This document shows positions 1 to 64,000 of a stretch of 64,000 bases of DNA, in pieces (position 1 is the stretch's first letter; the number at the start of each line of letters is the position of its first letter). The stretch spans positions 620,001-684,000 of the forward strand of contig NZ_PDJD01000001.1 of assembly GCF_002563925.1 (NCBI RefSeq), given 5' to 3'. Under the pieces are notes generated by a model, which was given only the letters and a program-made list of their open reading frames with translations, did not search any database and had not been told where the DNA came from. Position numbers and translations under genes: made by a program. Source of the DNA: Serinibacter salmoneus. Lineage in GTDB: Bacteria; Actinomycetota; Actinomycetes; Actinomycetales; Beutenbergiaceae.

Positions 1-1
1 C

Positions 2-873
<872 letters not shown>

Positions 874-874
<1 letters not shown>

Positions 875-1611
875 TGGACCTGTGGGGCATCCGCAACTGG
901 AGCACCGCCGTCCAGCCCTACCTGGTGGAACACATCTACCTGGCGGTGATCCCCACGGTGGTCGGGGTGATCCTGGCAGTCCCGATCGGCCTGGCGTTGC
1001 ACGGCCGCCCGGCCGCTCGCAGCGTGGCCGTGGTGGTGTCCTCCGCGATCTTCACCATCCCCAGTCTCGCCCTGTTCGTGGTGCTCCCGGGATTGATCGG
1101 CACGCAGGTGCTGGACCCACTGAACGTGATCATCGCGCTGTCGCTGTACACCCTGGCGCTCTCGGTGCGGAACACCTTCGAGGCGCTCGACGCCGTCCCG
1201 CAGGTGACGCGGGAGGCGGCGGAGGCCATCGGGTACTCCAGGCTGGGGCGGACGGCCGCGGTCGACCTGCCGCTGGCGGTGCCGGTCCTCACCGCCGGCA
1301 CCCGCGTGGTGGCGGTCACGAACGTCTCGATGGTCTCGGTCGGTGCGGTCATCGGGATCGGTGGGCTCGGCCAGCTCTTCACCTCCGGCTACCAGCGCAA
1401 CTTCCCCGAGCAGATCCTCACCGGCATGGTGCTGATCCTCATCCTCGCCATCATCTTCGACCGGCTGATCGCCCTGCTCGGGCGTGCGCTGACGCCGTGG
1501 ATCCGCGGCTCGAGCATGGCGTCCTCACAGCGTCGGCTGCGCCGCCTCGCACGGGAGATCCCCGGCTCCGCGAGCCTGCGGGAGGCCGCCGATGCCCCGG
1601 GAGGTCGCTGA
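874..1611 (+). CDS. Osmolyte ABC importer permease 1 (OpuCB/ProW type)
   Basis: This 245-residue integral membrane permease is a BPD_transp_1-type subunit of a betaine/choline-family importer. It has about five or six hydrophobic segments and the cytoplasmic EAA-like loop that docks on the ATPase (EAAEAIGYSRLGRTAAVDLPLAVP, around residues 111-134, shown here only as a landmark). The conserved FTIPSLALF stretch near residue 64 is typical of OpuCB/ProW. The ATG overlaps the preceding stop by one base, and its own TGA overlaps the next ATG in the same way, so the three genes form a tightly coupled operon. The charged C-terminal tail (about 35 residues rich in Arg) is cytoplasmic. Substrate specificity cannot be read from the permease alone. 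Confidence 0.92.
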
Positions 1612-2324
1612 TGTTCGCTGACTTCGCCGCCTATCTCGCCGACGGCGCGAACTGGGTCGGCCCGAACGGCATCACCACCCGCGTGCTGCAGCACCTCTAC
1701 TACACCGTGCTCGCCCTCGGCATCGGCGCCCTGATCGCGGTGCCCGCCGGCATGGTGATCGGGCACACCGGCCGCGGGGAGGGGCTCGTGGTGGGGCTCG
1801 CGAACACCATGCGTGCGCTGCCGAGCCTCGGGCTGATGACGCTGCTGGTGCTGCTCATCCCCTCCACGCTGATCCCCCCGATCACGGCGCTGGTGGCGCT
1901 CGCGGTGCCCCCACTGCTGGCGGGGGTGTACGCCGGCATCGCGAACGTGGACCGCACCGTGGTGGACGCGGCGCGCGCCATGGGGATGTCCCCCTGGCAG
2001 GTGCTGTGGCGCGTGGAGGTGCCCAACGCCATGCCGCTGATCATCGGGGGGCTGCGCGGCGCGACCCTGCAGGTGGTGGCCACCGCCACGATCGCCGCGT
2101 TCGTGAACCTGGGCGGTCTGGGCCGGTACATCTTCGACGGGTTGGCGCTGTACGACTACACCCGGGTGCTGGTCGGCGCGGTGCTCGTGACGGCGCTGGC
2201 GCTCGTGCTGGACGGTCTGCTGGCGCTGCTGGTGCGCCTGGTGCAGCCAGGCACCGGGAGGCTGGCGTTGCGCGACCCCGCACTCCAGGAGGCCATCGAC
2301 GAGCGGGCTGCCGTCGCCCGCTGA
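1611..2324 (+). CDS. Osmolyte ABC importer permease 2 (OpuCD/ProW type)
   Basis: This 237-residue permease is the second membrane half of the same importer. It shows five to six transmembrane stretches, the family motif MRALPSLGLMTLL near residue 65 and the EAA-type loop DAARAMGMSPWQVLWRVEVP near residues 118-137. Two non-identical permeases flanking one ATPase are the usual OpuC arrangement, but OpuC operons normally also carry a lipoprotein substrate-binding protein next to the permeases. None is found downstream: the next gene is a convergent exonuclease. The binding protein must lie upstream of the window or elsewhere. The ATG is fixed by the one-base TGATG overlap with permease 1. Confidence 0.92.
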   Translation: MFADFAAYLADGANWVGPNGITTRVLQHLYYTVLALGIGALIAVPAGMVIGHTGRGEGLVVGLANTMRALPSLGLMTLLVLLIPSTLIPPITALVALAVPPLLAGVYAGIANVDRTVVDAARAMGMSPWQVLWRVEVPNAMPLIIGGLRGATLQVVATATIAAFVNLGGLGRYIFDGLALYDYTRVLVGAVLVTALALVLDGLLALLVRLVQPGTGRLALRDPALQEAIDERAAVAR

Positions 2325-2328
2325 GTGA

Positions 2329-2352
2329 GTCGGCAGTGACGTCACCGCCGAC
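2329..2352. terminator. Near-perfect 24-bp palindrome after the importer operon
   Basis: Starting 5 bases after the permease stop codon, the arms GTCGGC and GCCGAC enclose the palindromic core GTGACGTCAC, with a single mismatched pair in 12. It can fold into a strong hairpin but has no T-tract. It lies between convergent genes, so a bidirectional terminator is the simplest reading; a protein-binding site is possible. Confidence 0.5.
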
Positions 2353-2439
2353 GCGGATCAGGGGCGAGCGGCGTCGCGCACCAGGGTGACCGCTTCCTCC
2401 ACCGTGAGGCCCAGGCGACGGACGTGTTCGAGACAGTGG

Positions 2440-3309
2440 TCATCCGGCGGCCCGCGCCGCACTGCTCTCGCGGGCCCCTGCGGTCTGAGCCCCCGCGACC
2501 CCTGCGGCCTGCGTCCCTGCGGCCTGGTCAACCCGGTGCGCGATCGCCGCGGCGCGGGCCCTCGCGACGATGTCGGCGATCGTGGCCTCGTCCAGGGCGT
2601 ACTCGCCCTGTGTGGGCCAGCTCCCGTCGGCGGGCGGGCGTTCGTACCCGTTCGCCTGGAGCCACTCGTTGAAGGAGCGTGCCCACGCGAAGTGGGCCCG
2701 GATCTGCCGCTCGTGCATGGAGCTCAACGGCACCTGCGCGAGCTCGGGGAACCGGGCGATCATGGCCCGCAGCACGTCCAGGGTCGCCTCCACGTCCACG
2801 TCGGCGGCGTGCAGGTCACCGGAAGCCACCACCCGGTAGTGCTCCGACAGCGCTCCCAGGGTGCGCTTGCCGGGGCGGTAGCGGTCCAGCGCCCGGTCCA
2901 GCACGAGGGGGTCGACGGCGGGTCCGGGTGCCCGGCCCAGCCGGTCGGTGACGGTCGGCAGCCCGTGCCGCGCCAGCTCGTACTCCAGGATCGTCAGGTC
3001 GAAGGCGGCGTTGAAGGCCACCACGGGGACGCCGTCGGCCATCGCACCGGCGATCGCGGTGGCGACCTCCTCCAGCACCTCGGTGGGCGGTCGACCGTGG
3101 GCGCGCGCGTACTCGGTGGTGATGCCGTGGATCGCGCTCGCACCCTCCGGGATCTCCACCCCGGGGTCGATCAACCAGGTGCGGGTGCGGGAGAGTCCCG
3201 TGAGGCCATCGCGCATCACGAGCGCGGCGGTGACGATGCGGTCCCTCGAGGTGTCCACACCCGTGGTCTCGGTGTCGAAGCCCAACAGTCGGCCGCTCGT
3301 CCAGGTCAT
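2440..3309 (-). CDS. DEDDh 3'-5' exonuclease (DnaQ/Pol III epsilon-like)
   Basis: This is a predicted single-strand-preferring 3'-5' exonuclease of the DnaQ fold, 289 residues. The DEDDh catalytic set is visible: Asp and Glu in FDTETTG near residue 9, the second Asp in FNAAFDLT near 103 and the His and final Asp in HAADVD near 160. A ~100-residue C-terminal extension with helical, Ala-rich sequence follows the catalytic domain. The start MTW was chosen because GGTGGGG precedes the ATG and conserved sequence begins immediately after it; the open frame runs much further upstream but is not supported. It stands alone, divergent from guaB3. Stand-alone proteins of this kind act in repair or RNA/DNA processing; the exact role is not determinable here. 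Confidence 0.88.
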   Translation of the reverse strand: MTWTSGRLLGFDTETTGVDTSRDRIVTAALVMRDGLTGLSRTRTWLIDPGVEIPEGASAIHGITTEYARAHGRPPTEVLEEVATAIAGAMADGVPVVAFNAAFDLTILEYELARHGLPTVTDRLGRAPGPAVDPLVLDRALDRYRPGKRTLGALSEHYRVVASGDLHAADVDVEATLDVLRAMIARFPELAQVPLSSMHERQIRAHFAWARSFNEWLQANGYERPPADGSWPTQGEYALDEATIADIVARARAAAIAHRVDQAAGTQAAGVAGAQTAGARESSAARAAG

Positions 3310-3369
3310 GTCCCCACCATGCCAGGTGCCTCCGACATCCACCCGCCGCGCACGCCGCGCCCTACCCAC

Positions 3370-3375
3370 TAGCCT
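3370..3375 (+). promoter_or_regulatory. -10 box of guaB3, leaderless type
   Basis: TAGCCT is followed after 6 bases by the GTG start at 3382 and no Shine-Dalgarno sequence fits between, so transcription probably begins at the start codon itself. Confidence 0.5.
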
Positions 3376-3381
3376 GGTGGG

Positions 3382-4506
3382 GTGAGCAACGAGATCGAGA
3401 TCGGCAAGGGCAAGCAGGGGCGTCGCGCCTACACCTTCGATGACATCGCCGTCGTCCCCTCCCGGCGCACCCGCACCCCCGGCGACGTCTCGGTCTCCTG
3501 GCAGATCGACGCCTACCAGGTGGAGATGCCGGTGGTCGCCGCACCGATGGACTCCGTCATGTCCCCGGCCACGGCGATCGAGCTCGGTCGCCTCGGCGGG
3601 ATCGGTGTGCTGGACCTCGAGGGACTGTGGACCCGGTACGAGGACCCCGAACCGCTGCTCGCGGAGATCGCCACGATCCCCTCCGGGGACGTGATCCGCC
3701 GGATGCAGGAGCTCTACGCCGCGCCGATCGTGCCGGAACTCATCACCGAGCGGATCCGGGAGATCCGCGCCGCCGGCGTGACCGTGGCCGGCGCCCTCAC
3801 CCCGCAGCGCACCCAGGAGTACTCCGACACGGTGCTCGCCGCCGGGGTGGACCTGTTCGTGATCCGCGGCACCACGGTCTCCGCCGAGCACGTCTCCAAC
3901 ACCGCCGAGCCGCTGAACCTCAAGCGCTTCATCTACGAGCTGGACGTGCCGGTGATCGTGGGCGGCGCCGCGACCTACACGGCCGCCCTGCACCTGATGC
4001 GCACCGGCGCCGCCGGCGTCCTGGTCGGCTTCGGCGGCGGGGCCGCCCACACCACCCGCACGAGCCTGGGCATCCACGCCCCGATGGCCACCGCGGTGGC
4101 CGACGTCGCTGCCGCGCGCCGGGACTACCTGGACGAGTCCGGCGGCCGCTACGTCCACGTGATCGCCGACGGCAGCGTGAGCCGCAGCGGTGACATCGTC
4201 AAGGCGATCGCGTGCGGCGCCGACGCGGTGATGCTCGGGGCGGCGCTCGCGCGCTCGACCGAGGCTCCCGGCCGTGGCTGGCACTGGGGCCCGGAGGCGC
4301 ACCACCCCGACCTCCCGCGAGGCGACCGTGTGCGTGTGGGCACCGTCGGGTCGATGGAGGAGATCCTGCACGGCCCCGGCGGGCGACCGGACGGCACCCT
4401 GAACATGATCGGCGCGCTGCGCCGCGCGATGGCCACGACCGGGTTCTCCGACGTCAAGGAGTTCCAGCGGGTCGAGGTCGTCCTCAGCCCGTACGCGCCG
4501 CGCTGA
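3382..4506 (+). CDS. guaB3: GuaB3 family IMP dehydrogenase/GMP reductase-related protein
   Basis: This 374-residue TIM-barrel protein belongs to the IMPDH/GMPR family but to the CBS-less GuaB3 branch common in actinobacteria. It starts with the usual YTFDDIAVVPSRRT segment and keeps the NAD/purine-binding stretches VIVGGAATY, YVHVIADGSVSRSGD and IACGADAVMLGAALA. At the place where classical IMPDH/GMPR have the catalytic cysteine (consensus G-G-S-x-C-T-T), this protein reads GGGAAHTTR, so no Cys is present. Classical IMPDH chemistry is therefore doubtful. The C-terminal LNMIGALRRAMATTGFSDVKEFQ is family-typical. guaA lies 16 kb away, so purine metabolism is a plausible but unproven context. 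It is followed after 17 bases by a DUF4190-like membrane protein gene. Confidence 0.9.
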   Translation: MSNEIEIGKGKQGRRAYTFDDIAVVPSRRTRTPGDVSVSWQIDAYQVEMPVVAAPMDSVMSPATAIELGRLGGIGVLDLEGLWTRYEDPEPLLAEIATIPSGDVIRRMQELYAAPIVPELITERIREIRAAGVTVAGALTPQRTQEYSDTVLAAGVDLFVIRGTTVSAEHVSNTAEPLNLKRFIYELDVPVIVGGAATYTAALHLMRTGAAGVLVGFGGGAAHTTRTSLGIHAPMATAVADVAAARRDYLDESGGRYVHVIADGSVSRSGDIVKAIACGADAVMLGAALARSTEAPGRGWHWGPEAHHPDLPRGDRVRVGTVGSMEEILHGPGGRPDGTLNMIGALRRAMATTGFSDVKEFQRVEVVLSPYAPR

Positions 4507-4523
4507 CAACCAGGAGGGGGACC

Positions 4524-5384
4524 ATGAGCGATCCGAACCACCCGGGACACGGGCCGGGGCGTAACCCGAACGATCCGCCGCCGTACCCCTCGACGAGCGG
4601 CACGCCGTGGGGGACGACGGCGAACGGCGACTCGGCCTCGTCCTCGCCAGGTGAAGGCGGGCAGCCGCCGTACTCCTCGCCGTACCCCGGCACGTCGCCG
4701 ACTGGGGCGCAGGCTGCGGGTTCGGGCGGCGGCTACCCATGGGGGGCGCCCGCTGGCGCCGGCGAGAGCCCGTACGCGGCTGCGGGGCAGGGCTATCCGC
4801 CCGGGGGGCAGCCGGAGCAGCAGTATGCGGTGCCGCAGTATCCGGGCCAGCAGTATCCGGGCCAGCAGTATGCGGCGCCGCAGTACATGGGGCCGCAATA
4901 CACGGGGCCGCAGCGGGAGTGGGACGGTGTGTCCGTCGCCGCATTCGTGACGGCGCTCCTTGGGCTCATGATCGTGCCTCTCGTGCTCGGCATCCTCGGT
5001 CTCGGCAGGACGAGGGACGGTGTGCGGCAGGGGCGTTGGATGGCGGTCGTCGGGCTGGTGCTCGGCATCGTTCAGACCTTGTTCACGGCTGTGATCGTGG
5101 TGCTGGTCGCCATCGGGTTCTTCACCGCGCTCGAGGACAGTCGCACCGGGAGTTCGCTCCTCGAGGACCCCTCCTCCAGTCTCTTCGGCGATGCTCACTA
5201 CTACGGGGACGACCCCGAGCTCGACCTGTTGTGGGACTCCTGCGAGGAGGGTGACATGCTCGCCTGCGACTCCCTGTTCGAGCAGTCACCGTCCGGCTCG
5301 GAGTATGAGGAGTTCGCCGACACCTGTGGCGGGCTCACCGACGGTGGCATCTGGTGCGAGGAGGCGTTCGCCGGTAACGCCTGA
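4524..5384 (+). CDS. Pro/Gln/Tyr-rich DUF4190-like membrane protein
   Basis: This is a 286-residue protein of unknown function. Residues 1-130 are low complexity, rich in Pro, Gly, Gln and Tyr, with short repeats of the form PQYPGQQYPGQQYA around 100-130. Two hydrophobic segments follow (SVAAFVTALLGLMIVPLVLGILGL, about 138-161, and a second near 174-200), separated by a basic loop with GRTRDGVRQGRWMAVVGLVLG that resembles the DUF4190 signature. The acidic C-terminal domain carries six cysteines in about 60 residues and would be extracytoplasmic, so disulfides are likely. AGGAGGGGG at 4512 supports the ATG at 4524. Such proline-rich plus two-helix proteins are widespread and uncharacterised in actinobacteria. 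Confidence 0.85.
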   Translation: MSDPNHPGHGPGRNPNDPPPYPSTSGTPWGTTANGDSASSSPGEGGQPPYSSPYPGTSPTGAQAAGSGGGYPWGAPAGAGESPYAAAGQGYPPGGQPEQQYAVPQYPGQQYPGQQYAAPQYMGPQYTGPQREWDGVSVAAFVTALLGLMIVPLVLGILGLGRTRDGVRQGRWMAVVGLVLGIVQTLFTAVIVVLVAIGFFTALEDSRTGSSLLEDPSSSLFGDAHYYGDDPELDLLWDSCEEGDMLACDSLFEQSPSGSEYEEFADTCGGLTDGGIWCEEAFAGNA

Positions 5385-5504
5385 ACCCACCAGGGCCCGA
5401 GCAGGGCACAGCCAGGTCGATGCCCCTGCCGGCGTGGTCACCGCACGCGCCGCCCGAGGCTGGCAGACTGACATCAGGACCCCACCACACCGCGAAGGAG
5501 CGCC

Positions 5505-6914
5505 ATGTCCATGCCCGCTGATGAGCAGCAGTACCGCATCGAGCACGACACGATGGGGGAGGTGCGCGTCCCCAGGGACGCCGCCTACGCCGCGCAGACC
5601 CAGCGCGCGGTGGAGAACTTCCCCATCTCCGATCACACCATCGCCGCCCACCACATCGCCGCCCTCGCGCAGATCAAGAAGGCCGCGGCCCGCGCCAACA
5701 ATGAGCTCGGGGTGCTGGAGGACGACGTCGCAGCCGCCATCATCGGCGCAGCGGACCGCGTGATCTCGGGGGAGTTCGACGACCACTTCCCGATCGACGT
5801 GTTCCAGACCGGTTCGGGCACCTCCTCGAACATGAACACCAACGAGGTCATCGCCACCCTCGCCAGCCGCGCCCTGGGTCGCCAGGTACATCCCAACGAC
5901 CACGTCAACGCCTCCCAGTCCAGCAACGACGTCTTCCCCTCCTCGATCCACGTGGCGGCGCTCGAGGCCGCCACCACGGTCCTCATCCCGGGCCTGGAGA
6001 CCCTCGCGGCGTCCCTGGAGGCCAAGGCGAGCGAGTTCGCCGATGTGGTGAAGTCCGGACGCACCCACCTCATGGACGCCACCCCGGTGATGCTCGGCCA
6101 GGAGTTCGCCGGGTACGCCACCCAGATCCGCTACGGGATCGCTCGGGTCACCGCCACCCTGGGGCGACTGGCCGAGCTCCCCCAGGGCGGCACCGCGGTG
6201 GGGACGGGAATCAACACACCGGCCGGCTTCCCGCAGAAGGTCATCGCCTACGTGGCCGAGCAGACCGGACTGCCTGTGGTGGAGGCCACCGACCACTTCG
6301 AGGCGCAGGGCGCGATGGACTCCTTCGTGGAGACCTCCGGCGCGATCCGCACGGTGGCGGTGTCCCTGGTGAAGATCTGCAACGACCTGCGCTGGATGGG
6401 CTCCGGTCCGCTCACGGGGCTCGCGGAGATCGCGCTGCCGGACCTGCAACCCGGCTCCTCGATCATGCCCGGCAAGGTGAACCCGGTGCTGCCGGAGGCC
6501 ACCCTGCAGGTGTGCGCGCAGGTGATCGGGAACGACGCCACGATCGCGTTCGCCGGCACCACCGGCTCGTTCGAGCTCAACGTGATGCTGCCGGTGATGG
6601 CGCACAACCTGCTGGAGTCCATGACGCTGATGGGCAACGTCTCCCGGGTGCTCGCGCAGCGGTGTGTGGACGGCATCACCGCGAACGTGGAGCGCTGCCG
6701 TGCGCTCGCGGAGTCCTCACCCTCGATCGTGACGCCACTGAACCGGCTGATCGGGTACGAGGCCGCGGCGAAGATCGCCAAGAAGGCGGTGGCCGACGGC
6801 ACCACGATCCGCCAGGCCGTGCTCGACCTCGGCTACGTGGAGCGGGGCGAGCTCACCGAGGAGCAGCTCGATGCGGCGCTGGACGTGGCCGCGATGACCG
6901 CGCCTCGCGCCTGA
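5505..6914 (+). CDS. fumC: Fumarate hydratase class II
   Basis: This enzyme interconverts fumarate and L-malate in the TCA cycle; it is the oxygen-stable, iron-free homotetrameric form. Its 469 residues match the family length. The fumarase/aspartase signature [11 protein letters not shown] is at 317-327, and the substrate-binding stretches [14 protein letters not shown] near 104 and [14 protein letters not shown] near 130 are intact. GAAGGAG lies 4 bases before the ATG at 5505. It is followed by a stem-loop and an unrelated nitroreductase gene, so it is probably monocistronic. With sucCD, icd, mdh and aceBA elsewhere in the window it accounts for much of the TCA/glyoxylate pathway. Confidence 0.97.
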
Positions 6915-6936
6915 GCCGCGAGGCGAACCCGACACC

Positions 6937-6964
6937 GGCGCGGGCGGGACCTTCCGCCCGCGCC
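6937..6964 (+). terminator. Stem-loop after fumC
   Basis: An 11-bp perfect GC stem (GGCGCGGGCGG with CCGCCCGCGCC) encloses a 6-base loop, 23 bases past the fumC stop. There is no T-tract. Confidence 0.6.
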
Positions 6965-7031
6965 CTGGGACCCCGCGCCCCCTAGTGTGGGGAACGAACG
7001 GCGCACCACGAACCGAACCGGAGGGACTCTC

Positions 7032-8066
7032 ATGGTCGAGCGAGACCGATTGATCGCCGCGCTGGAGGACGCCACGCACGCCTCCTCCATCCACAACAGC
7101 CAGCCCTGGCGGTTCCGACTCGTGGAGGGCGGCGTGGCCGTCCACCTCGACCCGACAGTGACGCCCCGCACCGTTGACCCGGTCGGCCGATGGGCGCTCG
7201 CCTCCATCGGCGCCGTGGTCGCGAACCTCGAGTTGGCGCTCACCTCACGCACCGGGCGTGCGGTGGTCACCGAGATCACACTGGGGGACTCCATTCCCGA
7301 GGCCGCGGACCTCGCGGGCGGCGCCGCCTACGGGGAGGGACCGCTGGCGGTCATCACCCTGGGGGAGGCCGCCGAGACCACCACGGCGATGACGGCGGCC
7401 CGCCTGCACGGCGCCATCAAGGAGCGGCACACCACTCGCGGGCCGCTGCTCGGGGGCCCTCCCACCGAGGAGGAGTGGGCCGAACTGCAGGCCGCCGTGG
7501 CCTGGGCGCCGGGCATCCAGGCGACCCCGGCGAGTGAGCCGCTGGTGCGCTCCCTGCTGTCCCTGACAGCGCGCGCCGAGGATGCCCGCCAGGAGGACGA
7601 GGACTACCTCGAGGAGATCCAGAACTGGGTCGAGAACGAGGCGCCGTCCGGCACCGGGATCCCGCGCGGCGCCATCGGCGCCCCCGATGCCGAGGGGCAC
7701 GTGCCGATCCGCGACTTCACCCAGACCCCGATGGGGTCCTCGGGCGACGGGGAGGCCGTCTTCTTCGAGGACCCGCCGGCGCTGCTGGTGCTGCACGCCG
7801 CATCCGACACGCCCGTCGATCAGTTGCGCGCCGGGTACGCGATGCAGCGCGCCATGCTGGAGGCCACCGCGCTGGGCCTGGGGATCGGTGTGCTCGGCCA
7901 GGCGCTGGAGGAGCCGGACTCGCGGGCCGCGGTCGACGGCGCAGCGGAGGAGTCCTTCGGCGCGCCCGTGGTGGTGCACCAGATCCTGCGCCTGGGTCAC
8001 CCGGCCGGGACGATCACCTACGCGGCCACACCACGACGGCCCGTCACCGACCTCATCCTGGACTGA
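7032..8066 (+). CDS. Acg-like nitroreductase-fold protein
   Basis: This 344-residue protein resembles the Acg/Rv2032 group of duplicated nitroreductase-fold proteins. It has an N-terminal HASSIHNSQPWRFRL segment (residues 16-30) typical of the group and a second half ending in LEATALGLGIGVLGQALEEP and a C-terminal LRLGHP motif. In mycobacteria such proteins belong to the hypoxia/dormancy regulon and have poor or no classical nitroreductase activity; flavin binding and substrate are not demonstrable here. GGAGGG just upstream supports the ATG at 7032, and TAGTGT at 6983 is a plausible -10 giving a leader of about 40 nt. It sits alone between two terminator-like hairpins. Confidence 0.85.
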   Translation: MVERDRLIAALEDATHASSIHNSQPWRFRLVEGGVAVHLDPTVTPRTVDPVGRWALASIGAVVANLELALTSRTGRAVVTEITLGDSIPEAADLAGGAAYGEGPLAVITLGEAAETTTAMTAARLHGAIKERHTTRGPLLGGPPTEEEWAELQAAVAWAPGIQATPASEPLVRSLLSLTARAEDARQEDEDYLEEIQNWVENEAPSGTGIPRGAIGAPDAEGHVPIRDFTQTPMGSSGDGEAVFFEDPPALLVLHAASDTPVDQLRAGYAMQRAMLEATALGLGIGVLGQALEEPDSRAAVDGAAEESFGAPVVVHQILRLGHPAGTITYAATPRRPVTDLILD

Positions 8067-8098
8067 CCGACTCCCGGGTCGTCTCCCGGGCGAGCGAT

Positions 8099-8138
8099 GG
8101 CGAAGGGCCCCGATCGCACGCGATCGGGGCCCGTCGCC
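8099..8138. terminator. Strong bidirectional hairpin terminator
   Basis: A 12-bp perfect stem (8105-8116 with 8121-8132) has the loop CACG and is extended by five more pairs (GGCGA/TCGCC) after one mismatch. It lies between the converging nitroreductase and ackA genes and can stop transcription from both sides. Confidence 0.75.
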
Positions 8139-8168
8139 GTACTACCCCGGGTGAGGCAGCCGGCGTCC

Positions 8169-9353
8169 TCAGATGACGGCGAGCGTCTGCCTGGTGATCT
8201 CCAACTCCTCGTTCGTGGGGACCACGAGCACGGTCACGGGGGCGCCGTCCGGGGAGATCACGCGCGGCTCGCCGCCGCGCACCGCGTTGCGGTCGGGATC
8301 CACGTGGATGCCCCAGCCCTCCAGGCCCGCCAGGGCACCGGCGCGCACGATGTCGTCGTTCTCGCCGATCCCGGCGGTGAAGGAGATGACATCGAGCCGG
8401 CCGAGTTCGGCGTGGTAGGAGCCCACGTACTTCTTCAGCCGGAGCAGGTACACCCCGAGTGCGCGCTTGGCATCGGCATCGCCCGACGCGATCAACTCGT
8501 GCAGCTCGCGCATGTCGGTGACCCCGGACAGGCCCTTCACGCCCGACTGGCGGTTGAAGAGCACGTCGATCTGATCGATCGAGAGTCCGGCATTGCGGTG
8601 CAGGTGGAAGGCGACGGCCGGGTCGATGTCCCCGGTGCGGGTCCCCATGACCAGGCCCTCCAGCGGGGTGAGTCCCATGGAGGTGTCGATCGCGCGGCCA
8701 CCGCGCACGGCCGAGGCCGAGGCCCCGTTGCCCAGGTGCAGCACGATCTGGTTGACGGCCTCGACGTCCCGGCCGAGGAAGGCGGCCGCGGTACGGGAGA
8801 CGAACCGGTGGGAGGTGCCGTGCGCGCCGTACCTGCGGACCTGGTACTTCTCCGCGATCTCCTTCTCCAGCGCGTAGGTGGCGGCCTCCTCGGGCAGGTC
8901 GGTGAAGAACGCGGTGTCGGCCACGATGACGTGCGGCACCTGCGGCAGCAACTGGCGCGCCACCCGGATCCCGGTGAGGTTGGCCGGGTTGTGCAGCGGG
9001 GCGAGCGGGGAGAGCGCCTCGACGGCGGCCTCCGCTGCCTCATCCACGACGGTCGCCTTCAGGAACGCCGTCCCGCCGTGCACCACGCGGTGCCCGACGG
9101 CGAGGATCCCCGCATCCTGCAGCCGCGGCCCGAGCTCCTCGAACAGGGCCAGGACGGTGCGCAGGGCGGCGGCGTGGTCGGGGATCGGCAGCTGGCGAGT
9201 GGTCTTCTCGCCGCCGACCTCGTGCTTGACGTTCGAGAGGTCCTCACCGACGCGGTCGATCAATCCGGTGGCCAGTGCCACCTCGGAGTCGGCGTCCACC
9301 AGCTGGTACTTCAGCGAGGAGGACCCCGAGTTGAGAACGAGGACGGAACCCAT
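8169..9353 (-). CDS. ackA: Acetate kinase
   Basis: AckA transfers phosphate between acetyl-phosphate and ADP, making ATP and acetate (reversible, cytosolic). The 394 residues match the family. The N-terminal signature VLNSGSSSLKYQL starts at residue 5, and GAHGTSHRFVSR and HLGNGASASAVRGGRAIDTSMG, which line the acetate and nucleotide sites, are intact. pta lies immediately upstream with only 6 bases between its stop and this ATG, and xfp precedes pta on the same strand, so acetyl-phosphate can come from either phosphotransacetylase or phosphoketolase. A strong hairpin closes the operon at 8099-8138. Confidence 0.97.
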   Translation of the reverse strand: MGSVLVLNSGSSSLKYQLVDADSEVALATGLIDRVGEDLSNVKHEVGGEKTTRQLPIPDHAAALRTVLALFEELGPRLQDAGILAVGHRVVHGGTAFLKATVVDEAAEAAVEALSPLAPLHNPANLTGIRVARQLLPQVPHVIVADTAFFTDLPEEAATYALEKEIAEKYQVRRYGAHGTSHRFVSRTAAAFLGRDVEAVNQIVLHLGNGASASAVRGGRAIDTSMGLTPLEGLVMGTRTGDIDPAVAFHLHRNAGLSIDQIDVLFNRQSGVKGLSGVTDMRELHELIASGDADAKRALGVYLLRLKKYVGSYHAELGRLDVISFTAGIGENDDIVRAGALAGLEGWGIHVDPDRNAVRGGEPRVISPDGAPVTVLVVPTNEELEITRQTLAVI

Positions 9354-9359
9354 GCTTCT

Positions 9360-11435
9360 TCAGCCTTCCTGGCCCGGGCGGCTCTCGCCCTGGGCCTGGA
9401 TCGCGGTGATCGCGACCGTGGTGATGATGTCCTTGACCGTCGCGCCGCGCGAGAGGTCGTTGACCGGCTTGTTCAGACCCTGCAGCACCGGGCCGACGGC
9501 CACCGCTCCCGCGGAGCGCTGCACCGCCTTGTAGGTGTTGTTGCCGGTGTTGAGGTCCGGGAAGATCAGGACCGTGGCCTGACCGGCGACGGGCGAGCCG
9601 GGCATCTTCGCGGCTGCCACACCCGGGTCGACCGCGGCGTCGTACTGGATCGGGCCCTCGACCACGAGCTCGGGTGCGCGCATCCGCACCAACTCGGTGG
9701 CGGCACGCACCTTCTCCACGTCGGCGCCCTTCCCGGACTGCCCGGTGGAGTAGGAGAGCATCGCGATACGCGGGTCGATCCCGAACTGCACCGCCGAGCG
9801 GGCGCTGGAGATGGCGATGTCCGCGAGCTGCTCGGCGTCCGGGTCCGGGTTCACCGCGCAGTCGGCGTACACCAGCACCTTGTCCGCGAGGCACATGAAG
9901 AAGCACCCCGAGACCACCGAGACGCCCGGGGTGGTCTTGATCGTCTCGAAGGACGGCTTGATCGTGTGTGCGGTGGTGTGCGTCGCCCCGGAGACCATGC
10001 CGTCCGCGACTCCCAGGTGCACCATGAGCGTGCCGAAGTAGGACACGTCGATGACGATCTCGCGGGCACGCTCGACCGTCATGCCCTTGTGGGCGCGCAG
10101 CCGGGTGTACTCCTGGGCGAAGGCCTCCAGATGCTCCGAGGTGGCCGGGTCCAGCACGGTGGCGGCGGCGATGTCCAGGCCGAGTTCCGTGGCGCGCTGG
10201 CGCACGGAGGCCTCCACCCCGAGGATCGTCAGGTCCGCCACGCCGCGGGAGAGGACCGTGCTCGCCGCGCGCAGCACGCGGTCGTCCTCACCCTCGGGCA
10301 GCACGATGTGACGCCGGTCGGAGCGGGCCCGCTGGAAGAGCATGTGCTCGAACATCAGGGGGGTGACCACATCGGATCGCGCCACGTCCAGGGCGGCCAT
10401 GAGCCCGTCGGCGTCCACGGCCGCCTCGAAGGTGGAGCGTGCCACCTCGATCTTGTGCTGGGACCCGGAGGACAGGGGGCCGCGGGTCGCGGCGACCACC
10501 TTCGCGGCGGTGAAGGTCCCCAGGTCCGAGCGCATGATCGGCAGGCGCTGGCCGAGGCTGCCCACCAGGCGTTCCACCTGGCTGCCGAGCTCGAAGCCGC
10601 CGTTGAGGGCGATACCCGCGAGGGTGGGGAAGTCGGGGGCGGCGTTGGCGGCCAGCAGTGCCACGATCGCGTCGTCCCGGTCTGCCGGGGTGATGACGAA
10701 CGAGCCCTCCTTGATGCGTTCGAGCAGGTGCTCGATGCCCATCGCGGAGACGAGCAGGTGCTCCGCCTCCCGGTCCAGCAGCGCGTCCTCCCCGGAGACC
10801 AGCTCGCCGTTCAGGGAGTGCATCAGGGCCCGCACCGTCGGTGCCGACAGGAGCGGCACCTCGGGCACCGCCCAGAGGGGAACCCCCAGGTCCAGGGCGC
10901 GCACGTCGTCGAGAACCGCCGGATCGCAGCGGTTCACGATCACACCGGCCACCTGGGCGTGGTGGGCGGTGAGTTCGGCGAGGGCCACCTCGCCGACCTG
11001 GTGGACCTGCTCGGCCGAGCGCTCGGGTGCGCCCAGTACGAGCAGCACCAGGCTGGAGAGGTTCGCCGCGATCCGGGCGTTGAAGGAGAGCTCGGTGGGC
11101 CCGGCGACGTCGGTGTAGTCCGAACCGACGACCAGGAGCACCTCGCACTTCTCGGCGACCTCGCGGGCCCGGGTGAGGATCTCGTCCAGGGCCGCGTCGG
11201 GGTCGGAGTGCACCTTCTCGTAGGTGACGCCCACGCACTCCTCGTAGGCCAGGTCGACGCCGTCGTGCTGGAGCAGGAGTTCCAGCACGCGGTCGCGGCC
11301 GGTGTCGGCCGCGACCACGGGCCGGAACACCCCGACGCGCTGCACTCGCGCGCTGAACAGGTCGAGCAGACCCAGCGCGATGGTGGACTTCCCGGTGTTC
11401 CCCTCAGGCGATGTCAGGTAGACAGTGCGCGCCAT
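9360..11435 (-). CDS. pta: Phosphate acetyltransferase (long, multi-domain form)
   Basis: Pta interconverts acetyl-CoA and acetyl-phosphate. At 691 residues this is the long form. An N-terminal P-loop NTPase-like domain begins MARTVYLTSPEGNTGKST, a DRTGG-like middle domain follows to about 360, and the catalytic PTA domain fills roughly 365-691 (RRHIVLPEGEDDRVLRAA, then GMVSGATHTTAHTI and FPDLNTGNNTYKAV). The ATG at 11435 was preferred to an in-frame GTG three codons upstream (11444) because conserved sequence begins at MA and GGGAG lies just before it; both signals are weak. It is the middle gene of xfp-pta-ackA, 47 bases after xfp. Confidence 0.96.
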   Translation of the reverse strand: MARTVYLTSPEGNTGKSTIALGLLDLFSARVQRVGVFRPVVAADTGRDRVLELLLQHDGVDLAYEECVGVTYEKVHSDPDAALDEILTRAREVAEKCEVLLVVGSDYTDVAGPTELSFNARIAANLSSLVLLVLGAPERSAEQVHQVGEVALAELTAHHAQVAGVIVNRCDPAVLDDVRALDLGVPLWAVPEVPLLSAPTVRALMHSLNGELVSGEDALLDREAEHLLVSAMGIEHLLERIKEGSFVITPADRDDAIVALLAANAAPDFPTLAGIALNGGFELGSQVERLVGSLGQRLPIMRSDLGTFTAAKVVAATRGPLSSGSQHKIEVARSTFEAAVDADGLMAALDVARSDVVTPLMFEHMLFQRARSDRRHIVLPEGEDDRVLRAASTVLSRGVADLTILGVEASVRQRATELGLDIAAATVLDPATSEHLEAFAQEYTRLRAHKGMTVERAREIVIDVSYFGTLMVHLGVADGMVSGATHTTAHTIKPSFETIKTTPGVSVVSGCFFMCLADKVLVYADCAVNPDPDAEQLADIAISSARSAVQFGIDPRIAMLSYSTGQSGKGADVEKVRAATELVRMRAPELVVEGPIQYDAAVDPGVAAAKMPGSPVAGQATVLIFPDLNTGNNTYKAVQRSAGAVAVGPVLQGLNKPVNDLSRGATVKDIITTVAITAIQAQGESRPGQEG

Positions 11436-11482
11436 GACTCCCACTCACTCGTTGTGTGACGTGTGCCGCTGACCTGCAGCGA

Positions 11483-13966
11483 TCACTCGTTGTCGCCGCC
11501 GGTGGCGGCCGTTGCGTCAACCGTAGCGGTGTCGGTGACCTCGCGGGCATCCGGCCATACCCAGGTGGACACCTCCGGCAGGTCCTCGCCGTGCTCGCGG
11601 GTGTAGGCGCGGGCCTCGATCCGCTTGTCCTCCATCCGCTGACGCAGCCCGGCGTACCGCTCGGTCATGCCGGGGACGCGGTCGATCACGTCGATCACCA
11701 GGCGGTATCGGTCCAGGTCGTTGAGCATCACCATGTCGAAGGGCGTGGTGGTGGTGCCCTCCTCCTTGTAGCCGCGCACGTGGATGTTGCTGTGGTTGGT
11801 GCGACGGTAGGTGAGGCGGTGGATCAGCCACGGGTAGCCGTGGTAGGCGAAGATGACCGGCTTGTCGTCGGTGAAGATCCCGTCGAAGTCGCGATCAGAG
11901 AGCCCGTGCGGGTGCTCGGTCTCGCTGTTCAGTCGCATCAGGTCCACCACGTTGACCACCCGGACCTTCAGGTCCGGGATGTTCTGGCGCAGCAGATCGG
12001 CGGCCGCGAGGGTCTCCAGGGTGGGCACGTCGCCGGCGCAGGCGAGCACCACATCCGGCTCGGTGCCGTCCACCTCGGTGCCGGCCCACTCCCAGATGCC
12101 CAGGCCGCGGGTGCAGTGCGCGATCGCCTCGTCCATGGTGAGGAACTGCGGCGCCGGCTGCTTGCCGGCCACGACCACGTTGACGTAGTCCCGGCTGCGC
12201 AGGCAGTGGTCGTAGGTGGACAGCAGCGTGTTCGCGTCCGCCGGCAGGTAGACCCGCACCACCTCGGGCTTCTTGTTGACCACGTGATCGATGAATCCGG
12301 GGTCCTGGTGGCTGAAGCCGTTGTGGTCCTGGCGCCACACGTGGCTGGAGAGCAGGTAGTTCAGCGACGGGATCGGGCGGCGCCACGGGATGTCGTCGGT
12401 GACCTTCAACCACTTCGCGTGCTGGTTCAGCATCGAGTCGATGATGTGGATGAACGCCTCGTAGCAGTTGAACAGGCCGTGTCGACCGGTCAGCAGGTAG
12501 CCCTCGAGCCAGCCCTGCATCTGGTGCTCCGACAGCATCTCGACCACGCGGCCCTCCAGGCCCAGCGTGGTGTCGGTGTCACCGTCGTGGAAGTCGGCGT
12601 TCCAGACCTTCTTGGTGACCTCGAACACGTCCTGCAGCCGGTTGGAGGCGGTCTCGTCCGGTCCGAAGATGCGGAAGTTGTCCGGGTTCTGCTTCACCAC
12701 GTCACGCAGCCAGGTGCCCAGCACCTTGGTGTTCTCGTACAGGCCGCTGCCGGGTTCGGGTACGTCCACGGCGTAGTCGCGGAAGTCGGGAAGGCGCAGG
12801 GCCTTGGTCAGGACCCCGCCGTTGGCGTGCGGGTTGGCCCCCATCCGACGATTGCCCACGGGGGACAGGGAGGTGACGTCCTCGATGATCCGGCCCTCGG
12901 CGTCGACGAGCTCCTCCATCCGGTAGGAGGCGAGCCAGTCCGCGAGGACCTGGAGGTGCTCGGGGGTGTCCCGAGCGTTGGCGAGCGGCACCTGGTGTGC
13001 GCGCCAGGAGTCCTCGGCCTTCTTTCCGTCGATGAACTTCGGGCAGGTCCAGCCCTTGGGGGTGCGGAAGATGATCATCGGCCACTGCGGGCGGGTCTCC
13101 TCGCCGGCCGCGGCGCGCTGCTTGATCTGGACGATCTCGTCCAGCACCACGTCCAGCAGTTCCGCGAAGCGGCGGTGGATGGAGGCGTGGGACTCCTCGT
13201 CGAACCCTGCCACGAACTCGTGCGGCTTGTGACCGTACCCGCGCATGAGGTCGTGCAACTCGTCGTCGCCGATGCGTGCCAGCACGGTCGGGTTGGCGAT
13301 CTTGTACCCGTTGAGGTGCAGGACCGGCAGCACCACGCCGTCGGTCAGCGGGTTGAGGAACTTGTTGGAGTGCCAACTGGTGGCCAGCGGCCCCGTCTCG
13401 GCCTCGCCGTCGCCCACCACCGTCAGGGCGAGCAGGTCGGGGTTGTCGAAGACGGCGCCGTAGGCGTGGGAGAGGGAGTAGCCGAGTTCGCCGCCCTCGT
13501 GGATCGAGCCGGGGGTCTCGGGGGCCACGTGACTGGGGATGCCGCCGGGGAAGGAGAACTGCTTGAACAGCCGGCGCAGACCCTCCTCGTCCTTCGTGAT
13601 CGCGGAGTAGGTCTCGCTGTAGGTGCCCTCGAGGTAGGTGTTCGCCACGAGGCCGGGTCCACCGTGACCCGGGCCGGAGATGTACAGGGCGTTCAGGTCG
13701 CGCTCGTTGATGGCGCGGTTCATGTGGGCGTAGAGGAAGTTCTGCCCCGGCGTGGTGCCCCAGTGCCCGAGCAGGCGCGGCTTGACGTCGTCGCGGTCCA
13801 GCGGGGTGCGCAGCAGGGGGTTGCGCAGCAGGTAGATCTGACCGATGGACAGGTAGTTCGCGGCGCGCCACCACTTGTCGATGCGCTCGAGAGTCTCCTG
13901 CGAGACGGGCTCGGCGGGACGAGCGTTCCAGGTGGGGGCGGCGGAATCCGTGTGCTCGATGACCAT
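11483..13966 (-). CDS. xfp: Xylulose-5-phosphate/fructose-6-phosphate phosphoketolase
   Basis: This thiamine-diphosphate enzyme cleaves xylulose-5-P (and often fructose-6-P) with phosphate to give acetyl-phosphate plus glyceraldehyde-3-P (or erythrose-4-P). At 827 residues it has full family length. Landmarks are [17 protein letters not shown] near 96, the thiamine-diphosphate motif [20 protein letters not shown] near 185-204, and [12 protein letters not shown] and [10 protein letters not shown] in the C-terminal half. AGGAACC precedes the chosen ATG; the frame stays open far upstream but without start support. It leads the xfp-pta-ackA operon, which turns sugar phosphates into acetate/ATP or acetyl-CoA without pyruvate dehydrogenase (bifid-type shunt). 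Whether it uses X5P, F6P or both cannot be read from sequence. Confidence 0.96.
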
Positions 13967-14071
13967 GGTTCCTAGCCTGCCCCGATCTCGGCCGCTGTGC
14001 GAGGGCTGGAGGTCCTGAATCCATCGCAGCGGGGTGATGCCCCGGCCGGATCCGGTGCCCGGCGCTCGTCG

Positions 14072-14077
14072 TAGGCT
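14072..14077 (+). promoter_or_regulatory. -10 box of the SURF1 gene, leaderless type
   Basis: TAGGCT is followed after 6 bases by the GTG at 14084, with no ribosome-binding site. Confidence 0.5.
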
Positions 14078-14083
14078 GATCGG

Positions 14084-14905
14084 GTGACCAGCACCGCGCC
14101 GCGTGAGGAGGCCGACTCGAGCCGCGCCGCCGGGTCGACCCGTCCGAGGGTCTCGGCCGGGGAGTTCTGGCGTGCGGCGCGCACCCGCCGGATGCTGGCC
14201 ATTCTCGTTCTCCTGGTCGCCGCTGCGATCGTATGCGGACGGCTCGGTGCCTGGCAGATCGACCGCGCGTTCCAGCGTGCCGAGGTCGCTGCGGCCACAG
14301 CGGCGCAGGTGCAGCAGGCCACCGCGCCGACCCCGCTCGCACAGATGGTGGACCCGGGCGAGCACGTCACCGGGACCATGGTGGGGCTGCCCGTCACGGT
14401 GACGGGAACCTATGAGGGCGAGCAACTGGTGGTCCCCGACCGCGTGGTCGACGGCGAGGACGCCTACCTCGTGGTGGCGCCGCTGCGGACCACAGAGGGT
14501 GCCTGGCTGATGGTGGTGCGCGGCTGGCAGACCACGGACCAGCAGCCGCCCGCGCTGCCCCAGGGCGAGGTCGAGCTCACCGGTGCCGTGACCGCCGCGG
14601 AGTCCTACCAGGTGGCCGACCTGCCCGCGGGGCAGATCCCCTCGCTCTCGGCTGCCTACCTCGCGGGCGAGTGGGGGCTGCCCATCTACAACGCCTACCT
14701 GGTGCTCGCCGAGAGCGACGACGCCGCCCTGCGCACTGTTCCGGGCCCCGAGCTCGACGGCGGGGGCGAGGTCGACCTGCGCAACCTCGCCTACGCCGTC
14801 GAGTGGTACGTCTTTGGGGCGTTCGCGCTGGTGGTCTGGTATCGCCTGGTGCGCGAGGAGGCACTGCAGCGCCGCGAGGAGGCAGACGCCGACGCCGAGA
14901 GATGA
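14084..14905 (+). CDS. SURF1 family cytochrome oxidase assembly protein
   Basis: This 273-residue membrane protein has the SURF1 layout. A first transmembrane helix lies near 36-58 ([22 protein letters not shown], where the downstream GxWQ is the family hallmark), a ~165-residue extracytoplasmic domain follows, and a second helix lies near 235-255 ([21 protein letters not shown], with the conserved YAxEWxxF pattern). SURF1 helps insert heme a into aa3-type oxidase subunit I. The GTG start is set by a leaderless-type -10 box. Both flanking genes face other tasks (xfp divergent, ABC exporter convergent), so context adds nothing. Confidence 0.9.
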
Positions 14906-14921
14906 GGGTGCGCCCCGGTGC

Positions 14922-15012
14922 GCCGAGCGTGTGGTTGCGCAGGGATTTCTTGCCTGCGCAGTGCGCAAGGGCACGCTCGGCGCGGGGGCGGAGGCGCAAG
15001 GGCACGCTCGGC
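14922..15012. repeat. 31-bp-period intergenic repeat family, locus 1 (one direct, two inverted copies)
   Basis: A copy of CGAGCGTG..GTTGCGCAG reads on the plus strand at 14922-14942. Two identical copies on the minus strand (plus-strand reading GCGCAAGGGCACGCTCGGC) start at 14963 and 14994, exactly 31 bases apart. The plus copy follows the SURF1 stop in sense; the minus copies follow the ABC exporter stop in sense. Direct and inverted copies can pair into a hairpin. The second locus of this family is at 53827-53976. Confidence 0.8.
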
Positions 15013-15051
15013 GGACCCGGGTCCGCCAAGTGGCGAGGGGTGGTTCCGGGA

Positions 15052-16827
15052 CTACTCGCTCTGCCAGGAGTGCCAGAGTTTGGCGTACTCGCCCTGGGCA
15101 TCCACCAGGTCGTGGTGCGAACCGATCTCGGTGATGCGCCCCGCCTCGATCACGGCCACGCGGTCGGCGTCGTGGGCCGTGTACAGCCGGTGCGCGATGG
15201 CGACCACGGTGCGGCCCTGCAGCACCCCGGCGAGCGAGGCCTCCAGCTCGCGCGCCTGGCGGGGATCGATCAGGCTGGTCGCCTCGTCGAGCACGAGCGT
15301 GTGCGGGTCCAGGAGCACCAGGCGTGCGAGCGCCACCTGCTGAGCCTGGGCGGGGGTCAGCTCGTGGCCACCGGAGCCGACCTGCGTCTCCAGACCCTGC
15401 GACAGGTCACGCACCCAGTCCGCGTCCACCGCCGCGAGCGCCTCCAGCAGCGCGGCCTCGTCGGCCTCGGCCCGGGCGAGCCGCAGGTTGTCCGCGAGGG
15501 TCCCCACGAACACGTGATGCTCCTGCGTCACCAGGGCCACATGGCCGCGCAGTTCGTCCAACGGCAACTCGATCAGGGGCACCCCGCCCACCGCCACCCG
15601 CCCGGCTGTCGGTGGGTGGATTCCGGCGAGCATCCGGCCGAACGTCGACTTCCCGGCACCCGAGGGCCCCACGATTGCCAGCCGCTCCCCGACTGCGAGG
15701 TCGAGGTCGATCCCGCGCAAGACCTCCACGTCCTCGCGGTAGGCGTAGCGCACACCCTCGGCCCTCACGTGCTCGTCCACGGGCCGGTCCCCACCAGCCT
15801 CGCGGTCGCCCGGCACATCCTTCACCCCGAAGATGCGGGCCAGGGACACGGCGCCGACCTGGATCTCATCGACCCAGAAGATGAGTTCCCAGACCGGCCC
15901 CATCAGCTGGACCGTGTACAGCGCGATGGTGGTGACGGCGCCCACGGTCACCTCGCCGCGGGAGATGAGGAATCCGCCCCACAGCAGCACCGCCACGCTG
16001 GGCAGGCCGAAGGCCATGTCCACCGCAGGGAAGAGCACCTGGCGCAGCCGCAGGGTGCCCGCCTCCGCCGCCACGGTCTCGGCGATGTCGGCCTCCAGAC
16101 GCGCGCGGCGCCGCGCCGTCAGGGCGAGCGCGGACACGGTGCGCGCACCCTCCACGGTCTCGGTGAACGTGCCGTTCATCGCCGCGTACGCGGCAGACTC
16201 CCGCAGGTAGCGAGCGGTCGCGCGGCGCAGGTACCAGCGCACCGCGACCACGAGGATCGGCACGCCGACCAGCAGGGCCAGCGCGGTGCGCGCGTCGGTG
16301 AGGAACGCGGCGAGCACGGTCAGGGCGATCGTGGTCACCGCCACCAGCACCCGGGGGATGCCGAACCTCACCGTGTGCTGCACGCGGTCGATGTCGTTGG
16401 TGGTGCGGCCGACCAGGTCCCCGGTCCCCGCTCGTTCCACCGTGGACAGCGGGAGCGCGGTCACCGTGGCCATGAACTCCTCGCGCAGCTCGGCGAACAC
16501 CGTCTCGCCGAGCACGATGGCCGAGCGTTGGGCGTAGCGCACCGTGACCGCCTGGGTGATGACGGCGATCACGAGGACTGCGGCGGCGAGGTCGACGGTG
16601 CGGACCTGCGCTCCCGCGATGACGGCGTCCACGATGCGCCCCAGCAGGAAGGGCCCGGCGAGCCCGGCGGTCGCCGCGAGCGCCTGCAGCACCGCGACCA
16701 CGACCAGCGAGCGCCGGTGCCGGCGCAGCAGCGCGGTGCTCTCGCGGCGCACCTGGGCGGCGTCCGCGATCGGCAGCGCGGCCTCGGTCCCGGTGCTGGC
16801 CGGCGGGGTCGGTGTCGTGGTGGTCAT
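15052..16827 (-). CDS. ABC exporter half-transporter, catalytic-site subunit (degenerate signature)
   Basis: This 591-residue half-transporter has an N-terminal six-helix export domain (about 35-325) and a C-terminal ATPase domain. Walker A is canonical (GPSGAGKST near 386), as are Walker [12 protein letters not shown] and the switch His in AIAHRLY. The ABC signature, however, is degenerate: [15 protein letters not shown] replaces LSGGQ. The partner gene overlaps it by 4 bases upstream and has the opposite defects, so the two form a heterodimer. The substrate is unknown; relatives export peptides, lipids or drugs. The stop is followed at some distance by inverted copies of the 31-bp repeat. 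Confidence 0.93.
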
Positions 16828-18680
16828 CTCACCTCCTGGGGCTCGTGCGGGAAGGCAGTGTCGGCAGTGTCGGTCGCGTCCGACGCGTGGGCCGGCCTCG
16901 TCCCGGGGGTCTCGGCAGGGGAGTCGTCCACGCTGCGCGAGACGATCCGCCGGTAGGCGATCGCGGTGTGAGCGGCCTCCCCGGCGAGTTCCCCGCGCGC
17001 GGCACGTTCGGCGTCCTGCATGAACTGGTGGTGTCGGCCGCTGGCCACGACGCGGCCTTCTTGCACGAGCACGACCTGCTCCACCTGGTCCAGCACGAGC
17101 GGGCTCGCCGAGACGATCACGGTGGTGCGCCCCGCTCGAGCGGTGCGCAGTCGCCGGGCGATGCGGGCCTCGGTGTGGGCATCGACGGCGGATGTCGGCT
17201 CCACCAGCACCAACACCTCGGCCTCGGTGAGCAGCGCTCTGGCGAGCGCCACACGCTGGCGCTGCCCGCCCGAGAGGGAACGTCCCTTCTCGGGGAGGTA
17301 CCCGGCGAGTCCACCCGGCAGCGAGTCGAGCACGTCGTCTGCGTCTGCGGTGTGCATCGCGCCGAGCACCTGGGCCTGGGTCGCGTGGTCACGGACGTCG
17401 AGTTCCGCAGCGAGGATCCCGGAGAACAGGGTTGGTGTGGCCTCGGAGACCACGATGCGGGAGCGGACCTCATCGAGTGCGGCCTCGGCCAGGGGCACGC
17501 CGCCGTAACGCGCCGAGGTGCTCTCGGGTCGCAACCGACCCAGGCGGGTGGCGATGGCGGCGGTCTCGTCCGGATCCGCGCTGACGAGCGCGATGTCCGC
17601 ACCGGGCGACACCCGCAGCCCACTTGCGGGGTCGTGCAGGTCAGCGGGCTGCGAGGGGAGGGGACGCGGCGCGGCGGCCGTGGTCATCTCGCCGGGAAGG
17701 CCGATCACACGCAGTACCCGCTTCGCCGCGATCCGGGCGCGTGTGAGGATCTGCACCCCCTGGGTTGCGGCTGCCAGCGGCTCGGTGAGGAAGGCCGCGT
17801 ACCCGTAGAACGCGACGAGCTGTCCGGGCTCGATCTCACCGGTGATCGCCAGTCGGGCGCCGTACCAGATCACCCCGACCAGGAACAGTCCCGGCAGGAG
17901 TGCCTGGAGCGCGTCGAGCAACGACTGGGTGCGGGCGACCTGCACGCCTGCGGCCTGCACCCGCCGGGACTGGTCGCGGTAGCGGCGGACGAACGCCGCC
18001 TCACCTCCGATGCCCCGCAGGATCCGCAGCCCGGAGACCGTGTCCGAGCCGAGTGTGGTCAGCCGGCCGTTCTGTTCGCGGTGCTCGGCCTGGCGCGCCT
18101 GCAGCGGGCGCACGACAAGCGCGAGCACACCGGCCACGAGCGGGATGCCGAGGAGCACGGCGGTGCCCAGGGTGGTTGAGGCGGAGAGCAGGATCGCCGC
18201 GACCGCGAGGTAGGCGATGATGCTGCCGAGGAAACGCCCGACGAAGGCGAATACCTCCGCGATCCGTGGCGCGTCGGAGGCCACGGTGGCCACGATCTCC
18301 CCGGTTGACATCTCACGACGGACGGCCTCGCCGTTGCGCGCGACCGCATCACCCGTCACCTCGATGGTCCCCAGGGCGGCGCGGACCCAGTTCGCCACGT
18401 CCAGGCGGTGTGCGACCACACCGCTCACGGCCCGCACCGCCCACAGCCCGAGCAGGATTGCGCACCATGTCAGCAGGGGGCCCGAGACTCCGAGCTCGAG
18501 CCCGTCGTCCACAGCCTGGCCGAGCACCCAGGGCGCTGCTGCCTGGGTCCCGACGTTGACGACACCCACCAGCACGCCCAGCACGACGAGCCGGCGCTGC
18601 TGCGCGGCGCGCCACGCGAGTAGGCGCCACACCCCGGCGGTGGGTGGCGGTGCGCTCGCGGAGCGGTGGAGGTCGATCAC
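16824..18680 (-). CDS. ABC exporter half-transporter with degenerate Walker A/B and canonical signature
   Basis: This 618-residue half-transporter has a six-helix membrane domain (about 20-320) and an ATPase domain lacking key catalytic residues. Walker A is replaced by [14 protein letters not shown] (no GxxGxGKS), Walker B reads [11 protein letters not shown] with Val in place of Asp, and the switch His is absent (VIVSASP). Its signature [16 protein letters not shown] is intact. In a head-to-tail dimer with the next gene product, this signature completes the only intact ATP site. It is first in the two-gene operon, and its stop overlaps the next ATG by 4 bases. The GTG start at 18680 has a leaderless-type -10 box upstream. 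Confidence 0.93.
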
Positions 18681-18686
18681 GCGCTC

Positions 18687-18692
18687 ACGGTA
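18687..18692 (-). promoter_or_regulatory. -10 box of the ABC exporter operon, leaderless type
   Basis: On the minus strand TACCGT lies 6 bases before the GTG start at 18680. A small inverted repeat (GGGAGG/CCTCCC, 18697-18715) lies just upstream and could be an operator. Confidence 0.45.
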
Positions 18693-18770
18693 GGCCGGGA
18701 GGGTGACAACCTCCCAGGGATTATCCCCGGCGTGGGCGCGGCGACGCCTGTGGGGAGCAAGGCGGGGCTC

Positions 18771-19751
18771 TTAGCCGACCGCCCGCATCAAGGCCTCGTC
18801 GGCCGCAAGCCATTCGGCCTGCACCGTGCGGGTCCACTCCCGGATGGCGGCCGCGATCCGCTCCTCTGAGCCGCCGGTCCCGGACTCACCCAGGGCTTCG
18901 GTGACCGCGGCCGCGAGCAGGGCATCTGCGGCCTCGCGTTCCTCGGCGATCCCGGCCCGCGCGGCGGCCACGGCTTCACGGGACTGGGAGTCCACGGCGT
19001 CCAGGTACGCATCCCCGGCTGCCGCGAGCGCGGAGTCCCCTTCGGCGCGTGCCGCGCACACCGGCGCCAGCGCGTCCGTGGGGCACCACTCCGCCAGGAG
19101 TTGGGCACGTTCGCGGTGCGGCGTGACGAACACGGCCTCGAGGTCGCCTCGCAGCGCGGGCCACGCGCTCGTGTCCTGCGGGAGGCAACCCTCCTCGGCC
19201 TCGGTGCACGCGGTGAGGGACTCGGTCAGGGAGGTCACCGCCGTGTCCTGCTGCGCCATGATCTGCGCGAGGGCGGGATAGCCGCCGCAGAATCGCGCCA
19301 CCTGCTTGGCCGCGTCCGCGATGGCCGCGGCGTACTCCTGCGCGGCGGACTGAGCCTGCCCAGGGCGGACCCGGAGTTGGGCCGCCCCGGGGAAGTCCTC
19401 GTCGAGGTCGTCCGGAACCTCGGGAGCCTCGCCCAGCGTCGTCCACGCGCTCTCCACGGTGTCGGCGTACTCGCTGACCCTCGCGCACTCCTCCTGGATC
19501 CCCGCCACGGTCTCGGCACTCTCGTCCGCGGTGCCCGTCACCATGGCGAGCGTGACCACCCCCGGGCTCAGCAGCGCCAGGACGGAGTCCTCGTAGGCGC
19601 GCACCGCCTCGGCGCTCGTGGCGTACAGCTCCTGCTGGCGCTCGGCCTCGGCCCGCTGTTGGAACCAGCGCACCCCGAAGACCGCGGCCACGCCGAGGAC
19701 GACGATCAGCAGGAGGGCGACGACGGTGGCGATGCGGCGTCGGCGATACAT
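18771..19751 (-). CDS. Membrane-anchored protein of unknown function
   Basis: I do not recognise this 326-residue protein. It begins MYRRRRIATVVALLLIVVLGVAAVF, a basic start plus one transmembrane helix (about 7-28), giving an N-in topology with a large extracytoplasmic part. The rest is Ala/Glu/Asp-rich, predicted largely helical and possibly coiled coil, with five cysteines between about 90 and 230. No catalytic motif is visible. The ATG lacks a good ribosome-binding site; an in-frame GTG 18 bases upstream (19769) is an alternative. It lies downstream of the ABC exporter promoter region but is separately oriented toward it, and is divergent from the DUF3817 gene. Confidence 0.7.
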   Translation of the reverse strand: MYRRRRIATVVALLLIVVLGVAAVFGVRWFQQRAEAERQQELYATSAEAVRAYEDSVLALLSPGVVTLAMVTGTADESAETVAGIQEECARVSEYADTVESAWTTLGEAPEVPDDLDEDFPGAAQLRVRPGQAQSAAQEYAAAIADAAKQVARFCGGYPALAQIMAQQDTAVTSLTESLTACTEAEEGCLPQDTSAWPALRGDLEAVFVTPHRERAQLLAEWCPTDALAPVCAARAEGDSALAAAGDAYLDAVDSQSREAVAAARAGIAEEREAADALLAAAVTEALGESGTGGSEERIAAAIREWTRTVQAEWLAADEALMRAVG

Positions 19752-19889
19752 CGCGGCGGTGGGGGGCACGCGCCAACTTTCCCACGGACTGCTCACCTGC
19801 GCACGGCACACGCACACCGGTCCAGATGCGTGAACGAGCGGTCCGCACGCGGTGAGAGGATGGAGGGGAACCGTGATGGAAGGCTGGAC

Positions 19890-20342
19890 ATGTCGCACCC
19901 CTCCGCGCCCGACGGCGCATCCGCGCAGACCCCCCATGACGCCGAGCCCACGTCCCCGGCCGGCGGCCCGGGGGTGCGGTGGAATCCGCTCACGAGCGCG
20001 GCCTTCGGTCGCTACCGGGTGATGGCGTTCGTGACCGGGTCATTCCTGCTGCTGCTGTGCGTGGAGATGCTGTTGAAGTACGTGCTGCAGGTCAACGGGC
20101 CAGATCAGGCCGTGCTCGGCGACTGGATCGCGATCATCCACGGCTGGATCTACGTGGTCTACGCCGTCACGTGCTTGCAGGTGTGGTCCAAGGCGCGGTG
20201 GGGTCTGGGTCGCCTGGCTGCGATGATCGCCGGCGGCGTGGTGCCGGTGATGTCCTTCATCGTGGAGGCGCGGGCCGCGCGCTGGCCCGTGGGTCGCACC
20301 GGCCGGCCCGTCGAGCATGCCGCCGACCGCAGCCGCCACTGA
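19890..20342 (+). CDS. DUF3817 family integral membrane protein
   Basis: This 150-residue protein has a Pro/Ala-rich N-terminal tail of about 35 residues and three hydrophobic segments matching DUF3817: YRVMAFVTGSFLLLLCVEMLLKY, WIAIIHGWIYVVYAVTCLQVW (with the conserved HGW) and AAMIAGGVVPVMSFIVEARA. The function of the family is unknown. In many actinobacteria a DUF3817 gene sits beside guaA, as here (77 bases upstream of guaA, same strand). The ATG at 19890 is preferred because GGAAGG lies 6 bases upstream; an earlier in-frame ATG exists at 19860. Confidence 0.85.
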   Translation: MSHPSAPDGASAQTPHDAEPTSPAGGPGVRWNPLTSAAFGRYRVMAFVTGSFLLLLCVEMLLKYVLQVNGPDQAVLGDWIAIIHGWIYVVYAVTCLQVWSKARWGLGRLAAMIAGGVVPVMSFIVEARAARWPVGRTGRPVEHAADRSRH

Positions 20343-20406
20343 GCCGGTCCGCCCCCTCCGCAGCCGTGTGAGGCGACCGCGAGTGGGTCTCCCCGGTCGC
20401 TCCGCC

Positions 20407-20412
20407 TAGAGT
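20407..20412 (+). promoter_or_regulatory. -10 box of guaA, leaderless type
   Basis: TAGAGT is followed after 7 bases by the GTG at 20420. The upstream in-frame GTG at 20411 overlaps this box and is therefore unlikely to be the start. Confidence 0.45.
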
Positions 20413-20419
20413 GGAGCCC

Positions 20420-22009
20420 GTGACGTCTCCCACCCCGAGCCTCGCCGCGACACCCGCGCCCGTCCTGGTCGTGGACTTCGGCGCCCAGTACGCCCAACTC
20501 ATCGCTCGCCGTGTGCGCGAGGCGGCCGTGTACTCCGAGATCGTGCCGCACACCATGCCGGTGTCCGCGATGCTCGCGAAGAAGCCCGCGGCCATCATCC
20601 TGTCCGGCGGCCCCTCCTCGGTGTACGCCGAGGGCGCACCCGCCGTGGACCCGGCCCTGTTCGAGGCAGGGGTTCCGGTGCTCGGCATCTGCTATGGCTT
20701 CCAGGCCATGGCTGCGGCGCTGGGCGGCGAGGTCGCCCGGACCGGGCTGCGCGAGTACGGCGGCACCGACGTGGAGGTGTGCGAGGCGGGGGTCCTGCTC
20801 GCCGGCACACCCGAGCAGCAGAACACGTGGATGAGCCACGGCGACGCGGTGCGCACCGCACCCGAGGGCTTCACCGTGCTCGCCACCTCCGAGGGCGCCC
20901 CCGTGGCGGCGTTCGAGGACACCGGCCGCCGCCTGTTCGGGGTGCAGTGGCACCCCGAGGTGAAGCATTCCGAGCACGGCCAGCGGGTGCTGGAGCACTT
21001 CCTGTACGACGGCGCGGGCCTGGCTCCCACCTGGACCCCCGGCAACGTGGTGGCCGAGCAGGTGGCCGCGATCCGCGCCCAGGTGGGCGACGCCCGGGTG
21101 ATCTGCGGCCTGTCCGGCGGCGTGGACTCCTCCGTGGCCGCGGCCCTGGTGAACAAGGCGGTGGGGGACCAGCTCACCTGCGTGTTCGTGGACCACGGGC
21201 TGCTGCGCAGCGGTGAGGCCGAGCAGGTGGAGCAGGACTTCGTGGCCTCCACCGGGGTGAACCTCGTGGTGGTGGACGCCGCCGAGCGGTTCCTCGCGGC
21301 GCTCGCGGGCGTGAGCGACCCGGAGACCAAGCGCAAGATCATCGGCCGGGAGTTCATCCGGGTCTTCGAGGACGCGGCGCGGGACGTCGTCGCGGCCGCC
21401 GGCGCGCACGGCGAGGACGTGAAGTTCCTCGTGCAGGGCACCCTCTACCCGGACGTGGTGGAGTCCGGGGGCGGTGAGGGCGCCGCGAACATCAAGAGCC
21501 ACCACAACGTGGGCGGCCTGCCCGACGACCTGCAGTTCGACCTCGTGGAGCCGCTGCGCACCCTGTTCAAGGACGAGGTGCGCGCCGTCGGCCTCGAGCT
21601 CGGGGTGCCCGAGGCGATCGTGTGGCGCCAGCCGTTCCCGGGCCCCGGACTGGGGATCCGGATCGTGGGTGAGGTCACCCACGAGCGGCTGGAGACGCTG
21701 CGCGCCGCCGACCTGATCGCCCGCGAGGAACTCACCGCGGCGGGCCTGGATCGCGAGATCTGGCAGTGCCCGGTGGTGCTGCTCGCCGATGTGCGCTCCG
21801 TGGGCGTGCAGGGCGACGGGCGCACCTACGGCCACCCGGTGGTGCTGCGCCCGGTCTCCAGTGAGGACGCGATGACCGCGGACTGGACCCGCGTCCCCTA
21901 CGAGGTGCTCGCCCGGATCTCCACGCGCATCACGAACGAGGTCGCGGAGGTCAACCGCGTGACCCTCGACGTGACGAGCAAGCCCCCCGGCACCATCGAG
22001 TGGGAGTGA
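20420..22009 (+). CDS. guaA: GMP synthase (glutamine-hydrolysing)
   Basis: GuaA converts XMP, ATP and glutamine to GMP. The ~529 residues contain the class I amidotransferase domain ([21 protein letters not shown]; nucleophile Cys in [10 protein letters not shown] near 92; His and Glu in QWHPEV near 178), the ATP-pyrophosphatase P-loop [11 protein letters not shown] near 236 and the dimerisation domain ending [10 protein letters not shown]. The GTG at 20420 was chosen over an in-frame GTG at 20411 because a -10 box overlaps the latter. It is probably monocistronic or followed by the glycosyltransferase after 37 bases. GuaB3 earlier in the window is the other guanine-pathway relative. Confidence 0.97.
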
Positions 22010-22046
22010 CACTCGCCGGGCAGTGACCACGAATGGGAGTGACCGC

Positions 22047-23258
22047 ATGAGGATCGTGCACGTCTCGGACTGCTTCGCGCCGCGGGTGGGAGGGATCGAG
22101 ACGCAGGTCGGTGACCTCGCCGCGCATCAGGTCGCGGCCGGTCATGAGGTGCATGTGCTGACCGCCACCGCGGAGGGCGACGGCGCAGCGCCGCCGCCCC
22201 TGGCGCCCGGCGGCGCCCCCGTGCACACCGCCTGGGGCGAGCGGGAGGAACTGGCGAGCGGCGTCGTCGTGCACCGCATCACCTCCCGGGTCACCCGCGG
22301 CCTGCCGGTCACGGTCAACGGCTCCTCCCGCATCGCCACCGCGCTGCGCGAGTTGCGCCCCGATGTGGTGCACGTGCAGGCCGGGATGGTCTCCCCGTTC
22401 GCCTACCAGGGCGCGAGCGTGGCGCGACGGCTGCGTCTGCCGCTCGCGATCACCTGGCACTGCATGTTGGACGGGATCCGCACCCCGCTGCACTGGGGGG
22501 CGCGGGCGACCGGCTGGAACGCCGGGACGGCGGCGCTCTCCGCCGTCAGCGAGGTCGCCGCGAGCCGGGTGCGGGCCGTGTTCGGCGACGGCGCGCACGA
22601 GGTCGGGATCCTGCCGAACGGGATCGAGGTGGCCACCTGGGCGCCGCCCGCCGGCTCCCACGAGATCACGGGTGCGGCGCAGTCGAGTGAGGGCGGCCTG
22701 CCGCTGCGAGTGGTCTCCACCCAGCGCGTGGCGCCCCGCAAGCGCACCGGCGTGATCGTGGACGTCGCCGAGGAGGTGAGCCGGCGGCTCGGCCCGGACG
22801 CGGTGCACTTCACGATCGCCGGCGGCGGCCCCGAACTCGCCGACACCCGCCACCAGGTGGAGCGGCGGGGGCTGAGCGGCCAGGTGGACCTGCTGGGCCG
22901 GGTGCCCCGCGAGGACCTGCCCGCGCTGTACCGGGAGCGGGACGTGTTCCTCTCGCCCTCGCGTCTGGAGGCGTTCGGGATCGCGGCACTGGAGGGGCGC
23001 ACCGCGGGCCTGGCGGTGGTGGCGCTGGAGGGCACCGGCATCACCACGTTCGTGCGCCACGGCGAGGAGGGCCTGATCGCAGCGGACGATCACGGACTGG
23101 CCGAGGCGATCGTGCAGCTCGCGCAGGACCGCGCGCTGCTCGGCCGGATCCGCGAGCACAACGCGTCCGTGCCGCCGCGCACCGACTGGGCCGATGTGGT
23201 GGCCGCCGCGGCGGGGGAGTACGAACGCGCCGCGCACGTGGCCGCGCGCACCCGCTGA
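22047..23258 (+). CDS. Glycosyltransferase family 4 protein
   Basis: This 403-residue GT-B fold enzyme transfers a sugar from a nucleotide donor. The N-terminal acceptor domain begins MRIVHVSDCFAPRVGGIETQV, the family-4 start with the Gly-Gly loop. The C-terminal donor domain has VSTQRVAPRKRTGVIVD, then LLGRVPREDLPALYRERDVFLSPSRLEAFGIAALEG with the EAFGIAALE (E-x7-E type) motif near residue 310. GGGAG at 22034 supports the ATG at 22047 over an in-frame GTG at 22023. Donor and acceptor cannot be assigned; GT4 members make glycolipids, mycothiol or polysaccharides. The two 22-bp repeats begin just after its stop. Confidence 0.92.
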   Translation: MRIVHVSDCFAPRVGGIETQVGDLAAHQVAAGHEVHVLTATAEGDGAAPPPLAPGGAPVHTAWGEREELASGVVVHRITSRVTRGLPVTVNGSSRIATALRELRPDVVHVQAGMVSPFAYQGASVARRLRLPLAITWHCMLDGIRTPLHWGARATGWNAGTAALSAVSEVAASRVRAVFGDGAHEVGILPNGIEVATWAPPAGSHEITGAAQSSEGGLPLRVVSTQRVAPRKRTGVIVDVAEEVSRRLGPDAVHFTIAGGGPELADTRHQVERRGLSGQVDLLGRVPREDLPALYRERDVFLSPSRLEAFGIAALEGRTAGLAVVALEGTGITTFVRHGEEGLIAADDHGLAEAIVQLAQDRALLGRIREHNASVPPRTDWADVVAAAAGEYERAAHVAARTR

Positions 23259-23266
23259 CCCACCCT

Positions 23267-23310
23267 CCGCGAGGTGGTTCTGCAGGCACTGCGAGGTGGT
23301 TCTGCAGGCA
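23267..23310 (+). repeat. 22-bp tandem repeat after a stop codon, locus 1 (two copies)
   Basis: Two back-to-back 22-bp units (23267-23288, 23289-23310) with core GCGAGGTGGTTCTGCAGGCA differ at one base. They begin 9 bases after the glycosyltransferase stop and read in its sense direction. Confidence 0.85.
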
Positions 23311-23316
23311 CAGCGC

Positions 23317-23529
23317 TCAGCGGGTGCTGCGCCGCCGCGCCCGGATCCCCGAGAGCACCGCGGTCAGGAGCAGCAGCCCGCCGAGGCCGGCGACCACCAC
23401 GATCGCGGTCAGCCCCAGGTCGAGCGTGACTCCCGCGGCGGCCAGGAGCACCACCACGCCCGCGGCCAGCACCAGCAGGCTCCACACCAGGGCCCCGGGG
23501 CGCGGGCTGTCGTCGTACTGCTGGTTCAT
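23317..23529 (-). CDS. Small two-helix membrane protein
   Basis: This 70-residue protein has two hydrophobic helices (GALVWSLLVLAAGVVVLLAAAG, about 12-33, and GLTAIVVVAGLGGLLLLTAVL, about 39-59) and a basic C-terminus ARRRSTR. Its function is unknown. Its ATG overlaps the stop of the upstream PspC-domain gene by 4 bases (ATGA), so it is translated with it and likely works in the same envelope-stress context. Confidence 0.75.
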   Translation of the reverse strand: MNQQYDDSPRPGALVWSLLVLAAGVVVLLAAAGVTLDLGLTAIVVVAGLGGLLLLTAVLSGIRARRRSTR

Positions 23530-25085
23530 TCCTCTACTCCGATCACACGGACCACACCGGCACCGAGGGTGAGGTCGATCTGGATCTGCGGCGCGGCGCC
23601 CTCGGCGACGCCGGCGGTCTGCTCGGTCACGGACAGGCTGGTGCCCGAACGCGTGCTCTGGCCCTCGCCCACCTCCCAGCGCACCTCACCGGCCCTCACC
23701 TCCGCGTCGATGCGGACGTCGGCCTCGGCGGGGACGAGGATCGCCACGTCGCCCAGGGAGACGTCCACCGGCACGGTCAGGGACGCAGCGGCCCCGGAAT
23801 CCAGCGCCGCGGACGAGGGCAGCGGTACCTGCGTGAGGTCCAGCGTCAGGTCGCCCACATTGAACGCCACGCCCTCCTCGGCCTCGGCGATCGTGGCGGG
23901 GACCACGGCGGCGGAGCCGTAGGTCTCCCCGTCCACCCAGCCGGTGGTCGTGAAGAACGTTCCGCCGGCCGCGCTCGATCCCGCCACGAGTCCGATGATC
24001 GCAAGGAACGTCAACAGTCCCACGCGGCGTCCGCGCAGCGCGGTCACGATCAACCCGAGGGCCACGATGACCAGCGATCCGCCGAGGAACACCAGCTCCG
24101 GGTGCAGGAGCGCCCCGACCCGGCCCGCCAGGAGGGTGAACGCGGCCAGGAGCAGGATTCCACCCAGGACGCTGGCGATCACCGCTGTCCCCGGGCCGCG
24201 GCGCACCGGGCGTGCCGGGCGCGGCGTCGTGGCAACGGGCTGGGGCGGGGTGTAGCCGTGCCAGCTCGGTGGGGCACCGCCGTCGCTGCCGTCGCCCGCA
24301 CCTGCGGGTGCGTCCTGGGCGTCCAGGATCGGCGCGGGCGCCTCGGGGGAGCCCCAGCCGCCGGCGGTCTGTCCTGATGCCGCACTCGTCGTCGCCCCCG
24401 GCTCGGCCGGAGGTGCCTGCGGAGCGGCGGGTTCCGTGGAACCCGCTGTGCCCGACGGTGCAGCCTCCCGCGGCGGTGCGCTCGCCGGGTGCGCGGCCCG
24501 CCAGGCGTCCCGGCGCCTGCGGTGGGCGACGATCGCCCAGATCACGATGCCGATGAGCACCAGGCGCCAGAAGACGCTGAAGCCGTCCTCCCCGGTTCCC
24601 AGCCCCCACAGGCCGAACGGGCCGAGGGTCCCGGCGGGCCCGAGGCCGAGGAGCGTGAAGATGACGATGCCGACGTAGGCGGTGTCTCCGCGTCCCTTGA
24701 GGGCCTCCTCGGCGTGGATGCGGCCGTCGGGCTCGGGCAGCAGCGCCCAGCACACGGCGTAGGCGAGGAACCCGATGCCGCCGATGAGGCTGGCCGCCAC
24801 GAACAGCCCGCGCACCAGCAGCGGGTCCCAGCCCCACCGCGCGGCAAGGCCGCCGGCGACGCCGCCGAACCAGCGCTGCGCGCTGCGGGGGGTTTGCAGC
24901 GCGCGCAGGTAGGCCCAGAAGGCGGCGCCGCCGCGCGGCTGCTCACCGGGACCGACCCCCGGGCCGCTCCCGCCGCCGCTTCCGGGGGCGGTGGTGGGCG
25001 TGGGGCCGGGAGTGGAACGACCGGTCGGTGCAGCGGAGTCGTCACCGGGCGTGTGGCCCGGGGTCGGGGACGTGGGAGTGGACAT
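23526..25085 (-). CDS. PspC-domain membrane protein with LiaF-like C-terminal region
   Basis: This 519-residue protein has a Pro/Gly/Thr-rich N-terminus (1-55) and then a PspC domain near 65-120 (SAQRWFGGVAGGLAARWGWDPLLVRGLFVAASLIGGIGFLAYAVCWALLPE, cited as a region). Further helices flank a long disordered Ala/Pro linker, and a hydrophobic block near 330-410 leads to a beta-rich C-terminal part containing VDVSLGDVAILVPAEADVRI, resembling the LiaF/toast-rack type domain. It is divergent from a PspC-histidine kinase and response regulator, so it probably signals or buffers membrane stress together with them. The ATG at 25085 begins the Pro-rich tail. Confidence 0.85.
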   Translation of the reverse strand: MSTPTSPTPGHTPGDDSAAPTGRSTPGPTPTTAPGSGGGSGPGVGPGEQPRGGAAFWAYLRALQTPRSAQRWFGGVAGGLAARWGWDPLLVRGLFVAASLIGGIGFLAYAVCWALLPEPDGRIHAEEALKGRGDTAYVGIVIFTLLGLGPAGTLGPFGLWGLGTGEDGFSVFWRLVLIGIVIWAIVAHRRRRDAWRAAHPASAPPREAAPSGTAGSTEPAAPQAPPAEPGATTSAASGQTAGGWGSPEAPAPILDAQDAPAGAGDGSDGGAPPSWHGYTPPQPVATTPRPARPVRRGPGTAVIASVLGGILLLAAFTLLAGRVGALLHPELVFLGGSLVIVALGLIVTALRGRRVGLLTFLAIIGLVAGSSAAGGTFFTTTGWVDGETYGSAAVVPATIAEAEEGVAFNVGDLTLDLTQVPLPSSAALDSGAAASLTVPVDVSLGDVAILVPAEADVRIDAEVRAGEVRWEVGEGQSTRSGTSLSVTEQTAGVAEGAAPQIQIDLTLGAGVVRVIGVEE

Positions 25086-25210
25086 GGCTCCAGCCTGCTC
25101 TCCCTCGCCCCGCGGGACCATCAGGGAGTCCCCTGAGATCGCCCCGGAGATCGGCCCGGATCGGACCTGCGGGCGTTCCCTCGGTGGCCCCGGCGTGGAA
25201 CGATCGGGTC

Positions 25211-26596
25211 GTGTCCAGCACCGCGGCCTCCGGCACGGGCGGTGGCGCCGAACCCGGCGCACCGACCCGGCCGCCCCTGCTGCGCCCGAAGCGCGGACGT
25301 TGGGTGGGCGGCGTGGCCACGGGGATCGCCCTGCACCTGCGGGTGCGGGTCACCTTCGTGCGCCTGGCGTTCCTGGCGGCCACCCTCGCCGGCGGGATGG
25401 GCGTGGTCGCCTACGTCTTCTGGTGGTTCACGATCCCGGCGGGGGATCCCACCGATCCGCGCACCGCCACCCCGCCGGCGTGGCGGCGCCTGGCCAAGCC
25501 GCTGGAGGAGCCGGGCGGTGAGGAGTCCGGCACCCGATTCGATCCGCTGCGCACCTCCACCGTCGTCATCGCCCTGAGCCTGCTCGCCGTGGCGGCGCTG
25601 CTGCTGGTGGACCGCCTGGGCGGGAACAACGGCTGGCTGATCCCGGCGCTGCTGCTGGTGGTCGCGGTCGCGCTGGTGTGGGGGCAATGGGCCTCCTCCC
25701 GGCAGGCCGGTTCCCCACAGGGCGCCCACAACGGTGCCCAGAACGGCGCCCCCGAGGGCCGGGGGCTGCGGGTCATCCGCCTGGTGGGCGGGGTGGCGAT
25801 CGCCGCCATCGCCATCGTGCTCTTCGTAGGCCAGGACGCGCAGCCGACCGTGGTGCTGCAGTCGGCACTCGCCGCGATCGCGGTGCTGGCCGGGGTCGCT
25901 CTCGTGCTCGCGCCCTGGTGGCTGGGCATGGTCCGGGCGCTGGCCGACGAGCGCGCCGCCCGCGAGCGGGAATCCGAGCGGGCCGACATCGCCGCCCACC
26001 TGCACGACTCGGTGCTGCAGACCTTGTCCATCATCCGCGCCCGCTCCAGTGACCCCGAGGTGGTGCGCCTGGCCCGCGCCCAGGAGCGCGACCTGCGGCA
26101 GTGGCTGTACGAGGACCGCAGCCCCGCCGCCACCTCGGTGGCCGCGCAGGTCAAGGAGATGGTCGCCGAGGTCGAGGACACCCGCACCCACGCGGACGGC
26201 AGCCCCGCCGACATCGAGGCGGTCGTGGTGGGTGATGCGGTCCCGACGGAGGAGACCACCGCCCTGCTGCGCGCCATGCGCGAGGCCCTGCTCAACGCCG
26301 TCGCGCACGGCCGGCCGCCGGTGAGCGTGTACGTGGAGGCCGACCCCACCGCCGTGGAGGCTGTCGTCCGCGATCACGGGGACGGATTCGACCTGGCGGC
26401 GATCCCGGAGGACCGGTTCGGCGTACGGGAGTCCATCCTGGGGCGGGTGCGGCGGCGCGCGGGCAAGGCGACGATCACCACGCTGGCCGACGGCGGCACC
26501 GAGGTGCACCTCGAGATGCCGCTGGACCCCTCCGGTGGCGCGGATCCGGGCTCGCAGACCAGCCCGGAGGAGAACGAGCGAACGGAGCAGTCATGA
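25211..26596 (+). CDS. PspC-domain sensor histidine kinase
   Basis: This 461-residue membrane kinase starts with a PspC domain (about 20-80, KRGRWVGGVATGIALHLRVRV and a following helix) and then has several transmembrane helices (about 117-165, 195-250). The cytoplasmic part has a HisKA_3-type dimerisation helix with the phospho-acceptor His in ADIAAHLHDSVLQTL near 262 and an ATPase domain with REALLNAVAHG (N box) and VRDHGDGFD (G1 box). The GTG at 25211 is the first start after the divergent promoter region. Its stop overlaps the response regulator ATG by 4 bases. Signals for this family are usually cell-envelope stress; that is inference from the PspC domain. Confidence 0.9.
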   Translation: MSSTAASGTGGGAEPGAPTRPPLLRPKRGRWVGGVATGIALHLRVRVTFVRLAFLAATLAGGMGVVAYVFWWFTIPAGDPTDPRTATPPAWRRLAKPLEEPGGEESGTRFDPLRTSTVVIALSLLAVAALLLVDRLGGNNGWLIPALLLVVAVALVWGQWASSRQAGSPQGAHNGAQNGAPEGRGLRVIRLVGGVAIAAIAIVLFVGQDAQPTVVLQSALAAIAVLAGVALVLAPWWLGMVRALADERAARERESERADIAAHLHDSVLQTLSIIRARSSDPEVVRLARAQERDLRQWLYEDRSPAATSVAAQVKEMVAEVEDTRTHADGSPADIEAVVVGDAVPTEETTALLRAMREALLNAVAHGRPPVSVYVEADPTAVEAVVRDHGDGFDLAAIPEDRFGVRESILGRVRRRAGKATITTLADGGTEVHLEMPLDPSGGADPGSQTSPEENERTEQS

Positions 26597-27321
26597 CCAC
26601 CCCAGCGAACCTCCCCGGTGACGGGCCCGACGGCGCAGCCCAGGTTCGGTCGGACGCCGCACCCGTGCCGGTGGTGCTGGTGGACGACCACGCGGTCTTC
26701 CGCGCCGGGGTGCGCGCCAGCCTGGACGGCCGGGTGCGGATCGTGGGGGAGGCGGGGGACGTCCCCTCCGCCGTCGCCGTGGTGCACGAGGCGCGCCCCG
26801 CCGTCGTCCTGCTCGATGTGCACCTGCCCGGTGGCAGCGGGGGTGGGGGCGCGGAGGTGGCCCGGGCCTGCGCCGACCTGGCGCCCGGCACCCGGTTCCT
26901 CGCGCTGTCGGTCTCCGACGCCGCGGAGGACGTGGTGGCCGTGATCCGTGCCGGGGCCCGCGGCTACGTGACGAAGTCGATCGCCCCGGACGCCCTGGTG
27001 GATGCCGTGCTGCGCGTGGCCGGCGGCGATGCGGTGTTCTCCCCGCGCCTGGCCGGGTTCGTGCTCGACGCGTTCGGCGCGGTCGGCGCGGCCGGGAGCG
27101 CTGAGCAGGCCGAGCACGACGACGAACTGGACCGCCTGACCGCCCGGGAACGGGAGGTGATGCGGCTGATCGCCCGCGGACGTTCCTACCGGGAGGTCGC
27201 CTCGGAACTGTTCATCTCCATCAAGACCGTGGAGACCCACGTCTCGGCGGTGCTGCGCAAGCTGCAACTCTCCTCCCGCCACGAACTCACGCGCTGGGCC
27301 GCGCAGCGTCGCCTGCTGTGA
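26593..27321 (+). CDS. NarL/LuxR family response regulator
   Basis: This 242-residue regulator has a receiver domain (VVLVDDHAVFRAGV near 25; phospho-acceptor Asp in VVLLDVHLPGG near 74; Lys in YVTKSI near 126) and a C-terminal LuxR-type helix-turn-helix (LTAREREVMRLIARGRSYREVASELFISIKTVETHV region, about 182-217). The translational overlap with the PspC kinase marks the pair as a cognate two-component system. The likely target is the divergent PspC gene and its small partner, as in similar loci; no operator was identified. Confidence 0.93.
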   Translation: MTTPANLPGDGPDGAAQVRSDAAPVPVVLVDDHAVFRAGVRASLDGRVRIVGEAGDVPSAVAVVHEARPAVVLLDVHLPGGSGGGGAEVARACADLAPGTRFLALSVSDAAEDVVAVIRAGARGYVTKSIAPDALVDAVLRVAGGDAVFSPRLAGFVLDAFGAVGAAGSAEQAEHDDELDRLTAREREVMRLIARGRSYREVASELFISIKTVETHVSAVLRKLQLSSRHELTRWAAQRRLL

Positions 27322-27334
27322 GGGTGTGGTGACG

Positions 27335-27340
27335 TAGGGT
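27335..27340 (+). promoter_or_regulatory. -10 box of a small membrane protein gene, leaderless type
   Basis: TAGGGT is followed after 7 bases by the ATG at 27348. Confidence 0.45.
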
Positions 27341-27347
27341 CATCACC

Positions 27348-27692
27348 ATGGACGTTGCCATCGGGATTCTTGTCGCCATCCACATGATCGGCTGGGCCAT
27401 CGTGCTCGGCGGCTCGCTGGTGTCGGTGCGCGAGCCGAAGATCCCCCTGGGGATGCTGCACGGTGCGCTCACCGCGCTGATCGCCGGCGCCTTCGCGGCG
27501 TTCCTGGCCATCGCCGCGAGCGACGGCGGCGGTCCGGACCACATCAAGCTCGCGGTGAAGTTCATGATCGCGCTGGTCATCACCGGCCTGGTCTGGTGGG
27601 GCGGGCGCCGCGAGAAGGTGGAGCGCAGCTTCGTCATCCTCATCGCGGCCCTCACGGTGGTGAACATCTTCATCGCCGTGCTCTGGCGCTGA
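27348..27692 (+). CDS. Small four-helix membrane protein
   Basis: This 114-residue hydrophobic protein has four predicted membrane helices (about 3-24, 34-56, 66-82, 91-112) and short loops, including the conserved-looking MIGWAIVLGGSLVSVREPKI and HIKLAVKFMIALVITGLVWWGGRR. I do not know a function. It has its own leaderless-type promoter 26 bases after the response regulator. Two 22-bp repeats lie directly after its stop. Confidence 0.8.
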   Translation: MDVAIGILVAIHMIGWAIVLGGSLVSVREPKIPLGMLHGALTALIAGAFAAFLAIAASDGGGPDHIKLAVKFMIALVITGLVWWGGRREKVERSFVILIAALTVVNIFIAVLWR

Positions 27693-27697
27693 TCACA

Positions 27698-27740
27698 TCG
27701 CGAGGTGGTTCTGCCGCCACCGCGAGGTGGTTCTGCAGCC
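27698..27740 (+). repeat. 22-bp tandem repeat after a stop codon, locus 2 (two copies)
   Basis: The core CGCGAGGTGGTTCTGC starts at 27699 and again at 27721, a period of 22. The pair starts 7 bases after the stop of the preceding membrane protein gene and reads in its sense direction. A weaker, diverged match (CGGGAGGTGACCCCGCAG, 28249-28266) follows the next gene's stop. Confidence 0.85.
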
Positions 27741-27758
27741 CTGAGGGGGCGCTGACCG

Positions 27759-28241
27759 ATGCCGTGGTGGGGTGACCTGCTCGTCGCGCTGGCGATCGCC
27801 GTCGGGCTGCTCGGCTCGGTGCTGCAGGTCCTGCCCGGCTCCACCCTGGTGGGGACCGCGGTGGCGATCTGGGGCCTCGTCACGGGCGGCACCCTGGGCT
27901 GGACGACGGCGATCATCGCCCTGGTCCTCACGGCCCTGGCCTGGGTGATGGGGTACGTCGTGGCCGGCCGGTACCTGCGCAAGCGGCAGGTCCCCGGGCG
28001 CACCATGCTCGTGGGTGGCCTCCTGGGCATCGTCGGCTTCTTCGTGATCCCCGTCATCGGGCTCTTCGTGGGCTTCGTGCTCGGTGTCTACGCGATGGAG
28101 CGGATCCGGCTCGGGGCTCACCAACACGCCTGGCGCGCCACCCTCGCCGCGATCAAGGCCAGCGGCCTGACGATCCTCGTGGAGCTCTCCTTCGCCCTGC
28201 TGATCGCGGGCACCTGGGTCGTGGCGCTGATCCTGAGGTGA
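27759..28241 (+). CDS. DUF456 family membrane protein
   Basis: This 160-residue protein matches DUF456. It has a first helix pair with the family-typical LLGSVLQVLPGSTLVGTAVAIWG (residues 17-39), further glycine-zipper-like helices (LVGGLLGIVGFFVIPVIGLFVGFVLGVY, about 83-110) and a C-terminal helix. The family's function is unknown. It lies in the same direction as the preceding membrane protein, with the 22-bp repeats between them, and is closed by a terminator shared with the convergent ABC-2 genes. Confidence 0.85.
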   Translation: MPWWGDLLVALAIAVGLLGSVLQVLPGSTLVGTAVAIWGLVTGGTLGWTTAIIALVLTALAWVMGYVVAGRYLRKRQVPGRTMLVGGLLGIVGFFVIPVIGLFVGFVLGVYAMERIRLGAHQHAWRATLAAIKASGLTILVELSFALLIAGTWVVALILR

Positions 28242-28272
28242 CACCGCTCGGGAGGTGACCCCGCAGACAGCG

Positions 28273-28305
28273 CGACGGCGCCGCCCGGGGTGGGCGACGC
28301 CGTCG
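28273..28305. terminator. Bidirectional hairpin
   Basis: CGACGGCG pairs with CGCCGTCG, then after one mismatch CGCCC pairs with GGGCG around the loop GGGGT. It lies between the converging DUF456 and ABC-2 permease genes. Confidence 0.65.
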
Positions 28306-28319
28306 GGAATGAGGGTGGC

Positions 28320-29468
28320 TCAGGTGCGCTTGAGCGCCTCCCGCAGGGGGACTCGCGAGCCCATCTTGAGCAGCGAGTTCTCGTACATCCGAGCGGCCAC
28401 CAGCGAGACCAGCCACGCGGTCACCACGAGGATCGCCAGCGAGATCAGCGGCTCCCACCAGGCCGCATCCCCGAAGAACAGCCGCAGCGGCATTCCCACG
28501 GGGGCGCTGAACGGCACGTAGGACAGGATCGTCATCACGAGGGGGTTGTCGGCGAAGAACACCACCCCGAAGTAGGGCAGGAGCACGAGCATCATCGCGG
28601 GCTGCATGACCGTGCCGGTGTCCTCCTGGCGGGAGACCAGCGCGCCGGCGGCCGCGAAGACCGAGGCGATCAGCACGAACCCCACGAGGAAGAACAGCAC
28701 GAACCAGAGCATCGGGGCGGTGAGCATCGCCAGCAACTCCCCCTGCCCGGTGACGGCCAGACCCAGGGCGGCCGTGGCGGCCATCGCTGCGGCGGTGCTG
28801 ACGCCGATCACCCAGTTGCCGAGGATCTTCCCGGCCAGCAGCACCCGGGCGGGGACCGCGGCGAGCAGGATCTCCACCACGCGCGACTGCTTCTCCTGCA
28901 CCGTGTTCTGCACGATCATCGTGCCCGAGCCGAGCGCGGTGATCATGAATGCCAACCCGAAGCCGATGCCGACGACGGCGCGAAGGCCCGGGTTCCCCGT
29001 GGGCGGCTCGAGCAGTTCGATCTCGGGTTGCACGGTCAGGGTGCCGACCACGCCGCCGGGAACCTCCTCCAGGCCCAGCACCGTGACACCGGCGGGGGAG
29101 TCATCCGCCAGGACGACGGCGTCGACCTCACCCGAGCGCAGCAACTCCTCGGCCTCGGCGCGGCTGGCGACCTCGCGCACGTCCAGGGTGGAGGCGGAGA
29201 CCGTCTCGCTGGTGCCGACCAGGGCGACCGTGTCCGTGGCCTCCTCGTCGCCGCCCCCGCCCAGCACGGAGCTGAGGATGATGCCGCCCAGGATGAGCAG
29301 CAGTGTGATCGCGGTGGAGATCAGGAACGCCTTGGAGCGCACCTGGCTGGTGATCTCCCGTTCGGCGACCAGGCCGATCGCGGCCGTGGTGGAGACGGCA
29401 CTCGCGCCCGTGGTGGGCGTGCCGCCGGGGGTGCCCGCGGGCGTGCGTGTGGGTGTCACGGTGCTCAT
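28320..29468 (-). CDS. ABC-2 type permease (NatB-like)
   Basis: This 382-residue permease of an ABC exporter has a short Thr/Pro/Gly-rich N-terminus and a first helix near 48-68 (AFLISTAITLLLILGGIILSSVL). A ~110-residue extracytoplasmic loop is followed by five more helices from about 175 on, including GTMIVQNTVQEKQSRVVEILLAA, the ABC-2 motif. NatB-type permeases export Na+ or peptides; the substrate is not determinable. Its ATG overlaps the stop of the ATPase gene by one base (TGATG), fixing start and partnership. Confidence 0.92.
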   Translation of the reverse strand: MSTVTPTRTPAGTPGGTPTTGASAVSTTAAIGLVAEREITSQVRSKAFLISTAITLLLILGGIILSSVLGGGGDEEATDTVALVGTSETVSASTLDVREVASRAEAEELLRSGEVDAVVLADDSPAGVTVLGLEEVPGGVVGTLTVQPEIELLEPPTGNPGLRAVVGIGFGLAFMITALGSGTMIVQNTVQEKQSRVVEILLAAVPARVLLAGKILGNWVIGVSTAAAMAATAALGLAVTGQGELLAMLTAPMLWFVLFFLVGFVLIASVFAAAGALVSRQEDTGTVMQPAMMLVLLPYFGVVFFADNPLVMTILSYVPFSAPVGMPLRLFFGDAAWWEPLISLAILVVTAWLVSLVAARMYENSLLKMGSRVPLREALKRT

Positions 29469-30379
29469 CAGGCTGCCTCGTTCTCGTTGCGGGTGTGATC
29501 CACGACGATGTCGCGGAAGATCTCCCCGAGCGTGGGACGCACGGGGCGGAAGGTGCGCAGGCCGCCGCGTTCGACGGCGCCGCGCGCCACGGCCTGGGCG
29601 GCGTTCTCGCCCGCCGTGAAGGTGACGAGGTTGCCGGCGAGTTCGCTCACGCTCACACCCGGCACGGTGCGCACCCAACCGGCGTCGGCCAGCGCGTCCA
29701 GTTCCCAGCGGCTGCCGGAGTAGCGCTCGCGCAGGTCCTCGCGGGTGCCGGCGGCACGGATCTCGCCGCCGGCGATGATGACGAGGTCGTCGCACAGCCG
29801 CTCCACCACGTCGAGCTGGTGGGAGGAGAACAGCACCGGGATGCCGCGGGCGGCATGCTCGGAGATCACCGCGAGCACCTCGTCCACCGCGAGGGGGTCG
29901 AGGCCGGAGAACGGCTCGTCCATCACCAGCACATCGGGGTCGTGGACCAGCGAGGCCGCGACCTGGACGCGCTGCTGGTTGCCGAGGGAGAGGGCGTCGA
30001 GCTTGTCCCTGCGGCGCTCACCGAGGCCGAGGCGGTCCAGCAGGGCGTCGGCGCGCTTGGTGGCGGCGCCGCGGTCGATGCCGTGCAGGCGTGCGAGGTA
30101 GGTGAGTTGCTCGGCGATCTCCATCTTGGGGTAGAGGCCGCGTTCCTCCGGCATGTACCCGAAGCTGCGCAGGGCGTCACCGTCCACCGGGCGACCGTCC
30201 AGGGCGACCTCGCCGGCGTCCGCCCCGAGCACGCCCAAGATGATGCGCATGGCGGTGGTCTTCCCGGCGCCGTTGCCTCCGACGAATCCGGTCAACCGGC
30301 CCCGGGCGACGTCGAAGCTGACGTCGTGCAGGGCGCGGCGGCTGCCGTAGGACTTGCTGATGTGCCGGAGCGTGAGCAT
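29468..30379 (-). CDS. ABC-2 type transporter ATP-binding protein (NatA-like)
   Basis: This 303-residue ATPase has Walker A GGNGAGKTT near 36, the Q-loop FGYMPEERGLYPKM near 74, signature SLGNQQRVQVA near 127, Walker B VLVMDEPFSGLDP near 145 and the switch His in LFSSHQLD near 179. The signature has GNQ rather than GGQ, common in this family. After about 215 comes the DUF4162-like C-terminal domain often found in NatA proteins. AAGGAG lies 6 bases before the ATG at 30379, so the long in-frame extension through the upstream tandem repeats is not used. It pairs with the downstream permease. Confidence 0.94.
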   Translation of the reverse strand: MLTLRHISKSYGSRRALHDVSFDVARGRLTGFVGGNGAGKTTAMRIILGVLGADAGEVALDGRPVDGDALRSFGYMPEERGLYPKMEIAEQLTYLARLHGIDRGAATKRADALLDRLGLGERRRDKLDALSLGNQQRVQVAASLVHDPDVLVMDEPFSGLDPLAVDEVLAVISEHAARGIPVLFSSHQLDVVERLCDDLVIIAGGEIRAAGTREDLRERYSGSRWELDALADAGWVRTVPGVSVSELAGNLVTFTAGENAAQAVARGAVERGGLRTFRPVRPTLGEIFRDIVVDHTRNENEAA

Positions 30380-30500
30380 CGCGGCTCCTTCCGCTGGACG
30401 GGTGGTGATGACTCCACCGTAGGAACTCCCGGGGTTCGGCGCCTCGGCCTCGCGGCGGATTGTGGTTCCTCCATCGGGAGGGGGAGGCCGGGCGCTTGGG

Positions 30501-30600
30501 TGGGCTGCGCCGTCGGGTGGGCTGGGCGCTCGGTGGGCTGCGCCGTCGGGTGGGCTGCGCCGTCGGGTGGGCTGGGCGCTCGGTGGGCTGCGCCGTCGGG
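30501..30600. repeat. Perfect 50-bp tandem duplication with 17/16/17-bp sub-repeats
   Basis: Positions 30501-30550 and 30551-30600 are identical. Each half is three variants of TGGGCTG(C/G)GC, starting at 30501, 30518, 30534 and then 30551, 30568, 30584. The run is G-rich on the plus strand, with clusters of GGG. Confidence 0.9.
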
Positions 30601-30614
30601 CGGGGTGGCTGCTC

Positions 30615-30650
30615 CCTTCGCGCACGGCGGATCGCCTTCGCGCACGGCGG
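30615..30650. repeat. Two copies of a 16-bp motif
   Basis: CCTTCGCGCACGGCGG occurs at 30615-30630 and 30635-30650, 20 bases apart, in the same orientation, upstream of ohrR. Confidence 0.85.
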
Positions 30651-30823
30651 TTGCGTGACGGCGCGTCGGCCGGCCCGGCGCGTTCCCGCAGGCCAGCGAG
30701 CTGCGCCCGGCGGCGAGGTCTCGCGTATCCGCCGCGCGCGAGGACGATCCGCCGCCAGCGAAGGGTCGGCGCGGCGTGGAGAGCTCGGCCCGAGGCACGC
30801 CGGAGCTCCGGGTCCGCCGTTAT

Positions 30824-30837
30824 GGTTGTGCGCAACC
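30824..30837 (+). promoter_or_regulatory. Probable OhrR operator overlapping the ohrR promoter
   Basis: The inverted repeat GGTTG-TGCG-CAACC ends 3 bases before the ohrR ATG and overlaps a possible -10 box (TATGGT, 30821-30826). Autoregulation by the peroxide-sensing MarR protein encoded next is the natural interpretation. Confidence 0.6.
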
Positions 30838-30840
30838 TAT

Positions 30841-31350
30841 ATGCCGCGTACGGTGGCGGGCGTGGCCGCAGCCCTGGACGATCTCGTCTGCTTCGCGATG
30901 TACGGGGCGAGCCATGCCACGACCCAGGCCTACCGCGCGCTGTTGCGGCCGTGGGGCTTGACCTATCCGCAGTACCTCGTGCTCGTGGTGCTGTGGCGGG
31001 TGGGGGAGTGCCCGGTGCGGCGGCTGGAGGAGGAGACTGGACTGGACTCCGGCACGCTCTCCCCATTGCTGCGTCGGCTGCGAGACCGTGGGCTGATTGC
31101 TCGCCGGCCCAACCCCGAGGATGCCCGCTCCGTGCTGATCGCCCTCACTCCCGAGGCGGAGGAGATCCGCGAGCACATGACCGGGGTCGGCGAAGAAGTC
31201 GGGCGGCACATGGGCATCGGTGAGGTCGAGGCGCGCGAGCTCATCTCGCGGTTGCGGCTGCTGACCGAGGCGATGACTGCCGTCGCCGAGGCCCCACGGC
31301 CCGCGACGAGCGCCCCACACACGTCCGCGGCCCCCGCCGCGGAGAACTGA
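30841..31350 (+). CDS. ohrR: Organic hydroperoxide-sensing MarR regulator
   Basis: This 169-residue MarR-family repressor is of the OhrR type. The redox-sensing Cys sits at residue 17 in DDLVCFAMYGASHA, the exact OhrR context (LCFALY). A winged helix follows with VRRLEEETGLDSGTLSPLLRRL and RDRGLIARRPNPEDARSVLIALT. The ohr gene follows after 11 bases on the same strand. Oxidation of the Cys by organic hydroperoxides releases the repressor from DNA in this family. The C-terminal ~20 residues are Ala/Pro-rich and probably disordered. A 14-bp palindrome just upstream of the ATG is the likely binding site. Confidence 0.93.
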   Translation: MPRTVAGVAAALDDLVCFAMYGASHATTQAYRALLRPWGLTYPQYLVLVVLWRVGECPVRRLEEETGLDSGTLSPLLRRLRDRGLIARRPNPEDARSVLIALTPEAEEIREHMTGVGEEVGRHMGIGEVEARELISRLRLLTEAMTAVAEAPRPATSAPHTSAAPAAEN

Positions 31351-31361
31351 GAGGAGACCAC

Positions 31362-31784
31362 ATGGACATCGTCTACACCGCAGAGGCGCTCGCCACGGGC
31401 GCCGGCCGCAACGGCCACACCCGCAGCAGCGACGGGCGGATCGACCTCGACCTCGCCGTGCCCACGGCCATGGGCGGCAGCGGGGAGGGCGCCAATCCGG
31501 AGCAGCTCTTCGCCGCCGGGTACGCCGCGTGCTTCCACTCGGCGCTGCAGCTCGTGGCGCGCAACCAGAAGGTCGACGTCGAGGGCTCCTCTGTCGGCGC
31601 CCGGGTGGGCATCGGCCCCAACGGCGCCGGCGGGTTCGGCCTGGACGTGACCCTCGAGGTCGTCATCCCGGGGGTTGAGCACGAGGTGGCGCAGGGCCTG
31701 GCGGACGCCGCCCACCAGGTCTGCCCCTACTCCAACGCCACCCGCGGCAACATCGAGGTGCACCTCGATGTCACCGAGGACTGA
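31362..31784 (+). CDS. ohr: Organic hydroperoxide reductase (Ohr/OsmC family)
   Basis: Ohr is a thiol peroxidase that reduces organic and fatty-acid hydroperoxides, usually with lipoyl or thiol donors. The 140-residue protein has both catalytic cysteines: Cys57 in GYAACFHSALQ and Cys121 in HQVCPYSNATRGN, plus the Arg in the TRG motif of the family. GAGGAG at 31350-31355 precedes the ATG. It is cotranscribed with ohrR. A diverged copy of the 22-bp repeat motif (CCGCGAGGTCGTT) begins one base after its stop codon. Confidence 0.95.
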   Translation: MDIVYTAEALATGAGRNGHTRSSDGRIDLDLAVPTAMGGSGEGANPEQLFAAGYAACFHSALQLVARNQKVDVEGSSVGARVGIGPNGAGGFGLDVTLEVVIPGVEHEVAQGLADAAHQVCPYSNATRGNIEVHLDVTED

Positions 31785-31839
31785 TCCGCGAGGTCGTTGC
31801 GTCACCGTTCGTGATCATCCGGCACCATCTCGCATGACG

Positions 31840-31872
31840 ACGGCGCCCGCCCCGGGTAGGGGCGGGCGCCGT
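31840..31872. terminator. Strong bidirectional hairpin terminator
   Basis: A perfect 14-bp stem (31840-31853 with 31859-31872) has a 5-base loop. It lies between the converging ohr and aceB genes. Confidence 0.75.
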
Positions 31873-31915
31873 GGTCTGTGCGCACCTCTTGTGGAGGCCG
31901 GACCCGTGAGGGGGA

Positions 31916-31976
31916 CAGAACTGCCTCGCGGTGGGGACAGAACTGCCTCGCGGTGGGGACAGAACCGCCTCGCGGG
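31916..31976 (-). repeat. 22-bp tandem repeat after a stop codon, locus 3 (almost three copies)
   Basis: Two identical 22-bp units (31916-31937, 31938-31959) and a partial third (31960-31976) read on the minus strand with core CCGCGAGGCAGTTCTG. They abut the aceB stop at 31978-31980 and run in the aceB sense direction, beyond which lies the hairpin terminator. Confidence 0.88.
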
Positions 31977-31977
31977 C

Positions 31978-33603
31978 CTACAGGTAGTTGGCGTAGGCCG
32001 GCAGGGTGAGGAACGTCGGGAGGGTTTCTCCGAACGCCACCTCACGGACCAGGTCGATCGCGTCGTCGATCCGGTCGCCCTCACCGCGCGGGAGCTGCCC
32101 GGCCACCTCGGTGAGCACCTCCTCCAGGTAGGGCAGGTCGATCCGGTGACCCTCCGCCGTCGCCCGCTCCTGGGTGCGCCACTGCCACAGCTGGGCCCGG
32201 GCGATCTCCGCCGTCGCGGCGTCCTCCATGAGGTTGTCCAGCGCGGCCGCCCCGGTGCCCCGCAGCCAGGAGTCCAGGTAGCGGATGGCCACGGAGATGT
32301 TCTGCCGCACCCCGGCGTCGGTGATCTCCCCGGGGCAGTCCAGGTTCAGCAGGTCCGCCTGCGTCACCTGGACATCGGGGCGCTGCCGGCCGATCTGGTT
32401 GGGCGCCCAGCCGAGCACCTCGTCGAACTCCGCGCGGGCGGTCTCGATCAGCCCCGGGTGCGCCACCCAGGTGCCATCGAACCCGTCGGTGGCCTCGCGG
32501 CGCTTGTCCGCGGCGACCGCCTCCAGGGCCCGCTCGGTGATCTCGGGGTCCCGGCGCGAGGGGATGAAGGCGCTCATCCCCCCGATGGCCATTGCGCCCC
32601 GCTTGTGGCAGGTGGCCACCAGCAGCTCGGTGTAGGCCCGCATGAACGGCACGGTCATCGTGAGGTTCGACCGGTCCGGCAGCACCCACCGGCCGCCGCG
32701 GGTGCGGAACGCCTTGATGATGGAGAACAGGTAGTCCCACCGTCCCGCGTTCAGCCCCGAGATGTGATCGCGCAGCTCGTACAGGATCTCCTCCATGCAG
32801 AACGCGGCCTGGATGGTCTCGATCAGCACGGTGGCGCGGATCGTGCCGTGCTCCAGGCCCAGGTGGTCCTCGGTGAAGGTGAACACCTGGTCCCACAGCC
32901 GTGCCTCGGCCGCCGACTCCAGCTTCGGCAGGTAGAAGTACGGCCCGCGACCGGCCGCGATCAGCGCCCGGGAGTTGTGGAAGGCGTACAGCGCGAAGTC
33001 GACCAGTGACCCGGAGGCCAGGCGGGCATCACCCTCCCGGTTCCACAGCCGCACGTGCTTCTCCACCAGGTGCCAGCCGCGCGGACGCATCACGATCGTC
33101 GGGGTCTCCGTGGCCGTGACGGCGTAGTGCTTGCCCTCGGGGGAGGTGTAGGTGAGGGTGCCGCGGATCCCCTCGCGCAGTGAGCGCTGCCCGCCGATCA
33201 CGTTCTGCCAGGTGGGGCTCGTGGCGTCCTCCTGGTCGGCGAGCCACACGTTCGCCCCGGAGTTCAGGGCGTTGATCGCCATCTTGGGGTCGGTGGGGCC
33301 GGTGATCTCCACGCGGCGGTCCTCCAGGCCGGGGGCCGGCGGCGCCACCTGCCAGCTCGGGTCCTCCCGGATCCAGGCCGTCTCGGGGTCGAACCGCGGG
33401 TCGCGGCCGTTGTCGACCTCGGTGCGGCGGCGCTGCCGCTCGGAGAGGATCGCGTCGCGTTCGCAGGCGAACTTCTCGTGCAGGGCGGCGATGAAGTCCA
33501 GCGCCTCGGGGGTGAGCAGGTCCTCGGCGTGGTCGTCGTGGAGGATCTCCACGCGGGTGATCCAGCTCGTCGGGGTGGTGGTGCGGTCCATCATGATGGT
33601 CAT
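31978..33603 (-). CDS. aceB: Malate synthase A
   Basis: AceB condenses glyoxylate with acetyl-CoA to malate, the second step of the glyoxylate shunt. The 541 residues fit isoform A. Family segments include VEITGPTDPKMAINALNSGANVWLADQEDA near 96-125, GRGPYFYLPKLES near 218 and GRWDYLFSIIKAFR near 281. The ATG at 33603 has AAGGA nine bases upstream; further Met codons at positions 4 and 5 are alternatives. It lies 36 bases after aceA on the same strand, forming aceA-aceB. RamB and a CRP/GlxR-type site upstream of aceA indicate acetate- and carbon-source-responsive control, as in Corynebacterium. Confidence 0.96.
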   Translation of the reverse strand: MTIMMDRTTTPTSWITRVEILHDDHAEDLLTPEALDFIAALHEKFACERDAILSERQRRRTEVDNGRDPRFDPETAWIREDPSWQVAPPAPGLEDRRVEITGPTDPKMAINALNSGANVWLADQEDATSPTWQNVIGGQRSLREGIRGTLTYTSPEGKHYAVTATETPTIVMRPRGWHLVEKHVRLWNREGDARLASGSLVDFALYAFHNSRALIAAGRGPYFYLPKLESAAEARLWDQVFTFTEDHLGLEHGTIRATVLIETIQAAFCMEEILYELRDHISGLNAGRWDYLFSIIKAFRTRGGRWVLPDRSNLTMTVPFMRAYTELLVATCHKRGAMAIGGMSAFIPSRRDPEITERALEAVAADKRREATDGFDGTWVAHPGLIETARAEFDEVLGWAPNQIGRQRPDVQVTQADLLNLDCPGEITDAGVRQNISVAIRYLDSWLRGTGAAALDNLMEDAATAEIARAQLWQWRTQERATAEGHRIDLPYLEEVLTEVAGQLPRGEGDRIDDAIDLVREVAFGETLPTFLTLPAYANYL

Positions 33604-33639
33604 GGCGGGAGTCCTTCCCAGTGTCTGCGTCGCCGAGGC

Positions 33640-34998
33640 TCAGTGCTGCAGCTGCGGCGAGCTCTCGGGCGTGTGGTCGGTGTGGAACTGCTCGGACTCG
33701 GTGGAGCCGACGAGGGCGAGGGTCTCGCTGGTGGGGTTGAGGGCGGTGGCCACCTGGTCGAAGTAGCCGGTGCCGACCTCGCGCTGGTGACGTGTGGCGG
33801 TGTAGCCGTGGGCCTCGGAGGCGAACTCCGCCTCCTGCAGCTCCACGTAGGCGGACATCTGCCGCTCCTGGTAGTCCCGTGCCAGCTCGAACATCGAGTG
33901 GTTCAGGGCGTGGAAGCCGGCGAGGGTGATGAACTGGAACGTGTAACCCATCGCGGCCAGCTCGCGCTGGAACGCGGCGATCTGGTCATCGTCCAGGTGC
34001 TGCTTCCAGTTGAAGGACGGCGAGCAGTTGTAGGCCAGGCGCTTACCGGGGAAGCGGGCGTGGATCGCCTCGGCGAATCGGCGCGCCAGGTCCAGGTCCG
34101 GGGTCGCGGACTCCACCCAGAGCATGTCGGCGTACTCCGCGTACGCCAGGCCGCGGGCGATGACCGGTTCGAGCCCGTTCGCCACCTTGTAGAAGCCCTC
34201 CGCGGTGCGCTCGCCCGTCACGAACGGGGCGTCGCGCTCGTCGTGGTCGCTAGTGAGCAGGGTGGCGGCCAGCGCATCGGTGCGGGCGATGACGATGGTG
34301 GGGGTGCCCGCCACGTCCGCCGCGAGCCGCGCGGCGTTCAGGGTGCGGATGTGCTGACTGGTGGGGACGAGGACCTTGCCGCCCATGTGCCCGCACTTCT
34401 TCTCCGAGGCGAGCTGGTCCTCCCAGTGCACGCCCGCGGCGCCGGCCTCGATCATGCCGTGCATGAGCTCGTAGGCGTTCAGCGGGCCGCCGAACCCGGC
34501 CTCGGCATCCGCCACGATCGGGGCCATCCAGTCGGTGATGGTGCCCTGGGTGCCCTCGATCTGCCCGGCGCGCAGCAGCGCGTTGTTGATGCGGCGCACG
34601 ACGGCGGGCACGGAGTTGGCGGGGTAGAGGGACTGGTCGGGGTAGGTCTGACCGGACAGGTTGGCATCCGCCGCGACCTGCCACCCCGAGAGGTAGATCG
34701 CCTGGAGGCCGGCGCGGACCTGCTGCACGGCCTGGTTGCCCGTCAGGGCACCCAGCGCCCGGGTCCAGGTGGGCTCCGCGGCGGGTTCCAGCGCCGTGCC
34801 GGTGTTCTCGGTGATCTGCTCCCACAGGCGCTGCGCACCACGGGCGGCCAGGGTGCGCTCCTCCCGGACCGGGCCGCGCAGGTCGATGACCTGCTGGGCG
34901 GTGTAGTCGCGACGCACGCCCTCCCAGCGGGGGTCGACGCGCCACTCGAGCTCGAGCTGCTCGGCGGTCTGCTGCTGGTCACCGGTGCGGATGGTCAT
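33640..34998 (-). CDS. aceA: Isocitrate lyase
   Basis: AceA splits isocitrate to glyoxylate and succinate. The 452-residue protein carries the catalytic signature KKCGHMGGK with Cys202, the Mg-binding [10 protein letters not shown] near 162 and IARTDALAA near 229. AGGAGG lies about 9 bases before the ATG at 34998. It is the first gene of aceA-aceB, divergent from the RamB-type regulator; the 248-bp region between them is the control region and includes a TGTGA-N6-TCACA site. Together with AceB it allows growth on acetate, which the nearby phosphoketolase/Pta/AckA route can also produce or activate. Confidence 0.97.
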
Positions 34999-35231
34999 GG
35001 TCTCTCTCCTCCTTGAGCGGTGCTGCCGGGGGTGGCTGCGTGCTTCCACTCTGGGGGAGCCGGGCGGCGGTGCCCGACGGATCCGGGAGGGAAGGTTCGC
35101 CGGAATCTGCGCCGGTGGAAGGAAGGGGAAACTTCACACCTGGTCTGCCTGTCGGGCCGCTCCAGGGGCAGAAGGGGCTGAAATGCCCCGGCACGACGGC
35201 GAAAGTTCCGATGGCCAGAAGGGATCCCTCG

Positions 35232-35247
35232 TGTGATGCTGGTCACA
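35232..35247. promoter_or_regulatory. CRP/GlxR-type binding site between aceA and the RamB gene
   Basis: TGTGA-TGCTGG-TCACA is a perfect TGTGA-N6-TCACA palindrome. It overlaps the proposed start codon of the RamB-type gene and lies 234 bases upstream of aceA. In Corynebacterium the cAMP-dependent GlxR binds such sites at glyoxylate genes; here it is a prediction. Confidence 0.65.
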
Positions 35248-36806
35248 TGACGGCTCACCCCCGCGCGGACCGCGGAAGTTCTGCGCACGACCACCCCTCA
35301 TCACGCCGACCCGCGGGCCGGCCGCGCGGCCTCGGCGAGCCCCGCCCGAGCGAGCGCCCCGCCGTGGCGGCTGACGACGCCGTGGTGGACGCCCTCACGC
35401 TCGGCGCCCGGATCCGGGACCGCCGCCAGCGCGCCGGGATGACCCTGAGCGGCCTGGCCGAGGCCGTGGATCGCGCACCCTCGCAGATCTCCGCGATCGA
35501 GAACGGCAAGCGCGAGCCGCGACTGACGCTCCTCGCGGCGATCGCCCGCGCGGTGGGCACCAGCGTGGAGGACCTGATGCGCACCGACGCGCCCAATGCC
35601 CGCGCGCGGCTCGAGATCGAGGTGGAGCGCGCGCAGCGCGGCGGGGTGTTCACCTCCCTCGGCCTCGAGCCGTTCCGGATCTCCAAGGGCACGAGCGATG
35701 AGGTGCTCACCGCGCTGCTGGCCCTGCACGACGAGATCCTCCACCTGCACTCCGAACGCGCCGCGACCCCGGAGGAGGCGCGCCGCGCGAACGCGGTGCT
35801 GCGCTGGGAGATGCGCGAGGCGGACAACTACCTGCCCGCGATGGAGGCCACGGCGGGAGAGCTGCTGGACGCCGTCGGGCACGCCGGGGGCCCGGTGAGT
35901 CACCAGATGGTGGCCGACATCGCCACGCGCCTCGGCTACACGCTGCACTACGTGGGCGACCTGCCGCACTCCACCCGCTCGGTGACCGACGCCAAGCACC
36001 GCCGCATCTACCTGCCCACCGACGGCGCCACCGCACGCGACTCCCGCTCCCCGATCCTGCAGGCGCTCGCGGGCCGGGTGCTCGGTCACGCCGAGCCGCG
36101 CAGTTACGCGGAGTTCCTGCGCCAGCGGGTGGAGACGAACTACCTCACGGCCGCGGTGCTGCTGCCGCAGAAGGTGACCGTGCCCTACCTGCGGGAGGCC
36201 AAGCAGGCGCGGCGGATCTCCATGGAGGAATTGCGCGACCACTTCGCGGTCTCCTACGAGACCGCGGCGCACCGCTTCACCAACCTCGCCACGACCCAAC
36301 TGGACCTGCGGGTGCACTTCATGAAGGTGCACGAGTCGGGCACGGTCATCAAGGCCTACGAGAACGACCGGGTGCGCTTCCCCTCCGATGCGCTCGGCGC
36401 GGTCGAGGGCACCACCGTGTGCCGGAACTGGACGGCGCGCACCGTGTTCGACGTCGCCGACCGCTTCAGCCCCTGGTACCAGTACACCGACACACCCTCC
36501 GGCACGTTCTGGTGTACCTCGCGGGTGGAGAAGGCCAAGGAGGGGGAGTACTCGGTCTCCGTGGGGGTGCCCTTCGAGGAGGTCAAATGGTTCCGTGGCC
36601 GCGAGACCACGCACCGCGCGACCTCCCGGTGCCCGGATGAGTCCTGCTGCCGGCGCCCGCCGGAGGCGCTGGCGGCGCGTTGGTCGGACGCCGCCTGGCC
36701 CTCGGTGCGCACCCCCACCAGCCTGCTCGCGGCGCTGCCCACCGGATCCTTCCCCGGCGTGGACACCACCGAGGTGTACGAGTTCCTGGAGTCCCACGCG
36801 CCCTGA
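35247..36806 (+). CDS. ramB: RamB-like XRE-family regulator of acetate metabolism
   Basis: This ~519-residue regulator has a disordered N-terminus, an XRE helix-turn-helix near 50-110 (LGARIRDRRQRAGMTLSGLAEAVDRAPSQISAIENGKREP region), a long middle part containing an ImmA/IrrE-like segment (FLRQRVETNYLTAAVLLP near 290) and a C-terminal DUF2083-type domain with Cys-rich TSRCPDESCCRRPPEA. This is the RamB/short-chain fatty acyl regulator architecture, and its position divergent from aceA fits that role. The start is uncertain: the ATG at 35247 has no ribosome-binding site and overlaps the CRP-type site; an in-frame ATG at 35211 is an alternative. Confidence 0.88.
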   Translation: MTAHPRADRGSSAHDHPSSRRPAGRPRGLGEPRPSERPAVAADDAVVDALTLGARIRDRRQRAGMTLSGLAEAVDRAPSQISAIENGKREPRLTLLAAIARAVGTSVEDLMRTDAPNARARLEIEVERAQRGGVFTSLGLEPFRISKGTSDEVLTALLALHDEILHLHSERAATPEEARRANAVLRWEMREADNYLPAMEATAGELLDAVGHAGGPVSHQMVADIATRLGYTLHYVGDLPHSTRSVTDAKHRRIYLPTDGATARDSRSPILQALAGRVLGHAEPRSYAEFLRQRVETNYLTAAVLLPQKVTVPYLREAKQARRISMEELRDHFAVSYETAAHRFTNLATTQLDLRVHFMKVHESGTVIKAYENDRVRFPSDALGAVEGTTVCRNWTARTVFDVADRFSPWYQYTDTPSGTFWCTSRVEKAKEGEYSVSVGVPFEEVKWFRGRETTHRATSRCPDESCCRRPPEALAARWSDAAWPSVRTPTSLLAALPTGSFPGVDTTEVYEFLESHAP

Positions 36807-36825
36807 GAGTAGCGCGTGCGGGCGT

Positions 36826-36871
36826 GAGCGACGACGACGTGCGCGAGATGGTGCGCCCGGGGTCGTCGCTC
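36826..36871 (+). terminator. Possible hairpin after the RamB gene
   Basis: GAGCGACGA and TCGTCGCTC form a 9-bp stem with a 28-base loop, 20 bases past the stop. This is weak support. Confidence 0.35.
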
Positions 36872-36956
36872 GCGGGTTTCGTCGTCCCTCGCGGACTGGG
36901 TACTGCAGCTGCCCGGCGACTCGGGGCGGAATGCGCCGCGCGATCCATGCGTTGTC

Positions 36957-37865
36957 ATGCACATGGACTACGGGCGTGACCTGACTTTCGGTGCATTCCT
37001 CACCCCCAGCAACGCCGACCCGGAGGCCGTGGTGGACCGCGCGGTCGTCGCGGAGGAGGTGGGCCTGGACCTGGTGACCTTCCAGGACCACCCCTACCAG
37101 CCCAGCTTCCTGGACACCTGGACCCTGCTGTCCTGGGTCGCGGCCCGCACCAGCACCATCCGCCTGTCCGGGAACGTGCTGAACCTCCCGCTGCGCCCGC
37201 CCGCGGTGCTGGCGCGTGCCGTGGCGAGCCTGGACCTGCTCTCCGGCGGGCGCGTGGAACTGGGCCTGGGCGCCGGCGCGTTCTGGGACGGCATCGCCGG
37301 CATGGGGGTGGAGCGACTCACCCCGGGTCAGGGCGTTACCGCGCTGGAGGAGGGCATCGACATCATCCGCGGGCTGTGGGACACCTCCAGCCGCGAACGG
37401 CTGGTGGCGGGTGGGGAGTACCACCGGGTCGAGGGCGCCAGACGAGGCCCCGCACCCGCGCACCCGGTGGAGATCTGGCTCGGCGCCCTCAAGCCGCGCA
37501 TGCTGCGCCTGGTGGGCCGCAAGGCCGACGGTTGGCTGCCCTCGATGGCCTACCTGAAGGACCCGATGGCCGAGCTCGCCGCGGGCAACGACACCATCGA
37601 CACCGCGGCCCGCGCGGCCGGGCGCGACCCGGCTGCCGTGCGCCGCATGCTCAACATCGGCGGCCGATTCGCCCAGCAGGGCACCGGCGTCTTCGACGGT
37701 CCGCCCGAGGCCTGGGCCGACGAGGTGGTGCGCCTCGCGACGCAGCGTGGCGTGGACACCTTCATCCTCGCGACCGACGACGTGGCGCAGCTCGCGGCCT
37801 TCGGCCAGCAGGTGGCGCCCCTCGCGCGCGAACAAGTGGCCGCTGCCCGGGCGGTCCACTCGTGA
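36957..37865 (+). CDS. Luciferase-like (LLM class) flavin-dependent oxidoreductase
   Basis: This 302-residue TIM-barrel protein is of the bacterial luciferase/F420-dependent oxidoreductase superfamily. It keeps the typical FQDHPYQPSFLDTWTLLSWVAARTSTIRLSGNVLN region, ASLDLLSGGRVELGLGAGAF and a C-terminal VEIWLGALKPRMLRLVGRKADGW. FMN or F420 use cannot be told from sequence. Two adjacent ATGs (36957, 36963) could start it; neither has a clear ribosome-binding site. Its stop overlaps the start of the next gene by 4 bases (GTGA). The next protein begins with a diverged copy of the same domain, so the pair probably arose by duplication and acts in one pathway. Confidence 0.88.
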   Translation: MHMDYGRDLTFGAFLTPSNADPEAVVDRAVVAEEVGLDLVTFQDHPYQPSFLDTWTLLSWVAARTSTIRLSGNVLNLPLRPPAVLARAVASLDLLSGGRVELGLGAGAFWDGIAGMGVERLTPGQGVTALEEGIDIIRGLWDTSSRERLVAGGEYHRVEGARRGPAPAHPVEIWLGALKPRMLRLVGRKADGWLPSMAYLKDPMAELAAGNDTIDTAARAAGRDPAAVRRMLNIGGRFAQQGTGVFDGPPEAWADEVVRLATQRGVDTFILATDDVAQLAAFGQQVAPLAREQVAAARAVHS

Positions 37866-40231
37866 ACGACCAGCCCGTGAACGACCAGCCCGGGAGCCGC
37901 GGAGCGGACCACAGCCCCGAGCAGCCCCGCGACCTCGGACATCCGCTGCGCCTGGGGCTCCTGCTACCCGACGACGATCCTGCCCTGGCCACGCAGCTCG
38001 CCTGGGCCGCTGCGCGGGTCGGCGTGGACCTCCTGGCCGCGCGCGACGGTGAGGACGGTGAGGCGTGGACCACGCTGGCCTATCTCGCGTCGGCACTCGC
38101 GGAGGGCGGCGATCCGGGGGCGCCGATCGACGGCGCCCGCCAGGGGGCAGGTGAGGAGTCCGGTCCGCGAGCCCCGATGGACCTGCTCGCCATCGTCTCG
38201 GCCGCGGGCAACCCCGCCGTCCTGGGCCGGGCGGCGGCGAGCCTGGACCTGCTCTCCGGCGGCCGGTTGGAGCTCGCGCTCGACCCGGGTGTGCCCGGCC
38301 CTCTCGACGCGAGCAGCGAGCCACCCCAGCCCCACCACGCCGAGGACCGGGCCGCCGAGTCCCTCCGCGTGATCACGGGGATCTGGGACACCGGGGACCC
38401 GGGCAAGCTGCGCTTCCGCGGTGAGCACGTCACGGTGGCGGGGACCCCGCGCGGCCCGGCGCCGGCTCACCCGCTGCGCCTCGGCTTGGTGGCGCAGCGC
38501 CGCCGCGCGCAGCGGATGGCCGGCCGCCTCGCGCAGTCCTGGGTGAGCCTCGAGGCGCCCATCGGCGCATCGATCGGGGACGGCGAGGGTGGCGAGGAGG
38601 GCATCGCCGCGCTGGTGGAGCACTGGCGGCGCGCCCGCACGCAGGTGGACGACGCCGCCGTGGCCGCAGGGCGGGACCCCCGCGAGATCGTCGGCACCGT
38701 GCTGGTGCCACCCGCATTCTCGGCGGGCAACTCCCTCCCGGTCTCGATGCTGCTCGGGGTTGCTGCCGGTGTCTCCACGTTCCTCATCGCGCCCGCCAGC
38801 GTGGAGGAGCTGGAGGTGTGGGCCGAGAACGCCGACCGGGTGCGCCGCGAGGTGGCCGACGCGCGCGAGCAGGCCGGCATCGCCGTCGGGATCCGGCCGT
38901 CCCTGGCGGTGCGCCAGGCGCGCGTGCCCGGGATCGACTATGACGCAATCCCCTCGGAGCTCGACCCGATCGAACCCGGCGACCCGCGCTACGGCACCGT
39001 GCGCTCCACCTACATGCGCGGCGGCCGGCCCGGCCTCGTGCTGCGTCCCCAGGATGCGGCGGGGGTGTCCGCCGCGGTCCGCTACGCCCGCGCGCAGGGC
39101 GCCCCCGAAGCGATGCCGTTGTCGATCCGCTCGGCCGGACACGGCATGAGCGGCCGCTCCACGAACGACGGCGGGATCGTCATCGACCTGCGCGCGATGC
39201 GCAGCATCGAGGTACTCGACGCCGCCACGCGGCTTGTGCGGATCGGCCCCGGCGCGCAGTGGGGGGAGGTGGCCGCGGCCCTCGCGCCCCGCGGCTGGGC
39301 GATCAGTTCCGGCGACTCCGGCGGCGTGGGCGTCGGTGGTCTGGCGACCGCCGGCGGCATCGGGCTGCTCGGGCGACAGTTCGGCCTGACGATCGACCAC
39401 ATCACCGCCGTGGAGATGGTGCTGGCGGACGGGTCACAGGTGCGTGCGAGCGCGAGCGAGAACGCCGAGCTGTTCTGGGGCGTGCGAGGGGCGGGTTCCG
39501 CACTCGGGATCGTCACCGCCTTCGAGATGCGCGCGCAGGAGGTCGGCGACGTCGGGCTCGCGATACTGGTGCACCCGATGCCTGATGCCGCCGACCTGCT
39601 GGAACGCTGGGGTGAGGTGGCCGCCGCTGCCCCCCGGGAGGTGACCTCCTTCCTGCTGGCACAGGGCGCCCGAGCGGGCCAGGACGCCATGGCCCAGAGC
39701 ATCACGGTGGTGAACCGGTCCGAGCCGGAGGCGATCCTCGCGGACCTGCAGCCGCTGGCGGATGTCGCGCCGCTGGCGCAGCAGCAGGTGGTCCTCACGC
39801 CGTATGCGGGTGTGGTGGTGCCGAGCCAGCCGACGCATCGGGGCCGTGGCGCACCCGTCACTCGCTCGGTGCTGCTGGAGGAGATCACCCCCGAGGCGGC
39901 CGCCGCCATGGCGGACCTCCTCGCCTCCGGTCAGGTGCACTTCTTCCAGATCCGCACCACGGGTGGCGCCGCCGCGGACGTCCCCGTGGACGCGACGGCG
40001 TACGCGGGCCGACGCGGGGCGTTCTCCGTGCTGGCCATGGGGAGCGAGCGTGCGGCCCTGAACGCGGCCTTCGCCCCGGTGGAGGCGTTCGGCGTGGGCA
40101 ACTACCACTCCTTCGAGACTGAACCGGGCCGGGAGCCGCAGACCTTCGGGCCGAACCTGCCGCGCCTCCTGGCGCTCAAGCGGGAGGTGGATCCGCACAA
40201 CGTCTTCCGCGACAACGTGGTGCTCGCCTAG
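37862..40231 (+). CDS. Fusion of a degenerate luciferase-like domain with a BBE/PCMH-type FAD oxidoreductase
   Basis: This 789-residue protein has two parts. Residues ~20-350 align with the preceding LLM protein (shared ASLDLLSGGR.EL, RGPAPAHP), but the substrate/flavin-side segment FQDHPYQ is lost, so the domain may be non-catalytic. Residues ~370-550 form a vanillyl-alcohol-oxidase-type FAD domain (RSAGHGMSGRSTNDGGIVIDLR, with the His that often links FAD covalently; then GVGVGGLATAGGIGLLGRQFGLTIDHI). The second Cys anchor of bicovalent berberine-bridge enzymes is absent (GDSGG). The C-terminus ends DPHNVFRDNVV as in BBE-like oxidases. The GTG start overlaps the previous stop by 4 bases. 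The substrate is unknown; I know of no standard family with this fusion. Confidence 0.85.
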   Translation: MNDQPVNDQPGSRGADHSPEQPRDLGHPLRLGLLLPDDDPALATQLAWAAARVGVDLLAARDGEDGEAWTTLAYLASALAEGGDPGAPIDGARQGAGEESGPRAPMDLLAIVSAAGNPAVLGRAAASLDLLSGGRLELALDPGVPGPLDASSEPPQPHHAEDRAAESLRVITGIWDTGDPGKLRFRGEHVTVAGTPRGPAPAHPLRLGLVAQRRRAQRMAGRLAQSWVSLEAPIGASIGDGEGGEEGIAALVEHWRRARTQVDDAAVAAGRDPREIVGTVLVPPAFSAGNSLPVSMLLGVAAGVSTFLIAPASVEELEVWAENADRVRREVADAREQAGIAVGIRPSLAVRQARVPGIDYDAIPSELDPIEPGDPRYGTVRSTYMRGGRPGLVLRPQDAAGVSAAVRYARAQGAPEAMPLSIRSAGHGMSGRSTNDGGIVIDLRAMRSIEVLDAATRLVRIGPGAQWGEVAAALAPRGWAISSGDSGGVGVGGLATAGGIGLLGRQFGLTIDHITAVEMVLADGSQVRASASENAELFWGVRGAGSALGIVTAFEMRAQEVGDVGLAILVHPMPDAADLLERWGEVAAAAPREVTSFLLAQGARAGQDAMAQSITVVNRSEPEAILADLQPLADVAPLAQQQVVLTPYAGVVVPSQPTHRGRGAPVTRSVLLEEITPEAAAAMADLLASGQVHFFQIRTTGGAAADVPVDATAYAGRRGAFSVLAMGSERAALNAAFAPVEAFGVGNYHSFETEPGREPQTFGPNLPRLLALKREVDPHNVFRDNVVLA

Positions 40232-40236
40232 CGCGA

Positions 40237-40998
40237 TCAGTCGAGCGGCACCAGTCCGTGGCGGTAGGCGTAGGCCACGGCCTGCACGCGGTCGCGCAGC
40301 GCGAGCTTCATCAGGACGTTGGAGACGTGGGTCTTCACCGTGGCCCGGCCCACGAACAGCGTGCTCGCGATCTCGTCGTTCGACAGTCCCTGGGCGAGCA
40401 GGCGCAGCACCTCCAGCTCGCGCTCGGTCAGGTGTTCGACCTCGGGCGGAAGCGGCACCTCGGGGGTGGGGTCGGGCCCGGGTGCCGGGGTGGACCGGGG
40501 TGCCGCGGGGTCGGCGGTGACGTCCGCACCCGGAGCGAGGCCGGGCAGGGGTGCACCACCGGCCACGGCCCGCTGGATCACGGCCATCGTCACCTCGGGG
40601 GAGAGCAGGCTGTCCCCGGCGGCGACGGCGCGGATGCCCTCCGCGAGACGCTCCGGCGGGGAGTTCTTCAGCAGGAATCCGCTGGCACCGGCGATCAGGG
40701 CCTCCTCGAGGTAGTCCTCGCGCTCGAAGGTGGTGAGGATGAGGACCCGGGCGTGCCCGGCGGCCACGATCTGCCGGGTTGCGGCGATGCCGCCCATCCC
40801 GGGCATCTCCACGTCCATGCAGATCACATCCGGCCGCAGTTCGGCCGCGAGCGCGATGGCCCGCTCACCGCTCTCGGCCTCACCGATGATCGCGATGTCC
40901 GGGTTGGCGCCCACGATCACGGCGATGCCCTGCCGGATCAGCGCGTGGTCGTCCACGAGCAGGGTGCGGATGGCGGCGGACTCTCCGGGGGTGCTCAC
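40237..40998 (-). CDS. NarL/LuxR family response regulator
   Basis: This 253-residue regulator has a receiver domain (TLLVDDHALIRQGIAVIV near 12-29, phospho-acceptor Asp in VICMDVEMPGMGG near 63, Lys in FLLKNSP) and, after a Pro/Ala-rich linker (about 150-180), a LuxR helix-turn-helix (LTERELEVLRLLAQGLSNDEIASTLFVGRATVKTHVSNV region). The GTG start overlaps the stop of the kinase gene by 4 bases. It ends only 5 bases from the convergent FAD-fusion gene. Targets are unknown. Confidence 0.93.
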   Translation of the reverse strand: MSTPGESAAIRTLLVDDHALIRQGIAVIVGANPDIAIIGEAESGERAIALAAELRPDVICMDVEMPGMGGIAATRQIVAAGHARVLILTTFEREDYLEEALIAGASGFLLKNSPPERLAEGIRAVAAGDSLLSPEVTMAVIQRAVAGGAPLPGLAPGADVTADPAAPRSTPAPGPDPTPEVPLPPEVEHLTERELEVLRLLAQGLSNDEIASTLFVGRATVKTHVSNVLMKLALRDRVQAVAYAYRHGLVPLD

Positions 40999-42428
40999 GG
41001 CGCCATCCTTCCCGACTCCTCCTGCGGCGTGTCCGGCACGCCCGGTCCCGGGCTCGTTCGCTCCGGGCTCGTTCGATGCTGTGCCCCTCGATCCAGTGCC
41101 GTTCGGTCCCGCGGCACTCGGGCGCGGACCAGGAAGCCGCGGCGCTCCCGCGGCCCGGCCTCGAGGCTGCCACCGAGCGCCGCCATGCGCTCGCGCATTC
41201 CTGCGATCCCGAGCTGCGCGCCGCCGGCGTATCCGCGGGAGCGGCCCGCGCCGTCGTCGGAGACCTCCAGTTCCACCGCGTCCTCGAGCCAGCGCAGCCG
41301 CACCACCGCGTGGGTGCCGGTGCCCCCATGCTTGCGCACGTTCGTCAGGGCCTCCTGGCACACCCGGTAGAGCGCGAGCTGTGCCACATCGCTCACCGCG
41401 GACGGTTCGCCGATCTCCTCCAGCTCCGTGACCACCCCGGAGGCCTGCGACTCCGCGACCAGGTCGGTGATCTGGGTCAGGCGGATCGCGGAGACCACGG
41501 GGCCGGCGTCCTCGTCCCGCAGCGTGCCGAGCATGGAGTACAGGTCCGATACCGCGCTGCGCGCGGAGGACTCCAGGTCCGCCAGCTGCCCGCGCGCGCG
41601 CTCCACATCGGAGTCGAGCAGGACCCGTGCGGCGCCCGCCTGGATGCCGATGAGGGAGACGTGGTGGGCCACCGAGTCATGCAGTTCGCGTGCGATCCGC
41701 AGCCGCTCGATCGTGACGGCCTGCCGGGAGAGCAGGTCCCGCTGCCGCTCGAGCTCGCGGGTGCGCGCCACCGTCAGTGCGCGTTGCCGTGCCGCGCGAT
41801 AGGAGTGCTCCCCGAACCAGTACGCGCCCGCGAAGTACAGGACGTTCACCAGGAGTTGCTGCATGAGCACGGCCGCGAACGGGGAGAGCGCGCCCAGGCC
41901 GGGACCCTCCATGTCCGGGGCGTCGGTGATCGCGCGGAAGAAGGAGACCACGAGCCACGCGAACATGATCACGATCACGGCCACGCGTGACCACCGCGCC
42001 CGGCGTCGGTCCCGCTCCCACGCGCCCACGGTGTAGATCGCGCTGAAGAGCGCGATGTTGAGGATGATGGTCTCCTGCACTGAGAGCTCCCCGGCCACGA
42101 TCATCGCGACGGCGACGATGGCCATCACCGGGGCGGGCGCCACCCGCCGCCACGCCAGCGGGAGGACCGCGAGCGCGAGCATCGCCACCGCCAGGGGCAG
42201 CGGCGCCGGGTCGGAGAACATCCCGATGGCCTGACCGAGCGCCAGCGAGAGCACGCCGGCCCCGAACAAGGCCGCCGCGATCGCGACATCGGCGCGCGCC
42301 TGCTCGGGCGTGGGCCCGGGGCGTGCCCACAGGGTGGACTCCGGGTCGTGGCGCGGATCCAGGGGCGGCGCGGGGTCCACCGATCCGGGCGCGGGAGCGC
42401 TCGAACGGGAATCGGCCGTGGAGGTCAT
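40995..42428 (-). CDS. Sensor histidine kinase (HisKA_3 type)
   Basis: This 477-residue kinase has a disordered N-terminus and five to six membrane helices (about 48-215) without a large extracytoplasmic loop, suggesting sensing within the membrane. A coiled-coil linker leads to the dimerisation helix with the phospho-His in RIARELHDSVAHHVSLIGIQAG near 263. The ATPase domain has CQEALTNVRKHG (N box) and VSDDGAGRS, with GIAGMRERMAALGG at the G2 region. It resembles DesK/LiaS-type actinobacterial kinases. A leaderless-type -10 box precedes the ATG at 42428. Confidence 0.93.
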   Translation of the reverse strand: MTSTADSRSSAPAPGSVDPAPPLDPRHDPESTLWARPGPTPEQARADVAIAAALFGAGVLSLALGQAIGMFSDPAPLPLAVAMLALAVLPLAWRRVAPAPVMAIVAVAMIVAGELSVQETIILNIALFSAIYTVGAWERDRRRARWSRVAVIVIMFAWLVVSFFRAITDAPDMEGPGLGALSPFAAVLMQQLLVNVLYFAGAYWFGEHSYRAARQRALTVARTRELERQRDLLSRQAVTIERLRIARELHDSVAHHVSLIGIQAGAARVLLDSDVERARGQLADLESSARSAVSDLYSMLGTLRDEDAGPVVSAIRLTQITDLVAESQASGVVTELEEIGEPSAVSDVAQLALYRVCQEALTNVRKHGGTGTHAVVRLRWLEDAVELEVSDDGAGRSRGYAGGAQLGIAGMRERMAALGGSLEAGPRERRGFLVRARVPRDRTALDRGAQHRTSPERTSPGPGVPDTPQEESGRMAP

Positions 42429-42434
42429 GGCGTC

Positions 42435-42440
42435 ACGGTA
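42435..42440 (-). promoter_or_regulatory. -10 box of the two-component operon, leaderless type
   Basis: On the minus strand TACCGT lies 6 bases before the ATG at 42428. Confidence 0.45.
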
Positions 42441-42530
42441 GCCGCGCCCGCCGACATCCCGCCTCCACCCCGCGGCCTCCGCCACGCGGGGGAGGCGGGC
42501 CGCGGGAGGCAGGTGCGGGAGGATGGCTGG

Positions 42531-43709
42531 GTGCCCCGACCCTCACAAGACCTCGCCGACCTCCTCACCTCCCTGCGCCGCAGCCCCGATCTGGAGGGGC
42601 CGAACCTCGAGGCGCACGACGCCGCCGATCGCCTGATCCTGGACGAGGCCGCGCCGTTCATCGCTCAGGCGGGCGTGACCGAGCCGGCCGGGGACGCCGG
42701 GGTGAGCGACGTCGTCGTGCTCGGTGACACCCACGGGGCCCTGAGCCTGGGGCTGGCTGCCCTCGGGGCCGGGGTCGTGGTGGCCACCGACTCGGTGCTC
42801 GGTGAGCGCGCGATCGCGGCGAACGCGCAGCGCGCCGGTCTCACGCAGCGCGTGCGGATCGCTGCGCTGACCGGGGACGCCGTGGGCCCCGATCTCCTGT
42901 CCGGCGCCCGTCTCGTGGTGATGCGGCTGCCGCGGGCGCTCGCGGAACTGGCCGAGATCAGCGAACTCATCGCGCAGCACGCCGACCCCGGCGTGCGGGT
43001 GGTGGCCGGAGGACGCGAGAAGTACCTGACCCGGCGGATGAACGACGTCCTGGAGCGTTCCTTCGCCCAGGTTCACGCCTCCCTCGGCCGGCAGAAGTCC
43101 CGTGTGCTGCACGCCGCCGGCCCCCGCCCCGATGCCCCACGCGGCACCTACCCGCAGCGCGCCGAGCATCTCGGGCTGCAGGTGGTGGCGCACGGCGGCG
43201 CCTTCGCCGGCACCGACCTCGACCTCGGGTCGCGTTACCTGCTCACCTTCGCCGACCGGATGGCGCCCGAGGCGGCCACCGCGGCGGACGCCGGCTGCGG
43301 CACGGGGATCCTCGCCGTCGCCCTCGCGAGCGCCCGACCCGACCTGCACGTGACGGCGAGCGACATCTCCGCCTGGGCCGTGGCCTCCGCCCGGGAGACG
43401 GCGCGGGCCAACCGGGTCGAGGACCGCGTCGAGGCCGTGCGCGCGGATGCCCTGGAGACGCTGCCGAGTCGCAGCGTGGACCTCGTGGTGTGCAATCCGC
43501 CGTTCCACTCCGGCGTGGCGGTCGAACCCGACGCCGCCCGCGGCCTGCTGCGGGACGCCGGCCGGGTGCTGGCCCCGGGCGGGGAACTGTGGTGCGTGTT
43601 CAACTCCCGCCTGGCCCGGGCGCGGGAACTGCGCCGCCTGGTCGGTCCCACCGAGGTGATGGGCGACAACGGCACCTTCACGGTCACGCGCAGCGTGCCG
43701 CGCGGCTGA
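42531..43709 (+). CDS. RsmC/RlmG-like class I methyltransferase
   Basis: This 392-residue protein has the duplicated fold of RsmC/RlmG guanine-N2 rRNA methyltransferases: a degenerate N-terminal half (to ~190) and a catalytic C-terminal half. The SAM motif is DAGCGTGILAVALA near 256 and the NPPF catalytic tetrad is in LVVCNPPFHSG near 320. GGGAGGA lies 8 bases before the GTG at 42531. The rRNA target is inferred from the NPPF family and not shown here. It lies between the two-component operon (divergent) and pcrA (same strand, 62 bases downstream). Confidence 0.88.
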   Translation: MPRPSQDLADLLTSLRRSPDLEGPNLEAHDAADRLILDEAAPFIAQAGVTEPAGDAGVSDVVVLGDTHGALSLGLAALGAGVVVATDSVLGERAIAANAQRAGLTQRVRIAALTGDAVGPDLLSGARLVVMRLPRALAELAEISELIAQHADPGVRVVAGGREKYLTRRMNDVLERSFAQVHASLGRQKSRVLHAAGPRPDAPRGTYPQRAEHLGLQVVAHGGAFAGTDLDLGSRYLLTFADRMAPEAATAADAGCGTGILAVALASARPDLHVTASDISAWAVASARETARANRVEDRVEAVRADALETLPSRSVDLVVCNPPFHSGVAVEPDAARGLLRDAGRVLAPGGELWCVFNSRLARARELRRLVGPTEVMGDNGTFTVTRSVPRG

Positions 43710-43756
43710 GCCGGTGCCTGGCGGCTGTGCGTGCCGCCGATGTCACACCCGCCGCC

Positions 43757-43762
43757 TACCCT
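43757..43762 (+). promoter_or_regulatory. -10 box of pcrA
   Basis: TACCCT lies 9 bases before the ATG at 43772, which would give a leader of only a few bases. Confidence 0.4.
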
Positions 43763-43771
43763 GGTCCCATC

Positions 43772-46501
43772 ATGACGACGCTCTTCGACGACCTCCCCCA
43801 GCCCGGGGGCGGCTCCGCGGTGACGGCCGCGGGCGCCACCCTCCCCGGGATCAGCCCGCTCGCCCGCAGCGAGGCCGGTATGGACGGCGGCGACGGCGCC
43901 GCGTCGCCGCGAGGTGGTGGACGTCGCCGCTCCGCACAGGACCTGCTCGAGGGGCTCAACCCGCAGCAGAAGGAGGCCGTCACCCACCGCGGTGACCCGC
44001 TGCTGATCATCGCCGGGGCGGGTTCCGGCAAGACCCGCGTGCTCACCCACCGCATCGCGCACCTGCTGGCCACCGGTGAGGCGCGACCGGGGGAGATCCT
44101 CGCGATCACCTTCACCAACAAGGCCGCGGCGGAGATGCGCGAGCGCGTCGAGGAACTCGTCGGCCCCGCCGCCCGGGTGATGTGGGTCTCCACGTTCCAC
44201 TCCGCGTGCGTGCGGATCCTTCGGCGCGAGCACAAGGCGCTCGGGCTGCGGTCCTCCTTCTCCATCTATGACGCGGCGGACTCCCAGCGGCTCATGCAGC
44301 TGGTGTGCAAGGAACTCAACCTCGACCCGAAGAAGGTGCCGCCGAAGGCGATCAGCAACAAGGTCTCCGACCTGAAGAACGAGCTGATAGACGCGGACGA
44401 CTTCGCCCGTACCGTCACGGAGTCCAACTCCTTCGATCAGGCGCTCGCCGCCGCCTACCGTGCCTACCAGGAGCGGCTGCGGCAGGCCCACGCGCTGGAC
44501 TTCGACGACCTCATCGCCACCACCGTGCACCTGCTGCGCGCCTTCCCCGCGATTGCGGAGAACTACCGGCGCCGATTCCGCCACGTGCTGGTGGATGAGT
44601 ACCAGGACACCAACCACGCCCAGTACGTGCTGGTGAAGGAACTCGCGGGGGTGGCGAACCCGGAGAGTGTGGAGGGTCGGCTGGCCACCTGGGACGAGGC
44701 GGTCGACGGCGCCGCCGGAGACGATCCTGCCGGCGCCCCGGGCGGGGCTGCTCAGGGCGCCGCCGGTTCCGCGGGCAGCGTCGGCCGGGTGCCGCCGGGG
44801 CAACTCACCGTGGTGGGCGACGCCGACCAGTCGATCTACGCCTTCCGAGGCGCCACGATCCGCAACATCCTGGAGTTCGAGGAGGACTACCCGCAGGCGC
44901 GCACCATCCTGCTGGAGCAGAACTACCGCTCCACCCAGAACATCCTTTCCGCCGCCAACGCGGTGATCGCGCGCAACCCCGACCGGCGCAAGAAGAACCT
45001 GTGGACCGCGCAGGGCGCGGGCGCGAAGGTGATCGGGTACGTGGCGGACTCCGACCACGACGAGGCCCGGTTCGTGGCCGAGGAGATCGACTCCCTCGGG
45101 GACAACGAGGGCGTCAAGCCCGGCGACGTCGCGATCTTCTATCGCACCAACGCCCAGTCCCGCGCGCTGGAGGAGGTGCTGATCCGCACTGGCATCCCCT
45201 ACAAGGTGGTCGGCGGCACGCGCTTCTACGAGCGCAAGGAGGTCAAGGACGCGATCGCCTACCTGCGGGCGATCGCGAACCCCGACGACGCGGTGAACCT
45301 GCGCCGCATCCTCAACGTGCCCAAGCGCGCCATCGGGGACCGCACCGAGGGCGCGATCGCGTGGTTCGCCGAACGGGAGCGGATCTCCTTCGGCGCCGCC
45401 CTGGAGCGCTACGAGGAGATCGGGATGCCCGCCCGCGCCTCGGGCGCCGTCGGCGGCTTCGCGGAACTGATGTTCGGGCTGCGCGAGCTCGCCGCTTCGG
45501 GGGCCACCCCGGCGGAGATCCTCGATGCCGCGCTGGATCGTTCCGGGTACCTCGCCGAGCTGCGCGCCTCCGACGACCCGCAGGACGCCTCCCGGGTGGA
45601 GAACCTCGCGGAACTGCACGCGGTGGCGGCGGAGTTCAGCGAGGGTGAACCCGAGGGCGACCTCGCGGACTTCCTCGAGCGGGTTGCGCTGGTGGCGGAC
45701 GCCGACCAGATCCCCGAGCACGATGGTGGTGGGGTCGTGACGATGATGACGGTCCACACGGCTAAGGGACTGGAGTTCCCGGTCGTGTTCGTCACCGGCC
45801 TGGAGGACGGCACCTTCCCGCACCAGCGCTCGCTGGCCGACACCAGCGAGCTCAGCGAGGAGCGGCGCCTGGCCTACGTGGCGCTGACCCGCGCGCGGGA
45901 GCGGCTCTACCTCACCCGTGCGGCGCTGCGCACTTCCTACGGCATGCCGAACCAGATGCCGGCCTCCCGATTCCTGGACGACATCCCGGCCGACGTCATG
46001 GACTGGCGGCGGGAGGAGTCCGCGACCGAGGCGATGCGCGGCGGCTGGGGCGGCGGGTACGGCTCCGGGTACGGACGTGGCGGCGGCTACCGGTCCGGCG
46101 GTGGGTACGGCGGCTACGAGACCGACGACACCGACGGCGGGTACGTCTACGGGTCCGGGTCCGGCGGGCGCGGCAGTAGTGGACGTGGCACCGGCGCAGG
46201 TGGCTACGGGTCAGGTGGCTACGGGTCTGGTGGTTACGGCTCCGGTCGGCGGGGCTCCACCGGTCCTCGCACGGGGGTCGGCAGCGGTGGCGGCACCGGC
46301 GGCGGGGGAGCGCGCGGCAAGAGCGGCGCGGCCGACGTCCCCTCCCTCGCGATCGGCGACCGGGTCAACCACGACTCCTACGGCATGGGCACCGTGGTGG
46401 CCGTGGAGGGCGCGGGATCCTCCAGCGTCGCGAAGATCGACTTCGGCAGCGCCGGCACCAAGCGCCTGCTGCTGCGCTACTCCCCGGTCTCCAAACTCTG
46501 A
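43772..46501 (+). CDS. pcrA: UvrD/PcrA-family DNA helicase with unusual insertions
   Basis: PcrA is an ATP-driven 3'-5' DNA helicase for repair and replication restart. Motifs are intact in the 909-residue protein: Q-motif LNPQQKEAV, Walker A IIAGAGSGKTR near 88, Walker B VLVDEYQDTN near 273, GDADQSIYAFRGA, QNYRST, and motif VI VALTRARERLYLT. Two features are unusual. About 50 extra Ala/Gly/Asp-rich residues (around 293-345) separate the DEYQDTN helix from GDADQSIY. A Gly/Tyr/Ser-rich stretch (about 755-850, repeated GGYGSG units) precedes the conserved C-terminal Tudor-like domain (IGDRVNHDSYGMGTVVAVEG) that in PcrA contacts RNA polymerase. The ATG follows a -10 box closely. Confidence 0.95.
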   Translation: MTTLFDDLPQPGGGSAVTAAGATLPGISPLARSEAGMDGGDGAASPRGGGRRRSAQDLLEGLNPQQKEAVTHRGDPLLIIAGAGSGKTRVLTHRIAHLLATGEARPGEILAITFTNKAAAEMRERVEELVGPAARVMWVSTFHSACVRILRREHKALGLRSSFSIYDAADSQRLMQLVCKELNLDPKKVPPKAISNKVSDLKNELIDADDFARTVTESNSFDQALAAAYRAYQERLRQAHALDFDDLIATTVHLLRAFPAIAENYRRRFRHVLVDEYQDTNHAQYVLVKELAGVANPESVEGRLATWDEAVDGAAGDDPAGAPGGAAQGAAGSAGSVGRVPPGQLTVVGDADQSIYAFRGATIRNILEFEEDYPQARTILLEQNYRSTQNILSAANAVIARNPDRRKKNLWTAQGAGAKVIGYVADSDHDEARFVAEEIDSLGDNEGVKPGDVAIFYRTNAQSRALEEVLIRTGIPYKVVGGTRFYERKEVKDAIAYLRAIANPDDAVNLRRILNVPKRAIGDRTEGAIAWFAERERISFGAALERYEEIGMPARASGAVGGFAELMFGLRELAASGATPAEILDAALDRSGYLAELRASDDPQDASRVENLAELHAVAAEFSEGEPEGDLADFLERVALVADADQIPEHDGGGVVTMMTVHTAKGLEFPVVFVTGLEDGTFPHQRSLADTSELSEERRLAYVALTRARERLYLTRAALRTSYGMPNQMPASRFLDDIPADVMDWRREESATEAMRGGWGGGYGSGYGRGGGYRSGGGYGGYETDDTDGGYVYGSGSGGRGSSGRGTGAGGYGSGGYGSGGYGSGRRGSTGPRTGVGSGGGTGGGGARGKSGAADVPSLAIGDRVNHDSYGMGTVVAVEGAGSSSVAKIDFGSAGTKRLLLRYSPVSKL

Positions 46502-46562
46502 CACGGAGCCTCCGCCAGGAATGCGGGGTTCACGAGATCGAGATCCGGACGTAGGCATTCAG

Positions 46563-46597
46563 GCATCACCGCATCAATGTGTGTGATGCTATGATGC
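46563..46597. promoter_or_regulatory. vapBC promoter with a fully symmetric double-arm operator
   Basis: The order is GCATCA-CC-GCATCA, 7 bases, TGATGC-TA-TGATGC: two direct repeats followed by their exact inverted copies. The -10 box TATGAT (46590-46595) is inside the right arm and lies 5 bases before the vapB ATG. The layout suits binding of two antitoxin dimers or a toxin-antitoxin complex for autorepression. Confidence 0.8.
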
Positions 46598-46600
46598 ACC

Positions 46601-46852
46601 ATGCGCACGACGGTGACCCTGGAGCCCGAGGCCGAGATCCTGATTCGTCAGGTGATGCGGGAACGCGGCCTGTCCTTCAAGGACGCCATCAACCAGGCCA
46701 TCCTCGATGGGCTCCGCCCGGCCAGGGCTGCCGGCCACGTCACGCCGACCCACGACCTCGGCGGCGCCCGGGTGCCGCTGGATCGCGCGCTGTCCGTGGC
46801 GGCGGATCTCGAGGACGATGAGCTCCTGAGGCGCCGTGAGGTCGGGAAGTGA
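46601..46852 (+). CDS. vapB: VapB-type antitoxin
   Basis: This 83-residue antitoxin has an N-terminal ribbon-helix-helix-like segment (MRTTVTLEPEAEILIRQVMRERGLSFKDAINQAILDGL, about 1-38, cited as a region), which binds DNA, and a C-terminal flexible part that would wrap the toxin. Its stop overlaps the toxin GTG by 4 bases. The ATG lies 5 bases after a -10 box inside a symmetric operator, so the transcript is probably leaderless and autorepressed. VapB families are diverse; assignment rests on the fold and the PIN toxin partner. Confidence 0.88.
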   Translation: MRTTVTLEPEAEILIRQVMRERGLSFKDAINQAILDGLRPARAAGHVTPTHDLGGARVPLDRALSVAADLEDDELLRRREVGK

Positions 46853-47304
46853 CTCAGCGCACCGCAGGCGGCGCCCCGAGCCTGGTCGATGCCAACGTCC
46901 TGATCTACGCCGTCGACACAGCCTCCACCCACCACTCCCGGGCGAAGTCGTGGATCGACGAGGCGCTCGCGGGCACCCAGACCGTGCTGATGCCGTGGGT
47001 CAGCCTCCTCGCTTTCGTGCGGCTCACGACCCATCCGCGGATCTTCGAGCGCCCACTCACGCCGGAGACGGCGCTCGGGATCGTCGAGGGGTGGCTGGGA
47101 TGCGACAACGTGGTCGCCCCTGAGCCCGACACTCGCCACGTGCGGCGGCTGACCGACCTTCTCGCGGCCACCGGTGGCAGGGGTGGCAACCTCGTCAACG
47201 ACGCACACCTCGCGGCGCTTGCCGTGCAGTGGGGGGCGCGCGTGGTCACCTTCGACTCCGACTTCGGTCGGTTCCCCGGCGTTCACTGGTTCTCGCCCGC
47301 GTAA
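46849..47304 (+). CDS. vapC: VapC-type PIN-domain ribonuclease toxin
   Basis: This 151-residue PIN-domain protein has the acidic metal-binding residues Asp14 (LVDANVLIYAVD), Asp in GGNLVNDAHLAALAVQ near 108 and Asp in VTFDSDFGRFPG near 129-132. It also has the PWVSLLAFVRLTTHPRIF stretch characteristic of the subgroup abundant in mycobacteria. VapC toxins cut specific tRNAs or rRNA; the target cannot be predicted. The GTG start is fixed by the overlap with vapB. The pair stands alone between pcrA and sucC and could have been acquired horizontally, although no flanking repeats were seen. Confidence 0.92.
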   Translation: MTQRTAGGAPSLVDANVLIYAVDTASTHHSRAKSWIDEALAGTQTVLMPWVSLLAFVRLTTHPRIFERPLTPETALGIVEGWLGCDNVVAPEPDTRHVRRLTDLLAATGGRGGNLVNDAHLAALAVQWGARVVTFDSDFGRFPGVHWFSPA

Positions 47305-47376
47305 GAGGCGAGGGCCGTGCGCTGCGCGCCGATGTGACATGCGCCGCGCGACTGCCCGGATTCCCGCCACATCCCC

Positions 47377-47409
47377 TAGGCTGGGTCACGATGTCTCTAC
47401 GTCGAGACA
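47377..47409 (+). promoter_or_regulatory. sucCD promoter with an 18-bp palindromic operator at the start site
   Basis: The -10 box TAGGCT (47377-47382) is followed by TGTCTC-TACGTC-GAGACA (47392-47409), a palindrome with one mismatched pair. It covers the expected transcription start, a classic repressor position. A near-identical palindrome occurs upstream of icd at 55869-55886. Confidence 0.7.
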
Positions 47410-47454
47410 ACTCGGCGCCGAGCGCCCCGGACGGGCGCGTACGAAAGGACCTCT

Positions 47455-48621
47455 GTGGACCTGTTCGAGTACCAGGCACGCGACGTCTTCGAGAAGCACG
47501 GTGTGCCCGTGCTGCGCGGGATCGTCGCCACCACCCCCGAGGAGGCCAAGGCGGCCGCCGAGGAGCTGGGCGGCGGCGTGGTCGTGGTGAAGGCTCAGGT
47601 GAAGACCGGCGGACGCGGGAAGGCCGGCGGCGTGAAGCTCGCCAAGAGCCCCCAGGAGGCGTTCGACCGTGCCAGTGAGATCCTCGGGATGGACATCAAG
47701 GGGCACACCGTGCACCGCGTGATGATCGCCGAGGGTGCCGACATCGCCGAGGAGTACTACTTCTCGGTGCTGCTGGACCGCGCGAACCGCTCCTACCTGG
47801 CGATGGCCTCGAAGGAGGGCGGCGTCGAGATCGAGCAGCTCGCCGTCGAGCGCCCGGAGGCGCTGGCGCGCATCGCTGTCGACCCGACCACCGGCATCGA
47901 CGCGGCCAAGGCCGCCGAGATCGCCGCCGCCGCGGGGTTCGAGGGTGACCTGGCCGAGAAGGTCGCGGACGTCATGGTGAAGCTGTACGGCGTGTACACC
48001 GGCGAGGACGCCACCCTGGTGGAGGTCAACCCGCTGGTGAAGACCGGCGACGGCCGCGTCATCGCCCTGGACGGCAAGGTCACGCTGGACGCCAACGCCG
48101 ACTTCCGCCACCCCGACCACGCCGACCTGGAGGACGCCGCCGCGGTGGACCCGCTGGAGGCGAAGGCCAAGGAGAACGACCTCAACTACGTCAAGCTCGA
48201 CGGCTCCGTGGGCATCATCGGCAACGGCGCGGGGCTGGTCATGTCCACGCTCGACGTCGTGGCCCTGGCCGGTGAGAAGCACGGCGGCGTGACCCCGGCG
48301 AACTTCCTCGACATCGGCGGCGGTGCGTCCGCCGAGGTGATGGCCGCCGGCCTGGACGTGATCCTCGGCGACGCCCAGGTCAAGAGCGTGTTCGTCAACG
48401 TGTTCGGCGGCATCACCGCGTGCGACGCCGTGGCCAACGGCATCGTGGCGGCCCTGGAGATCCTCGGTGACGAGGCCACCAAGCCGCTCGTGGTCCGCCT
48501 GGACGGCAACAACGTGGAGGAGGGCCGCCGCATCCTCGCCGAGGCCGCGCACCCCCTCGTCACCCTTGCCGACACCATGGACGGTGGGGCGGACAAGGCC
48601 GCCGAGCTGGCCAACGCCTGA
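47455..48621 (+). CDS. sucC: Succinate-CoA ligase beta subunit
   Basis: SucC is the nucleotide-binding subunit of succinyl-CoA synthetase (succinyl-CoA to succinate with ATP or GTP formation). The 388 residues start [19 protein letters not shown], include the ATP-grasp signature [18 protein letters not shown] (45-62), LVEVNPLV with metal-binding residues and the CoA-ligase segment [21 protein letters not shown] near 283. GAAAGGA lies a few bases before the GTG at 47455. sucD follows after 33 bases. Control through the upstream palindrome is predicted. Confidence 0.97.
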
Positions 48622-48654
48622 TCGCCCGAGACAGCCAGACAAGGAAGCAGATAC

Positions 48655-49530
48655 ATGTCGATCTTCATTGACGCCGACTCACGCGTCATCGTCCAGGGCA
48701 TGACCGGTTCGGAGGGCATGAAGCACACCACGCGCATGCTCGCCTCCGGCACCACGATCGTCGGCGGCGTGAACCCGCGCAAGGCCGGCACCTCCGTGGA
48801 CTTCGACGGCACCTCCGTGCCGGTGTTCGGCTCTGTCGCCGACGCCATGGCGGAGACCGGCGCCGACGTCTCGGTGATCTTCGTTCCCCCGGCGTACACG
48901 AAGTCCGCCGTGGTGGAGTCGATCGAGGCGGGCATGCCGCTCACGGTCATCATCACCGAGGGCATCCCGGTGGCCGACTCCGCGGAGTTCTACGCCCTCG
49001 CGGCCGCCAAGGGCGTGCGCCTCATCGGCCCGAACTGCCCCGGCATCATCAGCCCCGGCAAGGCCAACGTCGGCATCATCCCGGCGAACATCACCGGCCC
49101 GGGCAAGGTGGGGCTGGTCTCCAAGTCCGGCACGCTGACCTACCAGATGATGTACGAGCTGCGCGAGTACGGTTTCTCCACCGCCATCGGCATCGGCGGC
49201 GACCCGGTCATCGGCACCACCCACATCGACGCCCTCGAGGCCTTCGAGCAGGACCCGGAGACCGAGGTCATCGTGATGATCGGTGAGATCGGCGGCGACG
49301 CCGAGGAGCGCGCGGCGGACTACATCAAGGCGCACGTCACCAAGCCGGTCGTCGGCTACGTGGCGGGCTTCACCGCCCCGGAGGGCAAGACGATGGGCCA
49401 CGCCGGCGCGATCGTCTCAGGCTCCGCGGGCACCGCCGCCGCCAAGAAGGAGGCCCTCGAGGCCGCGGGCGTCAAGGTCGGCACCACGCCGAGCGAGACC
49501 GCCCAGCTCGCGCGCGACCTGCTCGGCTGA
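48655..49530 (+). CDS. sucD: Succinate-CoA ligase alpha subunit
   Basis: SucD binds CoA and carries the phosphorylated histidine. The 291-residue protein has the CoA-binding Rossmann start [39 protein letters not shown] near 121 and the active-site His249 in [22 protein letters not shown] precedes the ATG at 48655. It ends the sucCD operon, closed by a 17-bp perfect hairpin. Confidence 0.97.
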
Positions 49531-49566
49531 GGTCGCCCCGCAGCGCGGCCTGAACGGCAGTCCGAC

Positions 49567-49605
49567 CGACGGCGCCGCCTCCTGGAGTAGGAGGCGGCGC
49601 CGTCG
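49567..49605 (+). terminator. sucCD hairpin terminator
   Basis: A 17-bp perfect stem (49567-49583 with 49589-49605) has the loop GGAGT, 36 bases after the sucD stop. There is no T-tract. Confidence 0.75.
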
Positions 49606-49701
49606 CGCATCCAGGTGCGAGAGGCGTGTGCGACCGGCCGCCTCTGGCTGCCCCGGCGTGGCAGTCGTGGGTTGGCGTGCGCGGCGCGGCACCATGGAGC
49701 G

Positions 49702-51174
49702 GTGCCCAGACCACCCGCCCCACGCGCCGTGCAGCGCCCGAGCGCCCGGCCTTCGCCCGGCTCCGCGCAGGCGAGCGCGCCGGGGGCGCAAGCGCCCTCC
49801 GACTCCTCCCCGCGGGAGCGGGCCACGCCGCGGCGCCAGGTGAGCCGCGCCGTCGCGACCCTGGAGCGTGAGCCGCAACCGCTGGACCTTCCCGGAGGCT
49901 CGAGCGAGCACCGTGCCACCCGCCGGTTCGGGCTGATCGAGCCCGGGGCAGCGGAACCGAGTGGCACGCTGCGCGAGGTCTGGCGCGCGGTGCGCGCCGG
50001 GCTGGAGACGGTGCTGCTGTCCTGGTTGATCGCCGTCGTGCCCGTCGTGGCGACCTATGTCGCGACCGTTGCCTCCCCGGTGCTGGGGGAGTCCAGTTGG
50101 GCGGATGCGACGGCGCAGGGCACCCGGGCGTGGCTGCTCGGCTGGGGTGAACCCTTCCCCGTGTCCGACTCCGCCCCCGTGACCCTGGTCCCGCTGGTGC
50201 TGCCACTGATCGCCTTCGCGCTCATCGGCGGCGCCCTTCGGCGAGCTGAACTCCTCCACGCCTGGGCCGCGGCGATCACCGGGGGTGTGATGGCGCTCGG
50301 ACTCGTGGTGGGGTATCTCTCGGTCGGTGCCTCGCCCACGGTACGGGGCACGCTGATCGCACTCGCCCTGCTCGGTCTCGGCGTCGCGCGGGCATGGTTC
50401 GCGCTGCCGTGGGTGAGCATGCCTGGTCCGGTCACCGTGCACCGTGGCCTGCGCGCGGCCTCCCGCACGCTGATCGCCCTGGTGGCCCTGGGGGTGGCCG
50501 CCGTGCTGTACGCGATCCTGCGGGACCTCGCCGCCACGGTCGAGATCCACCAGGCGCTGCGAGCCGACGTCCTCTCGGGTTCCCTGCTCGTGCTGGCCGA
50601 ACTCGCGCTGCTGCCGACCTTCGGGGTCTGGGCAGCGGCCTTCTTCCTGACGCCCGGGTTCCACATCGGCCTCGCGCAGGCCTCGCCCCTGGAGGTGGTG
50701 GTCGGCCCGCTGCCCGTGCTGCCGATCTTCGCCGCCTTCCCGAACGAGCAGGACGCCCACGGCCTGATCGTCGCGGCGGTGCCGTTGCTGGTCGTGGCCG
50801 CACTCCTCGTCCCGGCGTTGTGCGCCGCGCACACCTGGCTCGACCGGGCGATCACCGGCGGCACGGCTCTGGCCGGATTCGTGCTCGGCATGACCGGACT
50901 GGCCTGGTTGAGCGGCGGGTGGAGCGAGGGGGCGAGCGTCGGACCGCTGAGCGATGTGGGTACGGCGGCCTCCGAGGTCGCCCTCGCCGCTCTGGTGGTG
51001 GGCGTGCTGGGTGCGGGTCTGGCGTTGGCGGTCTCCCTCGGCTTGCAGCGCTGGGGCGTGCCGGAGCGAGCGCGAGAGGTGCTCGATCGTCATCTCGGCG
51101 CCGACTCCGCCGCCCGCGGTGTGCTGCGCGCGGTCCGTCACCCACTGCGCAGCCTTCGCGACGCCCGCCGCTGA
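49702..51174 (+). CDS. DUF6350 family polytopic membrane protein
   Basis: This ~490-residue membrane protein has about nine to ten helices after a disordered, Pro/Ser/Arg-rich N-terminus of roughly 75 residues. The segments LETVLLSWLIAVVPVVATYVAT and FGVWAAAFFLTPGFHIGLAQASPLEVVVGPLPVLP, together with its place between sucCD and purN-purH, match the DUF6350 family found in this position in many actinobacteria. The function is unknown. The GTG at 49702 is the likely start (ATGGAGC upstream); an in-frame ATG at 49615 overlaps the region just after the sucD terminator and is less likely. Confidence 0.82.
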   Translation: MPRPPAPRAVQRPSARPSPGSAQASAPGAQAPSDSSPRERATPRRQVSRAVATLEREPQPLDLPGGSSEHRATRRFGLIEPGAAEPSGTLREVWRAVRAGLETVLLSWLIAVVPVVATYVATVASPVLGESSWADATAQGTRAWLLGWGEPFPVSDSAPVTLVPLVLPLIAFALIGGALRRAELLHAWAAAITGGVMALGLVVGYLSVGASPTVRGTLIALALLGLGVARAWFALPWVSMPGPVTVHRGLRAASRTLIALVALGVAAVLYAILRDLAATVEIHQALRADVLSGSLLVLAELALLPTFGVWAAAFFLTPGFHIGLAQASPLEVVVGPLPVLPIFAAFPNEQDAHGLIVAAVPLLVVAALLVPALCAAHTWLDRAITGGTALAGFVLGMTGLAWLSGGWSEGASVGPLSDVGTAASEVALAALVVGVLGAGLALAVSLGLQRWGVPERAREVLDRHLGADSAARGVLRAVRHPLRSLRDARR

Positions 51175-51187
51175 TCCGGCCGCGCGC

Positions 51188-51193
51188 TACGGT
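51188..51193 (+). promoter_or_regulatory. -10 box of purN, leaderless type
   Basis: TACGGT is followed after 6 bases by the GTG at 51200. Confidence 0.5.
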
Positions 51194-51199
51194 GGCCCC

Positions 51200-51889
51200 G
51201 TGACCCGCGACGACGCCCCCGCCCTCGTTCCCGACCCACAGCCGCACGACGCCGCGCACGGCGCTCGCCTGGTGGTGCTGATCTCCGGCGGCGGCTCCAA
51301 TCTGGCCGCGCTGCTCGCCGCGTGCGAGGAACCCGGCTACGGCGCCCAGGTGGTGGCCGTGGGCGCCGACCGCTTCACTGCCGGTGGCCTCGCCCTCGCG
51401 CAGGAGCGCGGCATCCCCACCTTCGTCACCAGGGTCGGGGACTTCGCGGAGCGCACCGAGTGGGACGAGGCGCTCACCGAGCAGGTCTCCGAGTACCGCC
51501 CGGACCTGGTCATCTCCGCCGGGTTCCTCAAACTCGTCGGCGCCGCGTTCCTGGCGCAGTTCGGCGGCCGCTACCTCAACACCCACAACTCCCTGCTGCC
51601 GGCCTTTCCCGGGATGCAGGCACCGGCGGATGCGCTGGCCCACGGGGTGAAGGTGGCTGGGGCGACCCTGTTCGTGGTGGACGCCGGTGTGGACGCCGGC
51701 CCGATCATCGCCCAGACGGCGGTGCCGGTGCTGGACGAGGACGATGTGGAGACCCTCACCGAGCGCATCAAGGTGGCCGAACGCGCCCAGCTCGTGGACG
51801 TGGTCGGGCGTATGGCGCGGCATGGCTGGGTGGTGCGCGATCGACGGGTGACCATCGGCGCTCCGCACCCCCACGGCGGCCTGGCCTGA
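51200..51889 (+). CDS. purN: Phosphoribosylglycinamide formyltransferase
   Basis: PurN transfers a formyl group from 10-formyl-tetrahydrofolate to GAR in purine synthesis. The 229-residue protein has an extra N-terminal tail of about 22 residues before VVLISGGGSNLAALLAA. The catalytic Asn and His are in LNTHNSLLPAFPG near 128, and the Asp region is VDAGVDAGPIIAQTAVPV near 158. It lacks a ribosome-binding site and has a leaderless-type promoter. purH follows with its own riboswitch-controlled promoter, so the two purine genes are adjacent but not simply cotranscribed. Confidence 0.95.
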   Translation: MTRDDAPALVPDPQPHDAAHGARLVVLISGGGSNLAALLAACEEPGYGAQVVAVGADRFTAGGLALAQERGIPTFVTRVGDFAERTEWDEALTEQVSEYRPDLVISAGFLKLVGAAFLAQFGGRYLNTHNSLLPAFPGMQAPADALAHGVKVAGATLFVVDAGVDAGPIIAQTAVPVLDEDDVETLTERIKVAERAQLVDVVGRMARHGWVVRDRRVTIGAPHPHGGLA

Positions 51890-51961
51890 CCGGGGGCCTC
51901 GCCTGACGCCGGCCTGGCCTGACGCCGGCCTGATCCTGGTGTGACCGGTCGGTCCGGCGAC

Positions 51962-52076
51962 TAGACTCGTCCCGGGCCGTGACTGGCGAGCCGTCACTGC
52001 GACAGGGTGGAGAACCACCGGGGAGCGGCCTGGTGCCTGACCGTCACCTCGTGCGCCGATCGCCTGGGCGCGTGGG
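51962..52076 (+). promoter_or_regulatory. purH promoter and ZTP (pfl) riboswitch
   Basis: The -10 box TAGACT (51962-51967) is followed by an RNA matching the ZTP/pfl riboswitch. The conserved 5' element GTGACTGGCG is at 51979-51988, its GTGAC pairing with GTCAC at 51993-51997. A hairpin GGTGG-agaa-CCACC is at 52006-52019, and the 3' subdomain GCGCC...CGCCTGGGCGC is at 52053-52071. In this family ZTP/ZMP accumulation (low 10-formyl-THF) turns on purine and folate genes, and location before purH is typical in actinobacteria. The purH ribosome-binding site AAGGAG (52088) follows 16 bases later, so control could act on translation or termination. Confidence 0.88.
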
Positions 52077-52097
52077 ATCCGATCACCAAGGAGCCCC

Positions 52098-53774
<1,677 letters not shown>

Positions 53775-53826
53775 GGGCTGGGGCTGGGGCTGGGCGCGCG
53801 GCACCCCGCCGCGCGCCCACCTCTGC

Positions 53827-53976
53827 ATCGAGCGTGGTGTTGCGCGGCCCCTTCCTCGCCGAGCGTGCTGTTGCGCAGCCCCTTCCTCGCCGAGCGTGCT
53901 GTTGCGCCGCCCCTTCCTCGCCGAGCGTGCTGTTGCGCAGCCCCTTCCTCGCCGAGCGTGCTGTTGCGCAGCCCCT
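53827..53976 (+). repeat. 31-bp tandem repeat array, five copies
   Basis: Units with core CGAGCGTGCTGTTGCGCA start at 53827, 53858, 53889, 53920 and 53951, exactly 31 bases apart; the first differs at several bases and the last is partial. They run in the purH sense direction in the 299-bp gap between purH and the next gene. There are no unique spacers, so it is not a CRISPR. The same core with the same 31-base spacing occurs at 14922-15012. Confidence 0.93.
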
Positions 53977-54060
53977 GCGCGTGCGCCCGCGGCCTAAGCA
54001 CCCGCTCGGCGAGCAGGTCAGGCAGCAGCAGCAGCGCAGGCGGCGTCCAGGACGGACGCG

Positions 54061-54066
54061 TAGGCT
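54061..54066 (+). promoter_or_regulatory. -10 box of a small membrane protein gene, leaderless type
   Basis: TAGGCT is followed after 7 bases by the GTG at 54074. Confidence 0.5.
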
Positions 54067-54073
54067 GCGGGGC

Positions 54074-54361
54074 GTGCAGACGTCCCGCATCAACGGCATG
54101 CAGCGTGCTGCGGTCCTCGCCGTGGTGGTGAGTGTGGCCGTCGCGGTGCTGGTCTCGGTGCCGTTGGGCGCGCGCATCCTGGCGACCGTGATGCTCGGCC
54201 TCGCATTCCAGCGTGCCGTGATCCGCGACCGCGCCGTGACGTTCGCCGTGCGGGGCCGCGTCTTCGACGTGCTGCTACTGGGGGGCCTCGGCGCCGTGAT
54301 CGGCTACCTGTCCTTCGCGCCGGATCTCGTGGCCGGTGTGCCGCCGCCACCACCCGCCTGA
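54074..54361 (+). CDS. Small membrane protein, possibly DUF3017 family
   Basis: This 95-residue protein has three hydrophobic segments (about 12-33, 35-50, 66-84) and a Pro-rich tail. Its size, the RAVIRDRAVTFAVRGRVFDVLLL segment and its position after purH recall the DUF3017 proteins found there in other actinobacteria; I am not certain of the family. The GTG is placed by the leaderless-type promoter. A perfect palindromic terminator follows. Confidence 0.72.
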   Translation: MQTSRINGMQRAAVLAVVVSVAVAVLVSVPLGARILATVMLGLAFQRAVIRDRAVTFAVRGRVFDVLLLGGLGAVIGYLSFAPDLVAGVPPPPPA

Positions 54362-54369
54362 ACCGACAA

Positions 54370-54399
54370 CGCCCCGCCGTCCGATCGGACGGCGGGGCG
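54370..54399. terminator. Perfect 30-bp palindromic hairpin
   Basis: CGCCCCGCCGTCC is followed by GATC and its complement, a perfect inverted repeat 9 bases past the stop. It lies between converging genes. Confidence 0.75.
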
Positions 54400-54413
54400 C
54401 TGTGCTGTGAGTC

Positions 54414-55673
54414 TCAGGCGCGCGGCTGACCGCCCTCGTCGCCCTCGGTGTCCTCGGCGGTGGCCTCGGCGGCAGCGGCCTCCACCGCCGCGTCCTCGGC
54501 CTCCAACTCGGCCGCCTTCGCGACCACCTCCGCCGCAGCGGCGGCGTCGTCGGCCTCCTCGGCGGCGGCCTCGGCGGCAGCGGCCTCGGTCGCGGCCGCG
54601 TCGGCAGCGCGGCGCGCGAGCATCGCGTCGATCTCCGCGGCGTCGGCGTTGGGGGTGAAGGCGCCGGACACGGAGCCGCTCTCGGCACCGGCCGCGGAGC
54701 CGGCGGCGGCGGTGGCGGAGGCAGCAGCGGTGGCGGCGGACGGAGCGGTCGATTCCTCGGCCACCATGTCGTTCCACGCGCCCTCGGTGCCGGCGTCGGC
54801 GCTGGGCTTCACGGCAGTCGGTGCGCCCGCGGCGAGCAGGGCGATCAGGCCGGCGATCGCGGCCCCGATCAGCGGCGCCACCCAGAACAGCCACACCTGC
54901 TGCAGCGCCCAGGTGTCGGAGAAGAACGCCGTCGCGAGGGAGCGGGCCGGGTTCACCGACCCGTTGGTGAACGGCACGAGCAGTGCGAGCACGGCCGCGA
55001 GCGTGAGCCCGATCGCCACGGGCGCGTAGGTGAGCTTGGCGCGCTTGGAGGTGACACCGAGGATGACGCCCACGAACACCGCCGTCCCGATGATCTCGAT
55101 GAGCAGCGCGGCGGGGAGCTGGAAGGTCGCCGTCTCGGCCACAGCGCTGTCCAGGGAGGCCGCGATCGTGGTGTAGACGGGGGAGTGCTCGCCGAAGCCG
55201 GTGCTGGTGGTGGAGAAGAGGCCACGGGCGTCGGCCTGGCCGAACAGCGCGGGCATGCCGCCGGGGATCAGCAGGAACAGGAACGCCGCGGCCACGGTGC
55301 CGCCCACGATCTGCGCGATCCAGTAGGGCAGCACGTGCGCCCAGCGGGTGCGCTGCGCGATCGCGGCGCCGAACGTCACGGCGGGGTTGAAGTGCCCGCC
55401 GGAGATGTGCCCCACGGCGCTGGCCGCCCCGATCACGGCGATGCCGAACCCGAGGGGCACCGCGAGCCCCGCACCGGCCACGCCGCTGATGTTCGCCCAC
55501 AGCGCGGTGCCCACGCCGAACAGCACGAGCACGAAGGTGCCGAAGGCCTCGGCGCCGAGCTTGGTGAGCAGGCCGTACTCGAACGGCTCGTCCACGAGGT
55601 CGAGGCCTGCGGCATCGGCCTCACCCACAGTGCTGGGCGCCTCGGCGCCGGTGGACAGGTCGGTGGTGGACAT
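54414..55673 (-). CDS. Aquaporin (MIP family) with a long acidic Ala-rich C-terminal tail
   Basis: This is a 419-residue channel protein. Six membrane helices carry both pore motifs: HFNPAVT with NPA at 96-98 and GSVNPARS with NPA at 241-243, the latter followed by the pore Arg. This resembles water-selective AqpZ. The membrane part ends near 285; the remaining ~135 residues are unusual, first Ala/Thr/Ser-rich, then almost entirely Ala and Glu/Asp (about 355-419), predicted helical and possibly coiled coil in the cytoplasm. Typical bacterial aquaporins have about 230-280 residues. AGGGAG supports the ATG at 55673. It is divergent from icd, with 286 bases between. Confidence 0.92.
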   Translation of the reverse strand: MSTTDLSTGAEAPSTVGEADAAGLDLVDEPFEYGLLTKLGAEAFGTFVLVLFGVGTALWANISGVAGAGLAVPLGFGIAVIGAASAVGHISGGHFNPAVTFGAAIAQRTRWAHVLPYWIAQIVGGTVAAAFLFLLIPGGMPALFGQADARGLFSTTSTGFGEHSPVYTTIAASLDSAVAETATFQLPAALLIEIIGTAVFVGVILGVTSKRAKLTYAPVAIGLTLAAVLALLVPFTNGSVNPARSLATAFFSDTWALQQVWLFWVAPLIGAAIAGLIALLAAGAPTAVKPSADAGTEGAWNDMVAEESTAPSAATAAASATAAAGSAAGAESGSVSGAFTPNADAAEIDAMLARRAADAAATEAAAAEAAAEEADDAAAAAEVVAKAAELEAEDAAVEAAAAEATAEDTEGDEGGQPRA

Positions 55674-55868
55674 GCGGGACTCCCTGAACTCGTTGGTGAT
55701 GGTGCGCGCACGGGGGCGTGCACAGGGGTGTCCCGTCGGGCATTCCCGGCTGTGCGCGTCTGCTCGGCATCCTCCCATCCCGCGCTGGACGGTGTCTGGG
55801 AACGGGCCGCCATGTCGGTGTCGCGTTCCCCACAGCGCTCCCGGACAGGGGCTTCCGACGCCGCCAGG

Positions 55869-55886
55869 TGTCTCGACGTCGAGAAA
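55869..55886. promoter_or_regulatory. Palindromic operator in the icd promoter, shared with sucCD
   Basis: TCTCGACGTCGAGA (55871-55884) is a perfect 14-bp palindrome, extended to 18 bp with one mismatch. It sits at the -35 position relative to the -10 box TAGCCT (55903-55908) of icd, in the gap shared with the aquaporin gene. Its outer bases and layout match the sucC site at 47392-47409. Confidence 0.7.
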
Positions 55887-55959
55887 TCCCGCCGCGCTCC
55901 GATAGCCTGGGGGGACATCGATCACACATATCCCCGAACGGGACCACTGGAGGGACCGC

Positions 55960-57177
55960 ATGTCGAAGATCAAGGTGGCAGGGCCCGTCGTCGAACTCGA
56001 CGGCGACGAGATGACCCGCATCATCTGGCAGTTCATCAAGGACCGCCTCATCCACCCCTACCTCGACGTGGACCTGCGGTACTACGACCTGTCGATCCAG
56101 CACCGCGACGCGACGGACGACCAGGTCACGATCGACGCGGCGAACGCGATCAAGGAGCACCACGTCGGTGTGAAGTGCGCCACGATCACGCCGGACGAGG
56201 CGCGGGTGGAGGAGTTCGGCCTGAAGAAGATGTGGGTCTCGCCCAACGGCACGATCCGCAACATCCTCGGCGGCGTCGTGTTCCGCGAGCCGATCATCAT
56301 CTCCAACGTGCCGCGCCTGGTGCCGGGGTGGACGAAGCCGATCATCATCGGCCGTCACGCACACGGTGACCAGTACAAGGCCACGAACTTCAAGGTGCCG
56401 GGCGCCGGCACGCTGACGGTGACCTTCACCCCCGAGGACGGCTCCGCCCCGATCGAGCACGTGGTGGCCAACTACGGCGACGACGGCGGCGTGGCGATGG
56501 GTATGTACAACTTCACCCAGTCGATCATCGACTTCGCCCGGGCCTCCTTCGAGTACGGCCTCAAGCGCAACTACCCGGTGTACCTGTCCACCAAGAACAC
56601 GATCCTGAAGGCCTACGACGGCGCCTTCAAGGACATCTTCGCGGACGTCTTCGAGCGTGAGTACAAGGCGCAGTTCGACGCCGCGGGCCTGCACTACGAG
56701 CACCGCCTCATCGACGACATGGTCGCCTCGGCCATGAAGTGGGAGGGCGGGTACGTCTGGGCCTGCAAGAACTACGACGGCGACGTGCAGTCCGACACCG
56801 TGGCGCAGGGCTTCGGCTCCCTGGGCTTGATGACGTCCGTGCTCATGACCCCGGACGGCCAGACCGTGGAGGCAGAGGCCGCGCACGGCACCGTGACCCG
56901 CCACTACCGCCAGCACCAGCAGGGCAAGCCCACCTCCACCAACCCGATCGCCTCGATCTTCGCGTGGACCCGGGGCCTGGCGCACCGCGGTGTGCTGGAC
57001 TCCACCCCCGAGGTCACCGGCTTCGCCGAGACCCTGGAGGACGTGGTCATCAAGACCGTCGAGTCCGGCAAGATGACCAAGGACCTGGCGCTGCTGGTGG
57101 GCGCCGACCAGGCCTACCAGACCACCGAGGAGTTCCTCGCGAGCCTGGACGAGAACCTGGCGGCCCGCCTGGCCTGA
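55960..57177 (+). CDS. icd: NADP-dependent isocitrate dehydrogenase, eukaryotic-type homodimer
   Basis: Icd oxidises isocitrate to 2-oxoglutarate with NADP. The 405-residue protein begins [23 protein letters not shown] and continues with [14 protein letters not shown] (substrate loop near 91), [20 protein letters not shown] near 204, [30 protein letters not shown] near 246 and [16 protein letters not shown] near 307. The His and Arg of GTVTRHYR fit NADP use. This is the dimeric type shared with mitochondria, not the monomeric form of Corynebacterium. GGAGGGA lies 6-7 bases before the ATG. mdh follows on the same strand after a terminator-like hairpin. Confidence 0.96.
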
Positions 57178-57196
57178 TCGGCCGGCGCTGCCTGAG

Positions 57197-57257
57197 CGCG
57201 CACCCGGGGGTGCGGCGTGGGTCCACGGACCTGCGTCCCGCCCCGGGTGCGCGTTTT
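57197..57257 (+). terminator. Terminator after icd, with T-tract
   Basis: CGCGCACCCGGGG pairs perfectly over 13 bp with CCCCGGGTGCGCG across a 31-base loop and is followed by TTTT. It separates icd from mdh, which has its own -10 box TAGGGT at 57263. Confidence 0.7.
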
Positions 57258-57305
57258 CGTCCTAGGGTGGGGGGAGCACCCGTACCCGCGACGAAAGGCA
57301 CGTCG

Positions 57306-58295
57306 ATGTCGACGCCGGCCCCCCTGACCCTCACCCTGTCCGGCGCAGCTGGGCAGATCGGCTATTCGCTGCTGTTCCGGGTGGCGAGCGGGGAGGTGTT
57401 CGGCCCCGATCAGCCGGTGCGGATCCGGATGCTGGAGGCCCCGGGCGCAGTGCGGGCCGCCGAAGGCGTGGCCATGGAACTGCAGGATGCCGCGGCGCCG
57501 CTCGTGGCGGACGTGGACATCAGCGATCAGCCGCGGCGGGCTTTCGACGGCGCAGACCTGGCCATCCTCGTGGGCGCGCGTCCGCGCACGGCCGGGATGG
57601 AGCGGGCCGACCTGCTCGAGGTGAACGCCGGGATCTTCGGCCCGCAGGGTGAGGCGATCAACTCCGTCGCGAACGAGGGCATCCGGGTGCTGGTGATCGG
57701 CAACCCAGCGAACACGAACACGATGATCGTGGCGGCCCATGCCCCGGATGTGCCGCGCAACCGCTTCTCCGCGCTCACCCGGTTGGACCACAACCGTGCC
57801 CTGGCCCAGCTGGCTGCCCGTAGCGGGGCGCCGGTGGGGGAGATCTCCCGGGTGACCATCTGGGGCAACCACTCCCGCACCCAGTACCCCGACGTCCGCC
57901 ACGCCCTCATCCAGGGACGACCGGCGCTGGAGGTCGTGGACCGGGAGTGGGCCGAGGGGGAGTTCATCGACACCGTCGCGCAGCGTGGCGGTGCCATCAT
58001 CGCGGCGCGCGGCGGCTCCTCCGTGGCCTCCACGGCCACCGCGATCATCGATCACGTGCACCGCCGCCTCCACGGCGTGCGCGAGGGGGACTGGTCCTCG
58101 GCCGGCCGCATCTCCGACGGCTCCTACGGCGTGCCGGAGGGGCTGGTGTGCTCCTACCCGGTGATCTCCCGGGACCAGGAGTGGGAGATCGTGCAGGGCC
58201 TGGAGGTCGACGCCTTCTCCCGGGCGCGCATCGATGCCTCGGTGGCCGAACTCATCGAGGAGCGCGAGGCCGTGCGCCACCTCGGCCTCATCTAG
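57306..58295 (+). CDS. mdh: Malate dehydrogenase
   Basis: Mdh oxidises malate to oxaloacetate with NAD. The 329-residue protein has the Rossmann start [27 protein letters not shown], the active-site loop [16 protein letters not shown] near 89-104 (substrate Arg present), [12 protein letters not shown] near 135 and the catalytic Asp/His region [13 protein letters not shown] plus [13 protein letters not shown] near 185. GAAAGG lies about 7 bases before the ATG. A small palindrome CGTCGA-TG-TCGACG spans the start codon and resembles the core of the icd/sucC operators. It is the last gene before a bidirectional terminator. Confidence 0.96.
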
Positions 58296-58350
58296 CACGA
58301 CCGGCCACCGAGGAGGCGCCCAAGCCACACCCGGCGCCCTCGACGAGACG

Positions 58351-58388
58351 ATCCCCGCAACTCCCTGGGACCAGGGTGTTGCGGGGAT
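58351..58388. terminator. Bidirectional hairpin between mdh and the sugar-binding gene
   Basis: ATCCCCGCAAC pairs with GTTGCGGGGAT; after one mismatch CCCTG pairs with CAGGG, a stem of about 16 pairs between converging genes. Confidence 0.75.
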
Positions 58389-58445
58389 CGCGGGGACCCG
58401 CCCGATCAGCGTCGGGTCCGGTGGTGCCCGGATGCGGGCGGGCGG

Positions 58446-59582
58446 TCAGCCCTCGGTCAACGGCGCGAGCGTCGAGTCGTTCGCGTAGACCTCTGCGGCG
58501 TTCTCCTGGGTCACGATGATCGGCTCCAGGAGGTAGGACGGGACGACCTTGACGCCGTTGTCGTACGACTCGGTGTCATTGATCGGGATCTCCTCGCAGG
58601 CAGCCAGCGCGTTCACGGAGGCGATGGACTGTGCCACGAGCTCACGGGTGTCCTTGTAGATGGTCGAGTACTGCTCGCCGGCGACGATCGACTTCACCGA
58701 CTCGACCTCGGAGTCCTGGCCGGTGATCACCGGAGTGTCCTTCCCGGCCTGGGAGACCGACGTCAGCGCGGCACGGGCCAGCGTGTCGTTGGGGGAGAGT
58801 ACACCGTGCAGCGGGGTGTCCCCCGAGTAGGAGCCGGAGAGGATCGTGTCCATCCGCTTCTGCGCGTTCTCAGCCTTCCACCCCTGCGTCGCGGCCTGCT
58901 CGAAGGTCGTCTGCCCGGAGACCACCGTGAGGGTACCGTCGTCGATCTTCGGCTGCAGCACACTCATGGCGCCCTCGAAGAACGGGATCGAGTTGGCGTC
59001 GTCGGCGGACCCGGCGATGAGTTCGATGTTGTACGGGCCCTCGCCCTGGCGCTCAGCGAGTCCCTGCAGCAGGGCCTCGCCCTGGAGCACGCCGACCTGG
59101 TAGTTGTCGAAGGCGATGTACGCGTCGACGGCATCCGTGTTCTTCACGAGACGGTCGTAGGCGATGACGGTCGCGCCGGAGTCCTTCGCGCTCTGCAGCT
59201 GGCCACCCAGTTGTGAGCCGTCGATGGCGCCCACGATGATGACCTCCGCCCCTTGCTGCACCATGGAGTCGATCTGGTTCTGCTGCTCGGTGACGCCGCC
59301 GTTCGCGAACTGGACGAGGGGTTCGTACCCCGCCTCGGCAAGCCCGTCGTTGAACAGCTCCTCGGCGAGAACCCAGTTCTCCGACGTCTTCTGAGGCAGG
59401 GCGACGCCGATGGTGGCGCCCTCCCCGAAACAGACCTCGGACCCTTCGGTGGTCTCGGTCGACGACTCGGCCTCGGTCGTGGATTCGGCGGAATCCGTGG
59501 ACCGCTCGCTGGAGCACGCGGTCAGGGCCAGGGCGCTAGCGGCTCCGACTGCGAGAATCTTCGTGAGGGTGCTGCTTCTCAT
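58446..59582 (-). CDS. Monosaccharide ABC importer substrate-binding lipoprotein (ChvE/XylF-like)
   Basis: This 378-residue lipoprotein has signal sequence MRSSTLTKILAVGAASALALTAC with a lipobox ending at Cys23, followed by a Ser/Thr/Glu-rich spacer and a periplasmic-binding-protein fold of the sugar class (ATIGVALPQKTSENWVLAEELFNDGL, VIIVGAIDGSQLGGQL, VIAYDRLVKNTDAVDAYIAFDN). It is closest in style to ChvE/multiple-sugar binders for xylose, galactose, glucose or arabinose; which one is unknown. AAAGG lies 8 bases before the ATG at 59582. It is the last gene of the operon ATPase-permease-binding protein, an inverted order relative to the usual binding protein first. Confidence 0.92.
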   Translation of the reverse strand: MRSSTLTKILAVGAASALALTACSSERSTDSAESTTEAESSTETTEGSEVCFGEGATIGVALPQKTSENWVLAEELFNDGLAEAGYEPLVQFANGGVTEQQNQIDSMVQQGAEVIIVGAIDGSQLGGQLQSAKDSGATVIAYDRLVKNTDAVDAYIAFDNYQVGVLQGEALLQGLAERQGEGPYNIELIAGSADDANSIPFFEGAMSVLQPKIDDGTLTVVSGQTTFEQAATQGWKAENAQKRMDTILSGSYSGDTPLHGVLSPNDTLARAALTSVSQAGKDTPVITGQDSEVESVKSIVAGEQYSTIYKDTRELVAQSIASVNALAACEEIPINDTESYDNGVKVVPSYLLEPIIVTQENAAEVYANDSTLAPLTEG

Positions 59583-59665
59583 GTCTCTGCCTTTTCTGTG
59601 GTGCATCCATCATTGGATGCGGGGTTGGAGCATCTTGGCGGATGCGCGGGTGGTGCCGATCAGCG

Positions 59666-60955
59666 TCAGTTGGTGGGTGGCACCGGACCCGACCGCGGAA
59701 CCTCCGACGCCTCAGGCGCCGGTTCGTCCACGGACGATTCAAGACGGGTCTTCCTCCGGTGGAAGAGGAGGCCGGTGATCGAGGGCTTGCCTTGGGTCTT
59801 GTTGTAGACGTCGAACGCGACGGCGAGGAGCAGCACGAGCCCCTTGATGATCTGGGTCATGTCCGAGCCGACGCCCATGAGCTGAAGTCCGTTGTTCAGC
59901 GTGGCCATCACGAGACCACCGATGATCGATCCGGTGACCGTGCCGATTCCCCCCGAGACCGCCGCGCCGCCGATGAACACGGCAGCAATCGCATCGAGTT
60001 CCCAGTTGGTTCCATCGAACGGTCCGGAGGCCGTCGAGCGCCCGATGAACACCATGCCGGCGAGCGCGGCCAGGACCGACATGTTCATCATGACGAAGAA
60101 GTAGGTGCGGCGCGTGCTGACCCCGGAGAGCGCGGCGGCGGCCTTGTTCCCGCCGACGGCGTACACGTGGCGCCCGATCGTCGTGCGCTGCGTGAGGATG
60201 TGGTACCCGATCACGAGGACCACGAGGAGGAGCCCGGGAACCGGGAAGGACGTACCGGGGCGTCCTGTGCCGTACAGGTAGGTCAGATACGCGATCACTG
60301 CGACAATGATGGCGACCCTCACGATGGACACGGTGGCCGGCACGTCGTGCGAGCCCAATTCCTTCGCCCGCCGGTAGCGCTTGACCTCGCGGTTGACAAC
60401 CCACGCGATCGCAAGGAGTCCGAGCAGGGCGGTCGAGTTGTTCATCCCGGTCCAGCTGGGCCCCCATTCCGGGAGGTAGCCACCTCCGAGGAACTGAAGT
60501 TCCTCGGGCACCGGAATCGAGTTCGACTTACCAATGTACTGATTGAGCCCGCGGAACAGCATCATCCCGGCGAGTGTCGTGATGAAACCGGGGATTCCGA
60601 CCCACGCGACCCACCAGCCCTGCCAGGCCCCGATGACGCCGCCGACGAGGAGCCCGAGGAGGATCCCGGCCCACCATGGTATTCCCCAGTCCCTGATGGC
60701 GAGGGCGACGATGATCCCGGTGACTGCGGCAACGGAACCGACCGAGAGGTCGATGTGACCCACGACGATCACCATGACCATGCCGATGGCAAGGATCAAC
60801 ACGTAGGAGTTGCCGTTGAGCAGGTTCATCATGTTGCTCGGCGTCAGGACCTTCCCCCCAGTCATGAACTGGAAAAAGAGGATCAGCGCGACGAGGGCGA
60901 AGAGCATGCCGAATTGGCGAGTGTCTCCACCGAGTAGTTGCTTGAATGACTTCAT
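59666..60955 (-). CDS. Monosaccharide ABC importer permease (XylH/GguB-like)
   Basis: This 429-residue permease of the BPD_transp_2 (ribose/xylose) type has about ten membrane helices. Family segments are GMVMVIVVGHIDLSVGSVAAVTGI near 58-81, GIPGFITTLAGMMLFRG near 119 and AVFIGGAAVSGGIGTVTGSIIGGLVMATLNNGLQLMG near 335-371. A cytoplasmic C-terminal tail of ~35 residues is rich in Pro/Glu/Ser. It lies 24 bases after the ATPase gene and 83 bases before the binding-protein gene on the same strand. Confidence 0.93.
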   Translation of the reverse strand: MKSFKQLLGGDTRQFGMLFALVALILFFQFMTGGKVLTPSNMMNLLNGNSYVLILAIGMVMVIVVGHIDLSVGSVAAVTGIIVALAIRDWGIPWWAGILLGLLVGGVIGAWQGWWVAWVGIPGFITTLAGMMLFRGLNQYIGKSNSIPVPEELQFLGGGYLPEWGPSWTGMNNSTALLGLLAIAWVVNREVKRYRRAKELGSHDVPATVSIVRVAIIVAVIAYLTYLYGTGRPGTSFPVPGLLLVVLVIGYHILTQRTTIGRHVYAVGGNKAAAALSGVSTRRTYFFVMMNMSVLAALAGMVFIGRSTASGPFDGTNWELDAIAAVFIGGAAVSGGIGTVTGSIIGGLVMATLNNGLQLMGVGSDMTQIIKGLVLLLAVAFDVYNKTQGKPSITGLLFHRRKTRLESSVDEPAPEASEVPRSGPVPPTN

Positions 60956-60979
60956 CGTCTTCCCTTGTGCCTGTGTGTG

Positions 60980-62527
60980 CTAGGCCGCTGGCCGGTCGGT
61001 TGTCGTGGTCATGAGTCGCATGATCGACTCCTGATCGGCGTCTGCTCGATCGACGACGCCGGTGATTCGCCCTTCGCATACCGTGTAGATCCGGTCGCAC
61101 AGGCCCAGGAGTTCCGGGAGCTCGGAGGAGATCATCACGACTCCCCGTCCCGCGTCGGCCAGAGTCTGGATCAGGCCGTAGATCTCGAACTTCGCCCCGA
61201 CGTCGATCCCGCGTGTGGGCTCGTCGAGGATGAGCAGTTGTGGGTCGGTGAACAACCACTTCGCGAGGACCACCTTCTGTTGGTTCCCACCGGAGAGCTT
61301 GCTCACCACCTCTCGCACCGTCGGTGTCTTCACGCGCATGGAGCGGCGATATGACTCCGCCTCGCGGTACTCCTTCTCCTCGTCGATCAGGGTGTACCGC
61401 GACACTTTGTCCAGCGCGGCGGACACGACCGTGTCCTTGATGGTGTCCAGAAGGTTCAACCCGAGGGTCTTGCGGTCTTCGGGCACGTATGCGAGGCCCT
61501 GGGAGATGGCCTGCTTAACGCTCGTCAGTTCAACGGGCCGACCCTCGATCAGAATGTCACCGGAGACGTACCTCCCGTAGGTTCGGCCGAAGATCGAGCG
61601 CGCAAGCTCGGTGCGTCCGGCGCCCATGAGTCCAGCGAAGCCCACGATCTCTCCGCGGCGGACGAAGAATGAGGACCGATCGCACGCGAGCCTGTCCTCA
61701 ACGACGGGGTCGAGCACGGTCCAATCGCGCACTTCGAAGAACGGCTCGCCGATGTCCGGTGTGTGCTCGGGGTATCGCGCCTCCAGCGAGCGGCCGACCA
61801 TGCCGCGGATGATGCGATCCTCATCAAGGGGGGCGTCTGTGACCTCGAGGGTCTCCACGGTCCTGCCGTCTCGGATGATGGTGACGGCGTCGGACACCTC
61901 CGAGATCTCGTTGAGCTTGTGCGAGATCATCAAGCAGGTGAGCCCGCGTGAGCGCAGATCCCGCATGAGATCGAGCAGGTTGGCCGAGTCCTCTTCGTTC
62001 AGCGCAGACGTTGGTTCGTCGAGAATCAGGATGCGCACGTTCTTCGACAACGCGCGTGCGATCTCGATGAGTTGCTGCTGACCCACGCCGAGATTCTTGA
62101 TCGGGGTGTCGGGATCGGCGTTCAGGCCGACCTTGGCCATGAGCTCCAGGGTGCGGCGCCGTTGCTCATCCCAGTCGATGAGACCGCCGGAGACGACCTC
62201 GTTCCCCAGGAAGATGTTCTCGGTGACGCTCAGCTCCGGGATGAGGGCGAGCTCTTGGTGGATGATCACGACGCCGGCGTGTTCGGAGGCCTTGAGGTCC
62301 TTGAATTCCACGGGTGCGCCGTCGAGCACGATCTCGCCCTCGTACGTGCCGTGCGGGTAGACGCCGGAGAGGACCTTCATCAGGGTGGACTTGCCGGCGC
62401 CGTTCTCGCCGCAGATGGCGTGGATCGTTCCGCCGCGGACCGGCATGGAGACGTTGTCCAGGGCCTTGACCCCGGGGAATTCCTTGGTGATGTGTCGCAT
62501 CTCCAGGATGGTGTTCGACGTTGCCAC
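60980..62527 (-). CDS. Monosaccharide ABC importer ATP-binding protein (duplicated NBD)
   Basis: This ~515-residue protein fuses two ATPase domains, as in XylG/MglA/RbsA. The first has Walker A GENGAGKST near 40, signature VGQQQLIEIARAL and Walker B ILILDEPTSALN. The second has the family-typical altered Walker A GLMGAGRTE, signature LSGGNQQKVVLAKWL and Walker B LLILDEPTRGID. The GTG at 62527 is preferred because GGGAG lies 5 bases upstream; an in-frame TTG at 62539 would start inside that site. It is first in the sugar-import operon, transcribed from a promoter with good -35/-10 boxes and a possible operator. Confidence 0.92.
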   Translation of the reverse strand: MATSNTILEMRHITKEFPGVKALDNVSMPVRGGTIHAICGENGAGKSTLMKVLSGVYPHGTYEGEIVLDGAPVEFKDLKASEHAGVVIIHQELALIPELSVTENIFLGNEVVSGGLIDWDEQRRRTLELMAKVGLNADPDTPIKNLGVGQQQLIEIARALSKNVRILILDEPTSALNEEDSANLLDLMRDLRSRGLTCLMISHKLNEISEVSDAVTIIRDGRTVETLEVTDAPLDEDRIIRGMVGRSLEARYPEHTPDIGEPFFEVRDWTVLDPVVEDRLACDRSSFFVRRGEIVGFAGLMGAGRTELARSIFGRTYGRYVSGDILIEGRPVELTSVKQAISQGLAYVPEDRKTLGLNLLDTIKDTVVSAALDKVSRYTLIDEEKEYREAESYRRSMRVKTPTVREVVSKLSGGNQQKVVLAKWLFTDPQLLILDEPTRGIDVGAKFEIYGLIQTLADAGRGVVMISSELPELLGLCDRIYTVCEGRITGVVDRADADQESIMRLMTTTTDRPAA

Positions 62528-62562
62528 GTCAACTCCCAACGCGTCTTCGAGTGTGGGTTGCC

Positions 62563-62578
62563 TGTGGCGTGGACCACA
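62563..62578. promoter_or_regulatory. Possible ROK-regulator operator at the sugar operon start
   Basis: TGTGG-N6-CCACA is a perfect short inverted repeat just downstream of the predicted transcription start. A second one, GCGTGG...CCACGC (62567-62591), overlaps the -10 box. Confidence 0.45.
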
Positions 62579-62587
62579 GCAGGCACC

Positions 62588-62616
62588 ACGCTAGGGTCAC
62601 TCGCCGTTGGCGTCAA
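62588..62616 (-). promoter_or_regulatory. Sugar-import operon promoter
   Basis: On the minus strand, TTGACG (-35, 62616-62611) and TAGCGT (-10, 62593-62588) are separated by exactly 17 bases, the best sigma-70-type promoter in the window. The predicted start is near 62581, leaving a leader of about 54 nt. Confidence 0.7.
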
Positions 62617-62804
62617 CTTCTGAAGACAACCGTGATCAGTTCGTTATGGAAGCCGAAGGGAAGCCGGAGCGCGGTTCGGCTCAGGTGAGTCCCGGGGGCG
62701 GGCCACGCGCAGCCCGGGGCCGGGCAACCGGGTGCGCACGGACACCGCGGCTCGAGTGCCGCGCCGCGTTCGGGCTGCGAACCCAACGACTCCCAGTGAC
62801 CGGC

Positions 62805-62810
62805 TATGCT
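62805..62810 (+). promoter_or_regulatory. -10 box of the ROK regulator gene, leaderless type
   Basis: TATGCT is followed after 6 bases by the ATG at 62817, with no ribosome-binding site. Confidence 0.55.
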
Positions 62811-62816
62811 GCCGCA

Positions 62817-63986
62817 ATGGCGAGCCGTGGAACCCCATCCGGGTCCCAGACGTCGCTGCGCGAAGCCAATGCCGCTCGCGTGTTGCACGCAGTACAGCAG
62901 CACGGTGGCATCACGCAGGTCGAACTCGCTGAGACGACCGGGCTGTCACCAGCCACGGTCTCCTCGATCGTCAAGCAGTTGCTCGTCGAGGGCTCCGTGG
63001 AGACTCGCACCACCATCCGCAGCGGCCGGCGCGCCACGCTGGTGACGCTGACCAGGCGTACCGGGCTCGTGGTCGGATTGCATCTCGCGGTCCGCTCGCT
63101 GCGGGTGCTGATCGCGGACGTCGGGTACGAGGTGGTAGCAGAGAGAGTCCTGCCACTTCCTCACGACCACCGGGCGGACACGACCTTGGATCGCGCCGCG
63201 CTGCTGACCGTTGATCTTCTCGAGGAGGTCGGAGCCGGGATCGACGAGGTGATCGGCGTAGGCGTGGCGATCTCGGCGCCGGTGGATCCGGGGTCCGGTG
63301 TCGTGGCGTCTCGTGGATTGATGCGAGGGTGGGAAGACGTCGCCGTGGCGGACGTGCTCGCCGCACGTCTCGCGCGGCCCGTGGTGGCGGACAACGACGC
63401 GAATCTGGCGGCGTTGGGTGAGAGCCGATTCGGTGGCGCGCGTGGTGCGACCGACCTGATATTCGTCCGTGCGTCCTTCGGCGTCGGGGTGGGCATCGTC
63501 TCGGGTGGTGTGCTCCTGCGGGGACCCGGCGGGCTCGCGGGTGAGATCGGGCACGTGCTGGTCGACCCGCAGGGGTCGATCTGCCCCTGCGGATCCCGAG
63601 GGTGCCTGCACACGGTGGTGGGGTCGGATGCGGTCCTCGATTCCCTGAGGGTGAGCCACGGGCCGCTCACACTGCGCGACGTGCTGTCGCTGGCCCAGCA
63701 GGGCGATCCAGGGTGCCGACAGGTGCTGGAGGACGCGGGTGCAGCGATCGGTGCCGTGGTGGCCAACGCCGCGGTCGTCCTCAATCCCTCGCTGATCGTC
63801 GTGGGCGGAGAGGTGGGATCTGCGGGTGACAGCGTCGTGACCGGCGTGCGCGACGCTCTCGCTCGCCGGGTCCTTCTCAATACTGACGGACCGGTGTCGG
63901 TTATACGCTCGGAGTTGGGACCCCGAGCCGAGGCGCTGGGTGCCATGGCACATGTTCTCGATCGCGAAGGCGCGGTGACGGTATGA
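62817..63986 (+). CDS. ROK family transcriptional regulator
   Basis: This 389-residue regulator has an N-terminal winged helix (LHAVQQHGGITQVELAETTGLSPATVSSIVKQLLVEG, about 23-59) and a sugar-kinase-like ROK domain. The domain keeps the DNDANLAALGE motif near 194, the GGLAGEIGHVLVD motif with Glu and His near 241, and a Cys-rich zinc motif CPCGSRGCLHT near 260. It is divergent from the monosaccharide importer, which it probably controls in response to the imported sugar. The start is set by a leaderless-type -10 box. The stop overlaps a following ATG by 4 bases. Confidence 0.93.
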   Translation: MASRGTPSGSQTSLREANAARVLHAVQQHGGITQVELAETTGLSPATVSSIVKQLLVEGSVETRTTIRSGRRATLVTLTRRTGLVVGLHLAVRSLRVLIADVGYEVVAERVLPLPHDHRADTTLDRAALLTVDLLEEVGAGIDEVIGVGVAISAPVDPGSGVVASRGLMRGWEDVAVADVLAARLARPVVADNDANLAALGESRFGGARGATDLIFVRASFGVGVGIVSGGVLLRGPGGLAGEIGHVLVDPQGSICPCGSRGCLHTVVGSDAVLDSLRVSHGPLTLRDVLSLAQQGDPGCRQVLEDAGAAIGAVVANAAVVLNPSLIVVGGEVGSAGDSVVTGVRDALARRVLLNTDGPVSVIRSELGPRAEALGAMAHVLDREGAVTV

Positions 63987-64000
63987 GGGAGGGCCCCGTG
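63983..64000 (+). CDS. Possible start of a further gene, cut by the window end
   Basis: An ATG overlaps the ROK regulator stop (ATGA) and stays open to the window edge for six codons (MREGPV). Only the overlap supports it, so this is a weak call. Confidence 0.3.

Follow-up and report, generated by a model that had tools for sequence, protein, structure and literature searches.

REP-like repeats are known in detail, chiefly from proteobacteria. Mycobacterial interspersed repetitive units (MIRUs) are actinobacterial intergenic tandem repeats that adjoin stop codons; their units are tens of base pairs to about 100 bp long and follow the direction of the gene. The cyanobacterial STRR and LTRR tandem repeats, scattered over intergenic regions, belong to one clade and have periods of about 7 and 37 bp, and we know of no reported placement of these repeats at stop codons. 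Plasmid replication iterons are direct repeats of about 22 bp that lie two DNA turns apart, are bound by protein and form a single origin beside the initiator gene. The placement of REP elements relative to genes has been documented: copies between convergent genes lie no more than about 20 bp from either 3′ end, copies between unidirectional genes lie near the upstream 3′ end, and some copies are intragenic (PMC3733652).

Here we describe a family of 22-bp tandem repeats found in the window, a 64,000-nucleotide stretch of Serinibacter salmoneus DNA. Like REP, BIME and REPIN elements, the family has more than 100 dispersed short extragenic copies in direct and inverted groups and, like REP elements, it is placed at gene 3′ ends, favours convergent gaps and avoids divergent ones (REP side: PMC3733652). 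Unlike REP elements, it is actinobacterial and has a strict head-to-tail period of 22 bp, with at least two units per array, and its units are not consistently palindromic; the consensus, GCGAGGTGGTTCTGCAGGYACC, has neither the tag of the GTAG family nor that of the CGTC family of REPs, and the array-bearing genomes contain no RAYT. Since a consistent palindrome, a GTAG or CGTC tag and a RAYT are all missing, we call the family REP-like and not REP. With MIRUs it shares the position of actinobacterial intergenic tandems at stop codons, but its units are 22 bp long and show no significant strand rule. Like STRR and LTRR, it is clade-bound, intergenic and dispersed, with another period and sequence. 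Like iterons, it consists of direct repeats of about 22 bp with two-turn spacing, and protein binding is predicted here from the GCGAG skeleton and the period; unlike iterons, it is found next to unrelated genes at dozens of places on the chromosome. We found no description of such a 22-bp element in the searchable literature. The preliminary description of this DNA had stated that no named element fits, which seems to hold for the details of the family, whereas its placement is the one published for REP elements (PMC3733652).

Results

Three arrays in the window

The arrays of the window, the genes beside them and a possible degenerate unit are as follows.

23269..23312, + strand: array 1, two units of 22 bp (GCGAGGTGGTTCTGCAGGCACT, GCGAGGTGGTTCTGCAGGCACA); sequence, TRF score 87, exact core, chain search
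27700..27743, + strand: array 2, two units of 22 bp; sequence, TRF, exact core, chain search
31908..31973, − strand: array 3, three units of 22 bp, variant GCGAGGCAGTTCTGTCCCCACC; sequence, TRF score 123, exact core, chain search
31788..31801, + strand: possible degenerate single unit GCGAGGTCGTTGCG, weak; three mismatches to the core, CGCGAG box present, 3 bp after the ohr stop codon
22047..23258, + strand: GT4-type glycosyltransferase gene, ending before array 1; Pfam PF00534/PF13439, gene call
27384..27692, + strand: 102-aa ORF, ending before array 2; gene call, without Pfam match
27759..28241, + strand: DUF456 gene, after array 2; PF04306
31362..31784, + strand: OsmC/Ohr gene (ohr), convergent partner at array 3; PF02566
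31978..33603, − strand: malate synthase gene, 3′ end toward array 3; PF01274

Array 1 fills the gap between convergent genes, starting 10 bp after the TGA of the glycosyltransferase gene. Array 2 separates two codirectional ORFs, with the TGA of the 102-aa ORF 7 bp ahead of it and the DUF456 start 16–19 bp beyond it; array 3, whose unit variant is locally amplified, begins 4 bp after the TAG of the malate synthase gene, which is convergent with ohr. All seven exact matches to GCGAGGYRGTTCTG in the window fall inside these arrays. The tandem 22-bp units that the preliminary description placed at the three loci are real and exact. It had also proposed two diverged single copies. Since matches to the core with up to three mismatches number 68 in the window against 33 expected, the unit-like copy after ohr (31788–31801) is only plausible; the copy proposed after the DUF456 gene (28249–28266) scored nothing and is unsupported.

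Copy number and unit make-up in the own genome

The core GAGGYRGTTCTG occurs in 155 exact copies on the own 3.27-Mb chromosome (G000), compared with 3 for the reversed control; as a 22-bp pair it occurs 93 times exactly, compared with 0 for the reversed control. About 200 units emerged from a profile scan of own-genome stretches totalling 1.23 Mb, which contain all 155 core copies. These stretches were picked around arrays, except for one contiguous block of 400 kb and six stretches that served as controls; the sample from the relative G006 comprised 780 kb, mostly contiguous. With a tolerant box search, 63 arrays of 2–8 units were delineated, of which 60 lie outside genes. Genuinely solitary units are rare, and the isolated hits are mostly chance matches in coding DNA. 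The unit is a GCGAG box plus 17 bp, exactly 22 bp, and near-identical units are common to some 52 loci. Variants private to one array, such as the TCCCC type at 31908–31973 and the TTCGG type at 366 kb, indicate local amplification. Several arrays have a diverged unit type, GCGAGGCNCTCCCGTCCC, ahead of their main units and in phase with the 22-bp period (e.g., C1:1706556, 2301577 and 2727680); it is possibly an older subfamily.

The arrays (39/63 and 26/49) showed no replication-strand bias beyond that of genes, and origin-proximal enrichment was weak (KS p=0.04). No 22-bp arrays were found on plasmids or viral contigs. A collection of 84,980 species, from which near relatives may be absent, gave no hit to the exact tandem and one isolated hit, in a Bacteroidetes MAG, to a wider pattern. 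A CRISPR nature has no support, as an array repeats the 22-bp unit as a whole, with no unique spacers in between.

Distribution among relatives

Arrays of 22 bp with the CGCGAG skeleton were found in 5 of 24 Beutenbergiaceae genomes, belonging to four genera. CGCGAG triples at 22-bp spacing numbered 62 in the own genome, 91 in G001, 59 in G006, 90 in G007 and 4 in G005, with at most one in the reversed control. The other genera of the family had no triples, the rest of the order was at control level, and G004, congeneric with G006, had no arrays. The unit sequences are wholly different: GCGAGGTGGTTCTGCAGGYACC in the own genome, GCGAGGCCCTTCGGGTCCACTC and GCGAGGGGNTTCTGCACCACCG in G006, GCGAGAGG types in G001, and GCGAGAGGAAGTCCGTCCTTTC and others in G007. 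Despite these differences, the four genera have the GCGAG box and the 22-bp period in common. In the own genome and G006, unit positions 1–6 and 10–11 are 89–100% identical and the others down to 43%, figures that are partly circular because the box itself was among the search criteria; arrays in G001, however, were initially detected by lag, with no motif involved. G006 carries two unit subfamilies side by side, GCGAGGCC.TTCGGGTC and GCGAGGGG.TT..GCACCACC, and the two are sometimes found face to face within a single intergenic region (2050495/2050634).

Placement beside stop codons

Gene calls came from a codon-hexamer predictor that we wrote for the analysis, not from an annotation. When merged, the own-genome arrays outside genes give 53 blocks, and those that could be classified comprise 28 convergent, 22 codirectional and 2 divergent ones; the regions of at least 40 bp available to them were 107 convergent, 376 codirectional and 146 divergent. 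A stop codon lay within 15 bp of 16 of the 22 codirectional blocks in the own genome, where random placement predicts 5.4, and of 14 of the 18 in G006 (4.8 expected), or 30/40 against 10 when the two are pooled. With 60 bp or 100 bp reserved for the downstream promoter, the excess in the pooled genomes was kept (17/22 versus 6.2 and 12/15 versus 4.6). Thus, the placement beside the stop codon is real, and the position of the arrays in 3′ flanks is strongly supported. The closeness of units to stop codons that the preliminary description had noticed goes far beyond chance in both genomes. Arrays at orthologous gene ends of G000 and G006 coincided in eight cases, an overall excess (p=0.009) that was gone within context classes; we therefore do not claim that arrays are retained at orthologous ends.

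Orientation relative to genes

Single-orientation codirectional blocks were 13 sense and 6 antisense in the own genome and 6 versus 4 in G006, a mild pooled sense excess (19:10) that is not significant. Counted array by array, the sense:antisense ratios in codirectional gaps were 17:9 and 14:13. In convergent blocks, the head or the tail of the array was nearer the stop codon in 13:11 (own) and 7:8 (G006) cases, 20:19 pooled. Antisense arrays also touch stop codons, tail first (e.g., CTGCAGGtca). The preliminary description had held that units point the same way as the gene that ends beside them, which is correct for the three window arrays and does not extend to the genome (19:10; convergent, 20:19). 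When stop distance and strand were tabulated over the genome and a relative, as it had suggested, strand was random-like and distance was not. An orientation-bound signal at message ends is not supported, there being no significant strand bias genome-wide.

Hairpin terminators, pair geometry and folding

At convergent ends (own genome and G006 pooled), stems of at least 8 bp were present at 4 of the 42 ends with arrays and at 64 of the 221 without (p=0.007). Ends with arrays have little free sequence left, and the contrast is weaker against length-matched controls. We regard this as a hint that arrays substitute for hairpin terminators at convergent ends. Given this mutual avoidance of arrays and hairpin terminators, the arrays may have a role as terminator or insulator. 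The arrays themselves gave no support for an intrinsic terminator, with no conserved hairpin in single arrays and no T run in the unit; inverted pairs, a minority of arrays, could form hairpins.

Head-to-head pairs in the own genome have a 17-bp spacer in three of four cases and 16 bp in the fourth, which sets the boxes about 22 bp apart, and tail-to-tail pairs in G006 mostly have a gap of 4–7 bp. The sequence before the first unit tends to C-N-T-(T/C)-C in both genomes and differs from the internal flank. Over twelve unit types, the RNA folding energy of tandem units was not consistently lower than that of permuted units and varied by type. The pair geometry and the lack of consistent RNA folding indicate an element acting at the DNA level. 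A conserved RNA hairpin has no support, as folding was not consistently better than that of permuted units.

Copies inside genes

Three of the 63 own-genome arrays, each of two units, lie within long genes whose reading frame is intact; the gene names are our reading of the sequence.

C1:2301285-2301324: linker of a predicted ABC-F-type ATPase gene; frame kept
C1:2348121-2348160, opposite strand: predicted prolyl-oligopeptidase-type peptidase gene; frame kept
C1:2494289-2494328: inter-domain linker of a predicted LigD-type ligase gene; frame kept

The ABC-F and LigD arrays encode a similar peptide, REA..PRGGSAG, and sit in variable linkers where relatives have other sequence. Frame-kept copies in variable linkers favour spreading combined with a filter of tolerance.

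Other elements of the genome

A second extragenic family is the palindrome GCCGAGCG-N44-CGCTCGGC, with an outer length of exactly 60 bp (n=14); additional direct copies spaced by 31 bp extend it to 91 and 122 bp. It occurs in the window at 14922-14981 and 53829-54010 and at about 20 more intergenic loci in the fetched own-genome stretches. Its matches were 22 intergenic and 2 coding, compared with 0 for the reversed control, and none was intergenic in the G006 stretches. This family is more REP-like than the 22-bp family, and homology of the 22-bp unit to it was not significant (P=0.38). The window also contains a ZMP/ZTP riboswitch (RF01750) at 51969-52076 (+), which scores 53.6 bits, above the gathering score, and a tandem repeat at 30498-30604 with periods of 17, 33 and 50 bp (TRF score 207).

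Discussion

The explanation we favour, and consider somewhat probable, is a propagating, REP-like extragenic tandem-repeat family that is tolerated at gene 3′ ends, with a putative DNA-binding or mobilising protein maintaining its box and spacing. The number of copies, their period and position, the restriction to one clade, the conserved skeleton, the intragenic copies and the lack of a significant strand bias were all observed directly; to these the explanation adds mobility, a trans-acting protein and a selective filter, which we infer. Units would spread around the chromosome, and tandem duplication would expand and homogenise arrays locally; arrays would persist beside stop codons, in either orientation, where they may do least harm. 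The box and its 22-bp spacing, about two DNA turns, outlive the complete turnover of the remaining unit between genera, which points to a candidate trans-acting protein that binds or mobilises the repeats as DNA. Propagation is supported by some 52 near-identical loci, the wholesale unit differences between genera and the intragenic arrays. As to partners, the RAYT Y1 transposase (PF01797) was found in none of G000, G001, G005, G006 and G007, while the control was positive in 5 of 14 reference genomes; TnpB-type proteins were absent from array-bearing genomes, among which only G000 had RVT_1. RAYT, reverse transcriptase and TnpB do not co-occur with the arrays and were rejected as partners. 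Counting against propagation with tolerance, these searches yielded no mobilising enzyme, and the tightness at stop codons and the avoidance of hairpins exceed what mere tolerance strictly requires.

Those two features instead suit a bidirectional 3′-end element, in which a protein on phased boxes would act as a roadblock terminator, insulator or supercoil-handling site that replaces the hairpin terminator. The tight stop-adjoining placement in both genomes, the rarity of hairpins at array-bearing convergent ends (4/42 versus 64/221), the presence of at least two units in nearly every array, and the box and 22-bp phase, kept across genera and recurring between head-to-head boxes, are all consistent with such an element. 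We nevertheless consider it rather unlikely, given that close relatives, including G004 in the genus of G006, lack arrays, that arrays occupy only 13–18% of convergent pairs in the stretches examined, that some sit inside genes or, like the one at 27700 in the window, in a short gap between codirectional genes, and that the hairpin contrast weakens at matched free length. In an extended, unlikely form of the idea, a Beutenbergiaceae-specific protein would read helically phased GCGAG boxes as an orientation-independent terminator or insulator replacing hairpins, and protein and repeat would coevolve fast, yielding genus-specific units.

Local homogenisation, private variants and the weak selection on array sites would also fit a passive by-product, namely slippage-made tandems drifting in non-coding DNA with no trans-acting recognition. 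Slippage alone neither disperses one near-identical unit to dozens of loci nor holds one box and the exact period in four genera while the rest of the unit turned over, which makes such an origin quite improbable. Least of all do we expect an RNA element on the sense strand at mRNA 3′ ends that would serve in processing or stability or as an intrinsic terminator. All three arrays of the window are sense and codirectional blocks lean mildly that way (19:10), but the strand bias is significant in neither genome, the folding energies of the twelve unit types are not consistently below those of permuted units, and a sense-strand 3′-UTR signal was rejected on the orientation counts of both. The preliminary description had offered a dedicated 3′-end element or a propagating repeat; the 3′-flank position and propagation hold up, and the sense-strand signal falls on strand and folding.

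If the arrays do serve as terminators or insulators, they would mark the ends of transcription units. The family is non-palindromic, with a strict 22-bp tandem period, and it turns over completely between genera of actinobacteria, including Beutenbergia cavernae, with one box and its spacing kept; it bears on how REP-like families without a RAYT spread. The protein that reads the box, and the use of repeats at convergent ends in place of hairpin terminators, are now testable.
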